Of a DNA stretch of 64,000 bases, positions 1-64,000 are shown one piece after another (within the stretch, counting starts at the first letter, position 1; each line of letters starts with the position of its first letter). Both the position numbers and the translations under genes were made by a program. Under the pieces are notes generated by a model. That model searched no databases and was not told where the DNA came from. It saw only the letters and a list, made by a program, of their open reading frames with translations. The stretch comes from Streptomyces chattanoogensis (GTDB taxonomy: Bacteria; Actinomycetota; Actinomycetes; Streptomycetales; Streptomycetaceae): contig NZ_LGKG01000112.1 in the NCBI RefSeq assembly GCF_001294335.1, forward strand, positions 186,001 to 250,000, given 5' to 3'.

Positions 1-318
1 GAGCATCGTCGCGATGCGCCGCCAATCGGCGGCATCCGGGCCAGTCGCGCAGGTCAGACACTCCGGCCGACCCGCCTTCGCCTCCTGTATCGCCGACTCG
101 GCCGACCGGGCCTGCGACACCGTGCACTCTTTCGATGCCCCGGCCAGAGCGTGCACCAGGGCCGGGTCGGCACGCCAGACCTGCGTCAGAACAGGCCCGA
201 GCACCAGCGTACGGTGCGGGGAGGTGCGCAGCCCTTCGTGCAGAGCGACCGCTTTGGCCTTTCGGTCGGCAGGAGCGATCAGCATGCCGGAGTCGTACAC
301 CGGCGCCCGCCCACTCAC
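1..318 (-). CDS. PIN-domain (VapC-like) toxin, C-terminus beyond window
   Basis: This open frame of 106 codons runs off the left edge without a stop. It starts at a GTG that overlaps the TGA of the upstream antitoxin remnant (GTGA). The N-terminus has the PIN-type strand VYDSGMLIA with the first acidic residue at Asp9, followed by a helix, GPVLTQVWR, and the stretch ECLTCATGPDAADWRRI. I recall this pattern from actinobacterial PIN proteins paired with ribbon-helix-helix-like antitoxins. Such proteins are expected to be Mg-dependent RNases. The second half of the active site lies outside the window, so integrity cannot be judged. It is divergent from the caspase gene, which suggests a small defence/conflict cluster. 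Confidence 0.6.
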   Translation of the reverse strand, partial: MSGRAPVYDSGMLIAPADRKAKAVALHEGLRTSPHRTLVLGPVLTQVWRADPALVHALAGASKECTVSQARSAESAIQEAKAGRPECLTCATGPDAADWRRIATML

Positions 319-602
319 GCGGCGTGGCCGCGACGTCCGGCTTCCCCGCCGATGCTCACCACGCACCAGCGCCTCATCGACCTCTGGGCACTCCTGCTCG
401 GTCAGCTCCCCCGCCTGGGCCGTCGGCTCCATAGTCGCAACCAGCCTCTTCTTCCACCCGCGCGACCAGCGTATCCACCCCCGCGAACTGCTCTGGCATC
501 GCTCTCCGACATCTGCCGCGTCGCCGCGTGCACCAGGTATGCCGAGACGTCCATACCTGCCCGCTCCGCATGCGACGACCGGACCAACCCGAAGTGGACT
601 CC
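315..602 (-). pseudogene. Frameshifted antitoxin of the PIN module
   Basis: Recognisable antitoxin sequence is spread over three reading frames. First comes AGMDVSAYLVHAATRQM, typical of the N-terminal DNA-binding part of these antitoxins. Then, shifted, comes EQFAGVDTLVARVEEEA, and shifted again GELTEQECPEVDEALVRG. The original end EAGRRGHAA plus TGA (317-315) lies in yet another frame and overlaps the toxin GTG. No single frame covers the gene, so at least two or three small indels have broken it. The true start cannot be placed; similarity fades above about position 600. An intact partner would repress the operon and neutralise the toxin. Sequencing error is an alternative explanation. Confidence 0.5.
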
Positions 603-775
603 CCGGAGGCCGACCCCTCGGGTGGCTCGCCGACAAGCCGTTGAGCGGGGCTGACTCGTGCTCCGCGCCGCTCGCCGACATGATCCGCCGTTGCTGGAGC
701 CCGGCTCGGCACCGGTCGGCGACTGGCACAATGCATCGAAAAACCACGGGAGTTCACGGGGACGGGGGATGCGTC

Positions 776-3700
776 ATGCGGCGTCAGGCGTTGGTGGTGG
801 GCGTCGAAGGACCTGCCGCGGACCCCGCCGACGACTCACCCCCACAGTGGCAGCAACTCACCTACGCGGCACCGTACGCGCAACGGGTGAGTAAGACACT
901 GGAGAAGGAGTACGCCTATGTCCTCCTGGAACCCGCTCACGACGCCGCGTCCACCGCCGCCGCGCTGGGCGGCGCCCTGACTCAGGCCGTCAGCAGCGAG
1001 GCCGACTTCACCGTCATTCATCTCCTCGCACACGGAGAACCGACCCGCAACGGTCACGGCATCCAGGCGGTGGGCGGGGACGGCCGCCTCACCGAGGAGC
1101 TGGCCCGTTGGGTCAACATGGCAGAGAACCAGGACACGGACGACAGCGGCGATCCAGCCGTTCTGCTGATCCTCGATCTGTGCCATTCCGGCGCCGTGGT
1201 GACCGAGCACCTGCGGTCGCTGGTCCGGCCGGAGCGTCGCCGTGTCTGGGTGCTCGCCGCCTGCCACTCGGAGCAGGACGCCTATGACGGCCGCCTGAGC
1301 GCCGCCGTCGACGAGGTGCTTCGCGGCTTCGCCTCCGGGACCCTGAAGCTTGACACATCGGTGCCGTACATCCCGATCGCCCGGTTCTGCCGCGAGGTGG
1401 CTCTCCACGTGGAGTCGCGGAGTACATCCCTGAATCCGCAATCCGTCGAGCAACCACTGGCCGCGCTCGGTGCAGACCTCTCGCATCTGAGGTTCTTCGC
1501 CAACCCTCGATACGAACCGGCCGACGCGCGCAGGCTCAGTGGCGTGGATTCTGCTGTATTCACCCTCCTCGACGAAGTGGCCGACGCCCGCCATTTCGTG
1601 ATCCGGGCGCATGGTGCCGACAGCGCCTTTGGCGACCTCGGCGCTCCGTCCTTCACCGGACGGAGCGACGAACTCCGTAAATTGGCAGGCTGGTTGGAAG
1701 GCCGCGGGCCCTCGTTGCGCGTGGTCACCGGCGTACCAGGGGTCGGCAAATCCGCTCTGATCGGCACCTTCGTGTGTGCTGCGCATCCGGCGCTGCATGA
1801 GACCACCGAGCAGTTGTGGCGGCCATCGGGCGGCGACATTCACGAGACCACCGACGACCTCGCGATCGTGCACGCGCGACGGCGCGGTGTCCCGGAGATC
1901 CTCACCTCGCTCGCCACCCAGTGGGAGCTCGGATCTCCCGGCGACGCAACGACGTGGACAACGGACCAACTGGTCACGGCACTGCGGGTCAAGCCCGTAC
2001 CCCCCTGTCTCGTCATGGACGCGGTGGACGAAGCCGAGCACCCGGCCGATCTGGTCAGCGCCGTGCTGCTGCCATTGGCATCCATTCGGCGATCGGACGG
2101 GGGACCGCTGTGCAGGATGCTCGTCGCGACGCGGCCGGAAGCGGCACCACGGCCGCTCATTGAGGCGGCCCGTGCGTGCGATGGGCTGATCGACCTGGAC
2201 GAGGTGTCGCCCCTGCGACTCCGCAAGGACCTGACCCAGTTCGTTCTGCGGGTACTGCGGCCGCTGCTCCCCGGCGTATCGCCGTGGTGCTCACTCGCGG
2301 CAGCCGAGAGCCTGGGCGGCGCGCTGGCCGACACCTTGTTGAGCGGGTCACGCGAGTGGGGCGAGTTCCTTGTCGCCGGGCTCTATCTGAGGCTCCTCCA
2401 GGAACAGGTGCCACCGCCGGCGACGACCGAGCAGGCCGAGCACCTGGGCAGTGACGTGCCCCGTACGCTCGACGCGGTCCTCGACCTCCATCTCCGTCTT
2501 GACCCCCGACCGGGCCTGCACGACCTACTGGCCGCGCTGGCCTGGGCGGAGGGCGCGGGGATGCCAGAGGACCTTCTTGCCCAGGTCGCGAACCCCGATC
2601 CAGCTCCGGCCGGAAAGGACCGGGCACCCACCGCTGATCTGCTTCGGGCCGCGCGTTTCTACATACGCCGCAACGTCGATCGTGAAGGCGCTCCGCTCTA
2701 CCGGCTCTTCCACCAAGGGCTGGCCGACCGGCTCCGCGAGCATCCTGTCCTGGACGCGACCACTGTCTGGGAACGCCTGCTCGCGACGGTGCGAACGGGC
2801 GGCTCCGGCCGCCGCCGGTGGGCGACCGCCGAGCCGTATCTGCTGCGGCATGCGGCGCGCCACTGCGCGCTCGCCGGCCGGCTCGACGAACTCCTCGAGG
2901 ACAGTGAATACCTGGTTCACGCGGACCCGGCCCCACTGGCCCAGGAGCTCTACCACGGTGAACACGGCCCTCACGGAGCGGTCTATCTGACGTCGTACGG
3001 AGCCCACCACGACGGTCCGCCCGGGCAGCGGCGCGACATCCTGGCTGTCGACGCGGCTCGGCACCAGAAATGGCAGCTCGCGGCAGACCTCACGCAGGAC
3101 ACCGGCCGCCACATCGTCTGGACCGCCGGCCGGTCACTGCACACCAACCTCCTGACGACACTGACCGGTCACCGCGGCAGGATCTGGGACCTGACAACCC
3201 TCGAGATGTACGGCCGCCCTCACGCCTTGACAGCTGGTCAGGACGGAACGGCTCGGCTGTGGGACCTCGACTCCGCAACGACGACGCTCGAACTCGGGGA
3301 CCACGGTGCTCCGGTCGGAGGCGTGGTGGCCGGGAAAGTCGACGGCCGCCGTGTCGCCGTGACTGGCTGCGACAGCGGCGAACTGCGGGGATGGGACCTG
3401 GCCACAGGACATCTCCTGTGGACCGCCCCGGCCCATACGGGTCCGATCTGGTCCATGGTGGGCGTGCGCTACGAGGGGGTCCCCTCAGTGGCCAGCGCGG
3501 GCGAGGACCGGATGATCCGCTACTGGGAACTCTCCACCGGAACTCCGCTCGCCACCACACACCTGTCCGCCATCAATGGCCATGTGTGGCACCTGTCCCG
3601 CGTCTCCGTCGACGGCAGGGGCGACTGCGTCGTGGCCTGTTGCGACAACTGGGTCAAGGTCCTGACCGTCCATGGCGAGGAGGTCGAGCTGCCGCACACC

Positions 3701-5128
3701 AACTGGGAGCGGCTGTCGTGCTACCGCTATCTCGATCTGAGACACGGTCCCGAGCCGGTCGCGGGCGATCGGGACGGAATCGTGTGGGTCGGCGACGAGT
3801 TCCTCGAGCTCCTCAACGAGGATCGTCCTCATGCCGACGCCGTCTCCGATCTCGCCGCCGTGTTGCTGGACGGATCCATGTACCTCCTAAGTGCAGGGGA
3901 GGACGGTGTCGCACAGCTGAATCCGCTGGACGGCAATGGCACCGCACGGCAGGTCGTCAGCCACACCACCGCGATCACCCGTGTCGCGATCGTGTCCGAA
4001 CCGCACCGGACTCGAATTCTCACTGCGAGCAACGGCGGCACCGTCCGCGTCTCGGACGCGGCCGGGGGCGAAGTGCCGCAACGCCACCCCGGGCACACCC
4101 ACGCCATCAATGATCTGACGGTGCTTCCCGACGGCCGACTGGTCTCATGCAGCGAGGACGGAACCATGGCGCTGTGGACCGCGGACGGTGCGGTCGAGCG
4201 GCGGATCACCCTGCTGCACCACGCAGACTTCCCGCTGCCGGACCGAGCCACCGGCATCGCAATCCTGGAAGCCGGCGAACATCCACGGATTGTCGCCTCG
4301 TGCGCACACAATGGGGTCGCCCTGTGGGGCACGAACACGACTGAGAAGCACCTGGAACGACGCGACCTGGGTGAAGGCCCAGGTGCCGCTGCGATCGTCA
4401 CCATCACCATCGGTGGGGCCCAGCACGTCGTCTATGCCTCCAACAGAGGTGAGGTCGCGATAGCCACCGCCGACCACCTGGACCGGATGTCCCACTGGCC
4501 CGACGTCGACGTGACGGACCCGGCGTGGAGAGGAGAACCGGAGCGTGTCCTGCTCTCGCCGTCCGAGGCCAGGACCATCGAAGAACTGGGAAGGAAAGTC
4601 CCTGTTCCCGTGCCCGCGACATGCCTGGCAGCCTCCGGTGGCCATGTCCTGGCCGGATACCGCTCCGGCCACGTCCGGTCCGCACGCCTGCTGGGCCCGC
4701 CCCTGCCGCAGCTCGTTACCGAGCACCCTGCCGCCGTCCATTCCGTTGCCGCCGTCGACCTCGACGGGCAGCCGTACGTCGTCAGCGGTGACGACCGGGG
4801 AGAGGTTCGCGTGACGGCACTCGACGCCACCCGGACGTTCACACTGGCCGGTCACACTCGTGCCGTCTTCGCTACGGTCCCGGTCCTGCTCGACGGACAC
4901 CCGCACCTCTATACCGGCGGACTCGACCGGTCCCTGCGGCTGTGGGACCTGAGAGGCGGCAGAGAGGCCGACATCTTCTGGTTCCCGGACACCGTGTGCG
5001 CCATCGCCGTCGCCCCCGACGGCGCCCTGTACATCGGGGTAGGCCCGGACATCATCCACATGACACCGCACGACCAGCTCCAGGTACGCCCGATTCCGAC
5101 TCCCGACCAAGGAACAAGCATCCGATGA
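776..5128 (+). CDS. Caspase-like / STAND NTPase / WD40 repeat protein
   Basis: This protein has 1450 aa. The ATG at 776 is chosen because GGGGGA lies about 7 nt upstream and the caspase fold begins immediately; an in-frame ATG at 731 has no such site. Residues 1-240 resemble a peptidase C14 (caspase) domain, with His86 in HLLAHGEP and Cys136 in LILDLCHSG as the catalytic dyad. Residues about 295-480 are a STAND/NACHT-type P-loop NTPase, with Walker A GVPGVGKS (319-326), Walker B CLVMDAVDEA (411-420) and ATRPE near 451. A helical linker follows. From about residue 795 to the end lie many WD40 blades (for example GHRGRIWDL with DGTARLWDL, and GHTHAIND with DGTMALWT), enough for about two propellers. 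By family knowledge the propellers sense a partner, the NTPase oligomerises, and the protease is the effector. The substrate is unknown. Confidence 0.85.
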   Translation: MRRQALVVGVEGPAADPADDSPPQWQQLTYAAPYAQRVSKTLEKEYAYVLLEPAHDAASTAAALGGALTQAVSSEADFTVIHLLAHGEPTRNGHGIQAVGGDGRLTEELARWVNMAENQDTDDSGDPAVLLILDLCHSGAVVTEHLRSLVRPERRRVWVLAACHSEQDAYDGRLSAAVDEVLRGFASGTLKLDTSVPYIPIARFCREVALHVESRSTSLNPQSVEQPLAALGADLSHLRFFANPRYEPADARRLSGVDSAVFTLLDEVADARHFVIRAHGADSAFGDLGAPSFTGRSDELRKLAGWLEGRGPSLRVVTGVPGVGKSALIGTFVCAAHPALHETTEQLWRPSGGDIHETTDDLAIVHARRRGVPEILTSLATQWELGSPGDATTWTTDQLVTALRVKPVPPCLVMDAVDEAEHPADLVSAVLLPLASIRRSDGGPLCRMLVATRPEAAPRPLIEAARACDGLIDLDEVSPLRLRKDLTQFVLRVLRPLLPGVSPWCSLAAAESLGGALADTLLSGSREWGEFLVAGLYLRLLQEQVPPPATTEQAEHLGSDVPRTLDAVLDLHLRLDPRPGLHDLLAALAWAEGAGMPEDLLAQVANPDPAPAGKDRAPTADLLRAARFYIRRNVDREGAPLYRLFHQGLADRLREHPVLDATTVWERLLATVRTGGSGRRRWATAEPYLLRHAARHCALAGRLDELLEDSEYLVHADPAPLAQELYHGEHGPHGAVYLTSYGAHHDGPPGQRRDILAVDAARHQKWQLAADLTQDTGRHIVWTAGRSLHTNLLTTLTGHRGRIWDLTTLEMYGRPHALTAGQDGTARLWDLDSATTTLELGDHGAPVGGVVAGKVDGRRVAVTGCDSGELRGWDLATGHLLWTAPAHTGPIWSMVGVRYEGVPSVASAGEDRMIRYWELSTGTPLATTHLSAINGHVWHLSRVSVDGRGDCVVACCDNWVKVLTVHGEEVELPHTNWERLSCYRYLDLRHGPEPVAGDRDGIVWVGDEFLELLNEDRPHADAVSDLAAVLLDGSMYLLSAGEDGVAQLNPLDGNGTARQVVSHTTAITRVAIVSEPHRTRILTASNGGTVRVSDAAGGEVPQRHPGHTHAINDLTVLPDGRLVSCSEDGTMALWTADGAVERRITLLHHADFPLPDRATGIAILEAGEHPRIVASCAHNGVALWGTNTTEKHLERRDLGEGPGAAAIVTITIGGAQHVVYASNRGEVAIATADHLDRMSHWPDVDVTDPAWRGEPERVLLSPSEARTIEELGRKVPVPVPATCLAASGGHVLAGYRSGHVRSARLLGPPLPQLVTEHPAAVHSVAAVDLDGQPYVVSGDDRGEVRVTALDATRTFTLAGHTRAVFATVPVLLDGHPHLYTGGLDRSLRLWDLRGGREADIFWFPDTVCAIAVAPDGALYIGVGPDIIHMTPHDQLQVRPIPTPDQGTSIR

Positions 5129-6027
5129 CCGCCTTCGTGGCCGTACACGGCGTGGGCCACTACCGGTCCGCACTCTCACCAGCCGATATCGTCACCGCCC
5201 GCTCGGCCGTCTGGGCCAAGGACCTCGCCGTCGGGCTGGGCATGGCCGCCAAGCACGTGCCTGTCACGTACGCCTACTACGCCCACCATCTCCACCACGG
5301 CAGGCCCGTCGCACAAGGTTCCGAGGACCTCGGCCAGCTGGAGCGCGAGCATCCCCACGTGGCCGAGAACATCACTCACTGGGCGGAATCGCTGGACGCG
5401 TCACTGGGCCTGAGACTTCCGCCACCAGCAACGGCTCAGGGACGCCTGGCCGTTCCGCTCCGGCAACTCGTCTCCGCGATCTCCGAGCGTCTGAGCCTCG
5501 ACGGCCGCCTGACCCGCGCGTTCATCGCCACGTTCTTCCGCGACGTCGCGCGCTATCTCGGCGGGCCGGACGACGCTGCCCGCGCTGCGGCGCGAGAGGA
5601 GGTCGCAGGCGTCATCTCCTCGACGGGCGCTCGCGTGGTCATAGCCCACTCCCTCGGAAGCGTCGTGGCCTACGAGGCCCTCCACGCCCACCCGGAACTC
5701 GAAGTCGACCTGCTCCTGACACTCGGCTCCCCCCTCGCACTCCGCCACGGAGTTTTCGACCGCCTGTCACCAGCTCCGCTTGCCGGCACCGGCGAACGGC
5801 CTGCAGGGGTCCACCGGTGGGTCAACCTGTCCGATCACGGGGACATCGTCGCCGTCCCTCGCCCCCTCAAGCGGCGCTTCCCGGCGGTCGATCTCGATCT
5901 CACGGACAGCATCGCCCCCTTCGACTTCCACCGAGTGGCCCCCTATCTGAGGTCCTCTGTCGTGGCCGCGACGTTGGCGCCATACCTCACCAAAGACACC
6001 GATGTACGCGGATCCGACGCCAACTGA
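5125..6027 (+). CDS. Alpha/beta hydrolase coupled to the caspase-STAND gene
   Basis: This protein has 300 aa. Its ATG overlaps the TGA of the preceding gene (ATGA), so the two are almost certainly translationally coupled. The N-terminus AVHGVG is the first strand and oxyanion region of an alpha/beta hydrolase. The nucleophile elbow is AHSLGS with Ser176. LSDHGD (Asp237 or Asp240) and FDFH (His269) are plausible acid and base of the triad. There is no signal peptide or membrane segment, so it should be cytoplasmic. It may be a lipase/esterase or serine peptidase effector, or a substrate activated by the caspase partner; the sequence does not decide. I recall similar hydrolases next to bacterial caspase/STAND conflict genes, but the substrate is not known. 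Confidence 0.75.
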   Translation: MTAFVAVHGVGHYRSALSPADIVTARSAVWAKDLAVGLGMAAKHVPVTYAYYAHHLHHGRPVAQGSEDLGQLEREHPHVAENITHWAESLDASLGLRLPPPATAQGRLAVPLRQLVSAISERLSLDGRLTRAFIATFFRDVARYLGGPDDAARAAAREEVAGVISSTGARVVIAHSLGSVVAYEALHAHPELEVDLLLTLGSPLALRHGVFDRLSPAPLAGTGERPAGVHRWVNLSDHGDIVAVPRPLKRRFPAVDLDLTDSIAPFDFHRVAPYLRSSVVAATLAPYLTKDTDVRGSDAN

Positions 6028-6221
6028 TCCAAGAGTGGGCGACCACGCCCCTGCCGGGCACGCCTCCGGACCGCGCCGCCATGATCCTTCCGAAGCCAGC
6101 GAACCTCATTGGGGGTTCACCGCGAATACCGAGCATGCCCGTTCCTTGTCTGCGTATGAGGCGAACCCCTCCGCCGACGGTAACGGCTGCGTTCGGTAAA
6201 CCGGCCCACGGGCTCCGTATC

Positions 6222-6254
6222 GATGCCCCGCGTGGAACCACCACACGGGGCATC
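6222..6254 (-). terminator. Hairpin downstream of msrB
   Basis: Arms GATGCCCCGCGTGG and CCACACGGGGCATC pair over 14 bp with one wobble and a 5-nt loop. The hairpin sits 38 nt beyond the msrB stop and is probably the terminator of the murC-msrB operon. It may also stop transcription from the hydrolase gene. The rest of 6028-6291 shows no gene. Confidence 0.5.
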
Positions 6255-6291
6255 ACTTCTAGTCACAGGCGCTACAAAAAGCGGCTTCCGG

Positions 6292-6699
6292 TCACTCCTC
6301 GTCCGCCACCAGCCGCAACGAGATCGAGTTGATGCAGTACCGCTGGTCCGTAGGCGTCGGGTACCCCTCCCCCTCGAAGACGTGGCCGAGGTGCGAGCCG
6401 CACTTCGCGCAGCGGACCTCCGTCCGCTCCATCCCGTGTGAATTGTCGGACAGAAGTTCGACCGCGTCCGAGTTGCGTGCATCCCAGAAGCTCGGCCAGC
6501 CGCAGTGGCTCTCGAATTTGGTGTCGGAGCGGAAGAGTTCGGCGCCGCAGGCGCGGCAGGAGTAGACGCCCGCGGTCTTGGTGTCGGTGTACTCGCCCAC
6601 GAAGGCGGGCTCCGTGCCGGCCTCGCGCAGGACGTGGTACTCGGCGGGGGTCAGCTCGGCGCGCCACTGGTCGTCGGGCTTGTCGACTTCGTACGGCAT
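6292..6699 (-). CDS. msrB: Peptide-methionine (R)-S-oxide reductase
   Basis: This 135-aa protein matches the usual MsrB length. Two zinc-binding CxxC pairs are visible (CRAC and CAKC), as are the family blocks HCGWPSFW and GSHLGHVFEGEG. The catalytic Cys is in RYCINS near the C-terminus. It reduces the R-sulfoxide of methionine in oxidised proteins in the cytoplasm. AGGAGG precedes the ATG by about 6 nt. It starts 15 nt after the murC stop, so the two probably form an operon. Confidence 0.95.
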   Translation of the reverse strand: MPYEVDKPDDQWRAELTPAEYHVLREAGTEPAFVGEYTDTKTAGVYSCRACGAELFRSDTKFESHCGWPSFWDARNSDAVELLSDNSHGMERTEVRCAKCGSHLGHVFEGEGYPTPTDQRYCINSISLRLVADEE

Positions 6700-6714
6700 G
6701 GGGGCCTCCTCGGC

Positions 6715-8115
6715 TCAGCCGGCCAGGCGGGTCAGGATGGCGGGGCCGAGGTCGGTGACATCGCCCGCGCCCATGGTGAGAACAAGGTCACCGGGCTTGG
6801 CCATTCCGGCGATGACGTCCGGGATGGCGCCCATGTCGCTCTCGGCGGTGACATCGGCGCCGGCGGCGCGCGCGGCATCGATGATCAGGGCGCTGGTGAC
6901 GCCGGGGACCGGGTCCTCGCGGGCCGGGTAGATGTCCAGGACGACGGAGCTGTCGGCGAGGGCGAGCGCCTGGCCCATCTCCGTGCCCAGCTCCTGGGTG
7001 CGGGAGAAGAGGTGGGGCTGGAAGACGACGAGAACCCGGGAGTCCTCGCCGACGGCGCCGCGGATCGCCTCGAGGTCGGCGGTCATCTCGGTGGGGTGGT
7101 GGGCGTAGGAGTCGATCACCTGGACTCCGGCGGCCTCGCCCTTGAGCTGGAGGCGGCGCTTGACGCCGGTGTAGGTGCCCAGCGCGGAGGCGAGGTTGTG
7201 CGGCGGCAGGTCCAGGGCGACGCCGGCGGCGAGGGCGGCGACGGCGTTGTGGGCGTAGTGCCGGCCGGGGACGGAGACGGTGAAGGTGAGGATCTTGCCA
7301 CTGGTGAGGGTGACGGTGACGTCGCTGGTCAGGCCGCGGGGGTTGACCTTGAGGATGCGGACGTCGGCGTCCTTGGACTCTCCGTAGGTGATGACCTCGA
7401 TGTCGTGGCGTCCGGAGATCTTCTCGGTCAGCTCGCGGGCGCCGGGGTGGTCGGCGGCGATGACGAGGGTGCCGCCGGGGCGGATGCGGCCGACGAAGGT
7501 CTCGAAGGACTCGTAGATCTCGTCCATCGAGGCGTAGTTGGCGTGGTGGTCCAGCTCGACGTTGAGGACGATGGCGACCTCGGGGGCGTACTTGTGGAAG
7601 CTGCGGTCGCTTTCGTCCGCCTCGGCGACGAAGATCTCGCCGGAGCCGTGCTCGGCGTTGGAGCCGGGGGCGTCGAGGTCGCCGCCGATGGCGTAGGACG
7701 GCTTGAGGCCGAGCGAGGTGAGGGAGACGGCCAGCATCGAGGTGGTGGTCGTCTTGCCGTGGGTGCCCGCCACCGCGATGGGGCGCAGGCCGTCCATGAG
7801 GGCGGCGAGGGCGTCGGAGCGGTGGACGACCGGGATGCCGCGCTCCTGGGCGACGGCGAGCTCCGGGTTGTCGGCGCGGATGGCGGAGGAGACGACGACG
7901 CAGGTGGCGTCCGCGGCCAGATGCGCGGCGGCGTGGCCGATGTGGACGGTGGCGCCGAGGTCGCGCAGCGCCTGGGCGGTCGCGGAGTCCTTGGCGTCGC
8001 TGCCCGCGACCTTGGCGCCGCGCTGCGCGAGGATCTTGGCGATGCCCGACATGCCGGCTCCGCCGATACCGATGAAGTGCGGCCGGTCCATCGAGGCTGG
8101 GATGGCGGGTGCCAT
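6715..8115 (-). CDS. murC: UDP-N-acetylmuramate--L-alanine ligase
   Basis: MurC is a 466-aa cytoplasmic enzyme that adds L-Ala to UDP-MurNAc, the first step of the peptidoglycan stem peptide. The N-terminal nucleotide-binding motif GIGGAGMSGIA and the ATP-binding loop GTHGKTTT are present, as are AEADESDRSF and LNVELDHHANY of the central domain. The ATG at 8115 is preferred over a longer frame because AGGGAG lies 7 nt upstream and the family N-terminus begins there. Unlike in many bacteria it is outside the dcw cluster, which agrees with Streptomyces. It is followed by msrB. Confidence 0.95.
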   Translation of the reverse strand: MAPAIPASMDRPHFIGIGGAGMSGIAKILAQRGAKVAGSDAKDSATAQALRDLGATVHIGHAAAHLAADATCVVVSSAIRADNPELAVAQERGIPVVHRSDALAALMDGLRPIAVAGTHGKTTTTSMLAVSLTSLGLKPSYAIGGDLDAPGSNAEHGSGEIFVAEADESDRSFHKYAPEVAIVLNVELDHHANYASMDEIYESFETFVGRIRPGGTLVIAADHPGARELTEKISGRHDIEVITYGESKDADVRILKVNPRGLTSDVTVTLTSGKILTFTVSVPGRHYAHNAVAALAAGVALDLPPHNLASALGTYTGVKRRLQLKGEAAGVQVIDSYAHHPTEMTADLEAIRGAVGEDSRVLVVFQPHLFSRTQELGTEMGQALALADSSVVLDIYPAREDPVPGVTSALIIDAARAAGADVTAESDMGAIPDVIAGMAKPGDLVLTMGAGDVTDLGPAILTRLAG

Positions 8116-8241
8116 GGTGCGTCTCCCTGATCGTCGATCATCGCGAGCGGTGGTGCTGTCGTGCGGTGGTGCTGCCGATGATTCTCGCACCCGGCACCGA
8201 CAGCGACGGTCGCCGCGGTCGCACGGGGGCGGATCCGGAGC

Positions 8242-8880
8242 TCAGCGGCGGATCAGGCCCTGGGTGGTGGCGGCGGCGACCGCGGAGGTGCGGGAGTCGA
8301 CGCCCAGTTTGGCGTAGATGTGGACAAGGTGGGATTTGACGGTCGCCTGGCTGAGGAAGAGCTGTTTGCTGATCTGGGCGTTGGACAGGCCGTCGGCGAC
8401 GAGCTGGAGGACCTCCGTCTCGCGGCGGGAGAGGGCGGTGGCGGGGGTGCGCATGCGGTCCATCAGGCGCAGCGCGATGGTGGGGGCGAGCGCGGACTTC
8501 CCGGCGGCGGCGGTGCGCACGGCGGCTGCCAGCTCTTCGGGCGGGGCGTCCTTGAGGAGGTACCCGGTGGCACCGGCCTCGATGGCGGCGAGGATGTCGA
8601 CGTCGGTGTCGTAGGTGGTCAGGACCAGGACCCGGGGGGCTCCGTCGCGGGCGGTGATCTCGGCGGTGGCCTGGGAGCCGAGCATCCTGCCGCCGAACTG
8701 GAGGTCCATCAGGACGACGTCGACGTCCAGCCGGGCGGCGAGGTCGACGGCTCCCTCGGCGGTGGGGACGTCGGCGACGACCTCGAAGTCCGGTTCGGTC
8801 TCCAGGACGGCGCGCAGTCCGGCCCGTACGACGGGGTGGTCGTCGGCGAGCAGCAGCCGGACGGGGGGCTGGGCGGTCAT
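8242..8880 (-). CDS. NarL/LuxR-family response regulator
   Basis: This protein has 212 aa. An N-terminal receiver has the acidic pair in LLADDHP, phospho-acceptor Asp59 in VVLMDLQF and the conserved Lys in GYLLKD. The C-terminal LuxR helix-turn-helix spans about residues 148-212 (LSRRETEVLQLVADGLSNAQI, split by its turn). The ATG overlaps the stop of the upstream kinase gene (ATGA), so it is the kinase's cognate regulator. The pair is transcribed away from an ABC transporter starting at 10333, which is the obvious candidate target. Confidence 0.92.
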   Translation of the reverse strand: MTAQPPVRLLLADDHPVVRAGLRAVLETEPDFEVVADVPTAEGAVDLAARLDVDVVLMDLQFGGRMLGSQATAEITARDGAPRVLVLTTYDTDVDILAAIEAGATGYLLKDAPPEELAAAVRTAAAGKSALAPTIALRLMDRMRTPATALSRRETEVLQLVADGLSNAQISKQLFLSQATVKSHLVHIYAKLGVDSRTSAVAAATTQGLIRR

Positions 8881-10139
8881 GCGGTGACCCCTTCGGAGGC
8901 GGCGGCCGGGCACGGCAGGGTGACGGCGATGGCGGTGCCCTCTCCGGGGGCGGACTCGACGGCGAGGGTGCCCTGCAGGGCACGGGCCCGGGCGCGCATG
9001 GCGGCGAGGCCGAAGCCGGTACCGGAGGCGGCCGCGGAACCCGGGGCGGGGAGCCCGGAGGGGACGAAGCCGGTGCCGTCGTCGACGACGTCGAGAGCGA
9101 CCTCGGTGTCCATGTAGCTGAGGGTCAGCTCGACGCGGCCCGCGGCGGCGTGCTGGACGGTGTTGGCCAGCGCGGACTGGGCGATGCGCAGCAGGGCGAC
9201 CTCGTGCGGGGTGGGGAGTTCGGTGGGGGCGCCGGAGACCTGGCAGTGCACGGCGAGTCCGGAGGTGCGGGCGGTGGTGGCGCAGAGCCGTTCCAGGGCG
9301 GCGGGCAGCGATCCGGCCTCCAGGTCGGGCGGGCTGAGGGCGCGGACGAAGCGGCGGGCCTCGGCCAGGTTGTCGACGGCGGCGAGACGGGCCTGCCGGA
9401 CATGGCCCAGGGCGGGCTCGGGACGCTCCGGCAGGGCACGCTCGGCGGCCCGGAGCAGCAGCTGGATGCTGGAGAGGCCCTGCGCGAGGGTGTCGTGGAT
9501 CTCGCGGGCGAGGCGTTCGCGCTCGGCGAGGACCCCGGCGGCGTGTTCGGCCGCGGCCAGCTCGCTGCGGGCGGCGGTCAGCTCCTCGATGAGGCGGCGG
9601 CGGGCCTCGCTCTCCCGGTAGAGCGCTTCGTAACCGAGGACGACGGCGACGGCGACGGCCGCGCCCAGCACGGGGCCGACGACCGTGCCGACGCTGAGGG
9701 TGTGGGTGTGCCAGCCGAATCCGGCGATGGCGACGACCGTGGTGGTCGCGACGGCGGGCAGCGCCCCCCGCAGCGGCAGCAGATGCATCTGGACGAAGAA
9801 GAGCGGGAAGGCCAGCCAGATGCCGTCCGGGGTGAGGGCGAGCAGCACCGTCCAGAGCAGCGCCACGGCCCCCAGCCACAGGGCGGCGGCCCGGGTGGAG
9901 GTGCGGATGCGGGGCAGCGAGGGGCCGGTGGCATAGAGGGCGAAGAGGGCCACGGCGGTGACGATGACGGCCGGGGCGTCGGCGGCACGGTCGGCGACGG
10001 CCCGTGCGCAGGCGAGCGCGAGCAGCGCGGCCACCATCAGGTGGAGGCAGGTGCGCAGCACCCGCAGCACGGGGGTGAGGGAGTGGTCCCTCCCGGCTCC
10101 GCGGGGCGGGGCGTTCTCGGGCGCGGCGTTCTCGGTCAC
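8877..10139 (-). CDS. NarL-type sensor histidine kinase
   Basis: This protein has 420 aa and a GTG start. The N-terminal half (about 25-170) carries several hydrophobic membrane segments with no large extracellular domain, so it is an intramembrane-sensing type. A short coiled coil (about 172-208) leads to the HisKA_3 dimerisation helix, with phospho-acceptor His215 in REIHDTLAQG. The HATPase domain follows, with an N-box near ANTVQH and glycine motifs DDGTGF and GTGFGLAAM. It is coupled to the response regulator by a 4-nt overlap. The stimulus is unknown; the adjacent exporter suggests envelope stress or an antimicrobial compound. Confidence 0.92.
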   Translation of the reverse strand: MTENAAPENAPPRGAGRDHSLTPVLRVLRTCLHLMVAALLALACARAVADRAADAPAVIVTAVALFALYATGPSLPRIRTSTRAAALWLGAVALLWTVLLALTPDGIWLAFPLFFVQMHLLPLRGALPAVATTTVVAIAGFGWHTHTLSVGTVVGPVLGAAVAVAVVLGYEALYRESEARRRLIEELTAARSELAAAEHAAGVLAERERLAREIHDTLAQGLSSIQLLLRAAERALPERPEPALGHVRQARLAAVDNLAEARRFVRALSPPDLEAGSLPAALERLCATTARTSGLAVHCQVSGAPTELPTPHEVALLRIAQSALANTVQHAAAGRVELTLSYMDTEVALDVVDDGTGFVPSGLPAPGSAAASGTGFGLAAMRARARALQGTLAVESAPGEGTAIAVTLPCPAAASEGVTA

Positions 10140-10332
10140 GGTTTCTTCAGGCTAAGGGCCGCTCCGACCTGCGGCATCAATCGAAAGGTGGAGCCTGGGG
10201 TGATCGGAAGGAGGAGCACGGGTTGATTCCTTCGATCCCCGCGAACCAGACCGTGGTGCGATGCCGCGGGCCCCTGCCGCGGGCGACCGTGGATCCAGCG
10301 CCGGGCGGTGGGTCCGGGGCCCGGATCCGAGG

Positions 10333-11415
10333 ATGGCCAAGCCTGTGTTCGTCGCCTGGAGAGACCTGAGGTTCGCCAAAGGGCGGTTCGCCCTGATGGG
10401 CGGCGTCATTGTGCTGATCACGGTGCTGGTGGGACTGCTGTCGGGCCTGACAGCGGGCCTGGGCCGGGAGAACACCTCGGCGGTCACCGCGCTGCCCGCC
10501 GACCACCTGGTGTTCTCGGCGCCGGCCGGGGACGGCGCCGTCTCGTTCGCCGATTCACGCCTGACGGCAGGGACGGCGGCGGCCTGGGCGAAGGTGCCGG
10601 GCGTGCGGCGTGCCGAGCCGCTGGGGATCGCCAGCGCGAAGGCGGAGGCGGGCAGCCGCAGCGCCGCGGTGTCGGCGTTCGGGGTGCGCCCCGGGTCGCC
10701 GCTGGGGCCGGGCGGGGTGCCGGTCGGTGACGGCGAGGCGGTGCTCTCCGAGAAGGCCGCGCAGTCCCTGGGGATACGGGCCGGCGGCTCGGTCGCGCTG
10801 GGCGGCCACCGGGTCGAGGTGGCCGCGGTGTCGGGCCCGGCGATGTACAGCCACACCCCCGTCATATGGACCTCGCTGGGGGACTGGCGGCGGCTGACCG
10901 GCGGCTCCGGCGGCTCGACCGTGCTGGCCCTGTCCACCGCCGGGGCGGCCGATCTGTCCGCCGCCGACAGGAGGCTCGGCACCCGGACCGTCACGGCCGG
11001 CGATGCCCTGAAGGCGATCGGCTCGTACAGCGCCGAGAACGGCTCACTGCAGCTGATGCGCGGTTTCCTCTTCGCCATCTCCGCGCTGGTCATCGGCGCC
11101 TTCTTCACGGTGTGGACGATCCAGCGCAGCGGCGATGTCGCCGTCCTGAAGGCCCTCGGTGCCTCGACCCGCTCGCTGCTGCGCGACGCGCTCGGCCAGG
11201 CCGTCGTCCTCCTGGTGATCGGCACGGGCCTGGGGACGGCCGTGGCGGCCGGGGTGGGCGCGGCGGTCGGCGGCACCGTGCCGTTCGTGCTCGATGTGCC
11301 CACCGTGCTGATACCCGCCCTGATCATGATCGCGCTGGGTGCCGTCGGCGCCGCCCTGTCCATCCGCCGCATCACGTCCGTAGACCCGCTGACCGCCCTG
11401 GGAAGTGCCCGATGA
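10333..11415 (+). CDS. ABC transporter permease, FtsX/MacB type
   Basis: This protein has 360 aa from the ATG at 10333, which has GAGG directly upstream; an in-frame ATG at 10261 would give 384 aa, and neither start has an ideal ribosome site. One membrane segment lies near the N-terminus (GGVIVLITVLVGLLSG). A periplasmic-type domain of about 190 residues follows, then three C-terminal membrane segments. This is the FtsX/MacB layout. The block LKALGASTRSLLRDAL is the family's cytoplasmic coupling region. It overlaps the ATPase gene by ATGA. The pair is likely an exporter or mechanotransmission complex controlled by the divergent two-component system. Confidence 0.88.
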   Translation: MAKPVFVAWRDLRFAKGRFALMGGVIVLITVLVGLLSGLTAGLGRENTSAVTALPADHLVFSAPAGDGAVSFADSRLTAGTAAAWAKVPGVRRAEPLGIASAKAEAGSRSAAVSAFGVRPGSPLGPGGVPVGDGEAVLSEKAAQSLGIRAGGSVALGGHRVEVAAVSGPAMYSHTPVIWTSLGDWRRLTGGSGGSTVLALSTAGAADLSAADRRLGTRTVTAGDALKAIGSYSAENGSLQLMRGFLFAISALVIGAFFTVWTIQRSGDVAVLKALGASTRSLLRDALGQAVVLLVIGTGLGTAVAAGVGAAVGGTVPFVLDVPTVLIPALIMIALGAVGAALSIRRITSVDPLTALGSAR

Positions 11416-12092
11416 GCCTCGAGATGACCGATGTCACCCTCACCTACCCCGACGGCGGCGGCCGGCTGACCGCGCTGGACGCGGTGTCGCTGGCGGTACC
11501 GGCCGGCACGATGACGGCGGTGATCGGCCCGTCCGGCTCCGGCAAATCGAGCCTGCTGGCGGTGGCCGCGACGCTGATCACGCCGGACTGCGGGCGGGTG
11601 GTGGTCAACGGCACGGACACCGCGGGCCTGAGCCGCGCCGAGCTGACCGCGCTGCGCCGCACCACCATCGGCACGGTCTTCCAGCAGCCGAATCTGCTGC
11701 CGTCCCTGACGGCCGCCGAGCAGCTGCAGGTGATGGCCCACCTGGACGGCCGCTCGCCCCGTACGGCCAAAACGCGGGCGCGGGAGCTGCTGGCGGCGGT
11801 CGGCCTGGAGGGGCAGGCCGACCGGCGGCCGCATCAGCTCTCGGGCGGTCAGCGGCAGCGGGTCAATATCGCGCGGGCGCTGATGAACGAACCGGCCGTG
11901 CTGCTGGTCGACGAGCCGACCAGCGCGCTGGACCACGAGCGGGGCGCGGCGGTGCTCGATCTGCTGACCACGCTCACCCGTCAGCGCGCGACGGCGACGG
12001 TGCTGGTCACCCACGACCGTTCGCATCTGGAGGCGGCGGACGAGATCGCCGAGGTGCTGGACGGCCGGCTGAGCACCCCGCTGCGGGCCTGA
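11412..12092 (+). CDS. ABC transporter ATP-binding protein
   Basis: This 226-aa protein is a complete nucleotide-binding domain of the LolD/MacB class. Walker A GPSGSGKSS is at about residues 39-47. The Q-loop VFQQPNLLPSL, signature LSGGQRQR and Walker B LLVDEPTSALD are all intact, with the switch His in VTHDRSH. It starts inside the permease stop (ATGA) and should pair with that protein at the membrane. Confidence 0.93.
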   Translation: MSLEMTDVTLTYPDGGGRLTALDAVSLAVPAGTMTAVIGPSGSGKSSLLAVAATLITPDCGRVVVNGTDTAGLSRAELTALRRTTIGTVFQQPNLLPSLTAAEQLQVMAHLDGRSPRTAKTRARELLAAVGLEGQADRRPHQLSGGQRQRVNIARALMNEPAVLLVDEPTSALDHERGAAVLDLLTTLTRQRATATVLVTHDRSHLEAADEIAEVLDGRLSTPLRA

Positions 12093-12102
12093 GGCCGGGG
12101 CC

Positions 12103-12585
12103 CTAGCTGCCGCCCTTGGCCGGTTCGTCGGGGGCGTGCGAGAAGAGTTTGAGGACCGGCACGCCGACCTTGTGGCGGGCGCGGGAGGCCCAGTCGCGGT
12201 GGAAGAACTCCTCGACGAAGTGCGGGGCGGTCAGCACGATCACCTCGTCGGCGTGGGTCTGCTCGACGACGGAGCGCAGGAGGTCGATGGGGTGGTCCTC
12301 GACCACCTGGCCGACGGCCTCGGCACCGGTGTCGCGCAGCGAGGCGAGGGTGTGGGACAGGGCGCGCTCGACGGGGAGCTCGTCGGTGGTCTCGTCGCCC
12401 TCCCGCACCGCCTCGTCGAACTCGCCCAGCGCGACGTCGTCGATGGCGCGGAGCAGGACGTCCTGTTTGCCGCGGGGCTGCATGAGGACGATGAAGGATT
12501 CCTGCTCCTCGCCGTGCAGGGTGGTCACAAACTCCACGTCGGCGGGCGTCAGCGGCTTCTCGATCATCAATACGCTCGTGAACAC
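12103..12585 (-). CDS. Conserved actinobacterial protein, function unknown
   Basis: This protein has 160 aa and a GTG start. It is soluble and acidic, with no signal peptide. Alternating strands and helices (VEFVTTLHG, SFIVLMQPRG, DEVIVLTAPHFVEEFF) suggest a Rossmann-like fold resembling universal stress proteins, but the ATP-binding GxxG motif of that family is not evident. I recall close Streptomyces homologues being labelled indole-3-glycerol phosphate synthase; none of that enzyme's TIM-barrel motifs are present, so I would not use the name. It converges on the ABC ATPase gene, 11 nt from its stop. Confidence 0.7.
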   Translation of the reverse strand: MFTSVLMIEKPLTPADVEFVTTLHGEEQESFIVLMQPRGKQDVLLRAIDDVALGEFDEAVREGDETTDELPVERALSHTLASLRDTGAEAVGQVVEDHPIDLLRSVVEQTHADEVIVLTAPHFVEEFFHRDWASRARHKVGVPVLKLFSHAPDEPAKGGS

Positions 12586-12719
12586 GACGGACGCCCTTCT
12601 TCTCTTCGGGCCCGCATGGCACGGAGCCCACAGAAACCATCCTGCCCCGTCGCCACACAGGGCTGTCGGTCTTTAGTGTGCCCAACGGAAGCTAAGCGGA
12701 ACTGATAATTCCGCCATTG

Positions 12720-13574
12720 TCAGGACCGACGGTATCGGGTGAAGAGGAACCCGGCCTCCTCGAGAACGGACGCCAGGACGAACCGCTCGGGGACCGCGAC
12801 CGCGGGGCCGTTCATGATCCTCGGCGCACCGCCGACGGCGACCACCGGAGCCAGCGACAGACACATCTCGTCCAGCACTCCGGCCGCCGCGAACTGCCCC
12901 AGGAGCGAGGGCCCGCCTTCGGTGAGCAGCCTGGTGTGCCCCCGCTCGGCGAGCACCGCCGCCACCCGCGCCGGATCCACGCCCAGCCCCTCGCCGGCGA
13001 AGAGCACCTCGACGCCCGCCGCACGCGCCTCGTTCACCCGGTCCGCCGGGGCACCCGCGCCGGTCAGTACGAGGGTGGGCACCAGGGGCGCGGTGAACAG
13101 CGGCAGCGAGAAGTCCAGGCCGAGCCCGGCGGTCACCACGGCGATGGTGGGCGCCGGGCCCTGGCCCGCGGCGGCCCGGCGGGCGGCGAACGCCTCGCGC
13201 GCGCGGGCGGGCCGGTAGCCCTCCTGCCGCACCGTTTCGGCGCCGACCACCACCGCGTCCGCAAGGCTCCTCAGGACGCCGAAGATCCGCATGTCGGCGG
13301 CGCTGGAGAGCGGCTGGGAGCGCCCTTCGTGATGGGCCGCGCCGTCCATGGAGGAGACCATGTTCGCGCGCAGCCACCCGGTGCGGCCGGTCCGTACCGG
13401 GTCGTCCGCCGCCGGATACGCGTAGGCGTCGGCCAGCTCGTCCAGCGACCACTCGCGGTCCGAGGCGTCCGCCGGCACCGCCCCCGGCACGGGGCTCCGG
13501 TCATCCAAGGCGGCCGCGGACGGCGCGGTGGGCTGGGCAAACGGGGGGACGAAGGGCGGATACAGGCGTCGCAT
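12720..13574 (-). CDS. RibD C-terminal-like pyrimidine reductase
   Basis: This 284-aa protein corresponds to the reductase half of RibD without the deaminase. The block RANMVSSMDGAAHHEG (substrate and NADPH site), then LRSLADAVVVGAETVRQEGY and LLTEGGPSLLG near the C-terminus are typical. The family reduces 5-amino-6-ribosylamino-pyrimidinone phosphates with NADPH, but stand-alone actinobacterial members often have unproven substrates. It is divergent from zapE with a 67-nt gap that must hold both promoters. Confidence 0.82.
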   Translation of the reverse strand: MRRLYPPFVPPFAQPTAPSAAALDDRSPVPGAVPADASDREWSLDELADAYAYPAADDPVRTGRTGWLRANMVSSMDGAAHHEGRSQPLSSAADMRIFGVLRSLADAVVVGAETVRQEGYRPARAREAFAARRAAAGQGPAPTIAVVTAGLGLDFSLPLFTAPLVPTLVLTGAGAPADRVNEARAAGVEVLFAGEGLGVDPARVAAVLAERGHTRLLTEGGPSLLGQFAAAGVLDEMCLSLAPVVAVGGAPRIMNGPAVAVPERFVLASVLEEAGFLFTRYRRS

Positions 13575-13641
13575 GGCCGCAGTGTGACATGCCTCGCTCA
13601 CGGGACCGAGGGGTACCGCGGAGCGACTAGGCTGGACGGCT

Positions 13642-14787
13642 GTGTCGTCGTCTTCCCAGCCCTCGCCGCCCTCTCCCGCTCCGATAGCCGGAGCGCTCCA
13701 GCCCGTCCCGTCAGCCGGGGCGCCGGCTGACGGGAGCGACGCGTCCCCCGCCGCGCTCACCGCGCGGGCGCCGCACGTCCCGGCCGACCGTCTGGTCGCC
13801 GAGATGGTGCCGCCGCCGCGCTTCCAGGGCGCCCGCTTCGACACGTACATACCCGACGCGAAGCAGCCCAGCCAGGCCGAGGCCGTCCAGGTGCTGAGCA
13901 CCTTCGCCGCGAGCATCCAGGACATGGCGGCGGGCGGTACGGCGAAGCGGCGCTGGTTCGCCAAGAAGCCTGCCGCCCCCAAGGGCCCGCGCGGCGTCTA
14001 TCTGGACGGCGGCTACGGCGTCGGCAAGACCCATCTGCTCGCCTCCCTCTGGCACGCCACCCCCGCCCCGCCCGAGCGCAAGGCCTTCGGCACCTTCGTC
14101 GAGCTGACGAACCTCGTCGGCGCGCTCGGCTTCCAGCAGACCGTCCGGACGCTCGGCGACCACAAGCTGCTGTGCATCGACGAGTTCGAACTGGACGACC
14201 CCGGGGACACGGTCCTGGTCTCCACCCTGCTCGGCAAGTTGGTGGACGCCGGTGTGGCGCTGGCCGCCACCTCCAACACGCTGCCCGGCAAGCTCGGCGA
14301 GGGCCGGTTCGCCGCCGTCGACTTCCTGCGCGAGATACAGGGGCTCAGCGCCCACTTCCGCCCGCTGCGCATCGACGGTGAGGACTACCGCCACCGCGGC
14401 CTGCCCCAGGCACCCGCCCCGTACGACGACGAGACCGTCACCCGCACCGCGTACCACACCCCCGGCGCCTCGCTCGACGACTTCCCCTCCCTGCTCGACC
14501 ACCTCTCCAAGGTGCACCCCAGCCGCTACGGCGCCATGTGCGACGGCATACAGGCCGTCTGTCTGACGGACGTCCAGGCGGTGCCCGACCAGTCCACCGC
14601 GCTGCGCCTGGTGGTCCTGGCCGACCGGCTCTACGACCGCGAGATACCGGTGCTGACCTCCGGCAAGGCCTTCGACGAGCTGTTCAGCGAGGAGATGTTG
14701 CGCGGCGGCTACCGCAAGAAGTACTTCCGCGCCATCTCCCGGCTGACGGCACTGGCGCGCGATGCGGGGTCGCTGGTCGCGCGATAG
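13642..14787 (+). CDS. zapE: Cell division protein ZapE (AFG1-like ATPase)
   Basis: This protein has 381 aa and a GTG start. After a Pro/Ala/Ser-rich N-terminus of about 45 residues comes the AFG1/ZapE core. Walker A GGYGVGKTH is at 123-131, Walker B LLCIDEFELDD near 173, sensor ATSNTLP and the C-terminal GGYRKKYFRAISRL. In proteobacteria ZapE acts at the Z-ring in an ATP-dependent manner. In actinobacteria the role is inferred from homology only. It is divergent from the RibD-like gene. Confidence 0.88.
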   Translation: MSSSSQPSPPSPAPIAGALQPVPSAGAPADGSDASPAALTARAPHVPADRLVAEMVPPPRFQGARFDTYIPDAKQPSQAEAVQVLSTFAASIQDMAAGGTAKRRWFAKKPAAPKGPRGVYLDGGYGVGKTHLLASLWHATPAPPERKAFGTFVELTNLVGALGFQQTVRTLGDHKLLCIDEFELDDPGDTVLVSTLLGKLVDAGVALAATSNTLPGKLGEGRFAAVDFLREIQGLSAHFRPLRIDGEDYRHRGLPQAPAPYDDETVTRTAYHTPGASLDDFPSLLDHLSKVHPSRYGAMCDGIQAVCLTDVQAVPDQSTALRLVVLADRLYDREIPVLTSGKAFDELFSEEMLRGGYRKKYFRAISRLTALARDAGSLVAR

Positions 14788-14907
14788 CGCGATGGGCAGC
14801 CGCACCAGGGGCATCCGGGGGAACGGTGGTTCACCTGGTTCCCGGCAGCCGGGGCGCGTGGTACACACAACCGGGTCACGTCACCTGTCCGCCAACAGGA
14901 GTTGCCC

Positions 14908-16284
14908 ATGTCCGCGACACGACGTCAGATCCTGGCAAGAACCGGTGCGTTGGGTGCGTCCATCGCCTTCGCCGGAAACCTCTCGGAGATCTTCGCGGGG
15001 ACCGCGACCGCCCAGAGCATGGGCGCGAGCGGCTACGGACCGCTGGTCCCCGACCCCGACGGACTGCTCGATCTCCCCGAGGGCTTCCGCTACCGCGTCC
15101 TCTCCCGGGAGGGCGATCCGCTCCCCTCCGGGGAGGGCAGGGTGCCCAGTAACTGTGACGGCATGGCCGCCTTCCCCGGTCCTCCCGGCCGCCGCGGCGG
15201 CACCCACCTCGTCCGCAACCATGAGAACCGTACGCACTCCCGCTCCGCGGTCCCCCACGTCCCCGGTCTGACGTACGACCCCGGCGGCGAGGGCGGCTGC
15301 ACCGCCCTGGAACTGGACCGGGACAACCGGGTGCGCTCCGAGCGGGTCGCCATCGCCGGTACGTCCACCAACTGCGCGGGCGGCCACACTCCTTGGAACA
15401 CCTGGCTCACCTGCGAGGAGACCGAGCTCCGGGCCGGGGACGAGAACTACACCAAGGACCACGGGTTCATCTTCGAGGTCGATCCCTACGATCCGCAGCG
15501 CACCGGAGCCGTGCCGCTGACCGCGATGGGCCGCTTCCAGCACGAGGCCATCGCGGTGGACCCCGGCACCGGCACGGTCTACGAGACCGAGGACGCCTTC
15601 GAGAAGCCGTTCGGGCTCTTCTACCGCTTTCTGCCCGTCAAACCGATGGGCGGGCGCGGCTCACTGCGCGCGGGCGGCCGCCTCCAGGCGCTACGGGTCC
15701 CCGGCGTGCCCGATCTGTCCACCGTCCAGCAGCCCGGCATCGTCTTCGACCACGTCACCTGGGTGGATGTCCCGGACCCGCTCGCGCGCCGGACCCCGAT
15801 CCGCTTCCAGGACTTCGGCCCCCTGGGGATCACCCACGCGCAGAAGCTGGAGGGCTGCTACTGGGGCGGCTCCTGCGTCTACTTCGTCTCCAGCTTCGCG
15901 CACCGCGACGACGGCTCGGCGGCCGACCACTACGGCCAGGTCTGGAAGTACGACCCGAGGCGGCACCGGCTCACCCAGGTCGTGGCCTTCGGCCCCGACA
16001 CCGATCTCCAGCTGCCCGGCGAGTCCCCGGACAACATCTGCCTCGCGCCCAGCGGCGGCCTGATGGTCTGCGAGGACGGCGAGGGCGCCCAGCATGTCTT
16101 CGGCCTCACCCGGCACGGCGAGGTGTACGCGATGGCCCGCGGCCGCCAGAACATCGGCACCCCGGACAAGCCGGAATGGGGCGAGTTCGCGGGCGTGACC
16201 TTCTCCCCCGACTTCCGGACGATGTACGTCAACTGCTACACGCCGGGGACGACGTTCGCGGTGACGGGTCCCTGGAACCACTGA
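14908..16284 (+). CDS. Tat-exported PhoX/DUF839 family protein
   Basis: This protein has 458 aa. The ATG at 14908 is chosen because AGGAG lies 6 nt upstream. A twin-arginine signal is visible (TRRQILARTG, then a hydrophobic stretch to about residue 35). The mature part is a beta-propeller-like PhoX/DUF839 protein, with NHENRTH, GGHTPWNTWLTCEE, GRFQHEA, ETEDAF, and a late PDNICLAP/CEDGEG block for metal binding. PhoX enzymes are Ca/Fe-dependent phosphatases, but many DUF839 relatives have not been assayed. Likely secreted. Confidence 0.88.
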   Translation: MSATRRQILARTGALGASIAFAGNLSEIFAGTATAQSMGASGYGPLVPDPDGLLDLPEGFRYRVLSREGDPLPSGEGRVPSNCDGMAAFPGPPGRRGGTHLVRNHENRTHSRSAVPHVPGLTYDPGGEGGCTALELDRDNRVRSERVAIAGTSTNCAGGHTPWNTWLTCEETELRAGDENYTKDHGFIFEVDPYDPQRTGAVPLTAMGRFQHEAIAVDPGTGTVYETEDAFEKPFGLFYRFLPVKPMGGRGSLRAGGRLQALRVPGVPDLSTVQQPGIVFDHVTWVDVPDPLARRTPIRFQDFGPLGITHAQKLEGCYWGGSCVYFVSSFAHRDDGSAADHYGQVWKYDPRRHRLTQVVAFGPDTDLQLPGESPDNICLAPSGGLMVCEDGEGAQHVFGLTRHGEVYAMARGRQNIGTPDKPEWGEFAGVTFSPDFRTMYVNCYTPGTTFAVTGPWNH

Positions 16285-16312
16285 CCCGGACCGGCCGGAA
16301 CAGGCTCGGCGG

Positions 16313-16540
16313 CTAACCGGAGCAGGCGGAGCGCTGGGCCTCCTGCCATTCGCACACCGGGCAGAGCACGATGCCGGGACGGTCGGCCGGATACTCGGTC
16401 GGCTTCCTGCACTGCACACAGTCCGCGTACGGCGGTCCCTCCGCGGGGCCGCCGTACGCGGCGCCGCCGGGATCGGCGCAGTAGCCGCTGTCGGCGTGAT
16501 CGGCGGCCGTGTCGCTGGTGTGGTGATCGGTGCCCGGCAT
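16313..16540 (-). CDS. Small zinc-ribbon-like protein
   Basis: This protein has 75 aa. Two CxxC knuckles, CVQC near residue 41 and CPVC near 60, lie about 16 residues apart, with a low-complexity Gly/Pro/Ala N-terminus. This looks like a single zinc ribbon. It converges on the PhoX-like gene 29 nt away. The function is unknown. Confidence 0.6.
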   Translation of the reverse strand: MPGTDHHTSDTAADHADSGYCADPGGAAYGGPAEGPPYADCVQCRKPTEYPADRPGIVLCPVCEWQEAQRSACSG

Positions 16541-16579
16541 GGCCTCGAGCCTACTCGCCGGGTACGCCGGGTTGCCCGG

Positions 16580-17245
16580 TCAGGTGCGCCGGGAACTCAG
16601 CGCGCAGGCGGCCGCGACGGCCGCCACGGCTATCGGGACCGTCCCGGCGAGCGGCAGCCAAGGGATGCTGACCGTGCCGTGGTCGGAGCCGGTGACCAGG
16701 CCCGTGACGGCGGCGTTGGCCGGCGAGGCACCCACGACGGAGAGCAGCAGCGCGGCGAGCAGCCCGGCCGGTATGGCGGAGCCGGGGCTGCGCAGGACCG
16801 GCCAGTTGCACAGCGCGCCGATCGCGATGCCGAGCAGCACACAGACCAGCGCGCTGAGCAGCCCGGCGCCGGTTGCGGAGACGACCGGGACGGCGTGGTG
16901 GTCCGAGGAGCGCGGGTCGGACACCAGGGCGACGAACGCCGTGCCCGGGAGGGCGAGGAGCAGCGTGCCGAAGGCCGCGGTCAGCAGAGAGGCGAGGTGG
17001 ACGCGGCCGGGCCCGGCGGCGGCCGCGGCGCAGTTCCGGGCGGCCGGGGGCTCGTTGGTGACGCAGATCCGGGCGAGCCAGACGGCGATGGGCAGCAGCC
17101 CGGCGGCGGCGAAGCCGTAGGCGTCGAGGATCGGACCGCCGGCCTGGATGCCGACGGCCAGGTAGGCGCCGTAGAGGATGACCGGCGGCAGCCAGCGGTG
17201 CGAGCCGATGAGCAGGGCCGCCTGGTAGCGGAGGAGGGCGGTCAT
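16580..17245 (-). CDS. ABC transporter membrane protein
   Basis: This protein has 221 aa with about five or six hydrophobic segments, for example near residues 15-35, 42-60, 83-107, 120-145 and 156-178, and a final one at 195-215. There is no conserved catalytic motif. Its ATG overlaps the stop of the upstream ATPase gene (ATGA), so the two should form a small ABC exporter. The substrate cannot be inferred. Confidence 0.75.
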   Translation of the reverse strand: MTALLRYQAALLIGSHRWLPPVILYGAYLAVGIQAGGPILDAYGFAAAGLLPIAVWLARICVTNEPPAARNCAAAAAGPGRVHLASLLTAAFGTLLLALPGTAFVALVSDPRSSDHHAVPVVSATGAGLLSALVCVLLGIAIGALCNWPVLRSPGSAIPAGLLAALLLSVVGASPANAAVTGLVTGSDHGTVSIPWLPLAGTVPIAVAAVAAACALSSRRT

Positions 17246-18246
17246 GGACGGGCCTCGTCGTCGGAGTGGTGGGCGAGGGCGGCATCGTGGCCGGGGGACG
17301 GCACGTGGTGCGGAGCCGGGCCGTGGCCGGAAGGGCGGGGGTGGCCGGGGTCTGCGGGCGGGGCACCGGGGCCGCCCGGTGGCGGTGAGGCGAGGACCGA
17401 GCGGATGTGCCAGGTCGGGCGCGCGGTCAGCAGGGCCCGTAGCAGCGCATCGGAGTGGGCGGCCGCCACGGTCAGCCGGAGGGCGCCGTCCGGGCCCGGC
17501 GCGATGTCAGGTCGGCCGGGCAGGTGCGGGGCGTGGGCGGGGCGCGGCACGGTGCCCGGGGCGCCCTCGACCTCGATGATCACCCGGGGGCCTGTGACCG
17601 CCGCCGTCTCCTCGGCCCGGCCGCGCTCCTCCGGCACCAGCCGCCCGTCCGCCACGCGGTAGCGCGCATCGGCCGCCCCTGCGAGGCGGCGCGGGTCGTG
17701 GTCGACGAAGACGACGGTGCCGCCGTCCGCGAGCCGTTCGGCGACCGCGCGGTCGAGGACCTCGCGGGCCCCCTGGTCCAGGCCGGTCCAGGCCTCGTCC
17801 AGGACGAGGAGTCCGGGCTCGGCGAGCAGCGCCTGGGCGACCGCGACCTTCTGGCTGGTGCCCTTGGACAGCTCGGCCAGCGGCGTGCTGCCGTGCCCCG
17901 CCGCCCCGAAGCGGTCGAGCCAGTCGGCCGCGCGACGGGCCGCCTCGGGCCCGCTCAGGCCGTGGATACGCCCCAGGTGAGTGAGGTAGCCGACGGCCGT
18001 GAAGGGCAGCGCGGCCGGAAACCGCTCGGGCACATACGCGGTGCGCGGGCGGCCGGTGATGCGGCCGGTGGTGGGCCGGTCGATGCCGGCGAACAGGCGC
18101 AGCAAGGTGGACTTCCCGCTGCCGTTGGTCCCCTCGATGCGCACCAGCGCACTGGCCGGCACCTCGAGCTGGACGTCGCGGAGCACCCACGGCCCCCGCA
18201 CCCCGTAACGCCGCCCGACCCCGTCAAGCCTCACGCCCTCCGGCAC
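17242..18246 (-). CDS. ABC transporter ATP-binding protein with His/Pro-rich tail
   Basis: This protein has 334 aa. The first 210 residues form the ATPase: Walker A GTNGSGKST near 39-47, Walker B LLVLDEAWTGLD and switch FVDHD. The signature is the divergent LSKGTSQ rather than LSGGQ. After about residue 215 an accessory region ends in a long Pro/His/Gly-rich tail. GTG at 18246 has GGGGGAG immediately adjacent; GTG at 18234 is an alternative. It is coupled to the membrane protein downstream. Confidence 0.85.
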   Translation of the reverse strand: MPEGVRLDGVGRRYGVRGPWVLRDVQLEVPASALVRIEGTNGSGKSTLLRLFAGIDRPTTGRITGRPRTAYVPERFPAALPFTAVGYLTHLGRIHGLSGPEAARRAADWLDRFGAAGHGSTPLAELSKGTSQKVAVAQALLAEPGLLVLDEAWTGLDQGAREVLDRAVAERLADGGTVVFVDHDPRRLAGAADARYRVADGRLVPEERGRAEETAAVTGPRVIIEVEGAPGTVPRPAHAPHLPGRPDIAPGPDGALRLTVAAAHSDALLRALLTARPTWHIRSVLASPPPGGPGAPPADPGHPRPSGHGPAPHHVPSPGHDAALAHHSDDEARP

Positions 18247-18332
18247 CTCCCCCGTACCCGGTCTCCCGGTCCATCGGCCCCTCGGTCCCCCGAAGATCCC
18301 CTCACTCCCCCAACTCCGGCCGCACCCGGATT

Positions 18333-18399
18333 AGTTCCCCATCCAGTTCCCCATCCAGTTCCCCATCCAGTTCCCCATCCAGTTCCCGATCAGTTCCCC
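18333..18399. repeat. 12-bp tandem repeat at the end of the AIM24 gene
   Basis: The unit AGTTCCCCATCC occurs four times without change (18333-18380), followed by a degenerate fifth copy (18381-18391) and a partial sixth (18392-18399). The AIM24 stop codon lies in the degenerate copies, so the array has grown from, or into, the 3' end of that gene. On the minus strand another frame would read repeated Gly-Asn-Trp-Met. Confidence 0.9.
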
Positions 18400-19067
18400 G
18401 CGGCCTTCTCCGGGCGCAGCTCGCTCGGCCGTACGATCACGAATCCCTCGCCGTCCAGGCGCAGTTGGACCGCCTCGCCGGAGCCGCCGCGGAGCATCGA
18501 GCCGAGGCTCTGGGAGCGGTGCAGCGAGGTCTGCAGGGAACTGCTCCAGCCGACCACCGCGTCGGTGTCGACGAAGACCGGGTCCTGGGGGGCGACGGGT
18601 ATGACGATGGGGTTGCCCTCGCACATCACGCCCAGCTTGCCTTCGCCGCTGAAGACGGAGTTGAAGATTCCGCCGCCGGCCATGCCGGCGCCCTTGACGA
18701 CCTTGATCTCGTAGGAGAGGGACGGGTCGAAGCAGAGCACGTTGCGGCCGTTGATGGTGATGCCGTCGCCCTGGGTGAGGTCCATGATGAAGCAGTTGGC
18801 GGCCTCGTGCGCGAACCACACCTCGCCCTGGCCCCGTACGGTCATCAGCGCCAGGCCCTCACCGGTGACGGCGCGCTTGAGGAAATTGCCGACCCCCTGG
18901 CCCTGCTTCTCGAACTGCAGATTTCCGCGGTAGGCGATCATCGCGCCCTGGCGCGCGTAGCACTCACCGTTCACCGCGTACTTGATCGACTTTGCGTTCT
19001 GCTGCGTCATACCGGGCGCGGTGGCCGGCTTGGCCATGTTCTCGGCCGCGAAAAGGTCACTGTTCAT
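18390..19067 (-). CDS. AIM24 family protein
   Basis: This protein has 225 aa. It has the AIM24 layout: a beta-rich, jelly-roll-like protein with a glycine-rich centre (KGAGMAGGGIFNSVFSGEGKL) and the block NGECYARQGAMIAYRGNL near the N-terminus. There is no signal peptide or membrane helix. The family is named for a yeast mitochondrial protein; its bacterial role is unknown. The ATG at 19067 begins the conserved region. The coding sequence ends inside a 12-bp tandem repeat, so the terminal residues are likely to vary between strains. Confidence 0.8.
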   Translation of the reverse strand: MNSDLFAAENMAKPATAPGMTQQNAKSIKYAVNGECYARQGAMIAYRGNLQFEKQGQGVGNFLKRAVTGEGLALMTVRGQGEVWFAHEAANCFIMDLTQGDGITINGRNVLCFDPSLSYEIKVVKGAGMAGGGIFNSVFSGEGKLGVMCEGNPIVIPVAPQDPVFVDTDAVVGWSSSLQTSLHRSQSLGSMLRGGSGEAVQLRLDGEGFVIVRPSELRPEKAAGN

Positions 19068-19144
19068 GGCCGGGATGCTAGGCGGATTCGGCCCGGCGGA
19101 CAGCGCCGGGGGCGCTGTCGGCGACGGCTGGCAGACTGGGCCGG

Positions 19145-19885
19145 GTGAGAGGTACCGAAACCACCAGCCCCAGCAGCCCCTTCCAGCACGAAGAGACCGG
19201 TCGGGACGCGGCGCCCCAGTTCGTCCTGCCCCTGGTCGCGCGGATCGAGCGGGCCGAGCCGCCGGCGCGCACGGACGCACTGGAGACGGCGGCGCGGGCG
19301 GTGCTGGTGCTGCTGTCGGACGAGCGGGCCGCCGGCGAGGGCGAGTGGGCCCAGGCGGTACGGGACTGGCAGGACGCCCGGATCCGCAAGGTGGTGCGGC
19401 GGGCGCGCGGCGCGGAGTGGCGGCGGGCCGAGGCGCTGCCGGGCATCACGGTGACCGGTGCGCACGCCGAGGTACGGGTCTTCCCGCCGGTGCCTCTGGA
19501 CGGCTGGCCCAAGGACCTGGCGCGGCTCCAGGTGTCGGGCACGGAACTGGACGACCCGGAGCCGCCGCCCGCGCCCGAGGCCGGCCGGCCGGTGCTGTGG
19601 CTCAACCCCGAGCTGGAGATGTCGGCCGGCAAGGAGATGGCGCAGGCCGGGCACGGCGCGCAGCTCGCCTGGTGGGAGCTGTCCGAGGAGGAGCGCGCGA
19701 CGTGGCGCGCGGCCGGTTTCCCCCTGGCCGTACGGACCGCGGAACCGGCCGCCTGGAAGGAGCTGACCCGCAGCGGGCTGCCCGTCGTACACGACGCCGG
19801 CTTCACGGAGATCGCGCCCGGGGAAACCGTCGTGGCCGAAGGGGGCAGTCGCTTCTGCCCTCTCCCCCGCGAACGACGCCCGTAG
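19145..19885 (+). CDS. Peptidyl-tRNA hydrolase PTH2-like protein
   Basis: This protein has 246 aa and a GTG start. The second half contains the PTH2 hallmark MSAGKEMAQAGHGAQLA near residue 160, where archaeal-type Pth2 has a K-x-x-AQ-x-x-HA pattern, followed by AWKEL and the ending HDAGFTEIAPGE. The first 130 residues form an extra helical domain rich in Arg and Glu, not found in minimal PTH2 enzymes of about 120 aa. Release of tRNA from peptidyl-tRNA is plausible but unproven for this longer form. Confidence 0.78.
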   Translation: MRGTETTSPSSPFQHEETGRDAAPQFVLPLVARIERAEPPARTDALETAARAVLVLLSDERAAGEGEWAQAVRDWQDARIRKVVRRARGAEWRRAEALPGITVTGAHAEVRVFPPVPLDGWPKDLARLQVSGTELDDPEPPPAPEAGRPVLWLNPELEMSAGKEMAQAGHGAQLAWWELSEEERATWRAAGFPLAVRTAEPAAWKELTRSGLPVVHDAGFTEIAPGETVVAEGGSRFCPLPRERRP

Positions 19886-19950
19886 AAGGGCGACTTCTCC
19901 GCCCCCACAGCCCAGAGGGCCGCCGCCCGCCAGGCGCACCCGCGCTCCTC

Positions 19951-19987
19951 CACCCGCCCACCCCCCGAAGGGGGGTGGGCGGGTGGG
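19951..19987 (+). terminator. Perfect 17-bp hairpin after the PTH2-like gene
   Basis: The left arm is CCACCCGCCCACCCCCC and the right arm is its exact complement, separated by the loop GAA. It lies 66 nt beyond the stop and 66 nt before the LysE gene. There is no U-tract, but the stem strength fits the U-less terminators common in Streptomyces. Confidence 0.75.
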
Positions 19988-20052
19988 AAACAAAACCCTG
20001 GGCAAACAAATCCCGCGGCGGGGAAACGAAACCCCCCGTACCGTTGCGTCCC

Positions 20053-20736
20053 ATGCTCACCTCACTCCTCGGCTTCACCGCCGTCGCCGCGCTGCTCACC
20101 GTCTCGCCCGGTCCCGACTTCGCGGTGGTCCTGCGGACCGCCCTCGGTTCGGGGCGGCGGGCCGCGTTGTGCAGCGCGCTCGGCATCGCCGCGGGGTGCT
20201 TCGTGTGGGGGCTGGCCGGGGCGGTCGGGCTGACGGCGATGCTGGCCGCCTCCGAGGTCGCGTACGACGTGCTCCGGGTGGCCGGGGCCCTCTACCTGAT
20301 GTGGCTCGGGGTGCAGGCGCTGCGCAGCGCCCGGCGCATCCGGGCCGGGCGCGGGTCGGCGCGGCCCGTCGAGACCGCGGTCGGCCAGGAGACGGCGGGC
20401 GGCCAGGAGACCGCGGGTGATGAGGTGCGCCTGACGCCGCTGCGGGCGTTCCGCACCGGTCTGCTGACCAATGTCCTCAACCCCAAGGTCGGGGTGGTCT
20501 ATATGTCCCTCCTGCCGCAGTTCATCCCGCACGGTGCCTCGGTGATCGCGACGACGCTGCTGCTCGTCGCGATCCATGCCGTACTGGGCGTCGTGTGGCT
20601 GGGGAGCATCGCCGTCGCGGTGCACCGGGCGCGGGCCGTCTTCCAGCGTCCGCGCGTACGGCGGCGGCTGGATCAGGCCACCGGCGGGGTGCTGCTCGCG
20701 CTGGGCGCGGCGGTCGGATTCGAGACCGCCCGCTGA
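20053..20736 (+). CDS. LysE/RhtB family exporter
   Basis: This 227-aa membrane protein has about six hydrophobic helices. The N-terminal signature [19 protein letters not shown] and the conserved [18 protein letters not shown] block identify the LysE/RhtB amino acid exporter family. A short hydrophilic insert with repeated QETAG separates helices 3 and 4. The exported amino acid cannot be told from sequence. It is monocistronic, preceded by a strong terminator hairpin. Confidence 0.9.
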
Positions 20737-20926
20737 TCCGGCCGTCCCCCGGGACCGGCGCGGCGGACCGCCGCAACCCGTCCGTGTCCGACCGGCAACG
20801 CCAAGATCCACCGCGCGGCCCGCAGCTCCCCGCCGAAGCTCAAATCAACCTCTGAACACCGCGGGTGCAGGATTCGGCCCGCTGTCAGTGGCCATGAGTA
20901 CCCTCATCACAGGGAGAGGGGGAACC

Positions 20927-21799
20927 ATGGAGCGCTCTGGTACGGGCATCGCGCACCTGGGTACGGGGATCGGCTGGCGGCCGGAAATCGCCGCGGAGAT
21001 TGCCCGGCTGCCCGGTGTCGACTGGGTGGAGGTCGTGGCCGAGAACATCTGCCCCGGCCATCTTCCGCAGGCCGTACAGGAGTTGCGCGAACGGGGCACG
21101 ACCGTCATCCCGCACGGGGTCTCGCTGGGCCTCGGTGGCGCCGACCGGCCGGATCCGGGCCGGCTGACCGCGCTGGCCGAGCGTGCCGAGGCGCTGGGCG
21201 CGCCGCTGGTCACCGAGCACATCGCGTTCGTCCGGGCCGGCGGGCCGCTGACCGCCTCGCCGGTGATGGAGGCCGGGCATCTGCTCCCGGTGCCGCGCAC
21301 CCGCGACGCACTGGACGTGCTCTGCGAGAACGTCCGGATCGCCCAGGATGCGCTGCCGGTCCCGCTGGCCCTGGAGAACATCGCCGCGCTCATCGCCTGG
21401 CCGGGCGAGGAGTTCACCGAGGGCCAGTTCCTGACGGAGCTGGTAGAGCGGACGGGGGTGCGGCTGCTGATCGATGTCGCCAACCTCCACACGAACCACG
21501 TCAACCGGGGCGAGGACCCGGCGGTCGCGCTGGCTGAGCTGCCGGTGGAGGCGATCGCGTACGTCCATGTCGCGGGCGGTGTGGAGCGGGACGGGGTGTG
21601 GCACGACAGCCACGCACACCCGGTGACCCAGCCGGTGCTGGACGTCCTCGCCGAGCTCTGCGCCCGTACGGCGCCGCCCGGCGTGCTGCTGGAGCGGGAC
21701 GACAACTTTCCCGGCGTCCCCGAGGGCGGGGAGCTGGCCGCGGAACTGGACGCGATACGCACCGTGCTGAAGGAGGCCCGTCATGTCCAGGCGGCTTGA
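20927..21799 (+). CDS. MNIO (DUF692) multinuclear iron oxidative enzyme
   Basis: This protein has 290 aa. The ATG at 20927 follows AGGGAGAGGGGG; an earlier in-frame ATG at 20894 is less well placed. The TIM-barrel DUF692 motifs are visible: IPHG with His63, TEHIAF with His98, LALENIAA with Glu150, LLIDVANLH with Asp183 and His188, YVHVAGG with His214 and DSHAHPV near 229. These are the expected iron ligands. Characterised MNIOs modify Cys, Asp or similar residues in RiPP precursors using a partner protein. The next gene overlaps by 17 nt and the third gene encodes a Cys-rich tail, which fits an enzyme-partner-substrate unit. Confidence 0.88.
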
Positions 21800-22259
21800 G
21801 GTGGTGCCGGGCGGCAAGGGCGCGCCGGGGTCCGGTACGGATGCGGCGCGGCAGCGGCTGGCGCTCGCGCAGACCGCGCTGTTGTCCTCGCTGGTCGCCG
21901 GGACGCCGGCCCCGGAGGGCTTCGACCGCACCCGGCTGGGGGTACAGAGCCGGGCGCTGACCGCCAAGCGGGCGTCGGTCGTCGCCAAGGTCGCGCCCGA
22001 ACTGCCCGAGATCCTCGGCGACGGCTACCGGGCCGCCTTCCTCGGCTATGCGCGGCACCGCCCCATGAGCGGCGGCTACCGCCAGGACGCCCTGGACTTC
22101 GCGGCGCATCTGCTGGCCCAGGACCGCCCCGAGGACCCGGAGGCGCGGCGGCGGCTGACGCAGTGGTGGCGGGACCGCGCGGGACCGAAGCCGCCGTCCG
22201 CCGGGCCCGCTGCCCGGCTCGTCCGTGCGGTCCGGCTCGCGCTCCACCGGGGGGAATGA
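21783..22259 (+). CDS. SCO6045-like partner protein of the MNIO enzyme
   Basis: This protein has 158 aa and starts 17 nt before the MNIO stop. It is soluble and helical, rich in Arg and Ala, with blocks [19 protein letters not shown] and [19 protein letters not shown]. The central [13 protein letters not shown] and FLGYARHRP resemble small DUF2063-like partner proteins that present substrates to MNIO enzymes. I recall the family being named after S. coelicolor SCO6045. The partner role is inferred from gene order, not shown. Confidence 0.7.
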
Positions 22260-22260
22260 C

Positions 22261-23307
22261 ATGACGTACCCAACGCTGATGGTGTATCTGGCGGTTCTGG
22301 TCTCGTCGCTGGTGCTCGTCATCGGCACGGTCGCGGTGCACAGGGCCGCACCGCGTGTCCGGGTGACGGACCCACGGCCGCACGACGTCTGGGAGACCGC
22401 GTTTCTCGTGGGCGGTCCCGGCCGGGTGGTGGACACCGCGCTCGCGGTGATGCACGAGGACGGCCGGCTGGCGGTCGGCGGCCCCGGTGTGGTGACGGTA
22501 CGTCAGCCGGTCTCGCATCACCCGGTGGAGGCGGCCGTGCTGAACGCGGTCGCCGGGACGCCCGGCGGGGCGCTGCCCACGCTGCGCACCACCGCCATGC
22601 AGAGCCTGCCCGTCCAGGCGATCGGCGATGGGCTGGCCGCGCGCGGGCTGCTGCGGCATCCGCGGGCCGGGAGCGGCTGGCGGCTGACGGCCCGAATACA
22701 GCTGGCGGCCTGTGCGGTGCTGTTCTTCGGCGGCTTTCTGCTGGCGATCGTGGGCGCCACGGGGGAGGACATCGAAGAGGTGCCGACCGTCGTCACCTGG
22801 ATGCCGGGCCTCGTGGCGGGCATGGCCGTCGCCGCGGTCTGCAAGTCGGCGCTCGGCCGGCGGGTCACCAAGGCGGGCACCCTCGCCCTGAGCACGGCGC
22901 GGGCCGAGGGCGACGCCGGTGCGGCCGGCAGCGCGGCGAGCGGTGCCGTCCAGGCCGCCGGGGTCGCGGTGGCGCTCGGCGGTGCGGCGCTGATCGGGGA
23001 CGAGGTGTTGCGGGAGCAGCTGGCGGAGGCTCAGCGCACCATGGCGGCGGCCTCCGCCTCGTCCGCCACCGGCCCGGCCGGCTCGTCCGCAAGCAGCTGC
23101 GGCTGGGTGACACCGGGCGGCGGCGCCTCCTGGTGCGGCTCCTCCGACGGCGGGTCCTCGTCCGGCTGCGGGAGTTCTTCCTCCGGGGACGGTTCGGGTT
23201 CCGGCGGAGGATCGTCCTGCGGGGGCGGTTCGTCCTGTGGAGGCGGTTCCTCCTGCGGGGGCGGCGGAGGCGGGGGCTGCGGCGGAGGCGGGGGCGGGGG
23301 CGGCTGA
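22261..23307 (+). CDS. TIGR04222-type membrane protein with Cys/Gly/Ser tail
   Basis: This protein has 348 aa and begins one base after the preceding stop, with GGGGGGAA upstream. One membrane segment lies at about residues 5-24 and two more near 150-195. A cytoplasmic-type domain between them has GGPGRVVDTALAVMHEDGRLAVG, typical of TIGR04222. From about residue 276 the protein becomes a low-complexity tail of Ser, Gly and seven Cys, with SSCGGG repeated three times and a final poly-Gly run. The family is known for such near-uniform tails. Next to an MNIO enzyme, the Cys residues are candidate modification or metal-binding sites. Confidence 0.8.
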   Translation: MTYPTLMVYLAVLVSSLVLVIGTVAVHRAAPRVRVTDPRPHDVWETAFLVGGPGRVVDTALAVMHEDGRLAVGGPGVVTVRQPVSHHPVEAAVLNAVAGTPGGALPTLRTTAMQSLPVQAIGDGLAARGLLRHPRAGSGWRLTARIQLAACAVLFFGGFLLAIVGATGEDIEEVPTVVTWMPGLVAGMAVAAVCKSALGRRVTKAGTLALSTARAEGDAGAAGSAASGAVQAAGVAVALGGAALIGDEVLREQLAEAQRTMAAASASSATGPAGSSASSCGWVTPGGGASWCGSSDGGSSSGCGSSSSGDGSGSGGGSSCGGGSSCGGGSSCGGGGGGGCGGGGGGGG

Positions 23308-23763
23308 CCCCACGCCCGCCCGGGTACGGCCGCTCTCCAAGCGGCCGGCGGCCGTGAGCCGCACACCGCCCGCACACCGCCCGCGCACGGCCCGCACGGC
23401 AGTCGGCCCGCACGGCAGTCGGCCCGGCGGTCCGCCGTGGGTGAGGGCGGCAGCCGGGTGATGGCCGGTCCGGAGATCCCTCCGTACGCCAACTGGGCTC
23501 CCCGGCGGGCGTCGGCTGCTGCGACCGCGTGAACGGACCGCCCCGGACCCGCCCCAAGCCCCCGCGCCCTGCTCGCCATACACGGCTGAGCCGGCCTCAC
23601 CACCCAGCGCCGCGGCCGCCCCCCACTCTTCCGGGGCATAGCGTCCGACACCGGTGCCCGGTGCTTTACTTCGCGAACCACCGCCTCAACTATCCCTTTT
23701 GTATGCACACCGTGCGGCCTAGTGCACCGAGCCTCTCGTCGTGCGCCACGCACCCCGCACCCC
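23308..23763. other. 456-nt intergenic region before the aminopeptidase gene
   Basis: No convincing gene is seen on either strand. The left part has short GC-rich direct repeats (CCGCACGGCAGTCGG occurs twice, near 23391-23422). The last 120 nt are lower in GC and probably hold the promoter of the gene at 23764. Confidence 0.5.
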
Positions 23764-25476
23764 ATGAAGGGACGGCTCGTGAGATCTCCTGCGTTGTACG
23801 GCACCATCGGGTCGCTGGTCCTGACCGCGCTGGCCACCGCCCCTGCCGGCGGTGCCGGCGCGCCGCCCGTCGCACCGCCCGCGCCGGTCCCCCACCGCAT
23901 CGTCTTCGGCCGGTGCGCGCCCGAGGAGCATCTGCCCGCCACCGTGCAGTGCGGCAAGCTCTCCGTACCGCTCGACTACGCGCGCCCCGAGGGCAAGAAG
24001 ATCACCCTCACCGTCAGCCGGATCCGCGCCACCGCCCCCGAGGAGCGCCAGGGCGCCCTGGTCTTCAACCCCGGCGGGCCCGGGGCGAGCAGCATGGAGT
24101 TCCCGCTCTACGGTGCGCTGCCCAAGTGGCGCCGGACCGCCCGCGCCTATGACTTCGTCGGTTACGCACCGCGCGGGGTCGGCCGCTCGGCGCCGTTGTC
24201 CTGCCAGGACCCGGAGGAGTTCACCAAGGCGCCCACCGACGCCCAGCGCCATCCCACCGAGGAGTTCAAACGGCAGAAGGTCGCCGAGGCGCGGGCGTAC
24301 GCGCAGGGCTGCGCCCGCAACGCCGGGGCCGACCTGCCCTACTACAACTCCGTCAACAACGCCCGTGACCTGGACATGCTGCGGGCCGCGCTCGGCGAGC
24401 GGAAGCTGACGTTCATGGGCGCGTCCTACGGGACGTACTTCGGCGCCGTCTACGCGACGCTCTTCCCCGGCCATGTCCGCCGGATGGTCTTCGACAGTGT
24501 CGTCAACCCCGACCCCCGGCAGATCTGGTACCGCAACAACCTCGACCAGAACGTCGCCTTCGAGCGCCGCTGGGGCGACTGGCTGCGCTGGGTCGCGGCG
24601 CATCACGCCACCTACCGCCTCGGGGACACCCCGCAGGCCGTCCAGCGCGCGTACGACCGGGCCGTCGAGCAGGTGCGCCGGGAGCCGATCAACGGGAAGA
24701 TCGGGCCGGCCCAGCTGCAGGCGGCGTTCCTCAAGAACGGATACAACGACCTCTACTGGCCGCTCAGCGCCCAGTCGCTCGCGACGTATCTGCACGGCGA
24801 CACCAAGGCGCTGGTCACCCAGGCCCTGCCCAAGGGGGAGAAGGCCAAGGACGAGGAGAACATGAACGCGGTCTACACCGCGGTCGAGTGCAACGACGCG
24901 CCCTGGCCGCGCGACTGGGCGATCTGGGACCGGGACAACACCCGGGTCGCCCGTTCGGCGCCGTTCGAGACCTGGGACAACGCCTGGATGAATCTGCCGT
25001 GCGCCTTCTGGCCCGATGCGTCGGAGTCGGCCGAGGCCGGGGTCGATGCCGCGGCGGACAAGGCGGTGATGCAGGGCGCCGTTCGGGGCGGCGTCGCGGA
25101 GGAGCTGGCGGGCGCCGGCAACAATGTGGCCGCGACCGCGCTCGACGCGGCGCTCGGGCGGCAGCGCGTCCCGCTCGACATCCGTACGGCACCGGGCGCG
25201 CTGCCCCCGGTGCTGCTGCTGGCCGCCGAGCGGGACGCGGCGACCCCGTACCCGGGCGCGGTGGAGCTGAACCGGCGGCTGGCCGGGTCCTCGCTGGTCA
25301 CCGAGCACGGCGCGGGCACCCATGGCATCGCGCTGGGCGCCAACGAGTGTGTGAACCACTACGTGGAGGCGTATCTGCTGCGCGGGGAGACCCCGGCGCG
25401 CTCGGTGGGCTGTGCACCGCGCGCCGAACCGACGCCGGTCCAGCGGCAACGGGGCAAGGCGGGCCCGGCCGCCTGA
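23764..25476 (+). CDS. Secreted tripeptidyl aminopeptidase (alpha/beta hydrolase)
   Basis: This protein has 570 aa. The N-terminal signal peptide (residues 1 to about 32) has a positively charged start and an Ala-rich cleavage area. The hydrolase core has NPGGPGAS for the oxyanion hole and GASYGTYFG with the nucleophile Ser in the middle. The C-terminal TAP-like region contains LLLAAERDAATPYPGA with the acid and EHGAGTHGIAL with the base His. This matches the Streptomyces Tap/Slp group, which removes tripeptides from the N-terminus of extracellular proteins. It is flanked by a strong terminator at 25480. Confidence 0.9.
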   Translation: MKGRLVRSPALYGTIGSLVLTALATAPAGGAGAPPVAPPAPVPHRIVFGRCAPEEHLPATVQCGKLSVPLDYARPEGKKITLTVSRIRATAPEERQGALVFNPGGPGASSMEFPLYGALPKWRRTARAYDFVGYAPRGVGRSAPLSCQDPEEFTKAPTDAQRHPTEEFKRQKVAEARAYAQGCARNAGADLPYYNSVNNARDLDMLRAALGERKLTFMGASYGTYFGAVYATLFPGHVRRMVFDSVVNPDPRQIWYRNNLDQNVAFERRWGDWLRWVAAHHATYRLGDTPQAVQRAYDRAVEQVRREPINGKIGPAQLQAAFLKNGYNDLYWPLSAQSLATYLHGDTKALVTQALPKGEKAKDEENMNAVYTAVECNDAPWPRDWAIWDRDNTRVARSAPFETWDNAWMNLPCAFWPDASESAEAGVDAAADKAVMQGAVRGGVAEELAGAGNNVAATALDAALGRQRVPLDIRTAPGALPPVLLLAAERDAATPYPGAVELNRRLAGSSLVTEHGAGTHGIALGANECVNHYVEAYLLRGETPARSVGCAPRAEPTPVQRQRGKAGPAA

Positions 25477-25479
25477 GCG

Positions 25480-25526
25480 AACGCTGCGGGCCGCCGTCCC
25501 CCTGGGGGGCGGCGGCCCGCAGCGTT
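25480..25526 (+). terminator. 17-bp hairpin between convergent genes
   Basis: AACGCTGCGGGCCGCCG pairs perfectly with its complement at 25510-25526, and the loop itself contains CCCCC and GGGGG that can extend the stem. It lies between the aminopeptidase stop and the convergent hemQ stop and probably works in both directions. Confidence 0.8.
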
Positions 25527-25560
25527 GCGGCGGACCGGGCCGGGCCCGCGGCCGCTGCGG

Positions 25561-26304
25561 TTACGCCAGACCCGCGACCAGCTCGGACACCGGCTTGCGG
25601 CGCCCCGTGTAGAACGGGATCTCCTCACGGACGTGCATCCGCGCCTCGGAGCCGCGCAGATGACGCATCAGGTCGACGATGCGGTAGAGCTCGTCGGCCT
25701 CGAAGGCCAGCACCCACTCGTAGTCGCCGAGCGAGAAGGACGGCACGGTGTTGGCGCGCACGTCCGGGAAGCCGCGGGCCATCTTGCCGTGGTCGGCGAG
25801 CATGCGGCGGCGGTCCTCGTCGGGGAGGAGGTACCACTCGTAGGAGCGCACGAAGGGGTAGACGCTCACATAGGCGCGCGGCCGCTCGTCGGCGAGGAAG
25901 GCCGGGATGTGCGACCTGTTGAACTCGGCGGGGCGGTGCAGCGCCATGTTCGACCAGACCGGCTCCAGCGCGCGGCCCAGGCGGGTGCGGCGGAAGAGGT
26001 TGTACGCCTCCTGGAGGGCGTCCGAGCTCTCCGAGTGCCACCAGATCATCAGGTCGGCGTCGGCGCGCAGACCGGAGACGTCATACGTGCCGCGCACCAC
26101 GACGTCCTTGGCGGCGAGCTGCGCGAACAGCTCCTCGACCTCGTCGGCGTAGCCGCCGCGGTCCTCCGGGAGGACATCGCGCAGCTTGAAGACCGACCAG
26201 AGGGTGTAGCGGATGACCTCGTTGAGGTCCTTCGCCTTCTTGCCGGCGTTCGGGATCTTCTCGGAGGTCTTGTCGGGGGTGGCGGGGGTCGAAGCGTCTG
26301 TCAT
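25561..26304 (-). CDS. hemQ: Coproheme decarboxylase HemQ (ChdC)
   Basis: This protein has 247 aa from the ATG at 26304; starts at 26313 or 26319 are possible. It belongs to the chlorite-dismutase-like family without dismutase activity. It has [13 protein letters not shown] near the N-terminus, the catalytic-Tyr region [11 protein letters not shown], and the proximal haem-ligand His in [11 protein letters not shown]. It converts iron-coproporphyrin III to protohaem, the last step of the coproporphyrin-dependent pathway used by actinobacteria. It lies 11 nt after the hemG stop, so the two form an operon. Confidence 0.93.
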
Positions 26305-26315
26305 GTCGTCCATTC

Positions 26316-27800
26316 TCACTCGCCCGCGGCGGCGTGCGGCGGCAGGGTGCCCAGGATGTCATCGGCGGCCTTGCGGGCCGAGGCGATGCAGGCCGGGATG
26401 CCGACGCCGTCGTAGACCGCGCCGCACACCCGCAGCGGGCCGGGCATCGCGGCCACGGCCGCGCGGATCCTGGCCACGCGCTCCAGATGGCCGACGGCGT
26501 ACTGCGGCAGGCCGTCGTACCAGCGGGTGACCGTGCTCGCGACGGGCCGCGCGGCGAGGCCGACCGCGGCGCCGAGATCGGCGAGCGAGAGATCGACCAG
26601 CTCGGAGTCGTCGCGCCCCAGGTCGGCGTCGTCCTGATAGCGGCCGAGGGAGGTGCGCAGGACGAACAGATCCGGGTCGGCGCCGCCGATCCAGCCCCAC
26701 TTGTGGCTGGCGAAGGTGGACGCCTTGATGCGGTGGCCGTCGACGGGCGGGACGAGAAAGCCGCTGCCGCTGGGCACACGGTCCAGGTCCGAGCGGCGGA
26801 AGGCCATGGTGACCAGCGCCATCGAGGCGTAGTCGACGGTGGCCAGCTCGGTGGCGGCGGCCGGGCAGTCGTGGCGCAGGATGCGCGCCGCGTCGCCCGC
26901 CGGGGTGGCCACGATCACCGCGTCCGCCTCGATAGACCAGTCGTCGACGCAGACCTCCCAACCGTCGTCGCCGACCCAGCGCAGATCGTGGACAACCGTG
27001 TTGGGGTAGATCTCGCAGCCCTTGGCCCGTACAGCGTCGGCGACCGCGCCCGGCAGCGTGCCGATGCCGCCGTCGATGCCCATGAAGACGGGAGCGCTTC
27101 CGGGCGCCCCGGTCGCGGCGGGTCCGGTCCGGTGGACCGTGGCGGCGGCGCGCTCCTGGATGCCGCGTACGCCCTCGAGCAGCGAACGGCTGGTCCGTGC
27201 GGCCTCGAACAGCTGCGGAACGGCGGCGCGCATCGAGATCTGGTACGCATCGCCCGCGTACACCCCGCCCAGCAGCGGCTCGACGAGCCGGTCGACGACC
27301 TCGCGGCCCAGGCGCCGGGCGACGTACTCGCCGACCGCGACGTCCTCGCCGATCTCGGTGCGCGGCAGGCGGGCGTCCTCCTCGATCCGGGCGAGCCCCT
27401 CCGCAGAGATCACCCCGGAGGCGGCGAGCGGGGCGAGGTCACCGGGGACGCCCATGACATGGCCCTTGGGCATCGGGCGCAGCGCGTCGCGGGTCCACAG
27501 GGACGCGGCGGCGGTGGTGGGCGGCTGCAGCCGGTCGCCGAGGCCGACGGCGCGCGCGAGCTCCACCGCCTCCGGCCGTCTGGCCAGCATGGATTCGGCG
27601 CCGAGGTCGACCGCCACGCCCGCGATCCCGCCCGTCCGCAGCTTGCCGCCGAGGCGGCCGGACGCCTCCAGGACCGTCACCCGGGCGCCCCCTTCGAGCA
27701 GGCGGTGCGCGGCCGCCAGGCCCGAGATGCCGCCACCGATGACGACGACATGACCGACGCCGCCGGACGAAGGGTCCGTACTGGTGTGCACTGCGCTCAT
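26316..27800 (-). CDS. hemG: Coproporphyrinogen III / protoporphyrinogen oxidase
   Basis: This protein has 494 aa. The FAD-binding motif is [16 protein letters not shown] near residues 19-34, followed by [13 protein letters not shown]. The C-terminal [14 protein letters not shown] completes the FAD site. In actinobacteria this HemY-type enzyme (also called CgoX) oxidises coproporphyrinogen III rather than protoporphyrinogen, which agrees with hemQ immediately downstream. The ATG at 27800 begins the family N-terminus. Confidence 0.9.
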
Positions 27801-27975
27801 GCCCCCAACTCTCTCAGAGCCCACTGACAGCACGTTCCACACCCCTCGGAGTCCGCCGGTACCCGGGCCCGCAGGCGGGACCGTGACCGGATCGCGACCC
27901 CCGGACGGCAACCCCGCTCCCCCCGGCGCCGTCGAAACGGCAACGTCGTCAAGCCACTTGGAGGGTGAGCCGCCG

Positions 27976-29034
27976 ATGCGGGGAGTACGGAAAGTACGGG
28001 GGCTGCGGGGCGCGGCAGACGGGAAGCGGCAGCCCGGCCGCCGGGCGGCGGCGGGCATGCTGCTCGCCGCGTCGCTGGCCGTGGCCGGGTGCAGCGGGAC
28101 GGACGGCATCGGTACGAGCGCCGACGCGAAGGCGGGGGGCGGGGCGGCGGTCGCGCCGTCGCGGGTGCCGGCCGCCGGGCAGACCACCGGCGCCGGTGCG
28201 GCGGCCGCGGCCAGGGGCCGGGAGGACAGGGCGGCGAAGCCCGTCCCGGACCAGATCATCCGGACGGCCACCCTCACCGTGCGGACCAAGGACGTGCAGG
28301 CCGCACTGGCCAAGGCCCGTACGGCGGTGGACGGCGCGGGCGGCTACGCCTCCGACGAGACCACGGACCGGGACAGCGGGGGCCGCGACCGGTCCCGGAT
28401 CGTGCTGCGGGTGCCGCCCAAGGAATACGACGCGATGCTGGGGCGGCTGGCCGGACTGGGCAGGCTCCTCTCGCGCGAGGTCTCGGCGAAGGACGTCACC
28501 GACCGGGTGGTGGACGTCGACAGCCGCCTGAGGACGCAGCGGGCGAGCGTCGGCCGGGTGCGGGCGCTGATGGACAAGGCGACGTCGATCAGCGACATCG
28601 TGTCGCTGGAGTCCGAACTGAGCACCCGGCAGGCGAACCTGGAGTCGCTGGAGGCCGAGCTGAAATCGCTCAAGGGGCGGACCGGCATGGCCACCATCAC
28701 CCTGCTGCTGCGGTCCCCGGACGCCCCGCCCGCACAGATGCCGGACCCGGACGGGCCGACGTCCTTCGGGGACGCGCTCTCCGGCGGCTGGGACGCGTTC
28801 ATGACGGCCGTGCGGTGGGTGCTGGTGGCGATCGGTGCGCTGCTGCCGTTCGCGGTGGCCGCGGCGCTGCTGTACGGGCTGTGGCGGCTGGTCCGGCGGC
28901 GGCTGCCGCTGGGGGCGCGTACCCGGAGGCGGGCGGACGGGGGCGACGGCTCGAAGGCGGCGGCCCCCGCAGCGGACCCGGCAGCGGTTCCGGCAGCGGG
29001 CGCTCCCGCGGAAGGTGGCCCGGGGACCCGTTGA
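27976..29034 (+). CDS. DUF4349 lipoprotein
   Basis: This protein has 352 aa. The lipobox LAVAGC puts the lipidated Cys near residue 39, so the protein is anchored outside the membrane. The DUF4349 domain (about 90-290) has a coiled-coil-like segment (STRQANLESLEAELKSLKG) and a single membrane helix near 276-305, followed by a basic, Ala/Pro-rich tail that would be cytoplasmic. The function is unknown; DUF4349 proteins are envelope-associated. It is divergent from hemG with a 175-nt gap. Confidence 0.85.
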   Translation: MRGVRKVRGLRGAADGKRQPGRRAAAGMLLAASLAVAGCSGTDGIGTSADAKAGGGAAVAPSRVPAAGQTTGAGAAAAARGREDRAAKPVPDQIIRTATLTVRTKDVQAALAKARTAVDGAGGYASDETTDRDSGGRDRSRIVLRVPPKEYDAMLGRLAGLGRLLSREVSAKDVTDRVVDVDSRLRTQRASVGRVRALMDKATSISDIVSLESELSTRQANLESLEAELKSLKGRTGMATITLLLRSPDAPPAQMPDPDGPTSFGDALSGGWDAFMTAVRWVLVAIGALLPFAVAAALLYGLWRLVRRRLPLGARTRRRADGGDGSKAAAPAADPAAVPAAGAPAEGGPGTR

Positions 29035-29151
29035 CAGCGGGCCACCGCAGGCAAAGACTCGGAGCCGGCGGCGACGATCTTCATACCGGACACCGGTCGT
29101 CGCACGCCGGCCACCACCACCGCCGAGCCGGGACAGCGAGGACAGCGCCTG

Positions 29152-30360
29152 ATGACCGACCCACGCGTACGGGATCACGTTCGGGATGTCTACATCGTCG
29201 ATGCCGTACGGACCCCCGTCGGCAAGTACGGCGGCGCCCTGGCCTCCGTCCGCCCCGACGATCTGGCCGCCCATGTGGTCAAAGCCCTGGTGGACCGCAC
29301 CCCGGGGCTCGATCCGGCGCGCATCGACGACGTGTACTTCGGCGATGCGAACGGCGCGGGCGAGGACAACCGCAATGTCGCGCGGATGGCCGTGCTGCTG
29401 GCCGGGCTGCCGGTCACCGTCCCCGGTGTCACCGTCAACCGGCTGTGCGGTTCCGGCCTGGAGGCCGTCATCCAGGCCGCCCGCGCCATCGCGCATGGCG
29501 ATGCGGCGATCGCGGTGGCGGGCGGCGTGGAGTCGATGAGCCGCGCGCCCTATGTGCTGCGCAAGCCCGAACGGGCCTTCCCCGCGGCCCATCAGGAGAT
29601 GTTCTCCTCGACGCTGGGCTGGCGGATGGTCAATCCGCGGATGGCCCCGGAGTGGACGGTGTCGCTGGGCGAGGGCGCCGAGCTGATCGCCGACGCGCAC
29701 GGCATCACCCGCGAGCAGCAGGACGTCTTCGCGCTGGCCAGCCACCAGAAGGCGGCGCGGGCCTGGCGGGAGGGCGCGTACGACGCGGAGGTGGTGCCGC
29801 TGCCGGACGTGGACCTGGCGCGCGACGAGACGATCCGCGAGAACGCGTCCCTGGAGTCGCTGTCCAAGCTGAAGCCGGTGTTCCGTACGGCCGGAGGCAC
29901 CGTCACGGCCGGGAACTCCTCGCCGCTGAACGACGGTGCCGCCGCGCTCCTCCTGGTCGACGAGGAGGGCCTGCGCGCCACCGGCCGCGAACCGCTGGCC
30001 CGGATCCGCGCGAGCGCGGTGACCGGCATCGAGCCGCAGCTGTTCGGCCTCGGCCCGGTGGAGGCGGTACGGCGCGCCCTGGAGCGGTCCGGCCGGACCT
30101 TCGCCGACCTCGCGACCTTCGAGCTCAACGAGGCGTTCGCGGCCCAGGCGCTGGGCTGCATCGGCCAGTGGCCGGAACTCGACCCCTCCGTGGTGAACCC
30201 CCGCGGCGGCGCCCTCGCCATCGGCCACCCCCTGGGCGCGTCCGGCGCCCGCCTCGCGGGCTCGGTTGCCCACCAGCTCGCCGCCCAGGGATCGGGCACG
30301 GGACTGGCGGCGCTGTGCATCGGCGTGGGGCAGGGGCTGGCGCTCGTACTGGAGCGTTAG
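29152..30360 (+). CDS. Acetyl-CoA acetyltransferase / beta-ketothiolase (PcaF-like)
   Basis: This protein has 402 aa. All thiolase catalytic blocks are present: nucleophile Cys99 in NRLCGSGLEA, NEAFAAQ, GHPLGASGAR with the base His, and CIGVGQG with the second Cys. The pattern GDANGAGEDNRNVARMA is closest to beta-ketoadipyl-CoA/acetyl-CoA thiolases. No other beta-ketoadipate genes are near, so a pathway cannot be assigned. It precedes the flavoprotein gene by 59 nt on the same strand. Confidence 0.88.
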   Translation: MTDPRVRDHVRDVYIVDAVRTPVGKYGGALASVRPDDLAAHVVKALVDRTPGLDPARIDDVYFGDANGAGEDNRNVARMAVLLAGLPVTVPGVTVNRLCGSGLEAVIQAARAIAHGDAAIAVAGGVESMSRAPYVLRKPERAFPAAHQEMFSSTLGWRMVNPRMAPEWTVSLGEGAELIADAHGITREQQDVFALASHQKAARAWREGAYDAEVVPLPDVDLARDETIRENASLESLSKLKPVFRTAGGTVTAGNSSPLNDGAAALLLVDEEGLRATGREPLARIRASAVTGIEPQLFGLGPVEAVRRALERSGRTFADLATFELNEAFAAQALGCIGQWPELDPSVVNPRGGALAIGHPLGASGARLAGSVAHQLAAQGSGTGLAALCIGVGQGLALVLER

Positions 30361-30419
30361 GCTCGGCGTCACGCGTGAAGGCACCCGGTGAAGGGCTGCC
30401 CGGCGAAGGGACACCCGGC

Positions 30420-31802
30420 ATGGCGGCGGAACGACTGGTGGTCGTCGGTGGCGATGCGGCGGGCATGGCCGCCGCATCGCACGCCCGGCGTCTGAAGGGG
30501 CCCGGCGAGCTGGCCATCACCGCCTTCGAGCGCGGCCACTTCACCTCGTACTCCGCCTGCGGCATCCCGTACTGGGTCGGCGGATCGGTCGACGGGCCGG
30601 ACGCGCTGATCGCCCGCACGGCCGAGGAGCACCGCGCCCGGGACATCGATCTGCGGCTGCGCACCGAGGTCACCGAACTCGACCTGGACGGCGGCCGGGT
30701 GCGTACCCGGGATCTGGACAACGGCGGCCAGGAGTCGTGGACCGGCTTCGACAAGCTGGTGCTGGCGACCGGCGCGCGGCCGATACGGCCGCCGCTGCCC
30801 GGCATCGACGCGCCGGGCGTGCACGGCGTGCAGACCCTGGACGACGGCCAGGCCCTGCTGGACAGCCTGACCGCGGCCGAGGGCCGGCGGGCCGTGGTCA
30901 TCGGCGCCGGCTACATCGGCGTCGAGATGGCCGAGGCGCTCATCAACCGCGGCTACCGGGTCACGGTCCTGGAGGCCCGGGAGCAGCCGATGTCCACCCT
31001 CGACCCGGACATGGGCGCACTGGTGCACGAGGCGATGTGCGGGCTGGGAATCGAGACGGTGCGCGGCGCCGCGGTCACCGCGGTGCTGACGGACGCGTCC
31101 GGGCGGGCGCGCGCGGTGGCCACGCAGGACGCCGAGTACCCGGCGGACGTGGTGGTGCTGGGCATGGGCGTACGGCCCGAGACCGCCCTCGCCGCCGCGG
31201 CCGGGCTGCCGCTGGGCGAGTCCGGCGGGCTGCTCACGGACCTGGCGATGCGGGTGCGCGGCAAGGAGCACATCTGGGCGGGCGGCGACTGTGTCGAGGT
31301 CCTCGACCTGGTCTCCGGACGCGAGCGGCACATCGCGCTGGGCACCCACGCCAACAAGCACGGCCAGGTCATCGGCGCCAACGCGGCCGGCGGCTATGCG
31401 ACGTTCCCGGGTGTGGTCGGCACGGCCGTCAGCAAGGTCTGCGATCTGGAGATCGCCCGGACGGGGCTGCTGGAACGCCATGCCCGCGCCGCCGGTCTGC
31501 GGTTCGTCAGCGTCACGATCGAGTCCACCAGCCGCGCCGGCTACTACCCGGGCGCCCGCCCGATGCACGTCAAGATGCTCGCCGAGCGCCGTACGGGACG
31601 GCTGCTGGGCGTGCAGATCGTCGGCCGGGAGGGGGCGGGCAAGAGAGTGGACATCGCGGCGGTCGCGCTGACCGCCGGGATGACCGTCGAACAGATGACG
31701 ACCCTGGACCTGGGCTACGCCCCGCCGTTCTCGCCGGTCTGGGACCCGGTGCTGGTGGCGGCGCGCAAGGCCACGGCGGCGGTGCGGGAGGCGGGGATCT
31801 GA
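30420..31802 (+). CDS. CoA-disulfide reductase-like FAD oxidoreductase
   Basis: This protein has 460 aa. N-terminal FAD motif VVVGGDAAGMAAASHARR, then SACGIPYW with the single redox Cys that marks the CoA-disulfide reductase/NADH oxidase group. The NAD(P) motif VIGAGYIGVEMAEAL is central, and the second FAD motif IWAGGDCVEV is near residue 285. The C-terminal dimerisation domain is complete. ATG at 30420 has GAAGGG 9 nt upstream; the frame is open further upstream. Substrate could be CoA disulfide, mycothiol-related or oxygen. Confidence 0.85.
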   Translation: MAAERLVVVGGDAAGMAAASHARRLKGPGELAITAFERGHFTSYSACGIPYWVGGSVDGPDALIARTAEEHRARDIDLRLRTEVTELDLDGGRVRTRDLDNGGQESWTGFDKLVLATGARPIRPPLPGIDAPGVHGVQTLDDGQALLDSLTAAEGRRAVVIGAGYIGVEMAEALINRGYRVTVLEAREQPMSTLDPDMGALVHEAMCGLGIETVRGAAVTAVLTDASGRARAVATQDAEYPADVVVLGMGVRPETALAAAAGLPLGESGGLLTDLAMRVRGKEHIWAGGDCVEVLDLVSGRERHIALGTHANKHGQVIGANAAGGYATFPGVVGTAVSKVCDLEIARTGLLERHARAAGLRFVSVTIESTSRAGYYPGARPMHVKMLAERRTGRLLGVQIVGREGAGKRVDIAAVALTAGMTVEQMTTLDLGYAPPFSPVWDPVLVAARKATAAVREAGI

Positions 31803-31812
31803 GCGGGGGCGC

Positions 31813-33270
31813 TCACTCCTCGTCCGCCTCCTCGTCCCACTGCTCCATCGACTCCAGCCACTCCTCGGCGACCGGGGCGAGGTTGCGCGGGCAGGCCCAG
31901 GCGTCGAGCGGCCGGGCTCCCTCGGGTTCCGGGAAGGACTCCGGGGCGCAGAGGTGGGCAAGGTGGGCGCTCACCTCGCCGGGCAGGCCGTCGCCGGTTC
32001 CCGGGTGATCGTCCCCGTGCGGGCAGGTGTCGGGCGGCGGTGCCGAGGCCGCCTCCTCGAACAGGGGGCGTACGGACCGGTAGACGGACGACGGCGGGTC
32101 CGGGTAGGCGTTGTCGAGGCTGCGGGCGGCGGCCAGGAAGAGGAAGAGGCGTTCTCGGGCGTCGCCGGTGCCTTTGGCGTGGCGGCGAGCGGCCCACAGC
32201 GCGAGGTCCTCGGCATACGTCTCGTTCGAGGAGCAGGGCTCCAGCCGTTCCGCGATCCTGCCCACGGCCAACTCCCCGTCGGCACGCAGGTATTCGGCGT
32301 CCAGGTGGCCGGTGAGCCGCTCGCCGAAGAGCCGGTCGCGGGCTTCGGTGAGGTGGTCACGGGTGTCCTGGGCGAGGTCGCGCAGCAGGGCGGGACAGGT
32401 CCAGACGTCCGGCAGGGCGTCCCCGTACCCCTCCCGGAGACGGGCGCGGCCGCCCGGGGTGAGGAGGTAGTAGCCGGTGCCCGCGGCCGTGTCCGGGTCC
32501 TCCGAGACCTCGGGATGCTCCTCGTCGGTGTGCGCGCAGGCCGCGCCGTCCAGCCGCACCAGTGCGTCCTCCAGGGCCTCGATCATGTCGTCGAGCACCC
32601 AACGCTGCCGGATCATCCCGGAAGCGGCGTACCAGCAGCCGGCCCTGAGCAGGACGAGGTGTCCGGCGAGCGCTCCCCTGCTGGGGTGCGTGGGCATCCA
32701 GGATCCGGCCGCGATCTCGTACGCGGGATCGGCACCACCGCGCGGGTAGCCGTGCAGGACCGATGCGAGGTCCCTGATATTGCCCTCGTGATGCTCCGGC
32801 ACCCGGTCGGGAATGCCCTCCACGGTGCCGGGCGCGATGATCTCCGCGGCGATCCGGGCGGCCATCGCCACGGCGTGCGGGCAGCGGTGCTCCGCCCCGA
32901 GCAGTACGGGATCGGGCACGTCGGCGCATACCGAGAGCTCGTCGGACTCGATGCCGTCCAGGGCGCTCTCGTACGGGTGGGTCTCGTGGCCGCAGGGCGG
33001 CGGGTCGCCGATGGCGCGGTACGCGGCCCGCAGCGCTTCGACGGCGGGCCCGGTCACCGCCGCACCCTCGCGTGTGGCGATATAGCGGGTCATCGAGAGC
33101 AGTCCGTAGACCCATACATGGGCGCGCTCGCCGCCCGGGTCGGCGGCGAGCCGGCGTATGCAGTCGAGGACAACCGGACCGGCCTCGTCCGCCGGGGATT
33201 CGGGCCCGACCTGCTTCCAGGCGGCGGTCAGTGCGGCGAGGTCCGGAGCGTCCGGCGGCGTGGCGTTCAT
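31813..33270 (-). CDS. Hypothetical protein, unknown family
   Basis: This protein has 485 aa. It is acidic and probably all-alpha, with no signal peptide or membrane helix. Repeating helical stretches (AVAMAARIAAEII, LLRDLAQDTRDHL, ERLFLFLAAARSLD) suggest a repeat-like scaffold. Several conserved-looking Cys/His pairs (PPCGHETH, EHRCPHA, DTCPHGDDH) might bind metal. It converges on the flavoprotein gene with an 11-nt gap. I do not recognise it. Confidence 0.7.
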   Translation of the reverse strand: MNATPPDAPDLAALTAAWKQVGPESPADEAGPVVLDCIRRLAADPGGERAHVWVYGLLSMTRYIATREGAAVTGPAVEALRAAYRAIGDPPPCGHETHPYESALDGIESDELSVCADVPDPVLLGAEHRCPHAVAMAARIAAEIIAPGTVEGIPDRVPEHHEGNIRDLASVLHGYPRGGADPAYEIAAGSWMPTHPSRGALAGHLVLLRAGCWYAASGMIRQRWVLDDMIEALEDALVRLDGAACAHTDEEHPEVSEDPDTAAGTGYYLLTPGGRARLREGYGDALPDVWTCPALLRDLAQDTRDHLTEARDRLFGERLTGHLDAEYLRADGELAVGRIAERLEPCSSNETYAEDLALWAARRHAKGTGDARERLFLFLAAARSLDNAYPDPPSSVYRSVRPLFEEAASAPPPDTCPHGDDHPGTGDGLPGEVSAHLAHLCAPESFPEPEGARPLDAWACPRNLAPVAEEWLESMEQWDEEADEE

Positions 33271-33307
33271 GATCCGTACGACGCGCGGCCGCCCGCCGGA
33301 GTTCCGC

Positions 33308-34375
33308 TCAGCGCGCGCTCTGCTCGTGCACGTACTCGACGAGCCGGGTCAGGGCCTCGGGGTCCGTGTTCGGCAGCACGCCGTGCCCGAGGTTGAACAC
33401 ATGTCCCTCCAGCCCGGCGGCCGCGTCCAGGACCTCGCGGGCCTTGGTTTCGACGGCCTCGCGGGGGGCGAAGAGCACGGCCGGGTCGATGTTGCCCTGG
33501 AGCGCCTTGCCGGGGCCGACGCGGCGGGCCGCCTCGTCGAGGGGGACGCGCCAGTCGACGCCGACGACGTCCGCGCCGGCCTCGCCCATCAGGCCGAGGA
33601 GTTCGCCGGTGCCGACGCCGAAGTGGATGCGCGGGACGCCGTAGTCCTCGACGGCCCGGAAGACCTTGGCGGAGGCGGGCATCACGGAGCGGCGGTAGTC
33701 GGCGGGCGCGAGGGCGCCGACCCAGGAGTCGAAGAGCTGAACCGCACTCGCCCCGGCCTCGATCTGCACCTTGAGGAAGGCGGCCGTGATGTCTGCCAGG
33801 CGGTCCAGGAGGTCGGCCCACAGCTGCGGGTCGCCGTACATGAGGGCCTTGGTGCGCTCGTGGTTACGGGACGGGCCGCCCTCGATCAGATAGCTGGCCA
33901 GGGTGAAGGGGGCGCCGGCGAAGCCGATGAGCGGGGTGCTGCCCAGCTCGCGCACCAGCATGCCGATGGCCTCGGTGACGTACGAGACGTCGCCGGGCTC
34001 CAGGGCGCGCAGCTGCTCCAGGTCGGCGCGGGTGCGGATCGGGTTCTCGACGACCGGGCCGATGCCCGGCTTGATGTCGAGGTCGATGCCGATGGCCTTG
34101 AGGGGGACGACGATGTCGCTGAAGTAGATGGCGGCGTCGACGTTGTGGCGGCGTACCGGCTGGAGCGTGATCTCGGTGACGAGGTCGGGCCGCATGCACG
34201 AGTCGAGCATCGCGATGCCCTCGCGGACCTTGCGGTACTCCGGCAGTGAGCGCCCGGCCTGGCGCATGAACCACACGGGGGTGTGCGGCACCGGCTCGCG
34301 CCGGCAGGCCTTGAGGAATGCCGAGTGGTACGTACCGGTCTGCTGCTGGCCCGCGGGCTCGTCGTTGGCGCTCAC
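33308..34375 (-). CDS. hemE: Uroporphyrinogen decarboxylase
   Basis: This protein has 355 aa and a GTG start at 34375, where family similarity begins. The family signature [15 protein letters not shown] is near residue 35, and [16 protein letters not shown] and [17 protein letters not shown] follow. The active-site Asp is in the YFSDI block. HemE removes four acetate carboxyls from uroporphyrinogen III to give coproporphyrinogen III, feeding hemG and hemQ located 6-8 kb away. Confidence 0.95.
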
Positions 34376-34521
34376 GCCCCAAATCTTCGCACGAGGGGCC
34401 CCTGCCCATTCCGGTAGGTGGCCCTCCGTGACCGGCGCACGGGGGCACACGTCCGAATGGGCGACGCGCGCACCGGGTGTCCTCCCCGGATGAGCGCCTC
34501 CTTCCGCCTAATCTTCCGGGC

Positions 34522-35178
34522 ATGGCTGCGGCTCATGAACACCTCGCGGACAGCGCGGACGAGACCCCGATCCCCTTCCGTCAGGCGGTCGAGGCGCTCC
34601 GTGCGGCACGGCTGCGGCCGGAGATCGAGATCGACCCGACGCCCGCGCCCAAGCGGCTCGCCCCGTTCGCGTACGCCCTGGAGGCGGCGGTGGTCGAACC
34701 GGGCGCGGGGCCGGACGGCGAGGACGTGGACCTTGCGGACGGGCGGCTGGTGCTGCTGTACAACCCGGCCGGGGACGATGCCTGGCAGGGCACCTTCCGT
34801 GTGGTGACGCTGGCACGGGCGGAGCTGGAGCCGGAGATGGGCGCCGATCCGCTGCTGCCCGAGGTGTCCTGGTCGTGGCTGACCGGTGCGCTGGAGGCGC
34901 GCGAGGTGGAGTACGGCGAGCCGAGCGGTACGGTCACCCGCGCCGCATCGCACTACTTCGGGGGCCTGGCCGCGCGGGAGCCCGCGACGCAGATCGAGAT
35001 CCGGGCGTCGTGGACGCCGGCCGAGGGGCCGGACGGGGCGCCGGACATGGCGGCGCATCTGGCGGCCTGGTGCGATCTGCTGTGCCAGGTGGCGGGCCTG
35101 CCGCCGGCCACCCTCGACCCGGTACCGCGCGGCGGGGTGGTGGCGCTGCCGCAGCGCCGGGGGCCCAAGCCGCACTAG
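34522..35178 (+). CDS. DUF3000 family protein
   Basis: This protein has 218 aa from the ATG at 34522. The N-terminal PFRQAVEALRAARLRPEIEI, the block APFAYALEAAVV and VSWSWLTGALEAREVEYGE match the DUF3000 family, which is confined to actinobacteria and has no known function. It is soluble and acidic. It is divergent from hemE with a 146-nt gap, a neighbourhood I recall as conserved. Confidence 0.82.
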   Translation: MAAAHEHLADSADETPIPFRQAVEALRAARLRPEIEIDPTPAPKRLAPFAYALEAAVVEPGAGPDGEDVDLADGRLVLLYNPAGDDAWQGTFRVVTLARAELEPEMGADPLLPEVSWSWLTGALEAREVEYGEPSGTVTRAASHYFGGLAAREPATQIEIRASWTPAEGPDGAPDMAAHLAAWCDLLCQVAGLPPATLDPVPRGGVVALPQRRGPKPH

Positions 35179-35507
35179 CCCCGTACGGAGGGGCGAACCG
35201 GGGCGGGGGCCGTTGACCCTTGCGGCCGGTGATCAGGGACCCGGTATGCCTTACACACGCCGATCATGTTCGCGCATGATCGGCGTCTTGGCGTGCCCAG
35301 GTGAAGGCGGGTGCGCAAGCACTGCTCACTCGATGTTCACCCTTGATCGCTCAGGCATCCGATTTGCCCGAATTGCCCCTAACTAAATCGTGATCAAAGT
35401 CTAAAGTCCCGCCGGATTGCTGCCGAAGAGGTCAGTGACCCTTCCAACACGGAGCTTCCGGCTCTCCCCAGCCGGCTTCCGTCCCCGCCACTCCCCCAGG
35501 AGGCCCG
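35179..35507. other. 329-nt intergenic region with a 12-bp hairpin
   Basis: No gene is seen. A perfect hairpin at 35257-35286 has arms ACGCCGATCATG and CATGATCGGCGT around a 6-nt loop and probably ends the DUF3000 transcript, or could serve as an operator. The stretch 35330-35410 is unusually AT-rich (TAACTAAATCGTGATCAAAG) and probably holds the promoter of the response regulator gene. Confidence 0.6.
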
Positions 35508-36170
35508 GTGTCTGTTCTCCTCGAGCAACCTTCGAGCCTGGTCGCCTACCGCCCGAACAAGCCGACGGCCATGGTCGTCGTGGCCGACCCTCGCGTCCGC
35601 TCCACCGTCACCCGCCACCTGTGGGCCCTCGGAGTACGTGACGTGATCGAGGCGTCGTCCATCGCGGAGGCCCGTCCCCGCGTCGGCAACCCGCGCGACA
35701 TCTGCGTTGCCGACGTCCACCTGCCCGACGGCTCCGGCCTCACGCTCCTGTCCGAGACGCGCGCCGCGGGCTGGCCCAACGGCCTCGCGCTCTCGGCGGC
35801 CGATGACATCGGCGCGGTACGCAACGCGCTGGCCGGCGGCGTCAAGGGCTATGTCGTCACCGGCACCCGCACCAACCTCGGCCTGCCCGGCCGCCCCGGC
35901 GCCGCCCCGATCGGCGCCAACGCGGCCCGGATGCAGCGCCGGCCTCCGGGCGCCCCCGGGCACCCCGGTGGCTACCGCGAGCTGTCGGGCCGGGAGGTCG
36001 AGGTGCTGCGGCTGGTTGCGGAGGGCCAGTCCAACAAGGCCATCGGCGTCTCGATGGGGCTCTCGGCACTGACCGTGAAGAGCCATCTCGCCCGTATCGC
36101 CCGCAAGCTCGGCACCGGTGACCGGGCCGGAATGGTGGCGGTGGCACTGCGCACCGGCATCATCCACTGA
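35508..36170 (+). CDS. Orphan LuxR-type response regulator with degenerate receiver
   Basis: This protein has 220 aa; the GTG start has AGGAGG 5 nt upstream. The receiver (about 20-118) keeps a candidate phospho-acceptor Asp in VADVHLPDGSG. However, the acidic pair is reduced to VVADPR and the usual Lys of GYLLK is missing, the segment being GYVVTGT. A Pro/Gly/Ala-rich linker leads to an intact LuxR helix-turn-helix (about 155-215, with SGREVEVLRLVAEG and LTVKSHLARIARKLG). No kinase is adjacent. It may act without conventional phosphorylation. Confidence 0.88.
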   Translation: MSVLLEQPSSLVAYRPNKPTAMVVVADPRVRSTVTRHLWALGVRDVIEASSIAEARPRVGNPRDICVADVHLPDGSGLTLLSETRAAGWPNGLALSAADDIGAVRNALAGGVKGYVVTGTRTNLGLPGRPGAAPIGANAARMQRRPPGAPGHPGGYRELSGREVEVLRLVAEGQSNKAIGVSMGLSALTVKSHLARIARKLGTGDRAGMVAVALRTGIIH

Positions 36171-36189
36171 CCCCTTCACCCGACCGTCC

Positions 36190-36221
36190 CGCCCGTCGAG
36201 GGAACGTTCCCTCGACGGGCG
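36190..36221. terminator. 32-nt perfect palindrome between regulator and rnd
   Basis: Half-site CGCCCGTCGAGGGAAC is followed directly by its exact complement, centred on AACGTT. It starts 20 nt after the response regulator stop. It is most likely a terminator hairpin, but the symmetry and position 28 nt before the rnd GTG also allow an operator role. Confidence 0.65.
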
Positions 36222-36249
36222 ACGTGCATACACAGATACCCTTGGCCAC

Positions 36250-37533
36250 GTGACCGACGCCCAAAAGACCGCAGCAGAGACAACAGACACGACACTGCGA
36301 GCACCCGGAGACTCGCCTCCGGACACCCGACCGGCGCCGGTCCCGCTCCTGGAGCCGCGCGAGGGCATCCCCCCGGTGACCGCCGATGACGCGGCGCTCG
36401 CCGAGGTGATCGCGGCCTTCGCGGCGGGCCACGGCCCGGTCGCCGTCGACGCCGAGCGCGCGTCCGGCTACCGCTACGGCCAGCGCGCCTATCTCGTCCA
36501 GCTGCGCCGCGAGGGCGCCGGCAGCGTGCTGATCGACCCGGTCGGCTGCCCGGACCTCGCCGCGCTCGGCGAGGCGATCGGCGACACCGAGTGGGTCCTG
36601 CACGCCGCCACCCAGGACCTGCCCTGTCTGCGCGACATAGGGATGGTCCCCACCCGGCTGTTCGACACCGAGCTGGCCGGGCGGCTGGCCGGCTTCGCCC
36701 GGGTCGGCCTGGGGGCGATGGTCGAGAACGTCCTCGGCTTCGCCCTGGAGAAGGGCCACTCCGCCGTCGACTGGTCCACCCGCCCGCTGCCCGAGCCCTG
36801 GCTGCGCTATGCCGCCCTCGATGTCGAGCTGCTGGTGGATCTGCGCGACGCGCTGGAGGAGGAGCTCGAGCGGCAGGGGAAGCTGGAGTGGGCCCGCCAG
36901 GAGTTCGCGGCCATCGCCGCCGCTCCCCCGCCGCCGCCCCGCAAGGACCCCTGGCGCCGTACGTCCGGCATGCACAAGGTGCGCCGGCGCCGCCAGATGG
37001 CCGTCGTACGGGAGCTGTGGACGGCCCGGGACCAGGTCGCCCAGCGGCGCGACGTCTCGCCGGGCAAGGTCCTCGGGGACGGCGCGATCGTCGAGGCGGC
37101 GCTGAACCTCCCGGCGAACAGCCACGCCCTGGCCGCGCTGCCCGGCTTCGGGCACCGCATGGGCCGCCGTCAGCTCGAGCAGTGGCAGGCCGCGGTGGAC
37201 CGCGCCCGCGCGCTGCCCGAGAACGAACTGCCGCAGCCCGGCCAGCCGCTCAACGGCCCGCCGCCGCCCCGCTCCTGGGCCGACAAGGACCCGGCCGCCG
37301 CGGCGCGGCTGTCGGCCGCCCGCGCCGCGGTGACCGCGCTCGCCGAGCGGCTGAACCTCCCGCAGGAGAATCTGATCACCCCGGACACGGTGCGCCGGCT
37401 GTGCTGGGAGCCCCCGGCCGAGCCCGCCCACGAGGCGGTCGCCGAGGTGCTGGCCGGGTACGGCGCCCGCGCCTGGCAGATCGAGCTGGTCGCCCCGCTC
37501 CTCACCGAGGCGCTGCGCAGCAACGGCGGCTGA
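36250..37533 (+). CDS. rnd: Ribonuclease D-like 3'-5' exoribonuclease
   Basis: This protein has 427 aa and a GTG start. The DnaQ-like exonuclease domain (about 45-215) carries the DEDD residues: VAVDAERASG (Asp-Glu), ATQDLPCL and LRYAALDVELL. Two HRDC domains follow, the first around 245-320 and a second at the C-terminus. Role: 3' maturation or decay of stable RNA. It ends at a strong intrinsic terminator. Confidence 0.92.
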   Translation: MTDAQKTAAETTDTTLRAPGDSPPDTRPAPVPLLEPREGIPPVTADDAALAEVIAAFAAGHGPVAVDAERASGYRYGQRAYLVQLRREGAGSVLIDPVGCPDLAALGEAIGDTEWVLHAATQDLPCLRDIGMVPTRLFDTELAGRLAGFARVGLGAMVENVLGFALEKGHSAVDWSTRPLPEPWLRYAALDVELLVDLRDALEEELERQGKLEWARQEFAAIAAAPPPPPRKDPWRRTSGMHKVRRRRQMAVVRELWTARDQVAQRRDVSPGKVLGDGAIVEAALNLPANSHALAALPGFGHRMGRRQLEQWQAAVDRARALPENELPQPGQPLNGPPPPRSWADKDPAAAARLSAARAAVTALAERLNLPQENLITPDTVRRLCWEPPAEPAHEAVAEVLAGYGARAWQIELVAPLLTEALRSNGG

Positions 37534-37553
37534 CCAGCGACAACCGGCCACTC

Positions 37554-37597
37554 AAGGCCCCGGCCGCGTGCAAGGACACGCGGCCGGGGCCTTTTTG
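37554..37597 (+). terminator. Intrinsic terminator of rnd
   Basis: Sixteen-base perfect stem AAGGCCCCGGCCGCGT with its complement at 37578-37593, an 8-nt loop and a TTTTT run. It sits about 20 nt after the rnd stop and is the clearest textbook terminator in the window. Confidence 0.92.
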
Positions 37598-37769
37598 CAC
37601 GGCCGGACACACCGCGACACTCCGCTCGATACGCGTCCATCCGGTGTGATGTTCGCCGCTCCCGGCGGTGGGGGTGTGCAGCCTGGTTACCCGTAAGTAG
37701 CATGTCGGTGTGAAGCGTCCCTGGGGGCGCCCCGCAGCAGTGCCATCCCGCACCTGGAGGAGAGCCAAC

Positions 37770-38996
37770 GTGCCTCGTACCGCTAGGGACGTCGTCTTCG
37801 TCGACGGCGTCCGCACCCCGTTCGGCAAGGCGGGCCCGAAGGGCATCTACCACGAGACCCGCGCCGACGATCTCGTCGTGAAGGCCATCCGGGAGCTGCT
37901 GCGCCGCAACCCGGACCTGGACCCCGCGAAGATCGACGAGGTCGCCATCGCCGCGACCACCCAGATCGGCGACCAGGGCCTGACCATCGGCCGTACCGCC
38001 GGGATCCTCGCGGGCCTCCCGCAGTCCGTCCCGGGCTACTCCATCGACCGCATGTGTGCCGGCGCGCTGACCGCCGTGACCTCCGTCGCGGGCAGCGTGG
38101 CCTTCGGTGCGTACGACGTCGCCGTCGCCGGCGGTGTCGAGCACATGGGCCGCCACCCCATGGGCGAGGGCGTCGACCCGAACCCGCGGTTCGTCTCCGA
38201 GAAGCTCGTCGACGAGTCGGCTCTGTTCATGGGCATGACCGCGGAGAACCTCCACGACCGCTACCCGCAGATCACCAAGCAGCGCGCCGACGAATACGCC
38301 GTGCGCTCGCAGGAGAAGGCGGCGAAGGCGTACGCCAACGGGAAGATCCAGCAGGACCTGGTCCCGATCTCGGTGCGCAACACCAACGCCGAGGTCGGCG
38401 AGACCGGCTGGGGCCTGGTGACGGCCGACGAGCCGATGCGCCCGGGGACCACCCTGGAGAACCTGGCCGGGCTCAAGACGCCGTTCCGTACGCACGGCCG
38501 CGTCACCGCGGGCAACGCCGCCGGTCTCAACGACGGTGCCACCGCCTCGATCATCGCCTCCGAGGACTTCGCCCGGGAGAACAACCTCCCGGTCAAGATG
38601 CGCCTGGTCTCCTACGCCTTCGCGGGCGTGGAGCCGGAGGTCATGGGCTACGGCCCGATCCCGGCGACCGAGAAGGCGCTCGCCAAGGCGGGCCTGGGCA
38701 TCGGTGACATCGGCCTGTTCGAGATCAACGAGGCGTTCGCCGTGCAGGTGCTCGCCTTCCTCGACCACTACGGCATCGCGGACGACGACGCGCGCGTCAA
38801 CCAGTACGGCGGCGCCATCGCCTTCGGCCACCCGCTGGCCTCCTCCGGCGTCCGGCTGATGACCCAGCTGGCCCGCCAGTTCGAGGAGCAGCCGGAGGTC
38901 CGCTACGGCCTCACCACCATGTGCGTCGGCTTCGGCATGGGCGCCACGGTCATCTGGGAGAACCCGCACCACAAGGACGCCGGAGGCGACAAGTGA
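37770..38996 (+). CDS. fadA: Acetyl-CoA C-acyltransferase (beta-oxidation thiolase)
   Basis: This protein has 408 aa. The GTG at 37770 has GGAGGAG 8 nt upstream. Catalytic Cys96 is in DRMCAGALTA; NEAFAVQ, GHPLASSGVR with the base His and CVGFGMG with the second Cys complete the site. It cleaves 3-ketoacyl-CoA with CoA in the last step of beta-oxidation. Its stop overlaps the fadB start (GTGA), so the two proteins should be made in step and form the trifunctional complex. TTACCCGTAA at 37687-37696 upstream is a possible TetR-type site. Confidence 0.93.
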   Translation: MPRTARDVVFVDGVRTPFGKAGPKGIYHETRADDLVVKAIRELLRRNPDLDPAKIDEVAIAATTQIGDQGLTIGRTAGILAGLPQSVPGYSIDRMCAGALTAVTSVAGSVAFGAYDVAVAGGVEHMGRHPMGEGVDPNPRFVSEKLVDESALFMGMTAENLHDRYPQITKQRADEYAVRSQEKAAKAYANGKIQQDLVPISVRNTNAEVGETGWGLVTADEPMRPGTTLENLAGLKTPFRTHGRVTAGNAAGLNDGATASIIASEDFARENNLPVKMRLVSYAFAGVEPEVMGYGPIPATEKALAKAGLGIGDIGLFEINEAFAVQVLAFLDHYGIADDDARVNQYGGAIAFGHPLASSGVRLMTQLARQFEEQPEVRYGLTTMCVGFGMGATVIWENPHHKDAGGDK

Positions 38997-41125
38997 GCAC
39001 CACCACCGCTGAGCTCCTGAAGGGCGCGGCCGAGCTGTTCCCGGACGAGGTCGTCACGTCGGCGCACGTACGCCACCTCGAACTCCCCTACGGCGCGGGC
39101 CGGTTCGCGCTGATCACGCTGGACAACGGCTTCGACCACACCAAGCCGACCACCTTCGGGCCGGGCTCGCTGGCGAACCTCAACGCCGCGCTGGACCAGG
39201 TCGAGAAGGAGGCCGCGGACGGCGAGATCGTCGGTGTCGGCCTCACCGGCAAGCCGTTCATCTTCGCGGTCGGCGCCGACCTCAAGGGCGTCGAGCTGCT
39301 GAAGAAGCACGACGACGCGCTGGCCATCGGCAAGGGCGGCCACGAGGTCTTCAAGCGGCTGTCCGCGCTGGCCGTGCCGACCTTCGCGTACTACAACGGT
39401 GCGGCGATGGGCGGCGGCGTCGAGGTCGGTCTGCACTGCTCGTACCGGACCGTGTCGAAGGCGCTGCCCGCCTTCTCCCTGCCCGAGGTCTTCCTCGGCC
39501 TGGTCCCGGGCTGGGGCGGCTGTGCGCTGCTGCCGAACCTGATCGGCGCGGACAAGGCCGTCTCGGTGATCATCGAGAACTCGCTCAACCAGAACAAGCA
39601 GCTCAAGGGGCAGCAGGTCTTCGACCTGGGGATCGCCGACGCGATCTTCGAGGGCGCGGACTTCCTGGAGCAGTCGCTGATCTGGACCGCGAACGTCCTC
39701 AAGGGTGACGTCACCGTCGAGCGTCCCGAGATCGACCGCGGCGAGGCCTGGGACCAGGCCGTCGCCAAGGGCAAGTTCATCGCCGACGGCAAGGTGCACG
39801 GCGCCGCCCCGGCCGCGTACCGCGCGCTGGAGATCATCGCCGCCGCCAAGGACGGTGACCTGCAGGCCGGTTTCGACGCCGAGGACCAGGCGCTCGCCGA
39901 CCTGATCATGGGCGGCGAACTGCGCGCCGGTATCTACTCGTTCAACCTGGTGCAGAAGCGCGCCAAGCGGCCCGCCGGTGCGCCGGACAAGAGCCTGGCG
40001 CGTCCGGTCACCAAGGTCGGCGTCGTCGGCGCCGGTCTGATGGCCTCGCAGCTCGCCCTGCTCTTCCTGCGCCGCCTCGAGGTGCCGGTCGTGCTGACCG
40101 ACATCGACCAGGAGCGCGTCGACAAGGGTGTGGGCTACGTCCACGCCGAGATCGACAAGCTGCTCGGCAAGGGCCGGATCAACCAGGACAAGGCCAACCG
40201 CCTCAAGGCCCTGGTGACCGGTGTGCTGGACAAGGCCGAGGGCTTCGCCGACGCCGACTTCATCATCGAGGCCGTCTTCGAGGAGATCGGCGTCAAGCAG
40301 CAGGTGTTCGCGGAGGTGGAGGCCGTCGCCCCGGCGCACGCGATCCTCGCCACCAACACCTCCTCGCTGTCCGTCTCCGAGATGGCGTCGAAGCTCAAGC
40401 ACCCCGAGCGGGTCGTGGGCTTCCACTTCTTCAACCCGGTCGCGATCCTCCCGCTGCTCGAGATCGTGCGCGGCGAGAAGACCGACGACGCCTCGCTGGC
40501 CACTGCCTTCGGTGTCGCCAAGAAGCTGAAGAAGACCGCGGTGCTGACGAAGGACGCCCCGGCGTTCGTCGTGAACCGCATCCTCACCCGCTTCATGGGC
40601 GAGATCCAGAACGTCATCGACGAGGGCACCCCGGTCGAGACCGCGGAGAAGGCCATCGAGCCGCTCGGTCTGCCGATGTCGCCGCTGGTGCTGCTGGAGC
40701 TGGTCGGCCCGGCGATCGGTCTGCACGTCTCCGAGACGCTCAACGGCGCCTTCCCGGAGCGCTTCAAGGTCTCCCCCAACCTGAAGGCCGTCGTCGAGGC
40801 CGGCAAGCGCGGCTTCTACGTCTACGACTCCGGCAAGCCGGAGCTGGACCCGGAGGTCGCCGCGCTGCTCAAGCAGGGCGACTCGGTGCTGACGGAGGAC
40901 CAGGTCCGCGACCGCGTCCTGGACGCCGTCGCGCAGGAGATCGGCCTGATGCTGGACGAGGGTGTCGTCGCCGAGGCGCAGGACATCGACCTGTGCCTGA
41001 TCACCGGCGCCGGCTGGCCCTTCCACCTGGGCGGCATCACGCCGTACCTGGACCGTGAGGGTGTCTCCGAGCGGGTGACCGGCAAGAAGTTCCTGGCCCC
41101 GGGCGTGGCGAGCGTGCCCGCGTAA
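38993..41125 (+). CDS. fadB: Enoyl-CoA hydratase / 3-hydroxyacyl-CoA dehydrogenase
   Basis: This protein has 710 aa and a GTG start in the fadA stop. The N-terminal hydratase/isomerase (about 1-300) has the oxyanion blocks AVGADLKG and NGAAMGGGVE, and EVFLGLVPGWGG with the second catalytic Glu region. The dehydrogenase NAD-binding motif VGVVGAGLMASQLA starts near 341, with the catalytic His in VVGFHFFNPV and two C-terminal dehydrogenase domains. Together with fadA it performs the hydration, oxidation and thiolysis steps. Confidence 0.94.
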   Translation: MSTTTAELLKGAAELFPDEVVTSAHVRHLELPYGAGRFALITLDNGFDHTKPTTFGPGSLANLNAALDQVEKEAADGEIVGVGLTGKPFIFAVGADLKGVELLKKHDDALAIGKGGHEVFKRLSALAVPTFAYYNGAAMGGGVEVGLHCSYRTVSKALPAFSLPEVFLGLVPGWGGCALLPNLIGADKAVSVIIENSLNQNKQLKGQQVFDLGIADAIFEGADFLEQSLIWTANVLKGDVTVERPEIDRGEAWDQAVAKGKFIADGKVHGAAPAAYRALEIIAAAKDGDLQAGFDAEDQALADLIMGGELRAGIYSFNLVQKRAKRPAGAPDKSLARPVTKVGVVGAGLMASQLALLFLRRLEVPVVLTDIDQERVDKGVGYVHAEIDKLLGKGRINQDKANRLKALVTGVLDKAEGFADADFIIEAVFEEIGVKQQVFAEVEAVAPAHAILATNTSSLSVSEMASKLKHPERVVGFHFFNPVAILPLLEIVRGEKTDDASLATAFGVAKKLKKTAVLTKDAPAFVVNRILTRFMGEIQNVIDEGTPVETAEKAIEPLGLPMSPLVLLELVGPAIGLHVSETLNGAFPERFKVSPNLKAVVEAGKRGFYVYDSGKPELDPEVAALLKQGDSVLTEDQVRDRVLDAVAQEIGLMLDEGVVAEAQDIDLCLITGAGWPFHLGGITPYLDREGVSERVTGKKFLAPGVASVPA

Positions 41126-41206
41126 GGGTGCACCGCTGATCGCGGGATGCGCGGGCCGGCTCGGCGGAGCCGGTCCGCGCATTCGCGTTCGTGGGAGGGT
41201 TGCGGC

Positions 41207-41614
41207 ATGGATTCCATGAATTCATTGGTCATTGTCGATGCCGCGAATGTCGTCGGCTCGGTGCCGGACGGCTGGTGGCGGGACCGGCGCGGGGCGGCGG
41301 AGCGTCTGCGGGACGCGCTGCCGGAGTACGCCGGGAGCGGACTGCCGGGCCTGGTCTCGCCGCCGCTGGAGATGGTGCTGGTCGTCGAGGGCGCGGCGCG
41401 CGGGGTGGCGTCCGTCGAGGGCGTACGGGTGGAGTCCGCGGACGGCAGCGGGGACGACCGGATCGTGGAACTGGTGGCGGCCGAGGGCGGTGGCCGGAAC
41501 TGTCTGGTGGTCACCGCGGACCGTGAGCTGCGCCGGCGCGTGGAGGCACTGGGGGCGCGGGTGACGGGGCCACGCGCCGTCCGGGGCGGACGGCAGGACG
41601 GGCGTCAGACATGA
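41207..41614 (+). CDS. Small NYN/PIN-like protein
   Basis: This protein has 135 aa, with GGGAGGG upstream of the ATG. The motif LVIVDAANVVGSVPDGWWRDR at the start, DDRIVELV in the middle and CLVVTADRELRRRVEALGA near the end place acidic residues as in NYN (YacP-like) nucleases of the PIN superfamily. Homologues are sometimes labelled NTP pyrophosphohydrolase, which I cannot support from motifs. An RNA-processing role is possible but unproven. Confidence 0.7.
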   Translation: MDSMNSLVIVDAANVVGSVPDGWWRDRRGAAERLRDALPEYAGSGLPGLVSPPLEMVLVVEGAARGVASVEGVRVESADGSGDDRIVELVAAEGGGRNCLVVTADRELRRRVEALGARVTGPRAVRGGRQDGRQT

Positions 41615-41649
41615 AAAGGGCCCGTACGGCCATGAGACCGTACGGGCCC
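41614..41649 (-). terminator. Intrinsic terminator of the permease gene
   Basis: Twelve-base perfect stem GGGCCCGTACGG / CCGTACGGGCCC with an 8-nt loop, followed on the minus strand by TTTT. It is 8 nt beyond the permease stop. Its end coincides with the TGA of the convergent NYN-like gene, so that gene's transcript also contains the hairpin. Confidence 0.85.
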
Positions 41650-41656
41650 GGCGGAT

Positions 41657-43204
41657 TCACGACGGGGTGCCCGCCGTACCCTCCTGCTCCTTCTGCCGTG
41701 TGCGGAGCCCGAGGCGGCTGTGCCCGCGCCCGTACACGAAGTAGATGCCGAAGCCGACCACCATCCAGATCGCGAAGCGGACCCAGGTCTCGGCGGGCAG
41801 ATTGAGCATCAGCCACAGCGAGGCGAGCACGGACAGCAGCGGGACCAGCGGAACCAGTGGCGTACGGAACGTACGGTGCAGGTCGGGGCGGGAGCGGCGC
41901 AGGATGATGACGCCGACGGCGACCACGACGAACGCGAACAGGGTGCCGATGTTGACCAGTTCGGCCAGGACGTCGATCGAGGTGAAGCCGGAGGCGACGG
42001 CGACCACGACGCCCAGCAGGATGGTCGCCCGGTACGGGGTGCCGTACCGCGGGTGGGACCGCGAGAAGACCCGCGGCATCAGACCGTCCCGGCTCATCGC
42101 GAAGAACACCCGGCTCTGGCCGAGCAGCAGGATCATGCAGACCGACGTCAGGCCGACGGCGGCGCCGAAGCTGATGATGCCCGCGAAGAAGGGCTGCCCG
42201 AGGTCCTTGAAGGCGTCGGCGAGCGGGGCGTCGGTGGAGAGCTTGCTGTATTTCTCCATGCCGGTGACCACGACGGACACGGCGACGTAGAGGACCGTGC
42301 AGATGGCGAGCGAGCCGAGGATGCCGCGCGGGACGTCGCGCTGGGGGTTGCGGGTCTCCTCGGCCGCGGTGGCCACGATGTCGAAGCCGATGAAGGCGAA
42401 GAAGACCACGGCGGCCGCGGCAAAGATGCCCATGGTGCCGAAGTTGGCCGGGGTGAAGCCGAAGATCAGCTGGATCAGCGGCGCGGACAGTCCGCCGCCG
42501 CCCGTGGTGGGCTCACTCTTCGGCACGAACGGGTCGTAGTTGGCGCCGCTGATGAAGAAGGCGCCGGCGATGATGACCAGCAGGACGACGGTGACCTTGA
42601 TGCCGACGATCACGGCCGTCACCCGCGAGGACAGCTTCATCCCGAGCACCAGGATGCCCGTGATGACCAGGACGAGGACGCAGGCGAGCAGGTCGAAACC
42701 GAACTGCCCCTCGTGGGTTCCGGACAGGCCCGGCGGCAGATGCCACCCGGCCTGGTCCATCAGCGAACGGATGTAGCCGGACCAGCCGACGGCCACCACC
42801 GCACAGCCCAGGGCGAGTTCGAGGATCAGGTCCCAGCCGATGATCCAGGCGGGGAGCTCGCCGAGGGAGGCATAGGAAAAGGTGTAGGCCGAACCGGCGA
42901 CCGGGACGGTGGAGGCGAACTCCGCGTAGCACAGTGCCGCCAGCGCGCAGACCACGCCCGCGACGACGAAGGAGACCGCCACGGCGGGCCCCGCCTGCTC
43001 CTTGGCGATCTTGCCGGTGAGAACGAAGATGCCGGTTCCGATGACGACACCGACACCGAAGACGGTCAGATCGAGCGCTGAAAGGGATTTTTTGAGTGTG
43101 TGTTCCGGCTCCTCGGTGTCCTGGATCGACTGCTCCACAGTCTTCGTCCGGAACATTCCTCGATCCCGGCGTGAAACTTTCCCTGTGCCGTGTTGTGTGC
43201 TCAT
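41657..43204 (-). CDS. APC-family amino acid permease
   Basis: This protein has 515 aa with about 12 membrane helices starting near residue 45. It has the APC signature GVGVVIGTGIFVLTG in helix 1 and FIGFDIVATAAEETRNPQRD after helix 6, typical of cationic amino acid transporters (YhdG/CAT type). The N-terminal 40 residues and the C-terminal tail are hydrophilic. GGAGG precedes the ATG. Substrate not determinable; a basic or branched amino acid is likely for this subgroup. Confidence 0.9.
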   Translation of the reverse strand: MSTQHGTGKVSRRDRGMFRTKTVEQSIQDTEEPEHTLKKSLSALDLTVFGVGVVIGTGIFVLTGKIAKEQAGPAVAVSFVVAGVVCALAALCYAEFASTVPVAGSAYTFSYASLGELPAWIIGWDLILELALGCAVVAVGWSGYIRSLMDQAGWHLPPGLSGTHEGQFGFDLLACVLVLVITGILVLGMKLSSRVTAVIVGIKVTVVLLVIIAGAFFISGANYDPFVPKSEPTTGGGGLSAPLIQLIFGFTPANFGTMGIFAAAAVVFFAFIGFDIVATAAEETRNPQRDVPRGILGSLAICTVLYVAVSVVVTGMEKYSKLSTDAPLADAFKDLGQPFFAGIISFGAAVGLTSVCMILLLGQSRVFFAMSRDGLMPRVFSRSHPRYGTPYRATILLGVVVAVASGFTSIDVLAELVNIGTLFAFVVVAVGVIILRRSRPDLHRTFRTPLVPLVPLLSVLASLWLMLNLPAETWVRFAIWMVVGFGIYFVYGRGHSRLGLRTRQKEQEGTAGTPS

Positions 43205-43340
43205 GGGCGAACCTCCGCCTGGACGACCCTCTCGCAACTCTCCTGAACTGACCGAGTCTCCGCAATGTCTGGAAACAGTCAGCTTTGGCGGGCCTTCGCG
43301 CGGCGGTGATTCACCCGATGGGGCGTGCGTGCGGATATGC

Positions 43341-43387
43341 CGATGGGCCGGGCGGAACACCCGTACGGGTGGCCGTCCGGCCCATCG
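43341..43387 (-). terminator. Hairpin downstream of dxs
   Basis: Arms CGATGGGCCGG and CCGGCCCATCG (11 bp) enclose a second small hairpin ACCCGTACGGGT. It is about 37 nt beyond the dxs stop and before the permease start region, so it is probably the dxs terminator. No other gene is seen in 43205-43423. Confidence 0.55.
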
Positions 43388-43423
43388 TGGTGCCGTATGG
43401 CGGAACGCGCCGCCGGTCGTGGC

Positions 43424-45358
43424 TCAGTCGCGGGCGACCTCGGCGGCCCGCTCGTCCGCGGCCTCCACGGCGTCGCCGCCCCGGTTGTCGATCCTGGCGA
43501 CAAGGCCCGTCACCTGGCGGGCGATGTCCGGCGCGGTGAGCCCGATCTCGGCCATGACCTCCTTGCGGGAGGCGTGGTCGAGGAACTTCTCGGGGATGCC
43601 GAAGTCGCGCAGCGGGAGGTCCACACCGGCGTCCCGCAGCGCCTGGGCGATGGCCGAACCGACGCCGCCGGACCGGATGTTGTCCTCGACGGTGACCACG
43701 ACACGGTGCTTGGCGGCGAGCCCGGGCAGCGCCGCGTCGACCGGCTTGACCCAGCGCGGGTCGACGACGGTGCTGGAGATGCCCTGCTTGTCCAGCAGAT
43801 CGGCGACCTCGAGGCACATCGGCGCCAGGGCGCCCACGGAGACCACCAGGACGTCGGGCTTGTCGGCCTTGCTCTCGCGCAGCACGTCCATGCCGCCGAT
43901 CTTCCCGACCGCGGGTACGGCCGGTCCGACGACGCCCTTGGAGTAGCGCAGCACCGTCGGCGCGTCCTTGACCTCGACGGCCTCGCGCAGCTGGGCGCGC
44001 AGCTGCTCGGCGTCGCGCGGTGCGGCGAGCCGCAGCGTGGGGACGACCTGGAGCATGGACATGTCCCACATTCCGTTGTGGGAGGCGCCGTCGTCACCGG
44101 TGACCCCGGCCCGGTCCAGGACGAAGGTCACGCCGCACTTGTGCAGGGCGACGTCCATCAGGACCTGGTCGAAGGCCCGGTTGAGGAAGGTGGCGTAGAC
44201 GGCGAAGACCGGGTGGACGCCGCCGGTGGCCAGGCCCGCGGCCGAGGTGGCGGCGTGCTGCTCGGCGATGCCGACGTCGTAGATACGGTCCGGGAACGCG
44301 TCGGCGAACTTCTTCAGGCCGACGGGCTGGAGCATGGCCGCGGTGATCGCGACGATGTCGTCCCGCTCCCGGCCGAGCCTGACCATCTCGTCGCCGAAGA
44401 CGGAGGTCCAGCTGGCGGCGGCGGTCTTGACCGGCAGGCCGGTGTCCGGGTGGATCGGGCCGATGCCGTGGAAGCGGTCGGCCTCGTCCTGCTCGGCGGG
44501 CTTGTAGCCGCGGCCCTTCTCGGTGAGGCAGTGCACGATGACCGGGCCGCCGAAGCGCTTGGCGCGGGCCAGCGCGGATTCCAGGGCCTCGATGTCATGG
44601 CCGTCGATCGGGCCGACGTACTTCAGACCCAGGTCCTCGAACATGCCCTGCGGTGCGATGAAGTCCTTCAGGCCCTTCTTGGCGCCGTGCAGGGTCTCGT
44701 ACAGCGGCTTGCCGACGACGGGCGTGCGCTCGAGGAGGTCCTTGCCGCGGGCCAGGAAGCGCTCGTAGCCGTCGGTGGTACGCAGCGTGGCCAGGTGGTT
44801 GGCGAGACCGCCGATGGTCGGGGCGTAGGAGCGCTCGTTGTCGTTGACGACGATCACGAGCGGGCGGTCCTTGGCGGCGGCGATGTTGTTGAGCGCCTCC
44901 CAGGCCATACCGCCGGTGAGCGCGCCGTCACCGATCACGGCGACGACGTGGTCGTCCTTGCCGCGCACCTCATTGGCCTTGGCGAGGCCGTCGGCCCAGC
45001 CCAGCACCGTCGAGGCGTGGCTGTTCTCGATGATGTCGTGCGGCGACTCGGCGCGCGAGGGGTAGCCGGACAGGCCGCCCTTGCTGCGCAGGCCCGCGAA
45101 GTCCTGGCGGCCGGTGAGCAGCTTGTGGACGTAGGACTGGTGTCCCGTGTCGAAGAGGACCTTGTCCTTCGGGGAGTGGAAGACGCGGTGCAGCGCGATG
45201 GTCAGCTCGACCACGCCGAGGTTCGGGCCGAGGTGTCCGCCGGTCTTGGACACTGCGTCGACGAGGAAGGTACGGATCTCCCCCGCCAGCTGCTCAAGCT
45301 GCGCCGGCTCCAGCCGGTCCAGATCGCGCGGTCCCCTGATACGGGAAAGCAACGCCAC
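43424..45358 (-). CDS. dxs: 1-deoxy-D-xylulose-5-phosphate synthase
   Basis: This protein has 644 aa. The GTG at 45358 has AGGAGG 5 nt upstream. TPP/Mg site [17 protein letters not shown] near residue 150, the phosphate-binding [13 protein letters not shown] with its His, the catalytic-Glu region DVGIAEQHA and [16 protein letters not shown] are intact. It condenses pyruvate and glyceraldehyde 3-phosphate to DXP, the first step of the MEP isoprenoid pathway, and also feeds thiamine and pyridoxal. Confidence 0.96.
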
Positions 45359-45524
45359 CCCTGCCTCCTTGCGTTCTGCCTGCTGCCTGTGCCTGTGCCT
45401 GTTGCCGTGCATCGAGCTTGCCGATCAGATGAGTCTAATGTTCCGCCCGTGGCGCCGACGGCCGGGCCTTGCGATGTATGTCACCGGGGTGCGGCACCCA
45501 AACGGCCCCGTCCATGAACACGGG

Positions 45525-45563
45525 CCGGCCCCCACGGGCGGTTGCCTGGTGGGGGCCGGTTTT
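45525..45563. terminator. Hairpin between xylH and dxs
   Basis: Arms CCGGCCCCCAC and GTGGGGGCCGG pair over 11 bp with a 13-nt loop; AAAA on one side and TTTT on the other allow use in either direction. It lies 20 nt past the xylH stop and probably ends the xylFGH transcript before the dxs promoter. The rest of 45359-45583 shows no gene. Confidence 0.7.
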
Positions 45564-45583
45564 CCGGGAATATCCGGTATGGG

Positions 45584-46945
45584 TCAGGTGCGCCCCGCGG
45601 TTTTCTGCGTCCGCCGCGACACCGAGTCGATCACCACGGCGGCCAGCAGCACCGCGCCGGTGATCATGTACTGGATCTCGCTGGCCATGCCGAGCAGGTT
45701 CAGGCCCTGCTGGATCGACTGGATGACCAGCATGCCCAGCAGCGCGGACCAGATCTTGCCGCGGCCGCCGAAGAGGCTGGTACCGCCGATGACGGCCGCC
45801 GCGATGACGTTCATCAGGGTGTTGCCGGAGCCCAGGTTCTTGGTGGCACCGCCGGAGAGGCTGGCGATGAACAGTCCGCCGAAGGCGGCGAGCATCCCGG
45901 AGATGGCGAAGACGCTGATCCGGATCCTGTTGACGTTGATGCCGGCGCGGCGGGCCGCCTCGGCGTTGCCGCCGACCGCGAAGATCTGCCGTCCGTAGGT
46001 CGTACGGCGCACCACGAAGTCCGCGATGACCAGTACGGCGAGGAACAGCACCAGGGCCAGCGGCAGGCCGCGGGCGCCGGCCGGCTCGTTGAGGACGTAG
46101 GCGACCGCGAAGGAGATCACGGCGACCACGCCGGTGCGCAGCAGGATCTCGCTGAGCGGGCGCGCGGGCAGCGCGGCGGCCTTACGGCGCTTGGTGTCCA
46201 GCAGCAGCGATCCGGCGTAGGCGAGCACCGCGACCAGCGCCAGCCCGTACGCCGCGGCCTTGTCCTCGAAGTAGTAACCGGTGAGGCTCTCCACCAGGCT
46301 GCCGCTGGGCGTGTTGATGGAGCCTTCCTTGCCCATCATCCAGATCTGCAGGCCGCTCCAGCCGAGGAAGCCGGCCAGCGTCACCACGAACGCGGGCACG
46401 CCGATCTTGGCGAAAAAGAACCCGTGCAGCGCGCCGATGGCGATGCCGACGGCGATGGCGATCAGCAGCGCCAGGTTGTCATTGACGCCATGGGTGACGC
46501 TGAGCACCGCCCAGACGGCCGCGCCGACGCCCGCCACCGAGCCGACCGAAAGATCGATCTCACCGAGCAGCAGGACGAAGACGATGCCGACGGCCATGAT
46601 GCCGAGGCCCGAGGTGTAGACGCCGATGTTGGCGAGGCTGTCGGCGGACAGGAAGCTGCTGTTCTTCAGCTGGAAGACGATCGCGATCACGATCAGGCCG
46701 ATGATGACCGGCAGCGAGCCCAGCTCACCGCCGCGCACCCGGCGCTTGAAGTCGTTGAGGTAGCCGGCCAGGCCCTGCTCGCGGACGAGCAGACGGGGGT
46801 CGACGGCGGCGGGGGCGGTCTCGGTCGCACCGGCCGTCTCCACAGCCTCGGTGGCCTCGGTGACCTCCGCGGCCTCGGTGACCTCGGTGGCCGCCTCCGC
46901 CACCGGCTCCTTCTCGGCTACGGGCTCCTTCTTGAGGTCGCTCAT
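45584..46945 (-). CDS. xylH: Sugar ABC transporter permease (XylH-like)
   Basis: This protein has 453 aa. The hydrophilic N-terminus carries Glu/Ala/Thr-rich near-repeats (EPVAEKEPVAEAATEV), then about ten membrane helices. LLLGEIDLSVGS, PAFVVTLAGFLGW and AVGGNAEAARRAGI are typical of ribose/xylose (RbsC/XylH) permeases. It is the third gene of xylF-xylG-xylH. A 26-codon ORF overlaps its start codon. Confidence 0.9.
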   Translation of the reverse strand: MSDLKKEPVAEKEPVAEAATEVTEAAEVTEATEAVETAGATETAPAAVDPRLLVREQGLAGYLNDFKRRVRGGELGSLPVIIGLIVIAIVFQLKNSSFLSADSLANIGVYTSGLGIMAVGIVFVLLLGEIDLSVGSVAGVGAAVWAVLSVTHGVNDNLALLIAIAVGIAIGALHGFFFAKIGVPAFVVTLAGFLGWSGLQIWMMGKEGSINTPSGSLVESLTGYYFEDKAAAYGLALVAVLAYAGSLLLDTKRRKAAALPARPLSEILLRTGVVAVISFAVAYVLNEPAGARGLPLALVLFLAVLVIADFVVRRTTYGRQIFAVGGNAEAARRAGINVNRIRISVFAISGMLAAFGGLFIASLSGGATKNLGSGNTLMNVIAAAVIGGTSLFGGRGKIWSALLGMLVIQSIQQGLNLLGMASEIQYMITGAVLLAAVVIDSVSRRTQKTAGRT

Positions 46946-47022
46946 GCCGACACCTCGCTTCGCTCGGCCCCGCATACGCGAGGCGCGCACCTTTCAACGA
47001 TTCGCTCGCTGCGCTCGCTCAT
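46942..47022 (-). CDS. 26-aa overlapping ORF linking xylG and xylH
   Basis: The ATG overlaps the xylG TGA and the TGA overlaps the xylH ATG, both as ATGA, so ribosomes could pass from xylG to xylH through this ORF. It reads MSERSERIVERC at the start and AERSEVSA at the end, being translated from the repeated sequence GAGCGCAGCGAGCGA and its near copy GAGCGAAGCGAG. I recall the same sequence in other Streptomyces intergenic gaps, so it may be a dispersed repeat and not a functional peptide. Confidence 0.4.
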   Translation of the reverse strand: MSERSERIVERCAPRVCGAERSEVSA

Positions 47023-47810
47023 GCCCCGGCCTCCTTCTTCACCTGATCCGTACGCGCCTTGCGGCGGGTGACGGCGTTGTCCGAGGCGCCGGTGATCGCG
47101 GCGATGATCTCTTCGTGGGAGGTGCCCTCGACGGGGAAGACACCGTTGTTACGGCCCAGCCGCAGCACCGCGACCCGGTCCGCGACGGCCTGCACATCGG
47201 CCATGTTGTGGCTGATGAGGATGACGCCCAGGCCTCGCTCGCGCAGCCGCTCCACGAGGTCGAGGACCTGCGCCGTCTGCTCGACGCCGAGGGCCGCGGT
47301 GGGCTCGTCGAGGATGACGATCTTCGGGTCGCCGATCAGCGCGCGGGCGATGGCGACGACCTGCCGCTGACCGCCGGAGAGCGCGGCGACGGGGATCCGG
47401 ACGCTGGGGATGCGGATGGACAGGGTGTCCAGCAGCTCCTTCGCGCGCTTTTCCATGGCGATCTCGTCGAGGACGCCCGCGGTGCGGGTCTCGTTGCCGA
47501 GGAAGAGGTTGGCGACGACATCGAGGTTGTCGCAGAGCGCGAGGTCCTGGTAGACGGTCGCGACGCCGAGTTCCTGGGCGTCGTGCGGCTTGGCGATGCG
47601 TACCGCCTCGCCCTCCCACTCGATGGCGCCGTCGTCGACCGGGTGGACGCCGGAAATGGTCTTGACCAGGGTGGACTTGCCGGCACCGTTGTCGCCGACA
47701 AGGGCGACCACCTCACCGGGGTGGATCTCCAGGGTGACGTCCGTGAGTGCCTGGACGGCACCGAACCGCTTGGAGATTCCGCGCAACGCCAGCACAGGCG
47801 TAGCGGACAC
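47019..47810 (-). CDS. xylG: Sugar ABC transporter ATP-binding protein (XylG-like)
   Basis: This protein has 263 aa. The GTG at 47810 has AAGGAG 9 nt upstream; an ATG at 47819 sits too close to that site. Walker A GDNGAGKST, signature LSGGQRQ and Walker B IVILDEPTAAL are present. It is a single ATPase domain, about half the length of E. coli XylG/RbsA, which carry two, so it should act as a homodimer. Confidence 0.9.
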   Translation of the reverse strand: MSATPVLALRGISKRFGAVQALTDVTLEIHPGEVVALVGDNGAGKSTLVKTISGVHPVDDGAIEWEGEAVRIAKPHDAQELGVATVYQDLALCDNLDVVANLFLGNETRTAGVLDEIAMEKRAKELLDTLSIRIPSVRIPVAALSGGQRQVVAIARALIGDPKIVILDEPTAALGVEQTAQVLDLVERLRERGLGVILISHNMADVQAVADRVAVLRLGRNNGVFPVEGTSHEEIIAAITGASDNAVTRRKARTDQVKKEAGA

Positions 47811-47954
47811 GTGAATCATCTCCTTCGCCGCCGTCACAACGGCGGGGATGGTGGTGCGAAGAGCGCGAGAGGGCTCTGCAAAGAGGGGTGGGGGGTGGCC
47901 GGGCCCGCGCCAGGGACGGGGCGGCGCGGGCCGGGCCGGGCCGGTGGGCGCGGG

Positions 47955-49049
47955 TTACTTGATGCCGGCCGCTTCGCAGGCCTTCTTGACGTCGCCGGTG
48001 CAGATCTGGCTCGCCTTGTAGACCTTGTCCTTGAGGATCGTGTCCTTGATGTTGTCCTTGGTCACGATCTGCGCGTCGTACAGCTTGGCGGGAATGCCCT
48101 TGACGTCGCCGCTGAGGCTGTCGACCTTGGCGTCGGTCAGGGAGCCGATCTTCTCGCCCTTGAGGAGCTTGACCGCGATCTCGGCCGTGGAGTCGGCCTG
48201 CGGCTTGATCTGCTTGTAGATGGTGAACGCCTGCTGGCCCTTGAGGATCCGCTGGAGGCCGGCGAGTTCGGCGTCCTGGCCGCCGACCGGGACCTTGACG
48301 CCCTGCTGCTTGAGGGCGGTGATGATGCCGCCGGCCATGCCGTCGTTACCGGAGTAGACGCCCTGGAAGCCGTCCTTGCCGAGCGAGTCGATGGCGGAGC
48401 TCATCTTCTTGTTGGCCTCGTCCGGCGACCAGTCCGGGATCTCCTGCTCGTATGCGATCTTCTTGACCTGCTTGTCCAGGACGCTGTGTGCGCCCTTCTT
48501 GAAGAACGGCATGTTCGGGTCGGTGGGCGACCCGTTGATCATGACGACATTGCTGTCCTTGGCCTTGTCGCCGAGCGCCTTGACCAGCGCCTGGCCCTGC
48601 AGGCGGCCGATCTTCTCGTTGTCGTAGGAGACATAGGCGGAGATGTTGCCCTCGGCCAGCCGGTCGTACGCGACGACCTTGACGCCCTTCTTGGCGGCCT
48701 GGTTGACCCAGGTCTTGGTGGCCTTGAAGTCGACGGCGTCGAGGATGATCACCTTCACGCCCTGGGTGATCAGCGCGTCGAACTGCTTCTTCTGGGTGTC
48801 GGTTTCCTGCGAAGCGTTGTTGTACAGGACCTTGCAGTCGCTGCACAGCGCCTTGATCTTGCCCTCGATCAGCGGGCGGTCGAAGGTCTCGTAGCGCGTG
48901 GTCTTGTTCTCCGGCAGCAGCAGACCGATGGTCTTCCCGTCGCCGCCGCCCGCCTTGGCGCCGTCACCGGCCTTGCCGCAGGCGGCCACGGAGAGCGCCA
49001 TCGAGACGGCGGCGGTTCCTATGACGACGCGGCGCGTCCAAACGTTCAT
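47955..49049 (-). CDS. xylF: Sugar ABC transporter substrate-binding lipoprotein (XylF-like)
   Basis: This protein has 364 aa. Signal peptide with lipobox SVAAC, lipidated Cys at residue 24. The periplasmic-binding fold of the ribose/xylose group follows, with TIGLLLPENKTTRYETFDRP, VIILDAVDF, VKVVAYDRL and VYSGNDGMAGGII. From S. coelicolor work the orthologous system (SCO6009-6011) imports xylose. The 144-nt gap to xylG may allow differential expression. Confidence 0.92.
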   Translation of the reverse strand: MNVWTRRVVIGTAAVSMALSVAACGKAGDGAKAGGGDGKTIGLLLPENKTTRYETFDRPLIEGKIKALCSDCKVLYNNASQETDTQKKQFDALITQGVKVIILDAVDFKATKTWVNQAAKKGVKVVAYDRLAEGNISAYVSYDNEKIGRLQGQALVKALGDKAKDSNVVMINGSPTDPNMPFFKKGAHSVLDKQVKKIAYEQEIPDWSPDEANKKMSSAIDSLGKDGFQGVYSGNDGMAGGIITALKQQGVKVPVGGQDAELAGLQRILKGQQAFTIYKQIKPQADSTAEIAVKLLKGEKIGSLTDAKVDSLSGDVKGIPAKLYDAQIVTKDNIKDTILKDKVYKASQICTGDVKKACEAAGIK

Positions 49050-49148
49050 GGGGGTTGCCTCCCTGACGAGGCCGCGTCGTTGCGGCCGAGGTGGCTGGAA
49101 GTCAACTCGGCCGCCGCCCCACCGTCAAGAAGTAAATCCTTAACGAGA

Positions 49149-49162
49149 TGGCAACGGTGCCA
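49149..49162. promoter_or_regulatory. Operator-like inverted repeat upstream of xylF
   Basis: TGGCAACGGTGCCA has perfect TGGCA/TGCCA arms around ACGG, in an AT-rich stretch 100 nt upstream of xylF and between it and rok7B7. It resembles LacI-type operators of actinobacteria and the site before the GH92 gene. The protein that binds it is not identified. Confidence 0.4.
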
Positions 49163-49260
49163 TGCGTTAGCAGTGTGAACTCAAGCCGAACGCGCTACGG
49201 GGGCGGCGGCCGCGGGCGCCGAGGCGCCGCGGCGAGCCTGGCCGAAAAGCGATGCCGCCG

Positions 49261-50460
49261 TCACGCCATGGCGGGTGCGTCCGCGTTCCGTGCACCGTCG
49301 AGCAGGGTCGAATCACCCATCTCGCTCAGTACGAGCGCGAGCGCGCCCAGCACCTCCGCACGGCCGCCGAGCGTGCCGGGGACGATCCCCAACTGCCGTG
49401 CCGCGCTGGGGATCGCATACCGCGACACCGACTCCCGGATCGGCGCCAGCACCAGCTCACCGGCCTCGGCAAGATCGCCGCCGAGCACCACCCGGCTCGG
49501 ATTGAGCAGATTGCACAGATTCGCCACACCGCTGCCGATATGGCGGCCCACATCCGCGATCACCCGCCGGCAGCCCGGGTCCCCCTCACGGGCCAGCTGC
49601 ACCACCCTGGCCATGGTCAGATCCGGACCGTGGCTGGGCTGGAGCAGGGGGAGCACATACCGCGCCGCGGTGAAGGTCTCCAGACAGCCGCGGTTGCCGC
49701 AGCGGCAGACCGGCCCGGACTCGTCCAGCGTGATGTGCCCGATCTCGCCCGCCGTACCGCCCGGTCCCCGGTAGATCTGCCCGCTGATCACCAGGCCCGC
49801 GCCGACACCGCTGGCCACCTTGATGTACGCGAGATCGGCGGCCCCGCGCCCGCCGCCCCACACCAGCTCGCCGAGCGCGCCCAGGTTGGCGTCGTTGTCG
49901 ACGTACACGGGCACGCCGAGGCGCCCGGACAGCTCCTGGCTGGGGTTCGTACCGGACCAGCCCGGCAGGATCGCCGTCGAGCCGAGCGTCCCGGATTCCA
50001 CGTCGATGGGCCCCGGGACACCCAGACCGACGCCGATGACCTTGTCGGCACCGACCCCGGTGGCCGCGATCAGCCGGTTGACCAGCCGTTCCGCCCGGTC
50101 GAAGCCCTCGGCCGCGGAGGCGTCCACATCGATCGGCTCGGCCTCCTCGGCGAGCACCTGGTGCGCGAGGTTGCCGACCGCCACCCGCAGATGGGAGTGC
50201 CCGAAATCGACGCCGACGACAATGCCCGCGTCCCCGGAGAGCGACACGCTGCGCGCCCGCCGCCCGCCCGCGGAGGTGGGCGTGACCTCGACGGTCCCGC
50301 CGTCCTTCAGCTCGCGAACGATGTTGGAGACGGTGGCCGCGGACAGCCCCGTGCTCCGGGCGATCTCCGCCTGCGTGAGGGAGCCCGCCATACGCACCGC
50401 TCGTACGACCCGCTCCAGATTGGCCCGGTGCAGCGAGGACTGCGACCCCGGAGTCTCCAT
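49261..50460 (-). CDS. rok7B7: ROK-family regulator Rok7B7
   Basis: This protein has 399 aa from the ATG at 50460; a start at 50493 is possible. Winged helix-turn-helix at about 20-65 (GSLTQAEIARSTGLSAATVSN, in two parts), then a sugar-kinase-like ROK domain: GVDFGHSHLRVAVG, VDNDANLGALGE, AGEIGHITLD and the zinc motif CRCGNRGCLE. The position between xylFGH and ngcEFG genes is the same as for SCO6008. In S. coelicolor Rok7B7 affects xylose transport, carbon catabolite repression and antibiotic production. Confidence 0.9.
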   Translation of the reverse strand: METPGSQSSLHRANLERVVRAVRMAGSLTQAEIARSTGLSAATVSNIVRELKDGGTVEVTPTSAGGRRARSVSLSGDAGIVVGVDFGHSHLRVAVGNLAHQVLAEEAEPIDVDASAAEGFDRAERLVNRLIAATGVGADKVIGVGLGVPGPIDVESGTLGSTAILPGWSGTNPSQELSGRLGVPVYVDNDANLGALGELVWGGGRGAADLAYIKVASGVGAGLVISGQIYRGPGGTAGEIGHITLDESGPVCRCGNRGCLETFTAARYVLPLLQPSHGPDLTMARVVQLAREGDPGCRRVIADVGRHIGSGVANLCNLLNPSRVVLGGDLAEAGELVLAPIRESVSRYAIPSAARQLGIVPGTLGGRAEVLGALALVLSEMGDSTLLDGARNADAPAMA

Positions 50461-50787
50461 TGACTCATCCACTCCCGTCTGGGGCTGGGCCACATCAGCG
50501 GGGCCCGGCTGTCTCCAACATGTGAATCTAAGCTGACGCGCCCGGGCCGTCTCCCGTCAAGTACTTGAGTGGCCAAGAGATCAAGTGGAATGCAGACGGA
50601 ATGACCATGGCAGGCGTGGTCCGGCACCCTGGCGGGGCGGCGGGACCTGCCTGCGGAGCCGGTGGCGAGGGTGTTGCCGGCGTTGTGTCCGGTCGGTGCC
50701 GTGTCTTTTCGATCACACCGATGACATCGGGCACGCCGAACGTGCCGGACACATCCCTCGCGCCGCATGCACCCCGGGGATCAGACG
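50461..50787. promoter_or_regulatory. 327-nt upstream region of rok7B7 with a 12-nt palindrome
   Basis: No gene is seen. TCAAGTACTTGA at 50557-50568 is a perfect palindrome about 97 nt before the rok7B7 start, in an AT-richer segment, and could be an operator (autoregulation by Rok7B7 is possible but not shown). The region also carries the 3' flank of the ngcG gene, with no obvious terminator. Confidence 0.35.
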
Positions 50788-51795
50788 CTACTTCAGCGCC
50801 CCGGCCGTCAGACCGGCCACCACCTGCCGCTGGAAGATGATGTACGCCGCGAGCACCGGCAGCATCGCGATCGTCAGCCCGGCGAACAGCCCCGACCAGT
50901 CCCCCTTGTAGCCCTGGCTCACGGCCAGCGCCACCAGCCCCTGGGTCAGCATCTTCTTGTTCGGGTCACCGACATTGAGCACCGTCGGCAGCAGGTACTG
51001 GTTCCACTGCCCGAGGAAGTTGAAGATCCCGACGCTGATCAGGCCGGGGCGGGCCATCGGCAGCATCACCTGGAAGAAGGTGCGGGTGTGCGAGGCACCG
51101 TCGATGAGCGCCGCCTCGGCCACCGACGTCGGCAGTGTCCTGAAGAACCCGCTGAGGAAGAAGACCGTGAACGGCAGTGAATAGGCGATATAGACGAGGA
51201 TCAGGCCGTGGTAGGTGTCCAGCAGCGTCATGTTCTTCATGACGAAGAACAGCGGGACCAGCGCCAGGATGACCGGGAAACCCATGCCGCCCACGAACAG
51301 GAAGTAAAGGAAGCGGTTCCCGGGGAAGTCGAAACGGGCCAGCACATACGCCGCCATCGACCCGAGCAGCATCGTGCCGATCAGCGAACCCCCCACCACA
51401 ATGAGCGAGTTGAGGAAGTACTGGCCCATGTTCGCCTTGTCCCAGGCGCGCGCCCAGTTGTCGAAATGCAGGACGGACGGCAGCCCCCACGGCGAGCCGA
51501 AGATCTCGGCATCGTCCTTGAAGGAGCTGACCACCGCCCACAGCAGCGGCATGGTGACCAACAGGCCCCAGATCACCAGGACGCCGTGGGAGAAGACATT
51601 GAGGACCCCGCCCTCACCCCTTCCGCCGCCGTTCCGCTCCTTGCGGGGCGGCGCGGAAAGGCCGTCGTCCGGCCTCTCCTTGACGACAGCCGTGGCGGCA
51701 CCCGTCACCACGCCTTCCGTGGCGCCTTTCGGGGCGCTCTGGGTGACGCCTTCCCTATCGCCCGGAAGCCCCGCGGGATCCGTCTGCGCACTCAT
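50788..51795 (-). CDS. ngcG: Sugar ABC transporter permease (NgcG-like)
   Basis: This protein has 335 aa. After a hydrophilic N-terminus of about 65 residues come six membrane helices. The cytoplasmic EAA loop is EAALIDGASHTRTFFQVMLPMARPGL, the hallmark of MalG-type permeases. The ATG overlaps the ngcF stop by one base (TGATG). Name assigned by order next to rok7B7, as for SCO6007; substrate would be N-acetylglucosamine or chitobiose. Confidence 0.85.
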   Translation of the reverse strand: MSAQTDPAGLPGDREGVTQSAPKGATEGVVTGAATAVVKERPDDGLSAPPRKERNGGGRGEGGVLNVFSHGVLVIWGLLVTMPLLWAVVSSFKDDAEIFGSPWGLPSVLHFDNWARAWDKANMGQYFLNSLIVVGGSLIGTMLLGSMAAYVLARFDFPGNRFLYFLFVGGMGFPVILALVPLFFVMKNMTLLDTYHGLILVYIAYSLPFTVFFLSGFFRTLPTSVAEAALIDGASHTRTFFQVMLPMARPGLISVGIFNFLGQWNQYLLPTVLNVGDPNKKMLTQGLVALAVSQGYKGDWSGLFAGLTIAMLPVLAAYIIFQRQVVAGLTAGALK

Positions 51796-52718
51796 CAGAA
51801 CTCCAGTCGCTCGCGCCGTCCCAGCCGCATCACAATGGCCGAGAAGATGAGGGTCACGATCAGCAGGGAAACGCCGATGGAGGTCGCGTATCCGGCCTGA
51901 CCGTCGCGGAAGGTCTTCTGGTAGACGTACAGCGGAAGGACCTCGGTCGCATAGTCGGGGCCGCCCGGACCGACGCTCATGATCTGCACGAACGCGAAGG
52001 CCGACACGTCCAGGGCGAGGATGCCCATATAGATCCAGCCGGTCTGCACGGTGTCCCACAGCAGCGGCAGGGTGATCCGGAAGAACGTGTTGAAGCGGTT
52101 CGCGCCGTCCAGCAGCGCGGCCTCGTAGAAGTCCTTCGGGATGGAGCTCATACCGGCCGAGAAGAGCACGACGTAGAAGCCGACATTGGCCCACACCATC
52201 GCGCCCATCACACACCACAGCGCGATCCCCGGATCACCCAGCCAGTCCGGCTGCACATTGTCCAGACCGATCGCCTTGAAGAACGCGTTGAGTGCGCCGC
52301 TCTCCGGGTTGTAGGCGAACTGGAACAGCAGCGCGACGATCGGTACGGACAGCACCTGCGGAAAGAAATAGAGAATCTTGTACGCGCTCGAGCCGCGTAC
52401 GCCGCCGATCACCGCCTTCTTCCTCCGGCGTCCGCCGACATTGAGCATGAAGGCGAAGAAGAGTCCGAGCGACAGCGTCACCACCGGCAGCAGGAGCAGC
52501 AGCGTCACACTGTTGCCCACGGCGGCCCAGAAGACATCGTCCTGGAAGAGCCGCGCGTAGTTGTCGAAGCCGACCATCTTCATGTCCGGACTCAGCCCGG
52601 TCCAGTCCGTGAAGGAGTAGTAGATGGCCTGCACGAACGGCGAGATCACAAAGATCGCATAAATCGCCAGCGGGATGACCAGGAACCCCGCGATGAAACG
52701 GTATTTGCCGTGCTGCAT
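51795..52718 (-). CDS. ngcF: Sugar ABC transporter permease (NgcF-like)
   Basis: This protein has 307 aa with six membrane helices. EAA loop EAALLDGANRFNTFFRITLPLL. Between helices 2 and 3 is a basic stretch GGRRRKKAVIGG. GGGAG lies 5 nt before the ATG. It is the MalF-type partner of NgcG. The 179-nt gap before it holds a common Streptomyces hairpin element, so expression relative to ngcE may be reduced. Confidence 0.85.
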   Translation of the reverse strand: MQHGKYRFIAGFLVIPLAIYAIFVISPFVQAIYYSFTDWTGLSPDMKMVGFDNYARLFQDDVFWAAVGNSVTLLLLLPVVTLSLGLFFAFMLNVGGRRRKKAVIGGVRGSSAYKILYFFPQVLSVPIVALLFQFAYNPESGALNAFFKAIGLDNVQPDWLGDPGIALWCVMGAMVWANVGFYVVLFSAGMSSIPKDFYEAALLDGANRFNTFFRITLPLLWDTVQTGWIYMGILALDVSAFAFVQIMSVGPGGPDYATEVLPLYVYQKTFRDGQAGYATSIGVSLLIVTLIFSAIVMRLGRRERLEF

Positions 52719-52763
52719 GACTCCCGATCCCGTTCTCTCCCTGCGGATGCCGCCGCTGGTGAC

Positions 52764-52795
52764 GCTCCCCCGGCCAGCGCCGGGAGGTACCCCCA
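52764..52795. repeat. Streptomyces-type intergenic hairpin element
   Basis: GCTCCCCCGGCC, then AGC, then GCCGGGAGGTACCCCCA. I recall near-identical elements (CTCCC...GGGAGGTACCCCCA) in many Streptomyces intergenic spaces. It lies between ngcE and ngcF and can form a stem with CGGC/GCCG and CTCC/GGAG. Three GTCAGCGC copies follow at 52863-52904. Confidence 0.5.
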
Positions 52796-52897
52796 CGAAC
52801 TCGGCGCCCGACGCAACTCGTCGCTCAGCGCCGGTACTTGTCGGCGCCGGCACCCGCCACTTGTCAGCGCATGTGACCGTCAGCGCTTGCAGGTGTG

Positions 52898-54337
52898 TCA
52901 GCGCTTGTACTTCTTGACGCTGGAGTCGTCGCGGGTGTCGTCCGCGTACTTCTGGATCTTCTTTATCGCCTCGTCCGGCGTCATCCGTCCGGCCATCATC
53001 TCGCCCAGCGCGCCGACCCCGATCCGCTCCTTCTGCAGCGCCACATACCAGTCCTGCAGCCGGGGATTGACGATGTTCGAGCCGGCCTTCTGCAGCGCCG
53101 CATGCGCCGACGTCAGCCCCGGCGGGAGCGTGACGCCCTCCGTGCCGCCGTTGAACGAACAGAGCGAGGAGACCTGCTTGATGAAATTCTGCGCTGACTT
53201 CTTGCTGAGCATGATGCGCAGCAGTTCCATGCCGCCGTCGGAGTTCTTCGCCGCCTTCGGGACGATGTACGGCTCGCCGCCCGAGGCCCAGATCGTGCCG
53301 AACGGCATCTTGTCCGAGGAGGAGAGGCTGGACGGCGCGCCGACCGCGAGGTCGAAGTGCGGATTCGCGGCGATCTGCTTGGCCGATTCGTTCTCCACCC
53401 AGGAACCGTTGGGGATGAACAGCGCCTTCCCGTCGGCCCATGCCTTCTGCGACTGGAGGTGGTCGAGACCCGGCGAGCCCTTGAGGACGTACCCCTTCTT
53501 GTAGAGCTCGTAATAGGCGTCGAATGCCGCCTTGACCGCGGGGTCCTTCCAGGCGTTCGGCTCCAGGTTGTCGATGCGCCGCAGGACCTCCGCGCCGCCG
53601 ATCTTGGCGATGAACGGGTAGAGGCTGAAGGGCAGGTAGTAGGGGTACTTGCCCGGGTAGGTCCAGCCCGCGATGCCCTTCTTCTTGGCCTTCGCGCACA
53701 GCGCGAGCATCTCGTCCCAGGTCTCGGGGTATTCCGCGTCCAGCTTCCGGAGATTCCCCTTGGAGTACCACACGCCGTACACCGTGTAGGCGTAGTACAG
53801 GATCCAGGTCTCCTTACCGCCGAACTGCCCCATCTCGATGACGCCCGGGCGCAGCGTGTCGCGCACCTTCTTGTTCGGGTCGTCGACCGAGGGGGCGTCG
53901 AGGAGCGGCGTCAGATCACTGAGCTGGTTCTTGCCGACCAGGGTGCCGAAATCCATCTGCTCGGCGCCGGAGTTGTCGACGAGATCGGGCGGATTCCCGC
54001 CGTTGAAGCGGGGCTGCAGCGTCGACTGGATCTTCTGCGTCGAGGACAGCTTGACCTTGCCCTCGGCCTTCGGGAACGCCTTGAGGTACTCCGCCTGCGC
54101 ATCCTTGGCGTACTTGTCGCCGAATCCACCGTCGAAGATGACGACGTCCAGCCCCGCGGACTCATTGACGGCCAGCGGATTCTTCGCCGTCTTCTTTCCC
54201 TTGGCGACCTTGTCCCCGTCTCCGCTGGAGGCCCCGGCGCACGCCGACAACATGCTCATGGCCGGTACGGCGACGATTCCCAGGGCCGCGGCCCGCTTGA
54301 CCAGATCGCGGCGGTTGAATTCTGAGGTGGATCCCAT
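52898..54337 (-). CDS. ngcE: Chitobiose/GlcNAc-binding lipoprotein (NgcE-like)
   Basis: This protein has 479 aa from the ATG at 54337, with GAGG upstream. Tat-type signal NRRDLVKRAA followed by lipobox LSAC, so a Tat-exported lipoprotein. The rest is a family 1 solute-binding protein, with NPPDLVDNSG, YYAYTVYGVWYSKG and a C-terminal helical region. In S. coelicolor NgcE (SCO6005) binds N,N'-diacetylchitobiose. No ATPase gene is linked; MsiK is the usual shared ATPase in Streptomyces. Confidence 0.88.
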   Translation of the reverse strand: MGSTSEFNRRDLVKRAAALGIVAVPAMSMLSACAGASSGDGDKVAKGKKTAKNPLAVNESAGLDVVIFDGGFGDKYAKDAQAEYLKAFPKAEGKVKLSSTQKIQSTLQPRFNGGNPPDLVDNSGAEQMDFGTLVGKNQLSDLTPLLDAPSVDDPNKKVRDTLRPGVIEMGQFGGKETWILYYAYTVYGVWYSKGNLRKLDAEYPETWDEMLALCAKAKKKGIAGWTYPGKYPYYLPFSLYPFIAKIGGAEVLRRIDNLEPNAWKDPAVKAAFDAYYELYKKGYVLKGSPGLDHLQSQKAWADGKALFIPNGSWVENESAKQIAANPHFDLAVGAPSSLSSSDKMPFGTIWASGGEPYIVPKAAKNSDGGMELLRIMLSKKSAQNFIKQVSSLCSFNGGTEGVTLPPGLTSAHAALQKAGSNIVNPRLQDWYVALQKERIGVGALGEMMAGRMTPDEAIKKIQKYADDTRDDSSVKKYKR

Positions 54338-54531
54338 GCTCAAGTCCTCGCCTTCTTCAGGACTCAGGCGGTGTACCGGAGCCACCCCGGCACCGCAGGT
54401 CAGATGAAGCTGAGTTGTACGGGATGTGCACCGGACGCGCGGGATACGCGCTAGGGAGACCCGGGGAAATCATCCATTCCCCCGCACTCCCCCGGATCCA
54501 CGGCCCAGTCGCACGGGCCGGTCGGATGCCG

Positions 54532-54547
54532 ACAGGTATAGTCCACT
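54532..54547. promoter_or_regulatory. DasR-like (dre) site upstream of ngcE
   Basis: Read on the minus strand, AGTGGACTATACCTGT matches 12 of 16 positions of the DasR consensus AGTGGTCTAGACCACT. It is 195 nt before the ngcE start, in the gap to the divergent GH92 gene. DasR controls GlcNAc and chitin genes in Streptomyces, so the position makes sense, but the match is imperfect. Confidence 0.35.
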
Positions 54548-54841
54548 TCCGGCCGAAGGGGCAAGATCGAACGCAGGGTTGGACGGCGTCTTTCCCTAGT
54601 TGAGACCTCCCCGGTATGCACGGGGATGCACCATTGGCCGACACCCCGCCCGCCCACGGCGGGAAGGCGGTCCGGCGACCGCAGCGCCGACCCACCGACC
54701 GCACCGGCACCCTTGACACCCCTCTCCCCACCCCCCTTACTTGTCTCTGCTCATCCCCCGCATTTCTCCGGATCTCCCCGTATCTCTCCGGATCGCTTCG
54801 CATCACCCCTGCGCCACCACACATCGCCACCACCCATCAAT

Positions 54842-54855
54842 TGACAACGATGTCA
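54842..54855. promoter_or_regulatory. LacI-type operator before the GH92 gene
   Basis: TGACAACGATGTCA has perfect TGACA/TGTCA arms around ACGA and lies 20 nt upstream of the GTG, just before GAGAGGG. This is the usual form and place of LacI-family operators in glycoside hydrolase genes of actinobacteria. No LacI gene is adjacent. The remaining gap 54338-54875 shows no gene. Confidence 0.5.
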
Positions 54856-54875
54856 CCTTTGTTGAGAGGGCTCGC

Positions 54876-57800
54876 GTGCGGCACAGACACCGGTACCGTC
54901 CACCGCGTCCACCGCGGAAGTTCACCCGCCCCGCCGCCCTCGCGGCGGCCGCGCTGTTCGTCATCACCGCGCACCTCCCGGCCCAGGCAGCACCCGCGCA
55001 AAAGCCCCCGGGGGCAACGGAGTTCCGTTCCTCCTTCGAGCCCGGTGACCCGGCACCGACCTGGTCCGACACCGTGGACACCACCCCCGACGGCACACCT
55101 CGCGCGTCCGGCGTCACCCAGGAGACGACCCCCGCGCGCCCCGGCATGACCAGCCACCCCGACGCCGGCCCCACCGACTCCCCCACCGCCAAGGCGCACG
55201 CCGGCTTCACCGGCACCCACGCGCTGCGGTACGGCGGCACCCATACCGGCCCCGCCCGCGGCTACTCGTACAACAGGCTCTTCGACGTCGACATCCGCAT
55301 CACCGCATCAACGTCCCTCTCCTACAAGCTCTTCCCGGAGATGGCCAGAACCGATCTGTCCTACCCCGCGACCCACGTCGCCGTGGACCTGGCTTTCACC
55401 GACGGCACCTACCTCAGCGATCTGCACGCCGTCGACCAGCACGGTGCGCCCCTGACGCCGCAGGGTCAGGCCGCCTCCAAGACCCTCTACGCCAATCAGT
55501 GGAACAACCGTGAGGCGCGCATCGGCGCGGTGGCCGCCGGCAAGACCGTCGACCGCATCCTCATCGCCTACGACGCGCCGAGGGCGCCGCGCACCGCACC
55601 GACCTTCCGCGGCTGGGTGGACGACATCACCCTCGCGCCCAGCCCCCCGGACAGGCGGCTCCGTCACCTCTCCGACTACGCCCTCACCACCCGCGGCACC
55701 CTCTCCAGCGGCAGCTTCTCGCGCGGCAACACCTTCCCCGCCACCGCCGTCCCCAACGGCTTCAACTTCTGGACCCCGGTGACGAACGCCGGCTCCGCCG
55801 ACTGGCTCTACGAGTACGCGCGGCGCAACAACGCCGACAACCTCCCCGCCCTCCAGGCCTTCAGCGCCAGCCACGAGCCCAGCCCCTGGATGGGCGACCG
55901 CCAGACGTTCCAGGTCATGCCCACCATCGCCCCGGGCACCCCGGACGCCTCCCGCACCGCCCGCGCCCTCCCCTTCCACCACAGCCGCGAGACCGCGCGC
56001 CCGCACTACTACGGCGTCACCTTCGACAACGGCCTCAAGGCGGAGATCACCCCCACCGACCACGCCGCCCTGATGCGCTTCACCTTCCCCGGCAGCAACG
56101 CCGGCCTCATCTTCGACAACGTCGACAACAGGGGCGGCCTGACCCTGGACACCGAGCGCGGCATCGTCACCGGCTTCTCCGACGTCAAGAGCGGCCTGTC
56201 CGTCGGCGCCACCCGGCTCTTCGTCTACGGCGTCTTCGACGCGCCCGTCACCGGGGGCGGCAAGCTCGACGGCGGGGGCGGCAAGGACGTCACCGGCTAT
56301 CTCCGCTTCCGGCCGGGCGCCGACCGTACGGTGACGATGCGGATCGCCACCTCTTTGATCGGCGTGGACCAGGCGAAGGCGAACCTGTCCCGTGAGATCC
56401 CGGCCGGTGCGGCCTTCGCCGACGTCAGGGGCCGGGCGCAGGCCCAGTGGGACGGCCTCCTGGGCCGCGTGGAGGTGGAGGGCGCGAGCCGGGACCAGCT
56501 CACCACCCTCTACTCCAACCTCTACCGCCTCTACCTCTACCCCAACTCCGGTTCCGAGAAGGTAGGTTCACGCACCCGCTACGCCAGCCCGTTCTCCCCG
56601 CAGACCGGCCCGGACACCCCCACCCGCACCGGCTCGAAAATCGTCGACGGCGAGATCTACGTCAACAACGGTTTCTGGGACACCTACCGGACCACCTGGC
56701 CGGCCTATTCGCTCCTCACCCCGCACCGCGCCGGACGCATGGTCGACGGCTTCGTCCAGCAGTACAAGGACGGCGGCTGGATCTCCCGCTGGTCCTCGCC
56801 CGGCTATGCGGACCTGATGACCGGTACGAGTTCCGATGTCGCCTTCGCCGATGCCTATGCCAAGGGCGTGACATTCGACGCGAAGACCGCCTATGAAGCG
56901 GCCGTGAAGAATGCCACCGTGGCCCCGCCCAGCCCCGGCGTCGGCCGTAAGGGAATGTCCACCTCCCCCTTCCTCGGCTATACGAGTACCGATACCCGCG
57001 AGGGCATGTCCTGGGCCCTGGAGGGCTATCTCAACGACTTCGGTATCGCCCGTATGGGCGAGGCCCTCTACAAGAAGACGCACAACCGGCGCTACCAGGA
57101 AGAAGCGACGTATTTCCGTCACCGGGCGCAGAACTACGTCCGGCTCTTCGACACCCGTGTCGGCTTCTTCCAGGGCAAGGACGCCCAGGGCAAATGGCGC
57201 CTGGCACCCGGGAAATTCGACCCGCGCGTCTGGGGCCACGACTACACCGAGACCAACGCCTGGACTTTCGCCTTCACCGCCCCCCAGGACACCCGGGGCC
57301 TGGCCGGCCTCTACGGCGGCCGGTCCGCGCTGGCCAGGAAGCTGGACGCGTACTTCACCACCCCGGAGACCGCCGCCAAGGAGTTCGCCGGGTCCTACGG
57401 CGATGTCATCCACGAAATGACCGAGGCCCGCGACACCCGTATGGGGATGTACGGCCACAGCAACCAGCCGTCGCACCACATCGCCTATACGTACGACGCC
57501 GCCGGACAGCCGTGGAAGACCCAGGAAAAGGTCCGCGAAGCGCTCTCCCGCCTCTACCTCGGCAGCGAAATCGGCCAGGGATACCCGGGCGACGAGGACA
57601 ACGGCGAGATGTCGGCGTGGTACCTCTTCAGCGCGCTCGGCTTCTACCCCCTGGTCATGGGACAGGGCGAATACGCCGTCGGCTCCCCGCTCTTCACCAA
57701 GGCCACCGTCCACCTGGAAAACGGCCACGAGCTGACCGTGAACGCGCCGCGCAACAACGCCCGCAACATCTACGTACAGGGTCTCAAGGTCGACGGAAAA

Positions 57801-58307
57801 CCCTGGAATTCCACCGCATTGCCCCATGCGCTGCTCTCCCGGGGCGGCCGGCTGGACTTCGCGATGGGGCCGAAGCCCTCGGCCTGGGGCAGCGGAAAAA
57901 ACGCCGGGCCGACGTCCCTCACGCACGACGACCGCATCCCCACCCCCGCCCGGGATCTGACCGTGCCGGGCAGCTCACCCCTCCTGGACGACACCTCTGC
58001 CACGGATGCCGTGCTCGGGGCGGCGACGGACCTGCCGGTGGTCTCCGCGGGGAGCCATGCCGCGCAGTACACCCTCACCTCATCGGACCGTGAAAAAGCG
58101 CCCACGGGGTGGGTACTGCAGGGTTCGCCGGACGGCGCGGCATGGACCGATCTCGACAGGCGCGCGGGAGAAACCTTCACCTGGAACCACCAGACCCGGG
58201 TCTTCACGGTCGCCCACCCGGGCACGTACGCGCACTACCGACTGGTGCCCGCGGGCGGTTCGACGGCACGGCTGGCGGAGGTGGAACTGCTGAGCGCGGC
58301 CGGGTGA
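54876..58307 (+). CDS. Secreted GH92 alpha-mannosidase
   Basis: This protein has 1143 aa. The GTG at 54876 has GAGAGGG about 6 nt upstream and begins a signal peptide (basic RHRHRYRPPRPPRK, then AALAAAALFVITA and an AQA cleavage site). A beta-rich N-terminal part is followed by the GH92 (alpha/alpha)6 region, with NNGFWDTYRTTWPAYSLL, GHSNQPSHHIAY and GDEDNGEMSAWYLFSALG near residue 906, which holds the general acid Glu. The last 120 residues resemble a discoidin/F5-8-type carbohydrate module. GH92 enzymes are Ca-dependent exo-alpha-mannosidases acting on N-glycans or mannans. Confidence 0.92.
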   Translation: MRHRHRYRPPRPPRKFTRPAALAAAALFVITAHLPAQAAPAQKPPGATEFRSSFEPGDPAPTWSDTVDTTPDGTPRASGVTQETTPARPGMTSHPDAGPTDSPTAKAHAGFTGTHALRYGGTHTGPARGYSYNRLFDVDIRITASTSLSYKLFPEMARTDLSYPATHVAVDLAFTDGTYLSDLHAVDQHGAPLTPQGQAASKTLYANQWNNREARIGAVAAGKTVDRILIAYDAPRAPRTAPTFRGWVDDITLAPSPPDRRLRHLSDYALTTRGTLSSGSFSRGNTFPATAVPNGFNFWTPVTNAGSADWLYEYARRNNADNLPALQAFSASHEPSPWMGDRQTFQVMPTIAPGTPDASRTARALPFHHSRETARPHYYGVTFDNGLKAEITPTDHAALMRFTFPGSNAGLIFDNVDNRGGLTLDTERGIVTGFSDVKSGLSVGATRLFVYGVFDAPVTGGGKLDGGGGKDVTGYLRFRPGADRTVTMRIATSLIGVDQAKANLSREIPAGAAFADVRGRAQAQWDGLLGRVEVEGASRDQLTTLYSNLYRLYLYPNSGSEKVGSRTRYASPFSPQTGPDTPTRTGSKIVDGEIYVNNGFWDTYRTTWPAYSLLTPHRAGRMVDGFVQQYKDGGWISRWSSPGYADLMTGTSSDVAFADAYAKGVTFDAKTAYEAAVKNATVAPPSPGVGRKGMSTSPFLGYTSTDTREGMSWALEGYLNDFGIARMGEALYKKTHNRRYQEEATYFRHRAQNYVRLFDTRVGFFQGKDAQGKWRLAPGKFDPRVWGHDYTETNAWTFAFTAPQDTRGLAGLYGGRSALARKLDAYFTTPETAAKEFAGSYGDVIHEMTEARDTRMGMYGHSNQPSHHIAYTYDAAGQPWKTQEKVREALSRLYLGSEIGQGYPGDEDNGEMSAWYLFSALGFYPLVMGQGEYAVGSPLFTKATVHLENGHELTVNAPRNNARNIYVQGLKVDGKPWNSTALPHALLSRGGRLDFAMGPKPSAWGSGKNAGPTSLTHDDRIPTPARDLTVPGSSPLLDDTSATDAVLGAATDLPVVSAGSHAAQYTLTSSDREKAPTGWVLQGSPDGAAWTDLDRRAGETFTWNHQTRVFTVAHPGTYAHYRLVPAGGSTARLAEVELLSAAG

Positions 58308-58315
58308 AACGGCGG

Positions 58316-58356
58316 ACGGGCCGTACCCCCACCCGACAGGTGGGAGTACGGCCCGT
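58316..58356. terminator. Bidirectional terminator between GH92 and acnA
   Basis: ACGGGCCGTACCCCCACC pairs with GGTGGGAGTACGGCCCGT over 18 bp with one mismatch and a 5-nt loop. It lies 8 nt after the GH92 stop and 22 nt after the convergent acnA stop. Confidence 0.85.
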
Positions 58357-58378
58357 AACGCCTGAGGGCGGCTGAGGC

Positions 58379-61187
<2,809 letters not shown>

Positions 61188-61228
61188 GCACGCCTTACTG
61201 GCGCGGCAGCGGTACACCTCTCGGTAGA

Positions 61229-61246
61229 TATCTCGATGTCGAGATA
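61229..61246. promoter_or_regulatory. MarR-type palindrome upstream of acnA (TamR candidate)
   Basis: TATCTCGATGTCGAGATA has perfect 8-nt arms around TG. It is 133 nt before acnA, inside an AT-rich segment. In S. coelicolor the MarR-family regulator TamR acts on the aconitase promoter, so this is the natural candidate site; I cannot verify the exact TamR consensus. No gene is seen between 61097 and 61436. Confidence 0.5.
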
Positions 61247-61436
61247 ACTCTAGTACATCGGTGGGTCGGGGTCATGCCCTGGCGGGGGTGTGCTGTGTCA
61301 TCCCAGGGGTGTCCCGCGTCATCAGGGACCGGCGCCCCGGTCGTCACGGGCGGTGTCCGGGCAGCCGTCGGCCGCCCCTCGTCCGAACAGGTCAGACGAG
61401 GCGTGACCGGTGTCCACAAGGGTCATTCCTTGGACT

Positions 61437-61742
61437 ATGAAGAAGACCGTTATCACCGCAGCCCTGGCCCTCTCCGCCGTCCTGCCGGCCGGCCCGGCAC
61501 AGGCCGACGCCGGCCCCGGCGCGATGCCGAACGTCAAAGGCAAGGGTCTGGTCGCCGCCTTCGAGGCCCTGCACTTCGACCCCACCGTGCGCTTCAAGGA
61601 CGGCCTCGGCAGGGGACGCCATGTGCTGTGGCCCGCCCGCTGGAAGGTCTGCGAGCAGCAGCCGGCCCCCGGGGCCCATATGACCCAGCTGAAGATCACG
61701 CTGACCGTGGTCAAGAAGAACGAGCAGTGCCGGCGGCGGTAA
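61437..61742 (+). CDS. Small secreted PASTA-like protein
   Basis: This protein has 101 aa. Signal peptide MKKTVITAALALSAVLPAG with cleavage near AQA. The mature part has AMPNVKGKGLVAAFEALHF, then VLWPARWKVCEQQPAPGAHM and LTVVKKNEQC, the pattern of a single PASTA domain with two Cys that could pair. There is no kinase domain. Possibly binds cell-wall fragments or acts as a secreted inhibitor; unknown. Confidence 0.65.
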   Translation: MKKTVITAALALSAVLPAGPAQADAGPGAMPNVKGKGLVAAFEALHFDPTVRFKDGLGRGRHVLWPARWKVCEQQPAPGAHMTQLKITLTVVKKNEQCRRR

Positions 61743-61810
61743 GGCAGTCGCCGGCCGGCGGGCGCAGGGGCACGGCCTGACCCCACGGCCGCTCCGGGCC
61801 GGGTGTGCCG

Positions 61811-61902
61811 CATCGCTGTCACCTTCCCGCGCCGATCGCTGTCACCTTCCCGCGTCGATCGCTGTCACCTTCCCGCGTCGATCGCTGTCACATTCCCGCG
61901 TC
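61811..61902. repeat. Four 23-bp tandem repeats ending in an ECF41 -35 element
   Basis: Four copies of a 23-bp unit built around GCTGTCACCTTCCCGCG occupy 61811-61833, 61834-61856, 61857-61879 and 61880-61902. Only the last reads TGTCACA; the others read TGTCACC. The period equals the 7-base -35 plus the 16-base spacer of ECF41 promoters. Confidence 0.9.
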
Positions 61903-61912
61903 GCCATCCGTC
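61886..61912 (+). promoter_or_regulatory. ECF41 promoter of the AhpD-like gene
   Basis: TGTCACA (61886-61892), exactly 16 nt, then CGTC (61909-61912). This is the published ECF41 target promoter form. It lies 94 nt before the ATG at 62006 and downstream of three similar -35 copies. Confidence 0.75.
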
Positions 61913-62005
61913 AGTGCGGTGACGACGCAATCCAGCGGAGCGAGAGCCGTCGGCGGAGGAGAGGCCGGCGGAGCGAGGGACGCAGGGGAAACAGGGAGAG
62001 CAACG

Positions 62006-62461
62006 ATGCAGGCACGTATGAAGAACCCGGCCGTGGTCATCCCCGACGCCATGCCGGCCATCCTCGACCTGGTCAAGGCCGCGCAGCAGGGCGGGGTGCC
62101 GGAGAAGACACTGGAGCTGGTGCATCTGCGCGCCAGCCAGATCAACGGGTGCAGCTACTGCGTGGTGGGCGGCGCGCTGAAGGCCAAGAAGGACGGCGAG
62201 AGCGATGAGCGCCTGCACGCGGTGGCGGCCTGGCGCGAGGTACCGTACTTCAGCGAGGCCGAGCGGGCCGCACTGGCGCTCGCCGAGGCGGCCACCCGGC
62301 TGGCCGACCGTTCCGACGCGGTGCCGGACGCGGTCTGGGAGGAGGCCGCCTGGCACTACGACGAGAAGCAGCTGGCCGCACTGACCCTGATGATCGGCGC
62401 GACCAATCTCTTCAACCGCCTCAACGTCACCACGCAGCAGGTGGCGGGCGCGACCTGGTAG
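62006..62461 (+). CDS. Carboxymuconolactone decarboxylase/AhpD family protein
   Basis: This protein has 151 aa, with AGGGAGAG upstream. The peroxidase motif ELVHLRASQINGCSYC with Cys49 and Cys52 is the AhpD-type redox pair, preceded by the conserved Glu. The C-terminal YDEKQLAALTLMIGATNLFNRLN is typical. Such proteins are the usual partner genes of ECF41 sigma factors. Likely a thiol-dependent peroxidase or reductase; the electron donor is unknown. Confidence 0.88.
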   Translation: MQARMKNPAVVIPDAMPAILDLVKAAQQGGVPEKTLELVHLRASQINGCSYCVVGGALKAKKDGESDERLHAVAAWREVPYFSEAERAALALAEAATRLADRSDAVPDAVWEEAAWHYDEKQLAALTLMIGATNLFNRLNVTTQQVAGATW

Positions 62462-62539
62462 TTGCCGGACCACACGGTACGGCCGGAGCGGTCATCCGAC
62501 AGGATGGGCGGTGTCCGCTCCGGCCCGGACTCCCTCTTG

Positions 62540-62591
62540 AGGTCACCTCGGCAGGTCACCTCGGCAGGTCACCTCGGTATGTCACATCGGC
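62540..62591. repeat. Four 13-bp tandem repeats before the ECF41 sigma gene
   Basis: AGGTCACCTCGGC occurs at 62540-62552 and 62553-62565; AGGTCACCTCGGT at 62566-62578; and ATGTCACATCGGC at 62579-62591. The last contains the functional-looking -35 TGTCACA. The earlier copies read GGTCACC. Confidence 0.9.
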
Positions 62592-62606
62592 CGGAAGTCG
62601 TTCGTC
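62580..62606 (+). promoter_or_regulatory. ECF41 autoregulatory promoter of the sigma gene
   Basis: TGTCACA (62580-62586), exactly 16 nt, then CGTC (62603-62606), 37 nt before the ATG. The same arrangement precedes the AhpD-like gene, which supports autoregulation. Confidence 0.75.
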
Positions 62607-62643
62607 ACTGCCGTGACGGACCGCGACCGGAGGAATGTGAGCG

Positions 62644-63567
62644 ATGGACGAGTTCGGGAAGCAGACCGAGGACGGGTACGGGAACCGGCCCCGGAGCGGG
62701 AACCAGTGGCTGGCCGAGCGGTTCGAGCAGCACCGCGGCCATCTGCGGGCGGTCGCCTACCGGATGCTCGGCTCGCTGACCGAGGCGGATGACGCCGTAC
62801 AGGAGAGCTGGCTGCGGCTCAGCCGGTCCGGTGCGGACGGTGTGGAGAACCTGGGCGGCTGGCTGACGACGGTCGTCGGGCGGGTCTGCCTGGACATGCT
62901 GCGCACCCGCAAGGCGCTGCGCGAGGACTCCCTGGACACCCACGTTCCCGAGCCGGTCATCAGCCGCGAGGAGGGCATCGACCCCGAACAGGAGGTGCTG
63001 CTGGCCGACTCGGTCGGACTGGCGCTGCTCGTCGTCCTCGAAACGCTCGCCCCCGCCGAGCGGCTGGCGTTCGTCCTGCACGACATGTTCGCCGTGCCCT
63101 TCGACGACATCGCCCCCATCGTGGAACGCACCCCCGCCGCCACCCGCCAGCTCGCCAGCCGCGCCCGCCGCCGGGTCCAGGGCACGGCGGCCCCCGAAGC
63201 CGACCTGCCCCGCCAGCGAGAGGTCGTGCACGCCTTCCTCGCCGCCTCCCGCAACGGCGACTTCGATGCGCTGCTCGCGGTCCTCGACCCGGATGTGCTG
63301 CTGCGCGCCGACGGCGGCTCGGTGGCCCCGAACCTGTCGAAGGTGGTGCGCGGGGCGCGGGCCGTCGTGGAACAGGCGCTGCTGTTCTCCCGGGTCGCCC
63401 TTACCGCACGGCCGGTGCTGGTGAACGGAGCGCCGGGGGTGGTTGCGGTCCAGCAGGGCCGGGCGTTCTCCGTGATGGCCTTCACGGTCGCGGACGGCAG
63501 GATCGTCGAGATCAATATCCTCGCGGATCCGGAGCGACTGGGGAGCGTCGATGTGACGGCCCTCTGA
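62644..63567 (+). CDS. ECF41-type sigma factor (SigJ-like)
   Basis: This protein has 307 aa. Sigma region 2 covers about 28-95 (FEQHRGHLRAVAYRMLGSLTEADDAVQESW, in parts) and region 4 about 130-180 (LAPAERLAFVLHDMF). The linker has VPEP, resembling the ECF41 WLPEP motif. The C-terminal SnoaL-like domain (about 195-300) has RADGG and ending NILADPERL, resembling DGGGR and NPDKL. In ECF41 factors this extension both activates and restrains the sigma factor in place of an anti-sigma factor. Confidence 0.9.
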   Translation: MDEFGKQTEDGYGNRPRSGNQWLAERFEQHRGHLRAVAYRMLGSLTEADDAVQESWLRLSRSGADGVENLGGWLTTVVGRVCLDMLRTRKALREDSLDTHVPEPVISREEGIDPEQEVLLADSVGLALLVVLETLAPAERLAFVLHDMFAVPFDDIAPIVERTPAATRQLASRARRRVQGTAAPEADLPRQREVVHAFLAASRNGDFDALLAVLDPDVLLRADGGSVAPNLSKVVRGARAVVEQALLFSRVALTARPVLVNGAPGVVAVQQGRAFSVMAFTVADGRIVEINILADPERLGSVDVTAL

Positions 63568-63589
63568 GACACGTCCGGCAGCGGGGCAA

Positions 63590-63607
63590 CGGGCCGGTAC
63601 CGGCCCG
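63590..63607 (+). terminator. 18-nt palindrome after the sigma gene
   Basis: CGGGCCGGTACCGGCCCG is a perfect palindrome 22 nt beyond the sigma factor stop; GC-rich flanks extend it imperfectly. Probably the terminator of the sigma gene and perhaps of the convergent GntR gene. Confidence 0.5.
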
Positions 63608-63686
63608 CCGTTGTCCGGTGCCGCTTCAGCGCGACCGCCCCAGGAAAGGAACCGGGGCCGGCCGCCTCTCCCCCACCCCGTCCCCT

Positions 63687-64000
63687 CTACCGCCCCGTCA
63701 ACCCCACCCGCACCACGCTCACAATCTCCTCGTCCGAGAGGCCCAGTTGGCGCGCCTGGACGATCAGCTGGTCAGTGACCTCGCCGAGGCGGGCGCGGGC
63801 GGGGGAGGCGGCGCCGGTCACCACCGCGCCGCGGCCGCGGCGGAGTTCGATCAGGCCCTCCTCCTTCAGACGCTGATAGCCGCGCAGCACCGTATGGACG
63901 TTGACTCCGAGGGACGTGGCGAGCGCACGGGCGGCGGGCAGCCGTTCACCGGTGTGCACCGATCCGTCGGCGATGGCGCCGCGGACCGAGGCCGCGATCT
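63687..64000 (-). CDS. GntR-family regulator (YtrA-like), N-terminus beyond window
   Basis: The frame is open to the right edge, so the start lies outside the window; 104 codons are visible. The winged helix-turn-helix has GERLPAARALATSLGVNVHTVLRGYQRL (in parts) and GLIELRRGRGAVVTG. The short C-terminal helical segment (LGEVTDQLIVQARQLGLSD) with no ligand domain fits the small YtrA subfamily, which usually controls an adjacent ABC transporter. Confidence 0.85.
   Translation of the reverse strand, partial: IAASVRGAIADGSVHTGERLPAARALATSLGVNVHTVLRGYQRLKEEGLIELRRGRGAVVTGAASPARARLGEVTDQLIVQARQLGLSDEEIVSVVRVGLTGR

Follow-up and report, generated by a model that had tools for sequence, protein, structure and literature searches.

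Two overlapping genes in a Streptomyces genome raise the question of whether a caspase joined to a nucleotide-binding switch and a repeat-rich sensor works together with the hydrolase encoded directly behind it, and to what end. The host genome is 9.1 Mb, and the nearest protein relatives of the pair come from Streptomyces; the window, by which we mean the whole stretch of 64,000 nucleotides that was analysed, holds both genes near its left end. The original prediction described genes of 1450 and 300 amino acids, the start codon of the second overlapping the stop codon of the first, and these coordinates proved exact (Table 1). The overlap makes translational coupling of gene A and gene B likely, as read from the sequence. 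The codon use of the two genes (GC3 of 0.80 and 0.81 for gene A and gene B) differed from that of msrB, murC and two further genes flanking the pair (0.92-0.94), and the pair therefore looks as if it had been acquired as a unit.

Table 1. Features of the gene pair and its right border, in window positions.
Feature	Positions	Strand	Details
Gene A, caspase - STAND NTPase - WD40 protein	776..5128	+	ATG 776, stop 5128, 1450 aa
Caspase domain, residues 1-250	776..1525	+	H86 codon 1031-1033, C136 codon 1181-1183
STAND NTPase and winged-helix part, ~residues 290-660, borders estimated	1643..2755	+	P-loop 1730-1753
WD40 repeat region, probably two beta-propellers, ~residues 790-1450, borders estimated	3143..5125	+	Pfam WD40
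ATGA overlap of both reading frames	5125..5128	+	Gene B ATG within gene A stop
Gene B, alpha/beta hydrolase, 300 aa	5125..6027	+	ATG 5125, stop 6027
Gene B codons of S176, D240 and H269	5650-5652, 5842-5844, 5929-5931	+	
Gene B codons of Q64 and R113	5314-5316, 5461-5463	+	
msrB (methionine sulfoxide reductase B)	6292..6699	-	Right border of pair

Gene A has the caspase fold and the catalytic His/Cys of a caspase (C14-like) peptidase. The catalytic pair, H86 and C136, was invariant in 37 aligned sequences, that of the window included, as were the P-loop residues G319, G322, G324, K325 and S326 and the Walker B residues D415, D418 and E419; D134, two residues ahead of C136, was also invariant in the caspase domain. 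The P-loop, the Walker B D..DE motif, a winged-helix part (identified from the matches of the structural model) and the C-terminal repeats assign the middle of the protein to the STAND NTPases, and caspase, STAND and WD40 parts follow one another in one chain in the order of the bacterial caspase-STAND-WD40 proteins. Pfam WD40 matched gene A with an E-value of 3.2e-24, a scan of 31 C-termini, that of the window among them, found WD40 in 27, and the self-similarity of the protein was best at a lag of 44 residues. We estimate that the ~660 amino acids past residue 790 would leave room for about two propellers. Gene A stops after the NTPase in two loci (L094 and L103).

A structural model of 740 residues of gene A matched the caspase fold and an Apaf-1-like fold, with ORC/Cdc6-type AAA+ proteins and a plant NLR among the Foldseek matches beside the Apaf-1 type. 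VIA-align matches of the same model were mostly caspases, and the absence of other families there is uninformative. Searching PDB sequences with the caspase-NTPase profile gave no match at 0.001. For gene B, the nucleophile elbow and the Ser-Asp-His arrangement are those of a lipase-like alpha/beta hydrolase, and S176, D237, D240 and H269 were invariant in 35 aligned hydrolases, window included. Lipase folds were closest to its predicted structure in the PDB, and these closest folds leave the substrate unfixed; the loop at residues 101-110 was modelled with low confidence (mean pLDDT 63). The hydrolase profile found one weak lipase match in the PDB by sequence (E 0.025), and a search of phage records with the hydrolase found no match. 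Thus, the caspase dyad, P-loop, WD40 repeats and Ser-hydrolase named in the original prediction are all present, and the structure prediction that it proposed as a check returned caspase, Apaf-1-like and lipase folds.

The original prediction had also made conservation of the pair its own test. In 297 genomes of the family, caspase-NTPase matches (E 1e-15) were patchily distributed over 74 genomes, and hydrolase matches (E 1e-5) occurred in at least 124. Pairing within 9 kb was counted for 150 hydrolase matches, among the matches listed, and all 91 caspase-NTPase matches. Among these, a hydrolase lay no more than 9 kb from 32 of the 35 caspase-STAND matches of at least 150 bits (downstream on the same strand in 22, upstream in 7 and convergent in 3), and a caspase-STAND gene lay beside 31 of the 33 hydrolases of at least 120 bits. 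Among the same listed matches, weaker caspase-STAND genes were paired in 9 of 10 cases between 100 and 150 bits and in 24 of 46 below 100 bits. Two of the three unpaired strong matches are cut off where their contigs stop, and each of those genomes also has, at the tip of a different contig, a hydrolase next to a WD40 remnant. The third, L153, is a genuine exception, with an open caspase-STAND frame and no hydrolase anywhere in the 16 kb inspected.

Linkage was also seen when the hydrolase was used as the starting point. From a scan of 84,980 genomes, the best 80 hydrolase loci were taken, all of them actinobacterial, and reading frames, in these loci as in the other neighbourhoods described here, were called with a custom GC-based script. 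A caspase-NTPase match was present in 44 of these 80 loci (L039 and L048 being counted as paired from partial matches only), and 28 of the 36 unpaired hydrolases formed one clade, with a support of 100, in a tree built without L131. Outside this solo clade, 44 of 52 loci were paired. Its members come from genera of what we take to be the order Streptosporangiales in 27 of 28 cases, the remaining one being an unplaced MAG. Five of the other eight unpaired loci are at contig ends (L042, L045, L053, L059 and L092), and three are unexplained (L040, L058 and L080). A class-wide sample of 345 genomes yielded 12 with a caspase-NTPase match at E 1e-60; inspection by eye placed a hydrolase within ~5 kb in seven of them (G000, G033, G133, G553, G576, G590 and G104) and none within that distance in five (G437, G136, G546, G009 and G048). 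The six strongest of these matches were all paired.

Plasmids carry the pair as well. Matches were found in 34 plasmid records, and all seven that were read, among the 20 listed, have the hydrolase next to the caspase-NTPase. Their hosts are Streptomyces, Embleya and Arthrobacter, the Arthrobacter copy (L214) being in several broken frames, and on two plasmids the pair is flanked by an annotated Tn3 transposase and a tyrosine recombinase. The linkage in family genomes, in the 80 loci and on plasmids rules out chance adjacency of gene A and gene B, and the conservation on which the original prediction had staked itself was borne out. Both genes are also under purifying selection, which again argues against a chance pair: whole-gene dN/dS values for gene A and gene B were 0.24 and 0.37 against L037, 0.33 and 0.24 against L035, and 0.31 and 0.20 against L036. 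The gene pair is a genuine, conserved and mobile two-gene unit with intact active sites.

The chromosomal setting was predicted to lie at the edge of conserved core genes, as defence loci often do, and the observations agree. Directly to the right of the pair are msrB and, by sequence reading, murC; the same pair adjoins msrB in L035, L037 and L039, and an upstream frame of 432-496 amino acids read as murC stands next to msrB in 22 of 24 loci, this genome included. On the far side of msrB, the called frames vary between genomes by eye, with none called in 3 of 24 loci. The pair adjoins the 3' end of msrB, the last 211 bases of which are repeated at 86% identity at L034 9577-9787, which places the repeat ~420 to 210 bases outside the left edge of the window and 6.5 kb left of msrB; another fragment lies farther out. 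The adjacent toxin module of the original prediction found no support, since the leftward 184-amino-acid frame had no Pfam match above cut-off and no PADLOC match.

Neighbour scans covered 102 of 161 reading frames of paired loci and 101 of 110 reading frames of the solo loci, which served as the control set. No Pfam family occurred more than three times among the 102 neighbours of paired loci, and the solo-clade setting is conserved, PhoD phosphatases and RF-1 domain proteins each accounting for 18 of its 101 neighbours. Neighbours of paired loci matched 58 PADLOC models, as compared to 3 for the control set; the 25 of the 58 that were listed include Septu PtuA/PtuB, a type IV restriction enzyme and MzaB, and no model was matched by more than two neighbour proteins. 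The accessory, mobile setting of the pair fits that of defence loci, as had been predicted.

Caspase and hydrolase have also diverged together. In 40 paired loci, window included, the distance matrix of the hydrolase correlated with those of the caspase, NTPase and winged helix at 0.71, 0.62 and 0.60, respectively; the propeller was left out because it aligned poorly. The corresponding partial correlations, from which species relatedness was not removed, were 0.46, 0.20 and 0.16, and the value of 0.46 was reached in none of 999 permutations. Linkage alone does not explain this result, because the caspase is the part of gene A most distant from gene B when the hydrolase lies downstream. Since divergence of the hydrolase follows the caspase, a direct relation between the two is favoured over shared recruitment by the NTPase.

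Comparison of paired (n=42) and solo (n=28) hydrolases showed that the catalytic residues are kept in both alike. Q64 and R113 were present in 42 of 42 caspase-linked hydrolases of the main clade, and at the position of R113, 11 of the 28 solo hydrolases carry Lys, another 11 His, 4 Arg and 2 Asn; the fragmentary L039, L048 and L057 were excluded here and from the distance matrices. This signature depends on a single change in the tree, at the solo clade, and a distant clade in which the hydrolase lies upstream of caspase-STAND does not have it, so R113 does not mark every caspase-linked hydrolase. We regard Q64 and R113 as a lead, not proof, marking a candidate docking or cut site. That a solo hydrolase is tolerated in 28 loci implies that the enzyme is inert until activated, or that it has another job.

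We also asked where the pair varies. The dN/dS of every domain in the window pair was well below 1 against L035, L036 and L037, and no positive selection was seen in these comparisons. Against L035, values were 0.49 for the first propeller half, 0.342 for the second, 0.343 for the caspase, 0.26 for the NTPase and 0.24 for the hydrolase; against L036, they were 0.42, 0.39, 0.26, 0.22 and 0.20 in the same order. Against the closer L037, the hydrolase stood at 0.37, the propeller halves at 0.26 and 0.26, the caspase at 0.24 and the NTPase at 0.21. The first propeller half was therefore highest in two of three comparisons (L035 and L036, not L037). With the hydrolase highest against L037 and the caspase equal to the second propeller half against L035, sensor diversification is not clear for the window copy.

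Some relatives present a different picture. Of 37 C-termini tested, a set that omitted L068 and the loci whose frame ends after the NTPase, 12 contain tandem repeats with a unit of 120-135 bases, roughly one blade, in 2 to ~16 copies; the same test found no blade array in the window copy. Two plasmid copies from different Streptomyces carry arrays, and their genes of 5082 and 4821 bases are about two blades apart. Six arrays were compared, leaving aside blades of other length or less than 60% like the consensus; two of the copies (L209 and L210) are related. All six have a near-fixed framework in which change is concentrated at similar blade positions, ~15-19 and 36-39. Non-synonymous to synonymous pair counts over all positions were 270:52, 786:473, 404:215, 753:424, 371:259 and 178:50. 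At the eight most variable positions they were 184:12, 453:7, 247:10, 449:20, 188:16 and 87:1, counts that are inflated, since choosing positions for their amino-acid variability enriches for non-synonymous changes. Recent blade amplification in bacterial propellers, including a cyanobacterial STAND example, is described in the accessible text of PMC9218822, and that of a review of fungal HET-E/HET-D WD40 receptors (PMC12881547) reports strong internal conservation with exchange of repeats.

Several known systems resemble the pair in part. In the accessible text of Kaur et al. 2020 (PMC7159879), the caspase of VMAP systems always occurs with a neighbouring alpha/beta-hydrolase gene, from which those authors infer joint action, and related hydrolases also occur in GAP1 systems. 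The original prediction makes no mention of this published pairing. The vWA-MoxR-VMAP ternary system described there shares the caspase-superfamily domain and the adjacent hydrolase gene, but in it the VMAP protein bears the caspase, with MoxR and vWA alongside, whereas gene A carries it on a STAND-WD40 protein. None of the VMAP, MoxR or vWA-MoxR partner genes was found among six stretches scanned beside the pair, the vWA present being TerF-like, and nothing in these stretches places the pair in a VMAP system. Of two VMAP-C matches in the host genome, the one listed is on another contig than the pair; in another genome (L149), a VMAP-C gene lies ~4 kb from the caspase-STAND gene. Twenty hand-picked VMAP loci contained no caspase/NTPase of the gene A type and one weak hydrolase match. 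EACC1-caspase systems are likewise two-gene systems, with a caspase that has a variable C-terminus (accessible text of PMC7159879), but gene A matched NCBIfam NF047832 weakly (20.6 bits against a cut-off of 140), no EACC1 membrane gene was among the neighbours scanned and the partner is a hydrolase, so this assignment was rejected. PADLOC models, used to look for kinship with known antiphage STAND systems (Avs and similar), named no known defence system, the sole match on the pair being a HEAT/ARM model over the WD40 part.

Bacterial metacaspase-NACHT-WD40 proteins, which are widely distributed (Asplund-Samuelsson et al. 2012, PMC3501461), have the domain order of gene A in one chain; the accessible text names no hydrolase partner. 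Unlike the APAF-1/CED-4/Dark apoptosome with caspase-9/CED-3, gene A unites sensor, switch and protease in a single polypeptide, and the pair adds a coupled lipase-fold enzyme. Fungal NLR/WD40 protease sensors clustered with gasdermins also combine a protease-bearing sensor and a death effector, and HET-E/HET-D receptors have WD40 repeats that are strongly conserved internally (accessible text of PMC12881547); the fungal effector is a pore and the bacterial one a hydrolase, and homology of the effectors is not implied. What appears to be new here is the stand-alone pair, caspase-NACHT-WD40 chains being known since 2012 and caspase with alpha/beta-hydrolase from VMAP systems. A search of the literature, mostly open texts without supplements, found no description of the stand-alone two-gene unit, which is not proof of absence, and the unit may already be in the supplementary neighbourhood lists of PMC7159879.

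These results suggest, with about even chances of being right, that the pair is an NLR-like suicide or defence module in which the caspase controls a lipase-fold effector. Gene A would combine a WD40 sensor, an ATP-driven STAND switch and a caspase, as a one-protein counterpart of Apaf-1 plus caspase-9. A trigger bound by the propellers would release the NTPase, and oligomerisation would crowd the caspase domains into activity; cleavage after Arg or Lys would be expected from the D-x-C motif. The caspase would then act on or with the gene B hydrolase, most simply by cutting or docking at the cap (residues 60-115, which contain Q64 and R113), and the freed esterase or lipase activity may attack membrane lipids, so that the infected compartment is killed or arrested. 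The original prediction had coupled caspase and hydrolase in this way, as protease and second effector or cleaved substrate; the coupling itself gains from the co-divergence, in which kinship was not removed, and from the VMAP precedent in the accessible text of PMC7159879, and cleavage stays conjectural. A fuller version is doubtful as it stands: a lipase-based counterpart of pyroptosis, in which the caspase activates the hydrolase by a cap cut (with R113 as candidate), the cell's own membrane lipids are degraded and invaders are stopped, with WD40 sensors freshly amplified in some relatives.

Other arrangements would account for some of the same observations. One STAND sensor could assemble two parallel effectors, the caspase shredding proteins and the hydrolase attacking lipids or esters with no cutting of one by the other; the linkage data fit this too and the variable gene order and strand do not require a fixed cascade order, but divergence of the hydrolase tracks the caspase and not the NTPase, and we consider it a possible but unlikely arrangement. 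The hydrolase could also be a brake, an immunity partner that restrains the caspase or its product and whose loss triggers death. Toxin-antitoxin logic would suit the near-obligate linkage and overlapping frames, and the hydrolase is maintained alone in 28 loci. However, the open caspase-STAND frame of L153 indicates that the hydrolase is not strictly needed for safety, and strict conservation of catalytic residues is unusual for a pure binding inhibitor, which makes a brake quite improbable. Finally, the pair might not act against invaders at all, but bring about programmed death during mycelial development or under stress. Most hosts are mycelial actinobacteria, and homologs of apoptotic proteins are numerous in developmentally complex prokaryotes according to the accessible text of PMC3501461. 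The patchy distribution, the carriage on plasmids and with a transposon, the deviant codon use (GC3) and the blade arrays in some relatives nevertheless point to conflict more than to a core gene of development, and such a role seems rather improbable.

Under the preferred reading of a caspase-controlled, lipase-fold effector, a partnership noted earlier inside the larger VMAP/GAP1 systems is pared down to a minimal unit of two genes, open to cloning and experimental testing, with precise mutation targets in C136, K325, S176, D240, H269, Q64 and R113. The 28 solo hydrolases provide a natural control group, and the blade arrays of relatives provide natural sensor variation for the study of apoptosome-like sensing and killing.

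The 3' end of msrB, the methionine sulfoxide reductase B gene at the right border of the caspase-STAND/hydrolase pair, looks like a hot spot for cargo in Streptomyces. Three observations led us to this view: a murC-like frame was called at one flank of msrB in 22 of 24 loci, the opposite flank varied among these loci when compared by eye, and partial copies of the msrB 3' end lay no more than ~7 kb away in four of 25 same-genus genomes (the source genome, G297, G308 and G315).

To the left of the pair, a gene for a TerF-like vWA protein has one msrB fragment on each side. Immediately left of the island lies a 1260-aa NACHT NTPase (Pfam NACHT match, E 6.5e-10).

Coordinates of the features (L034, stretch reaching left of the window; L149 and L155, loci of other genomes; L211, a plasmid locus)
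Feature	Stretch	Position	Strand
msrB/murC-like region	window	6292-8190	
msrB fragments	L034	8200-8257 and 9577-9787	
TerF-like vWA protein	L034	8451-9299	+
NACHT NTPase	L034	3928-7710	-
One hydrolase, two caspase-STAND genes	L155	3963-12405	
Caspase-STAND and VMAP-C genes	L149	4638-13826	
CHAT-domain protein and second hydrolase	L211	1-4664	

A relative of the hydrolase is kept without its partner in 28 loci among the best 80 listed (e.g. L062, L071, L088, L095 and L114), which form a single clade; all but one are in genera of the order Streptosporangiales. The catalytic residues of these hydrolases are intact, and genes for an RF-1 domain protein and PhoD are often found nearby.

Other arrangements were also observed. 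In L155, a single hydrolase accompanies two caspase-STAND genes, which are head to head. On a Streptomyces canus plasmid (L211), a gene for a CHAT-domain protein, divergent to a second annotated alpha/beta hydrolase gene, lies near a caspase-STAND/hydrolase pair, and perhaps represents a further protease-hydrolase pairing. In one genome (L149), a caspase-STAND gene lies ~4 kb from a VMAP-C gene, a possible bridge to VMAP systems.
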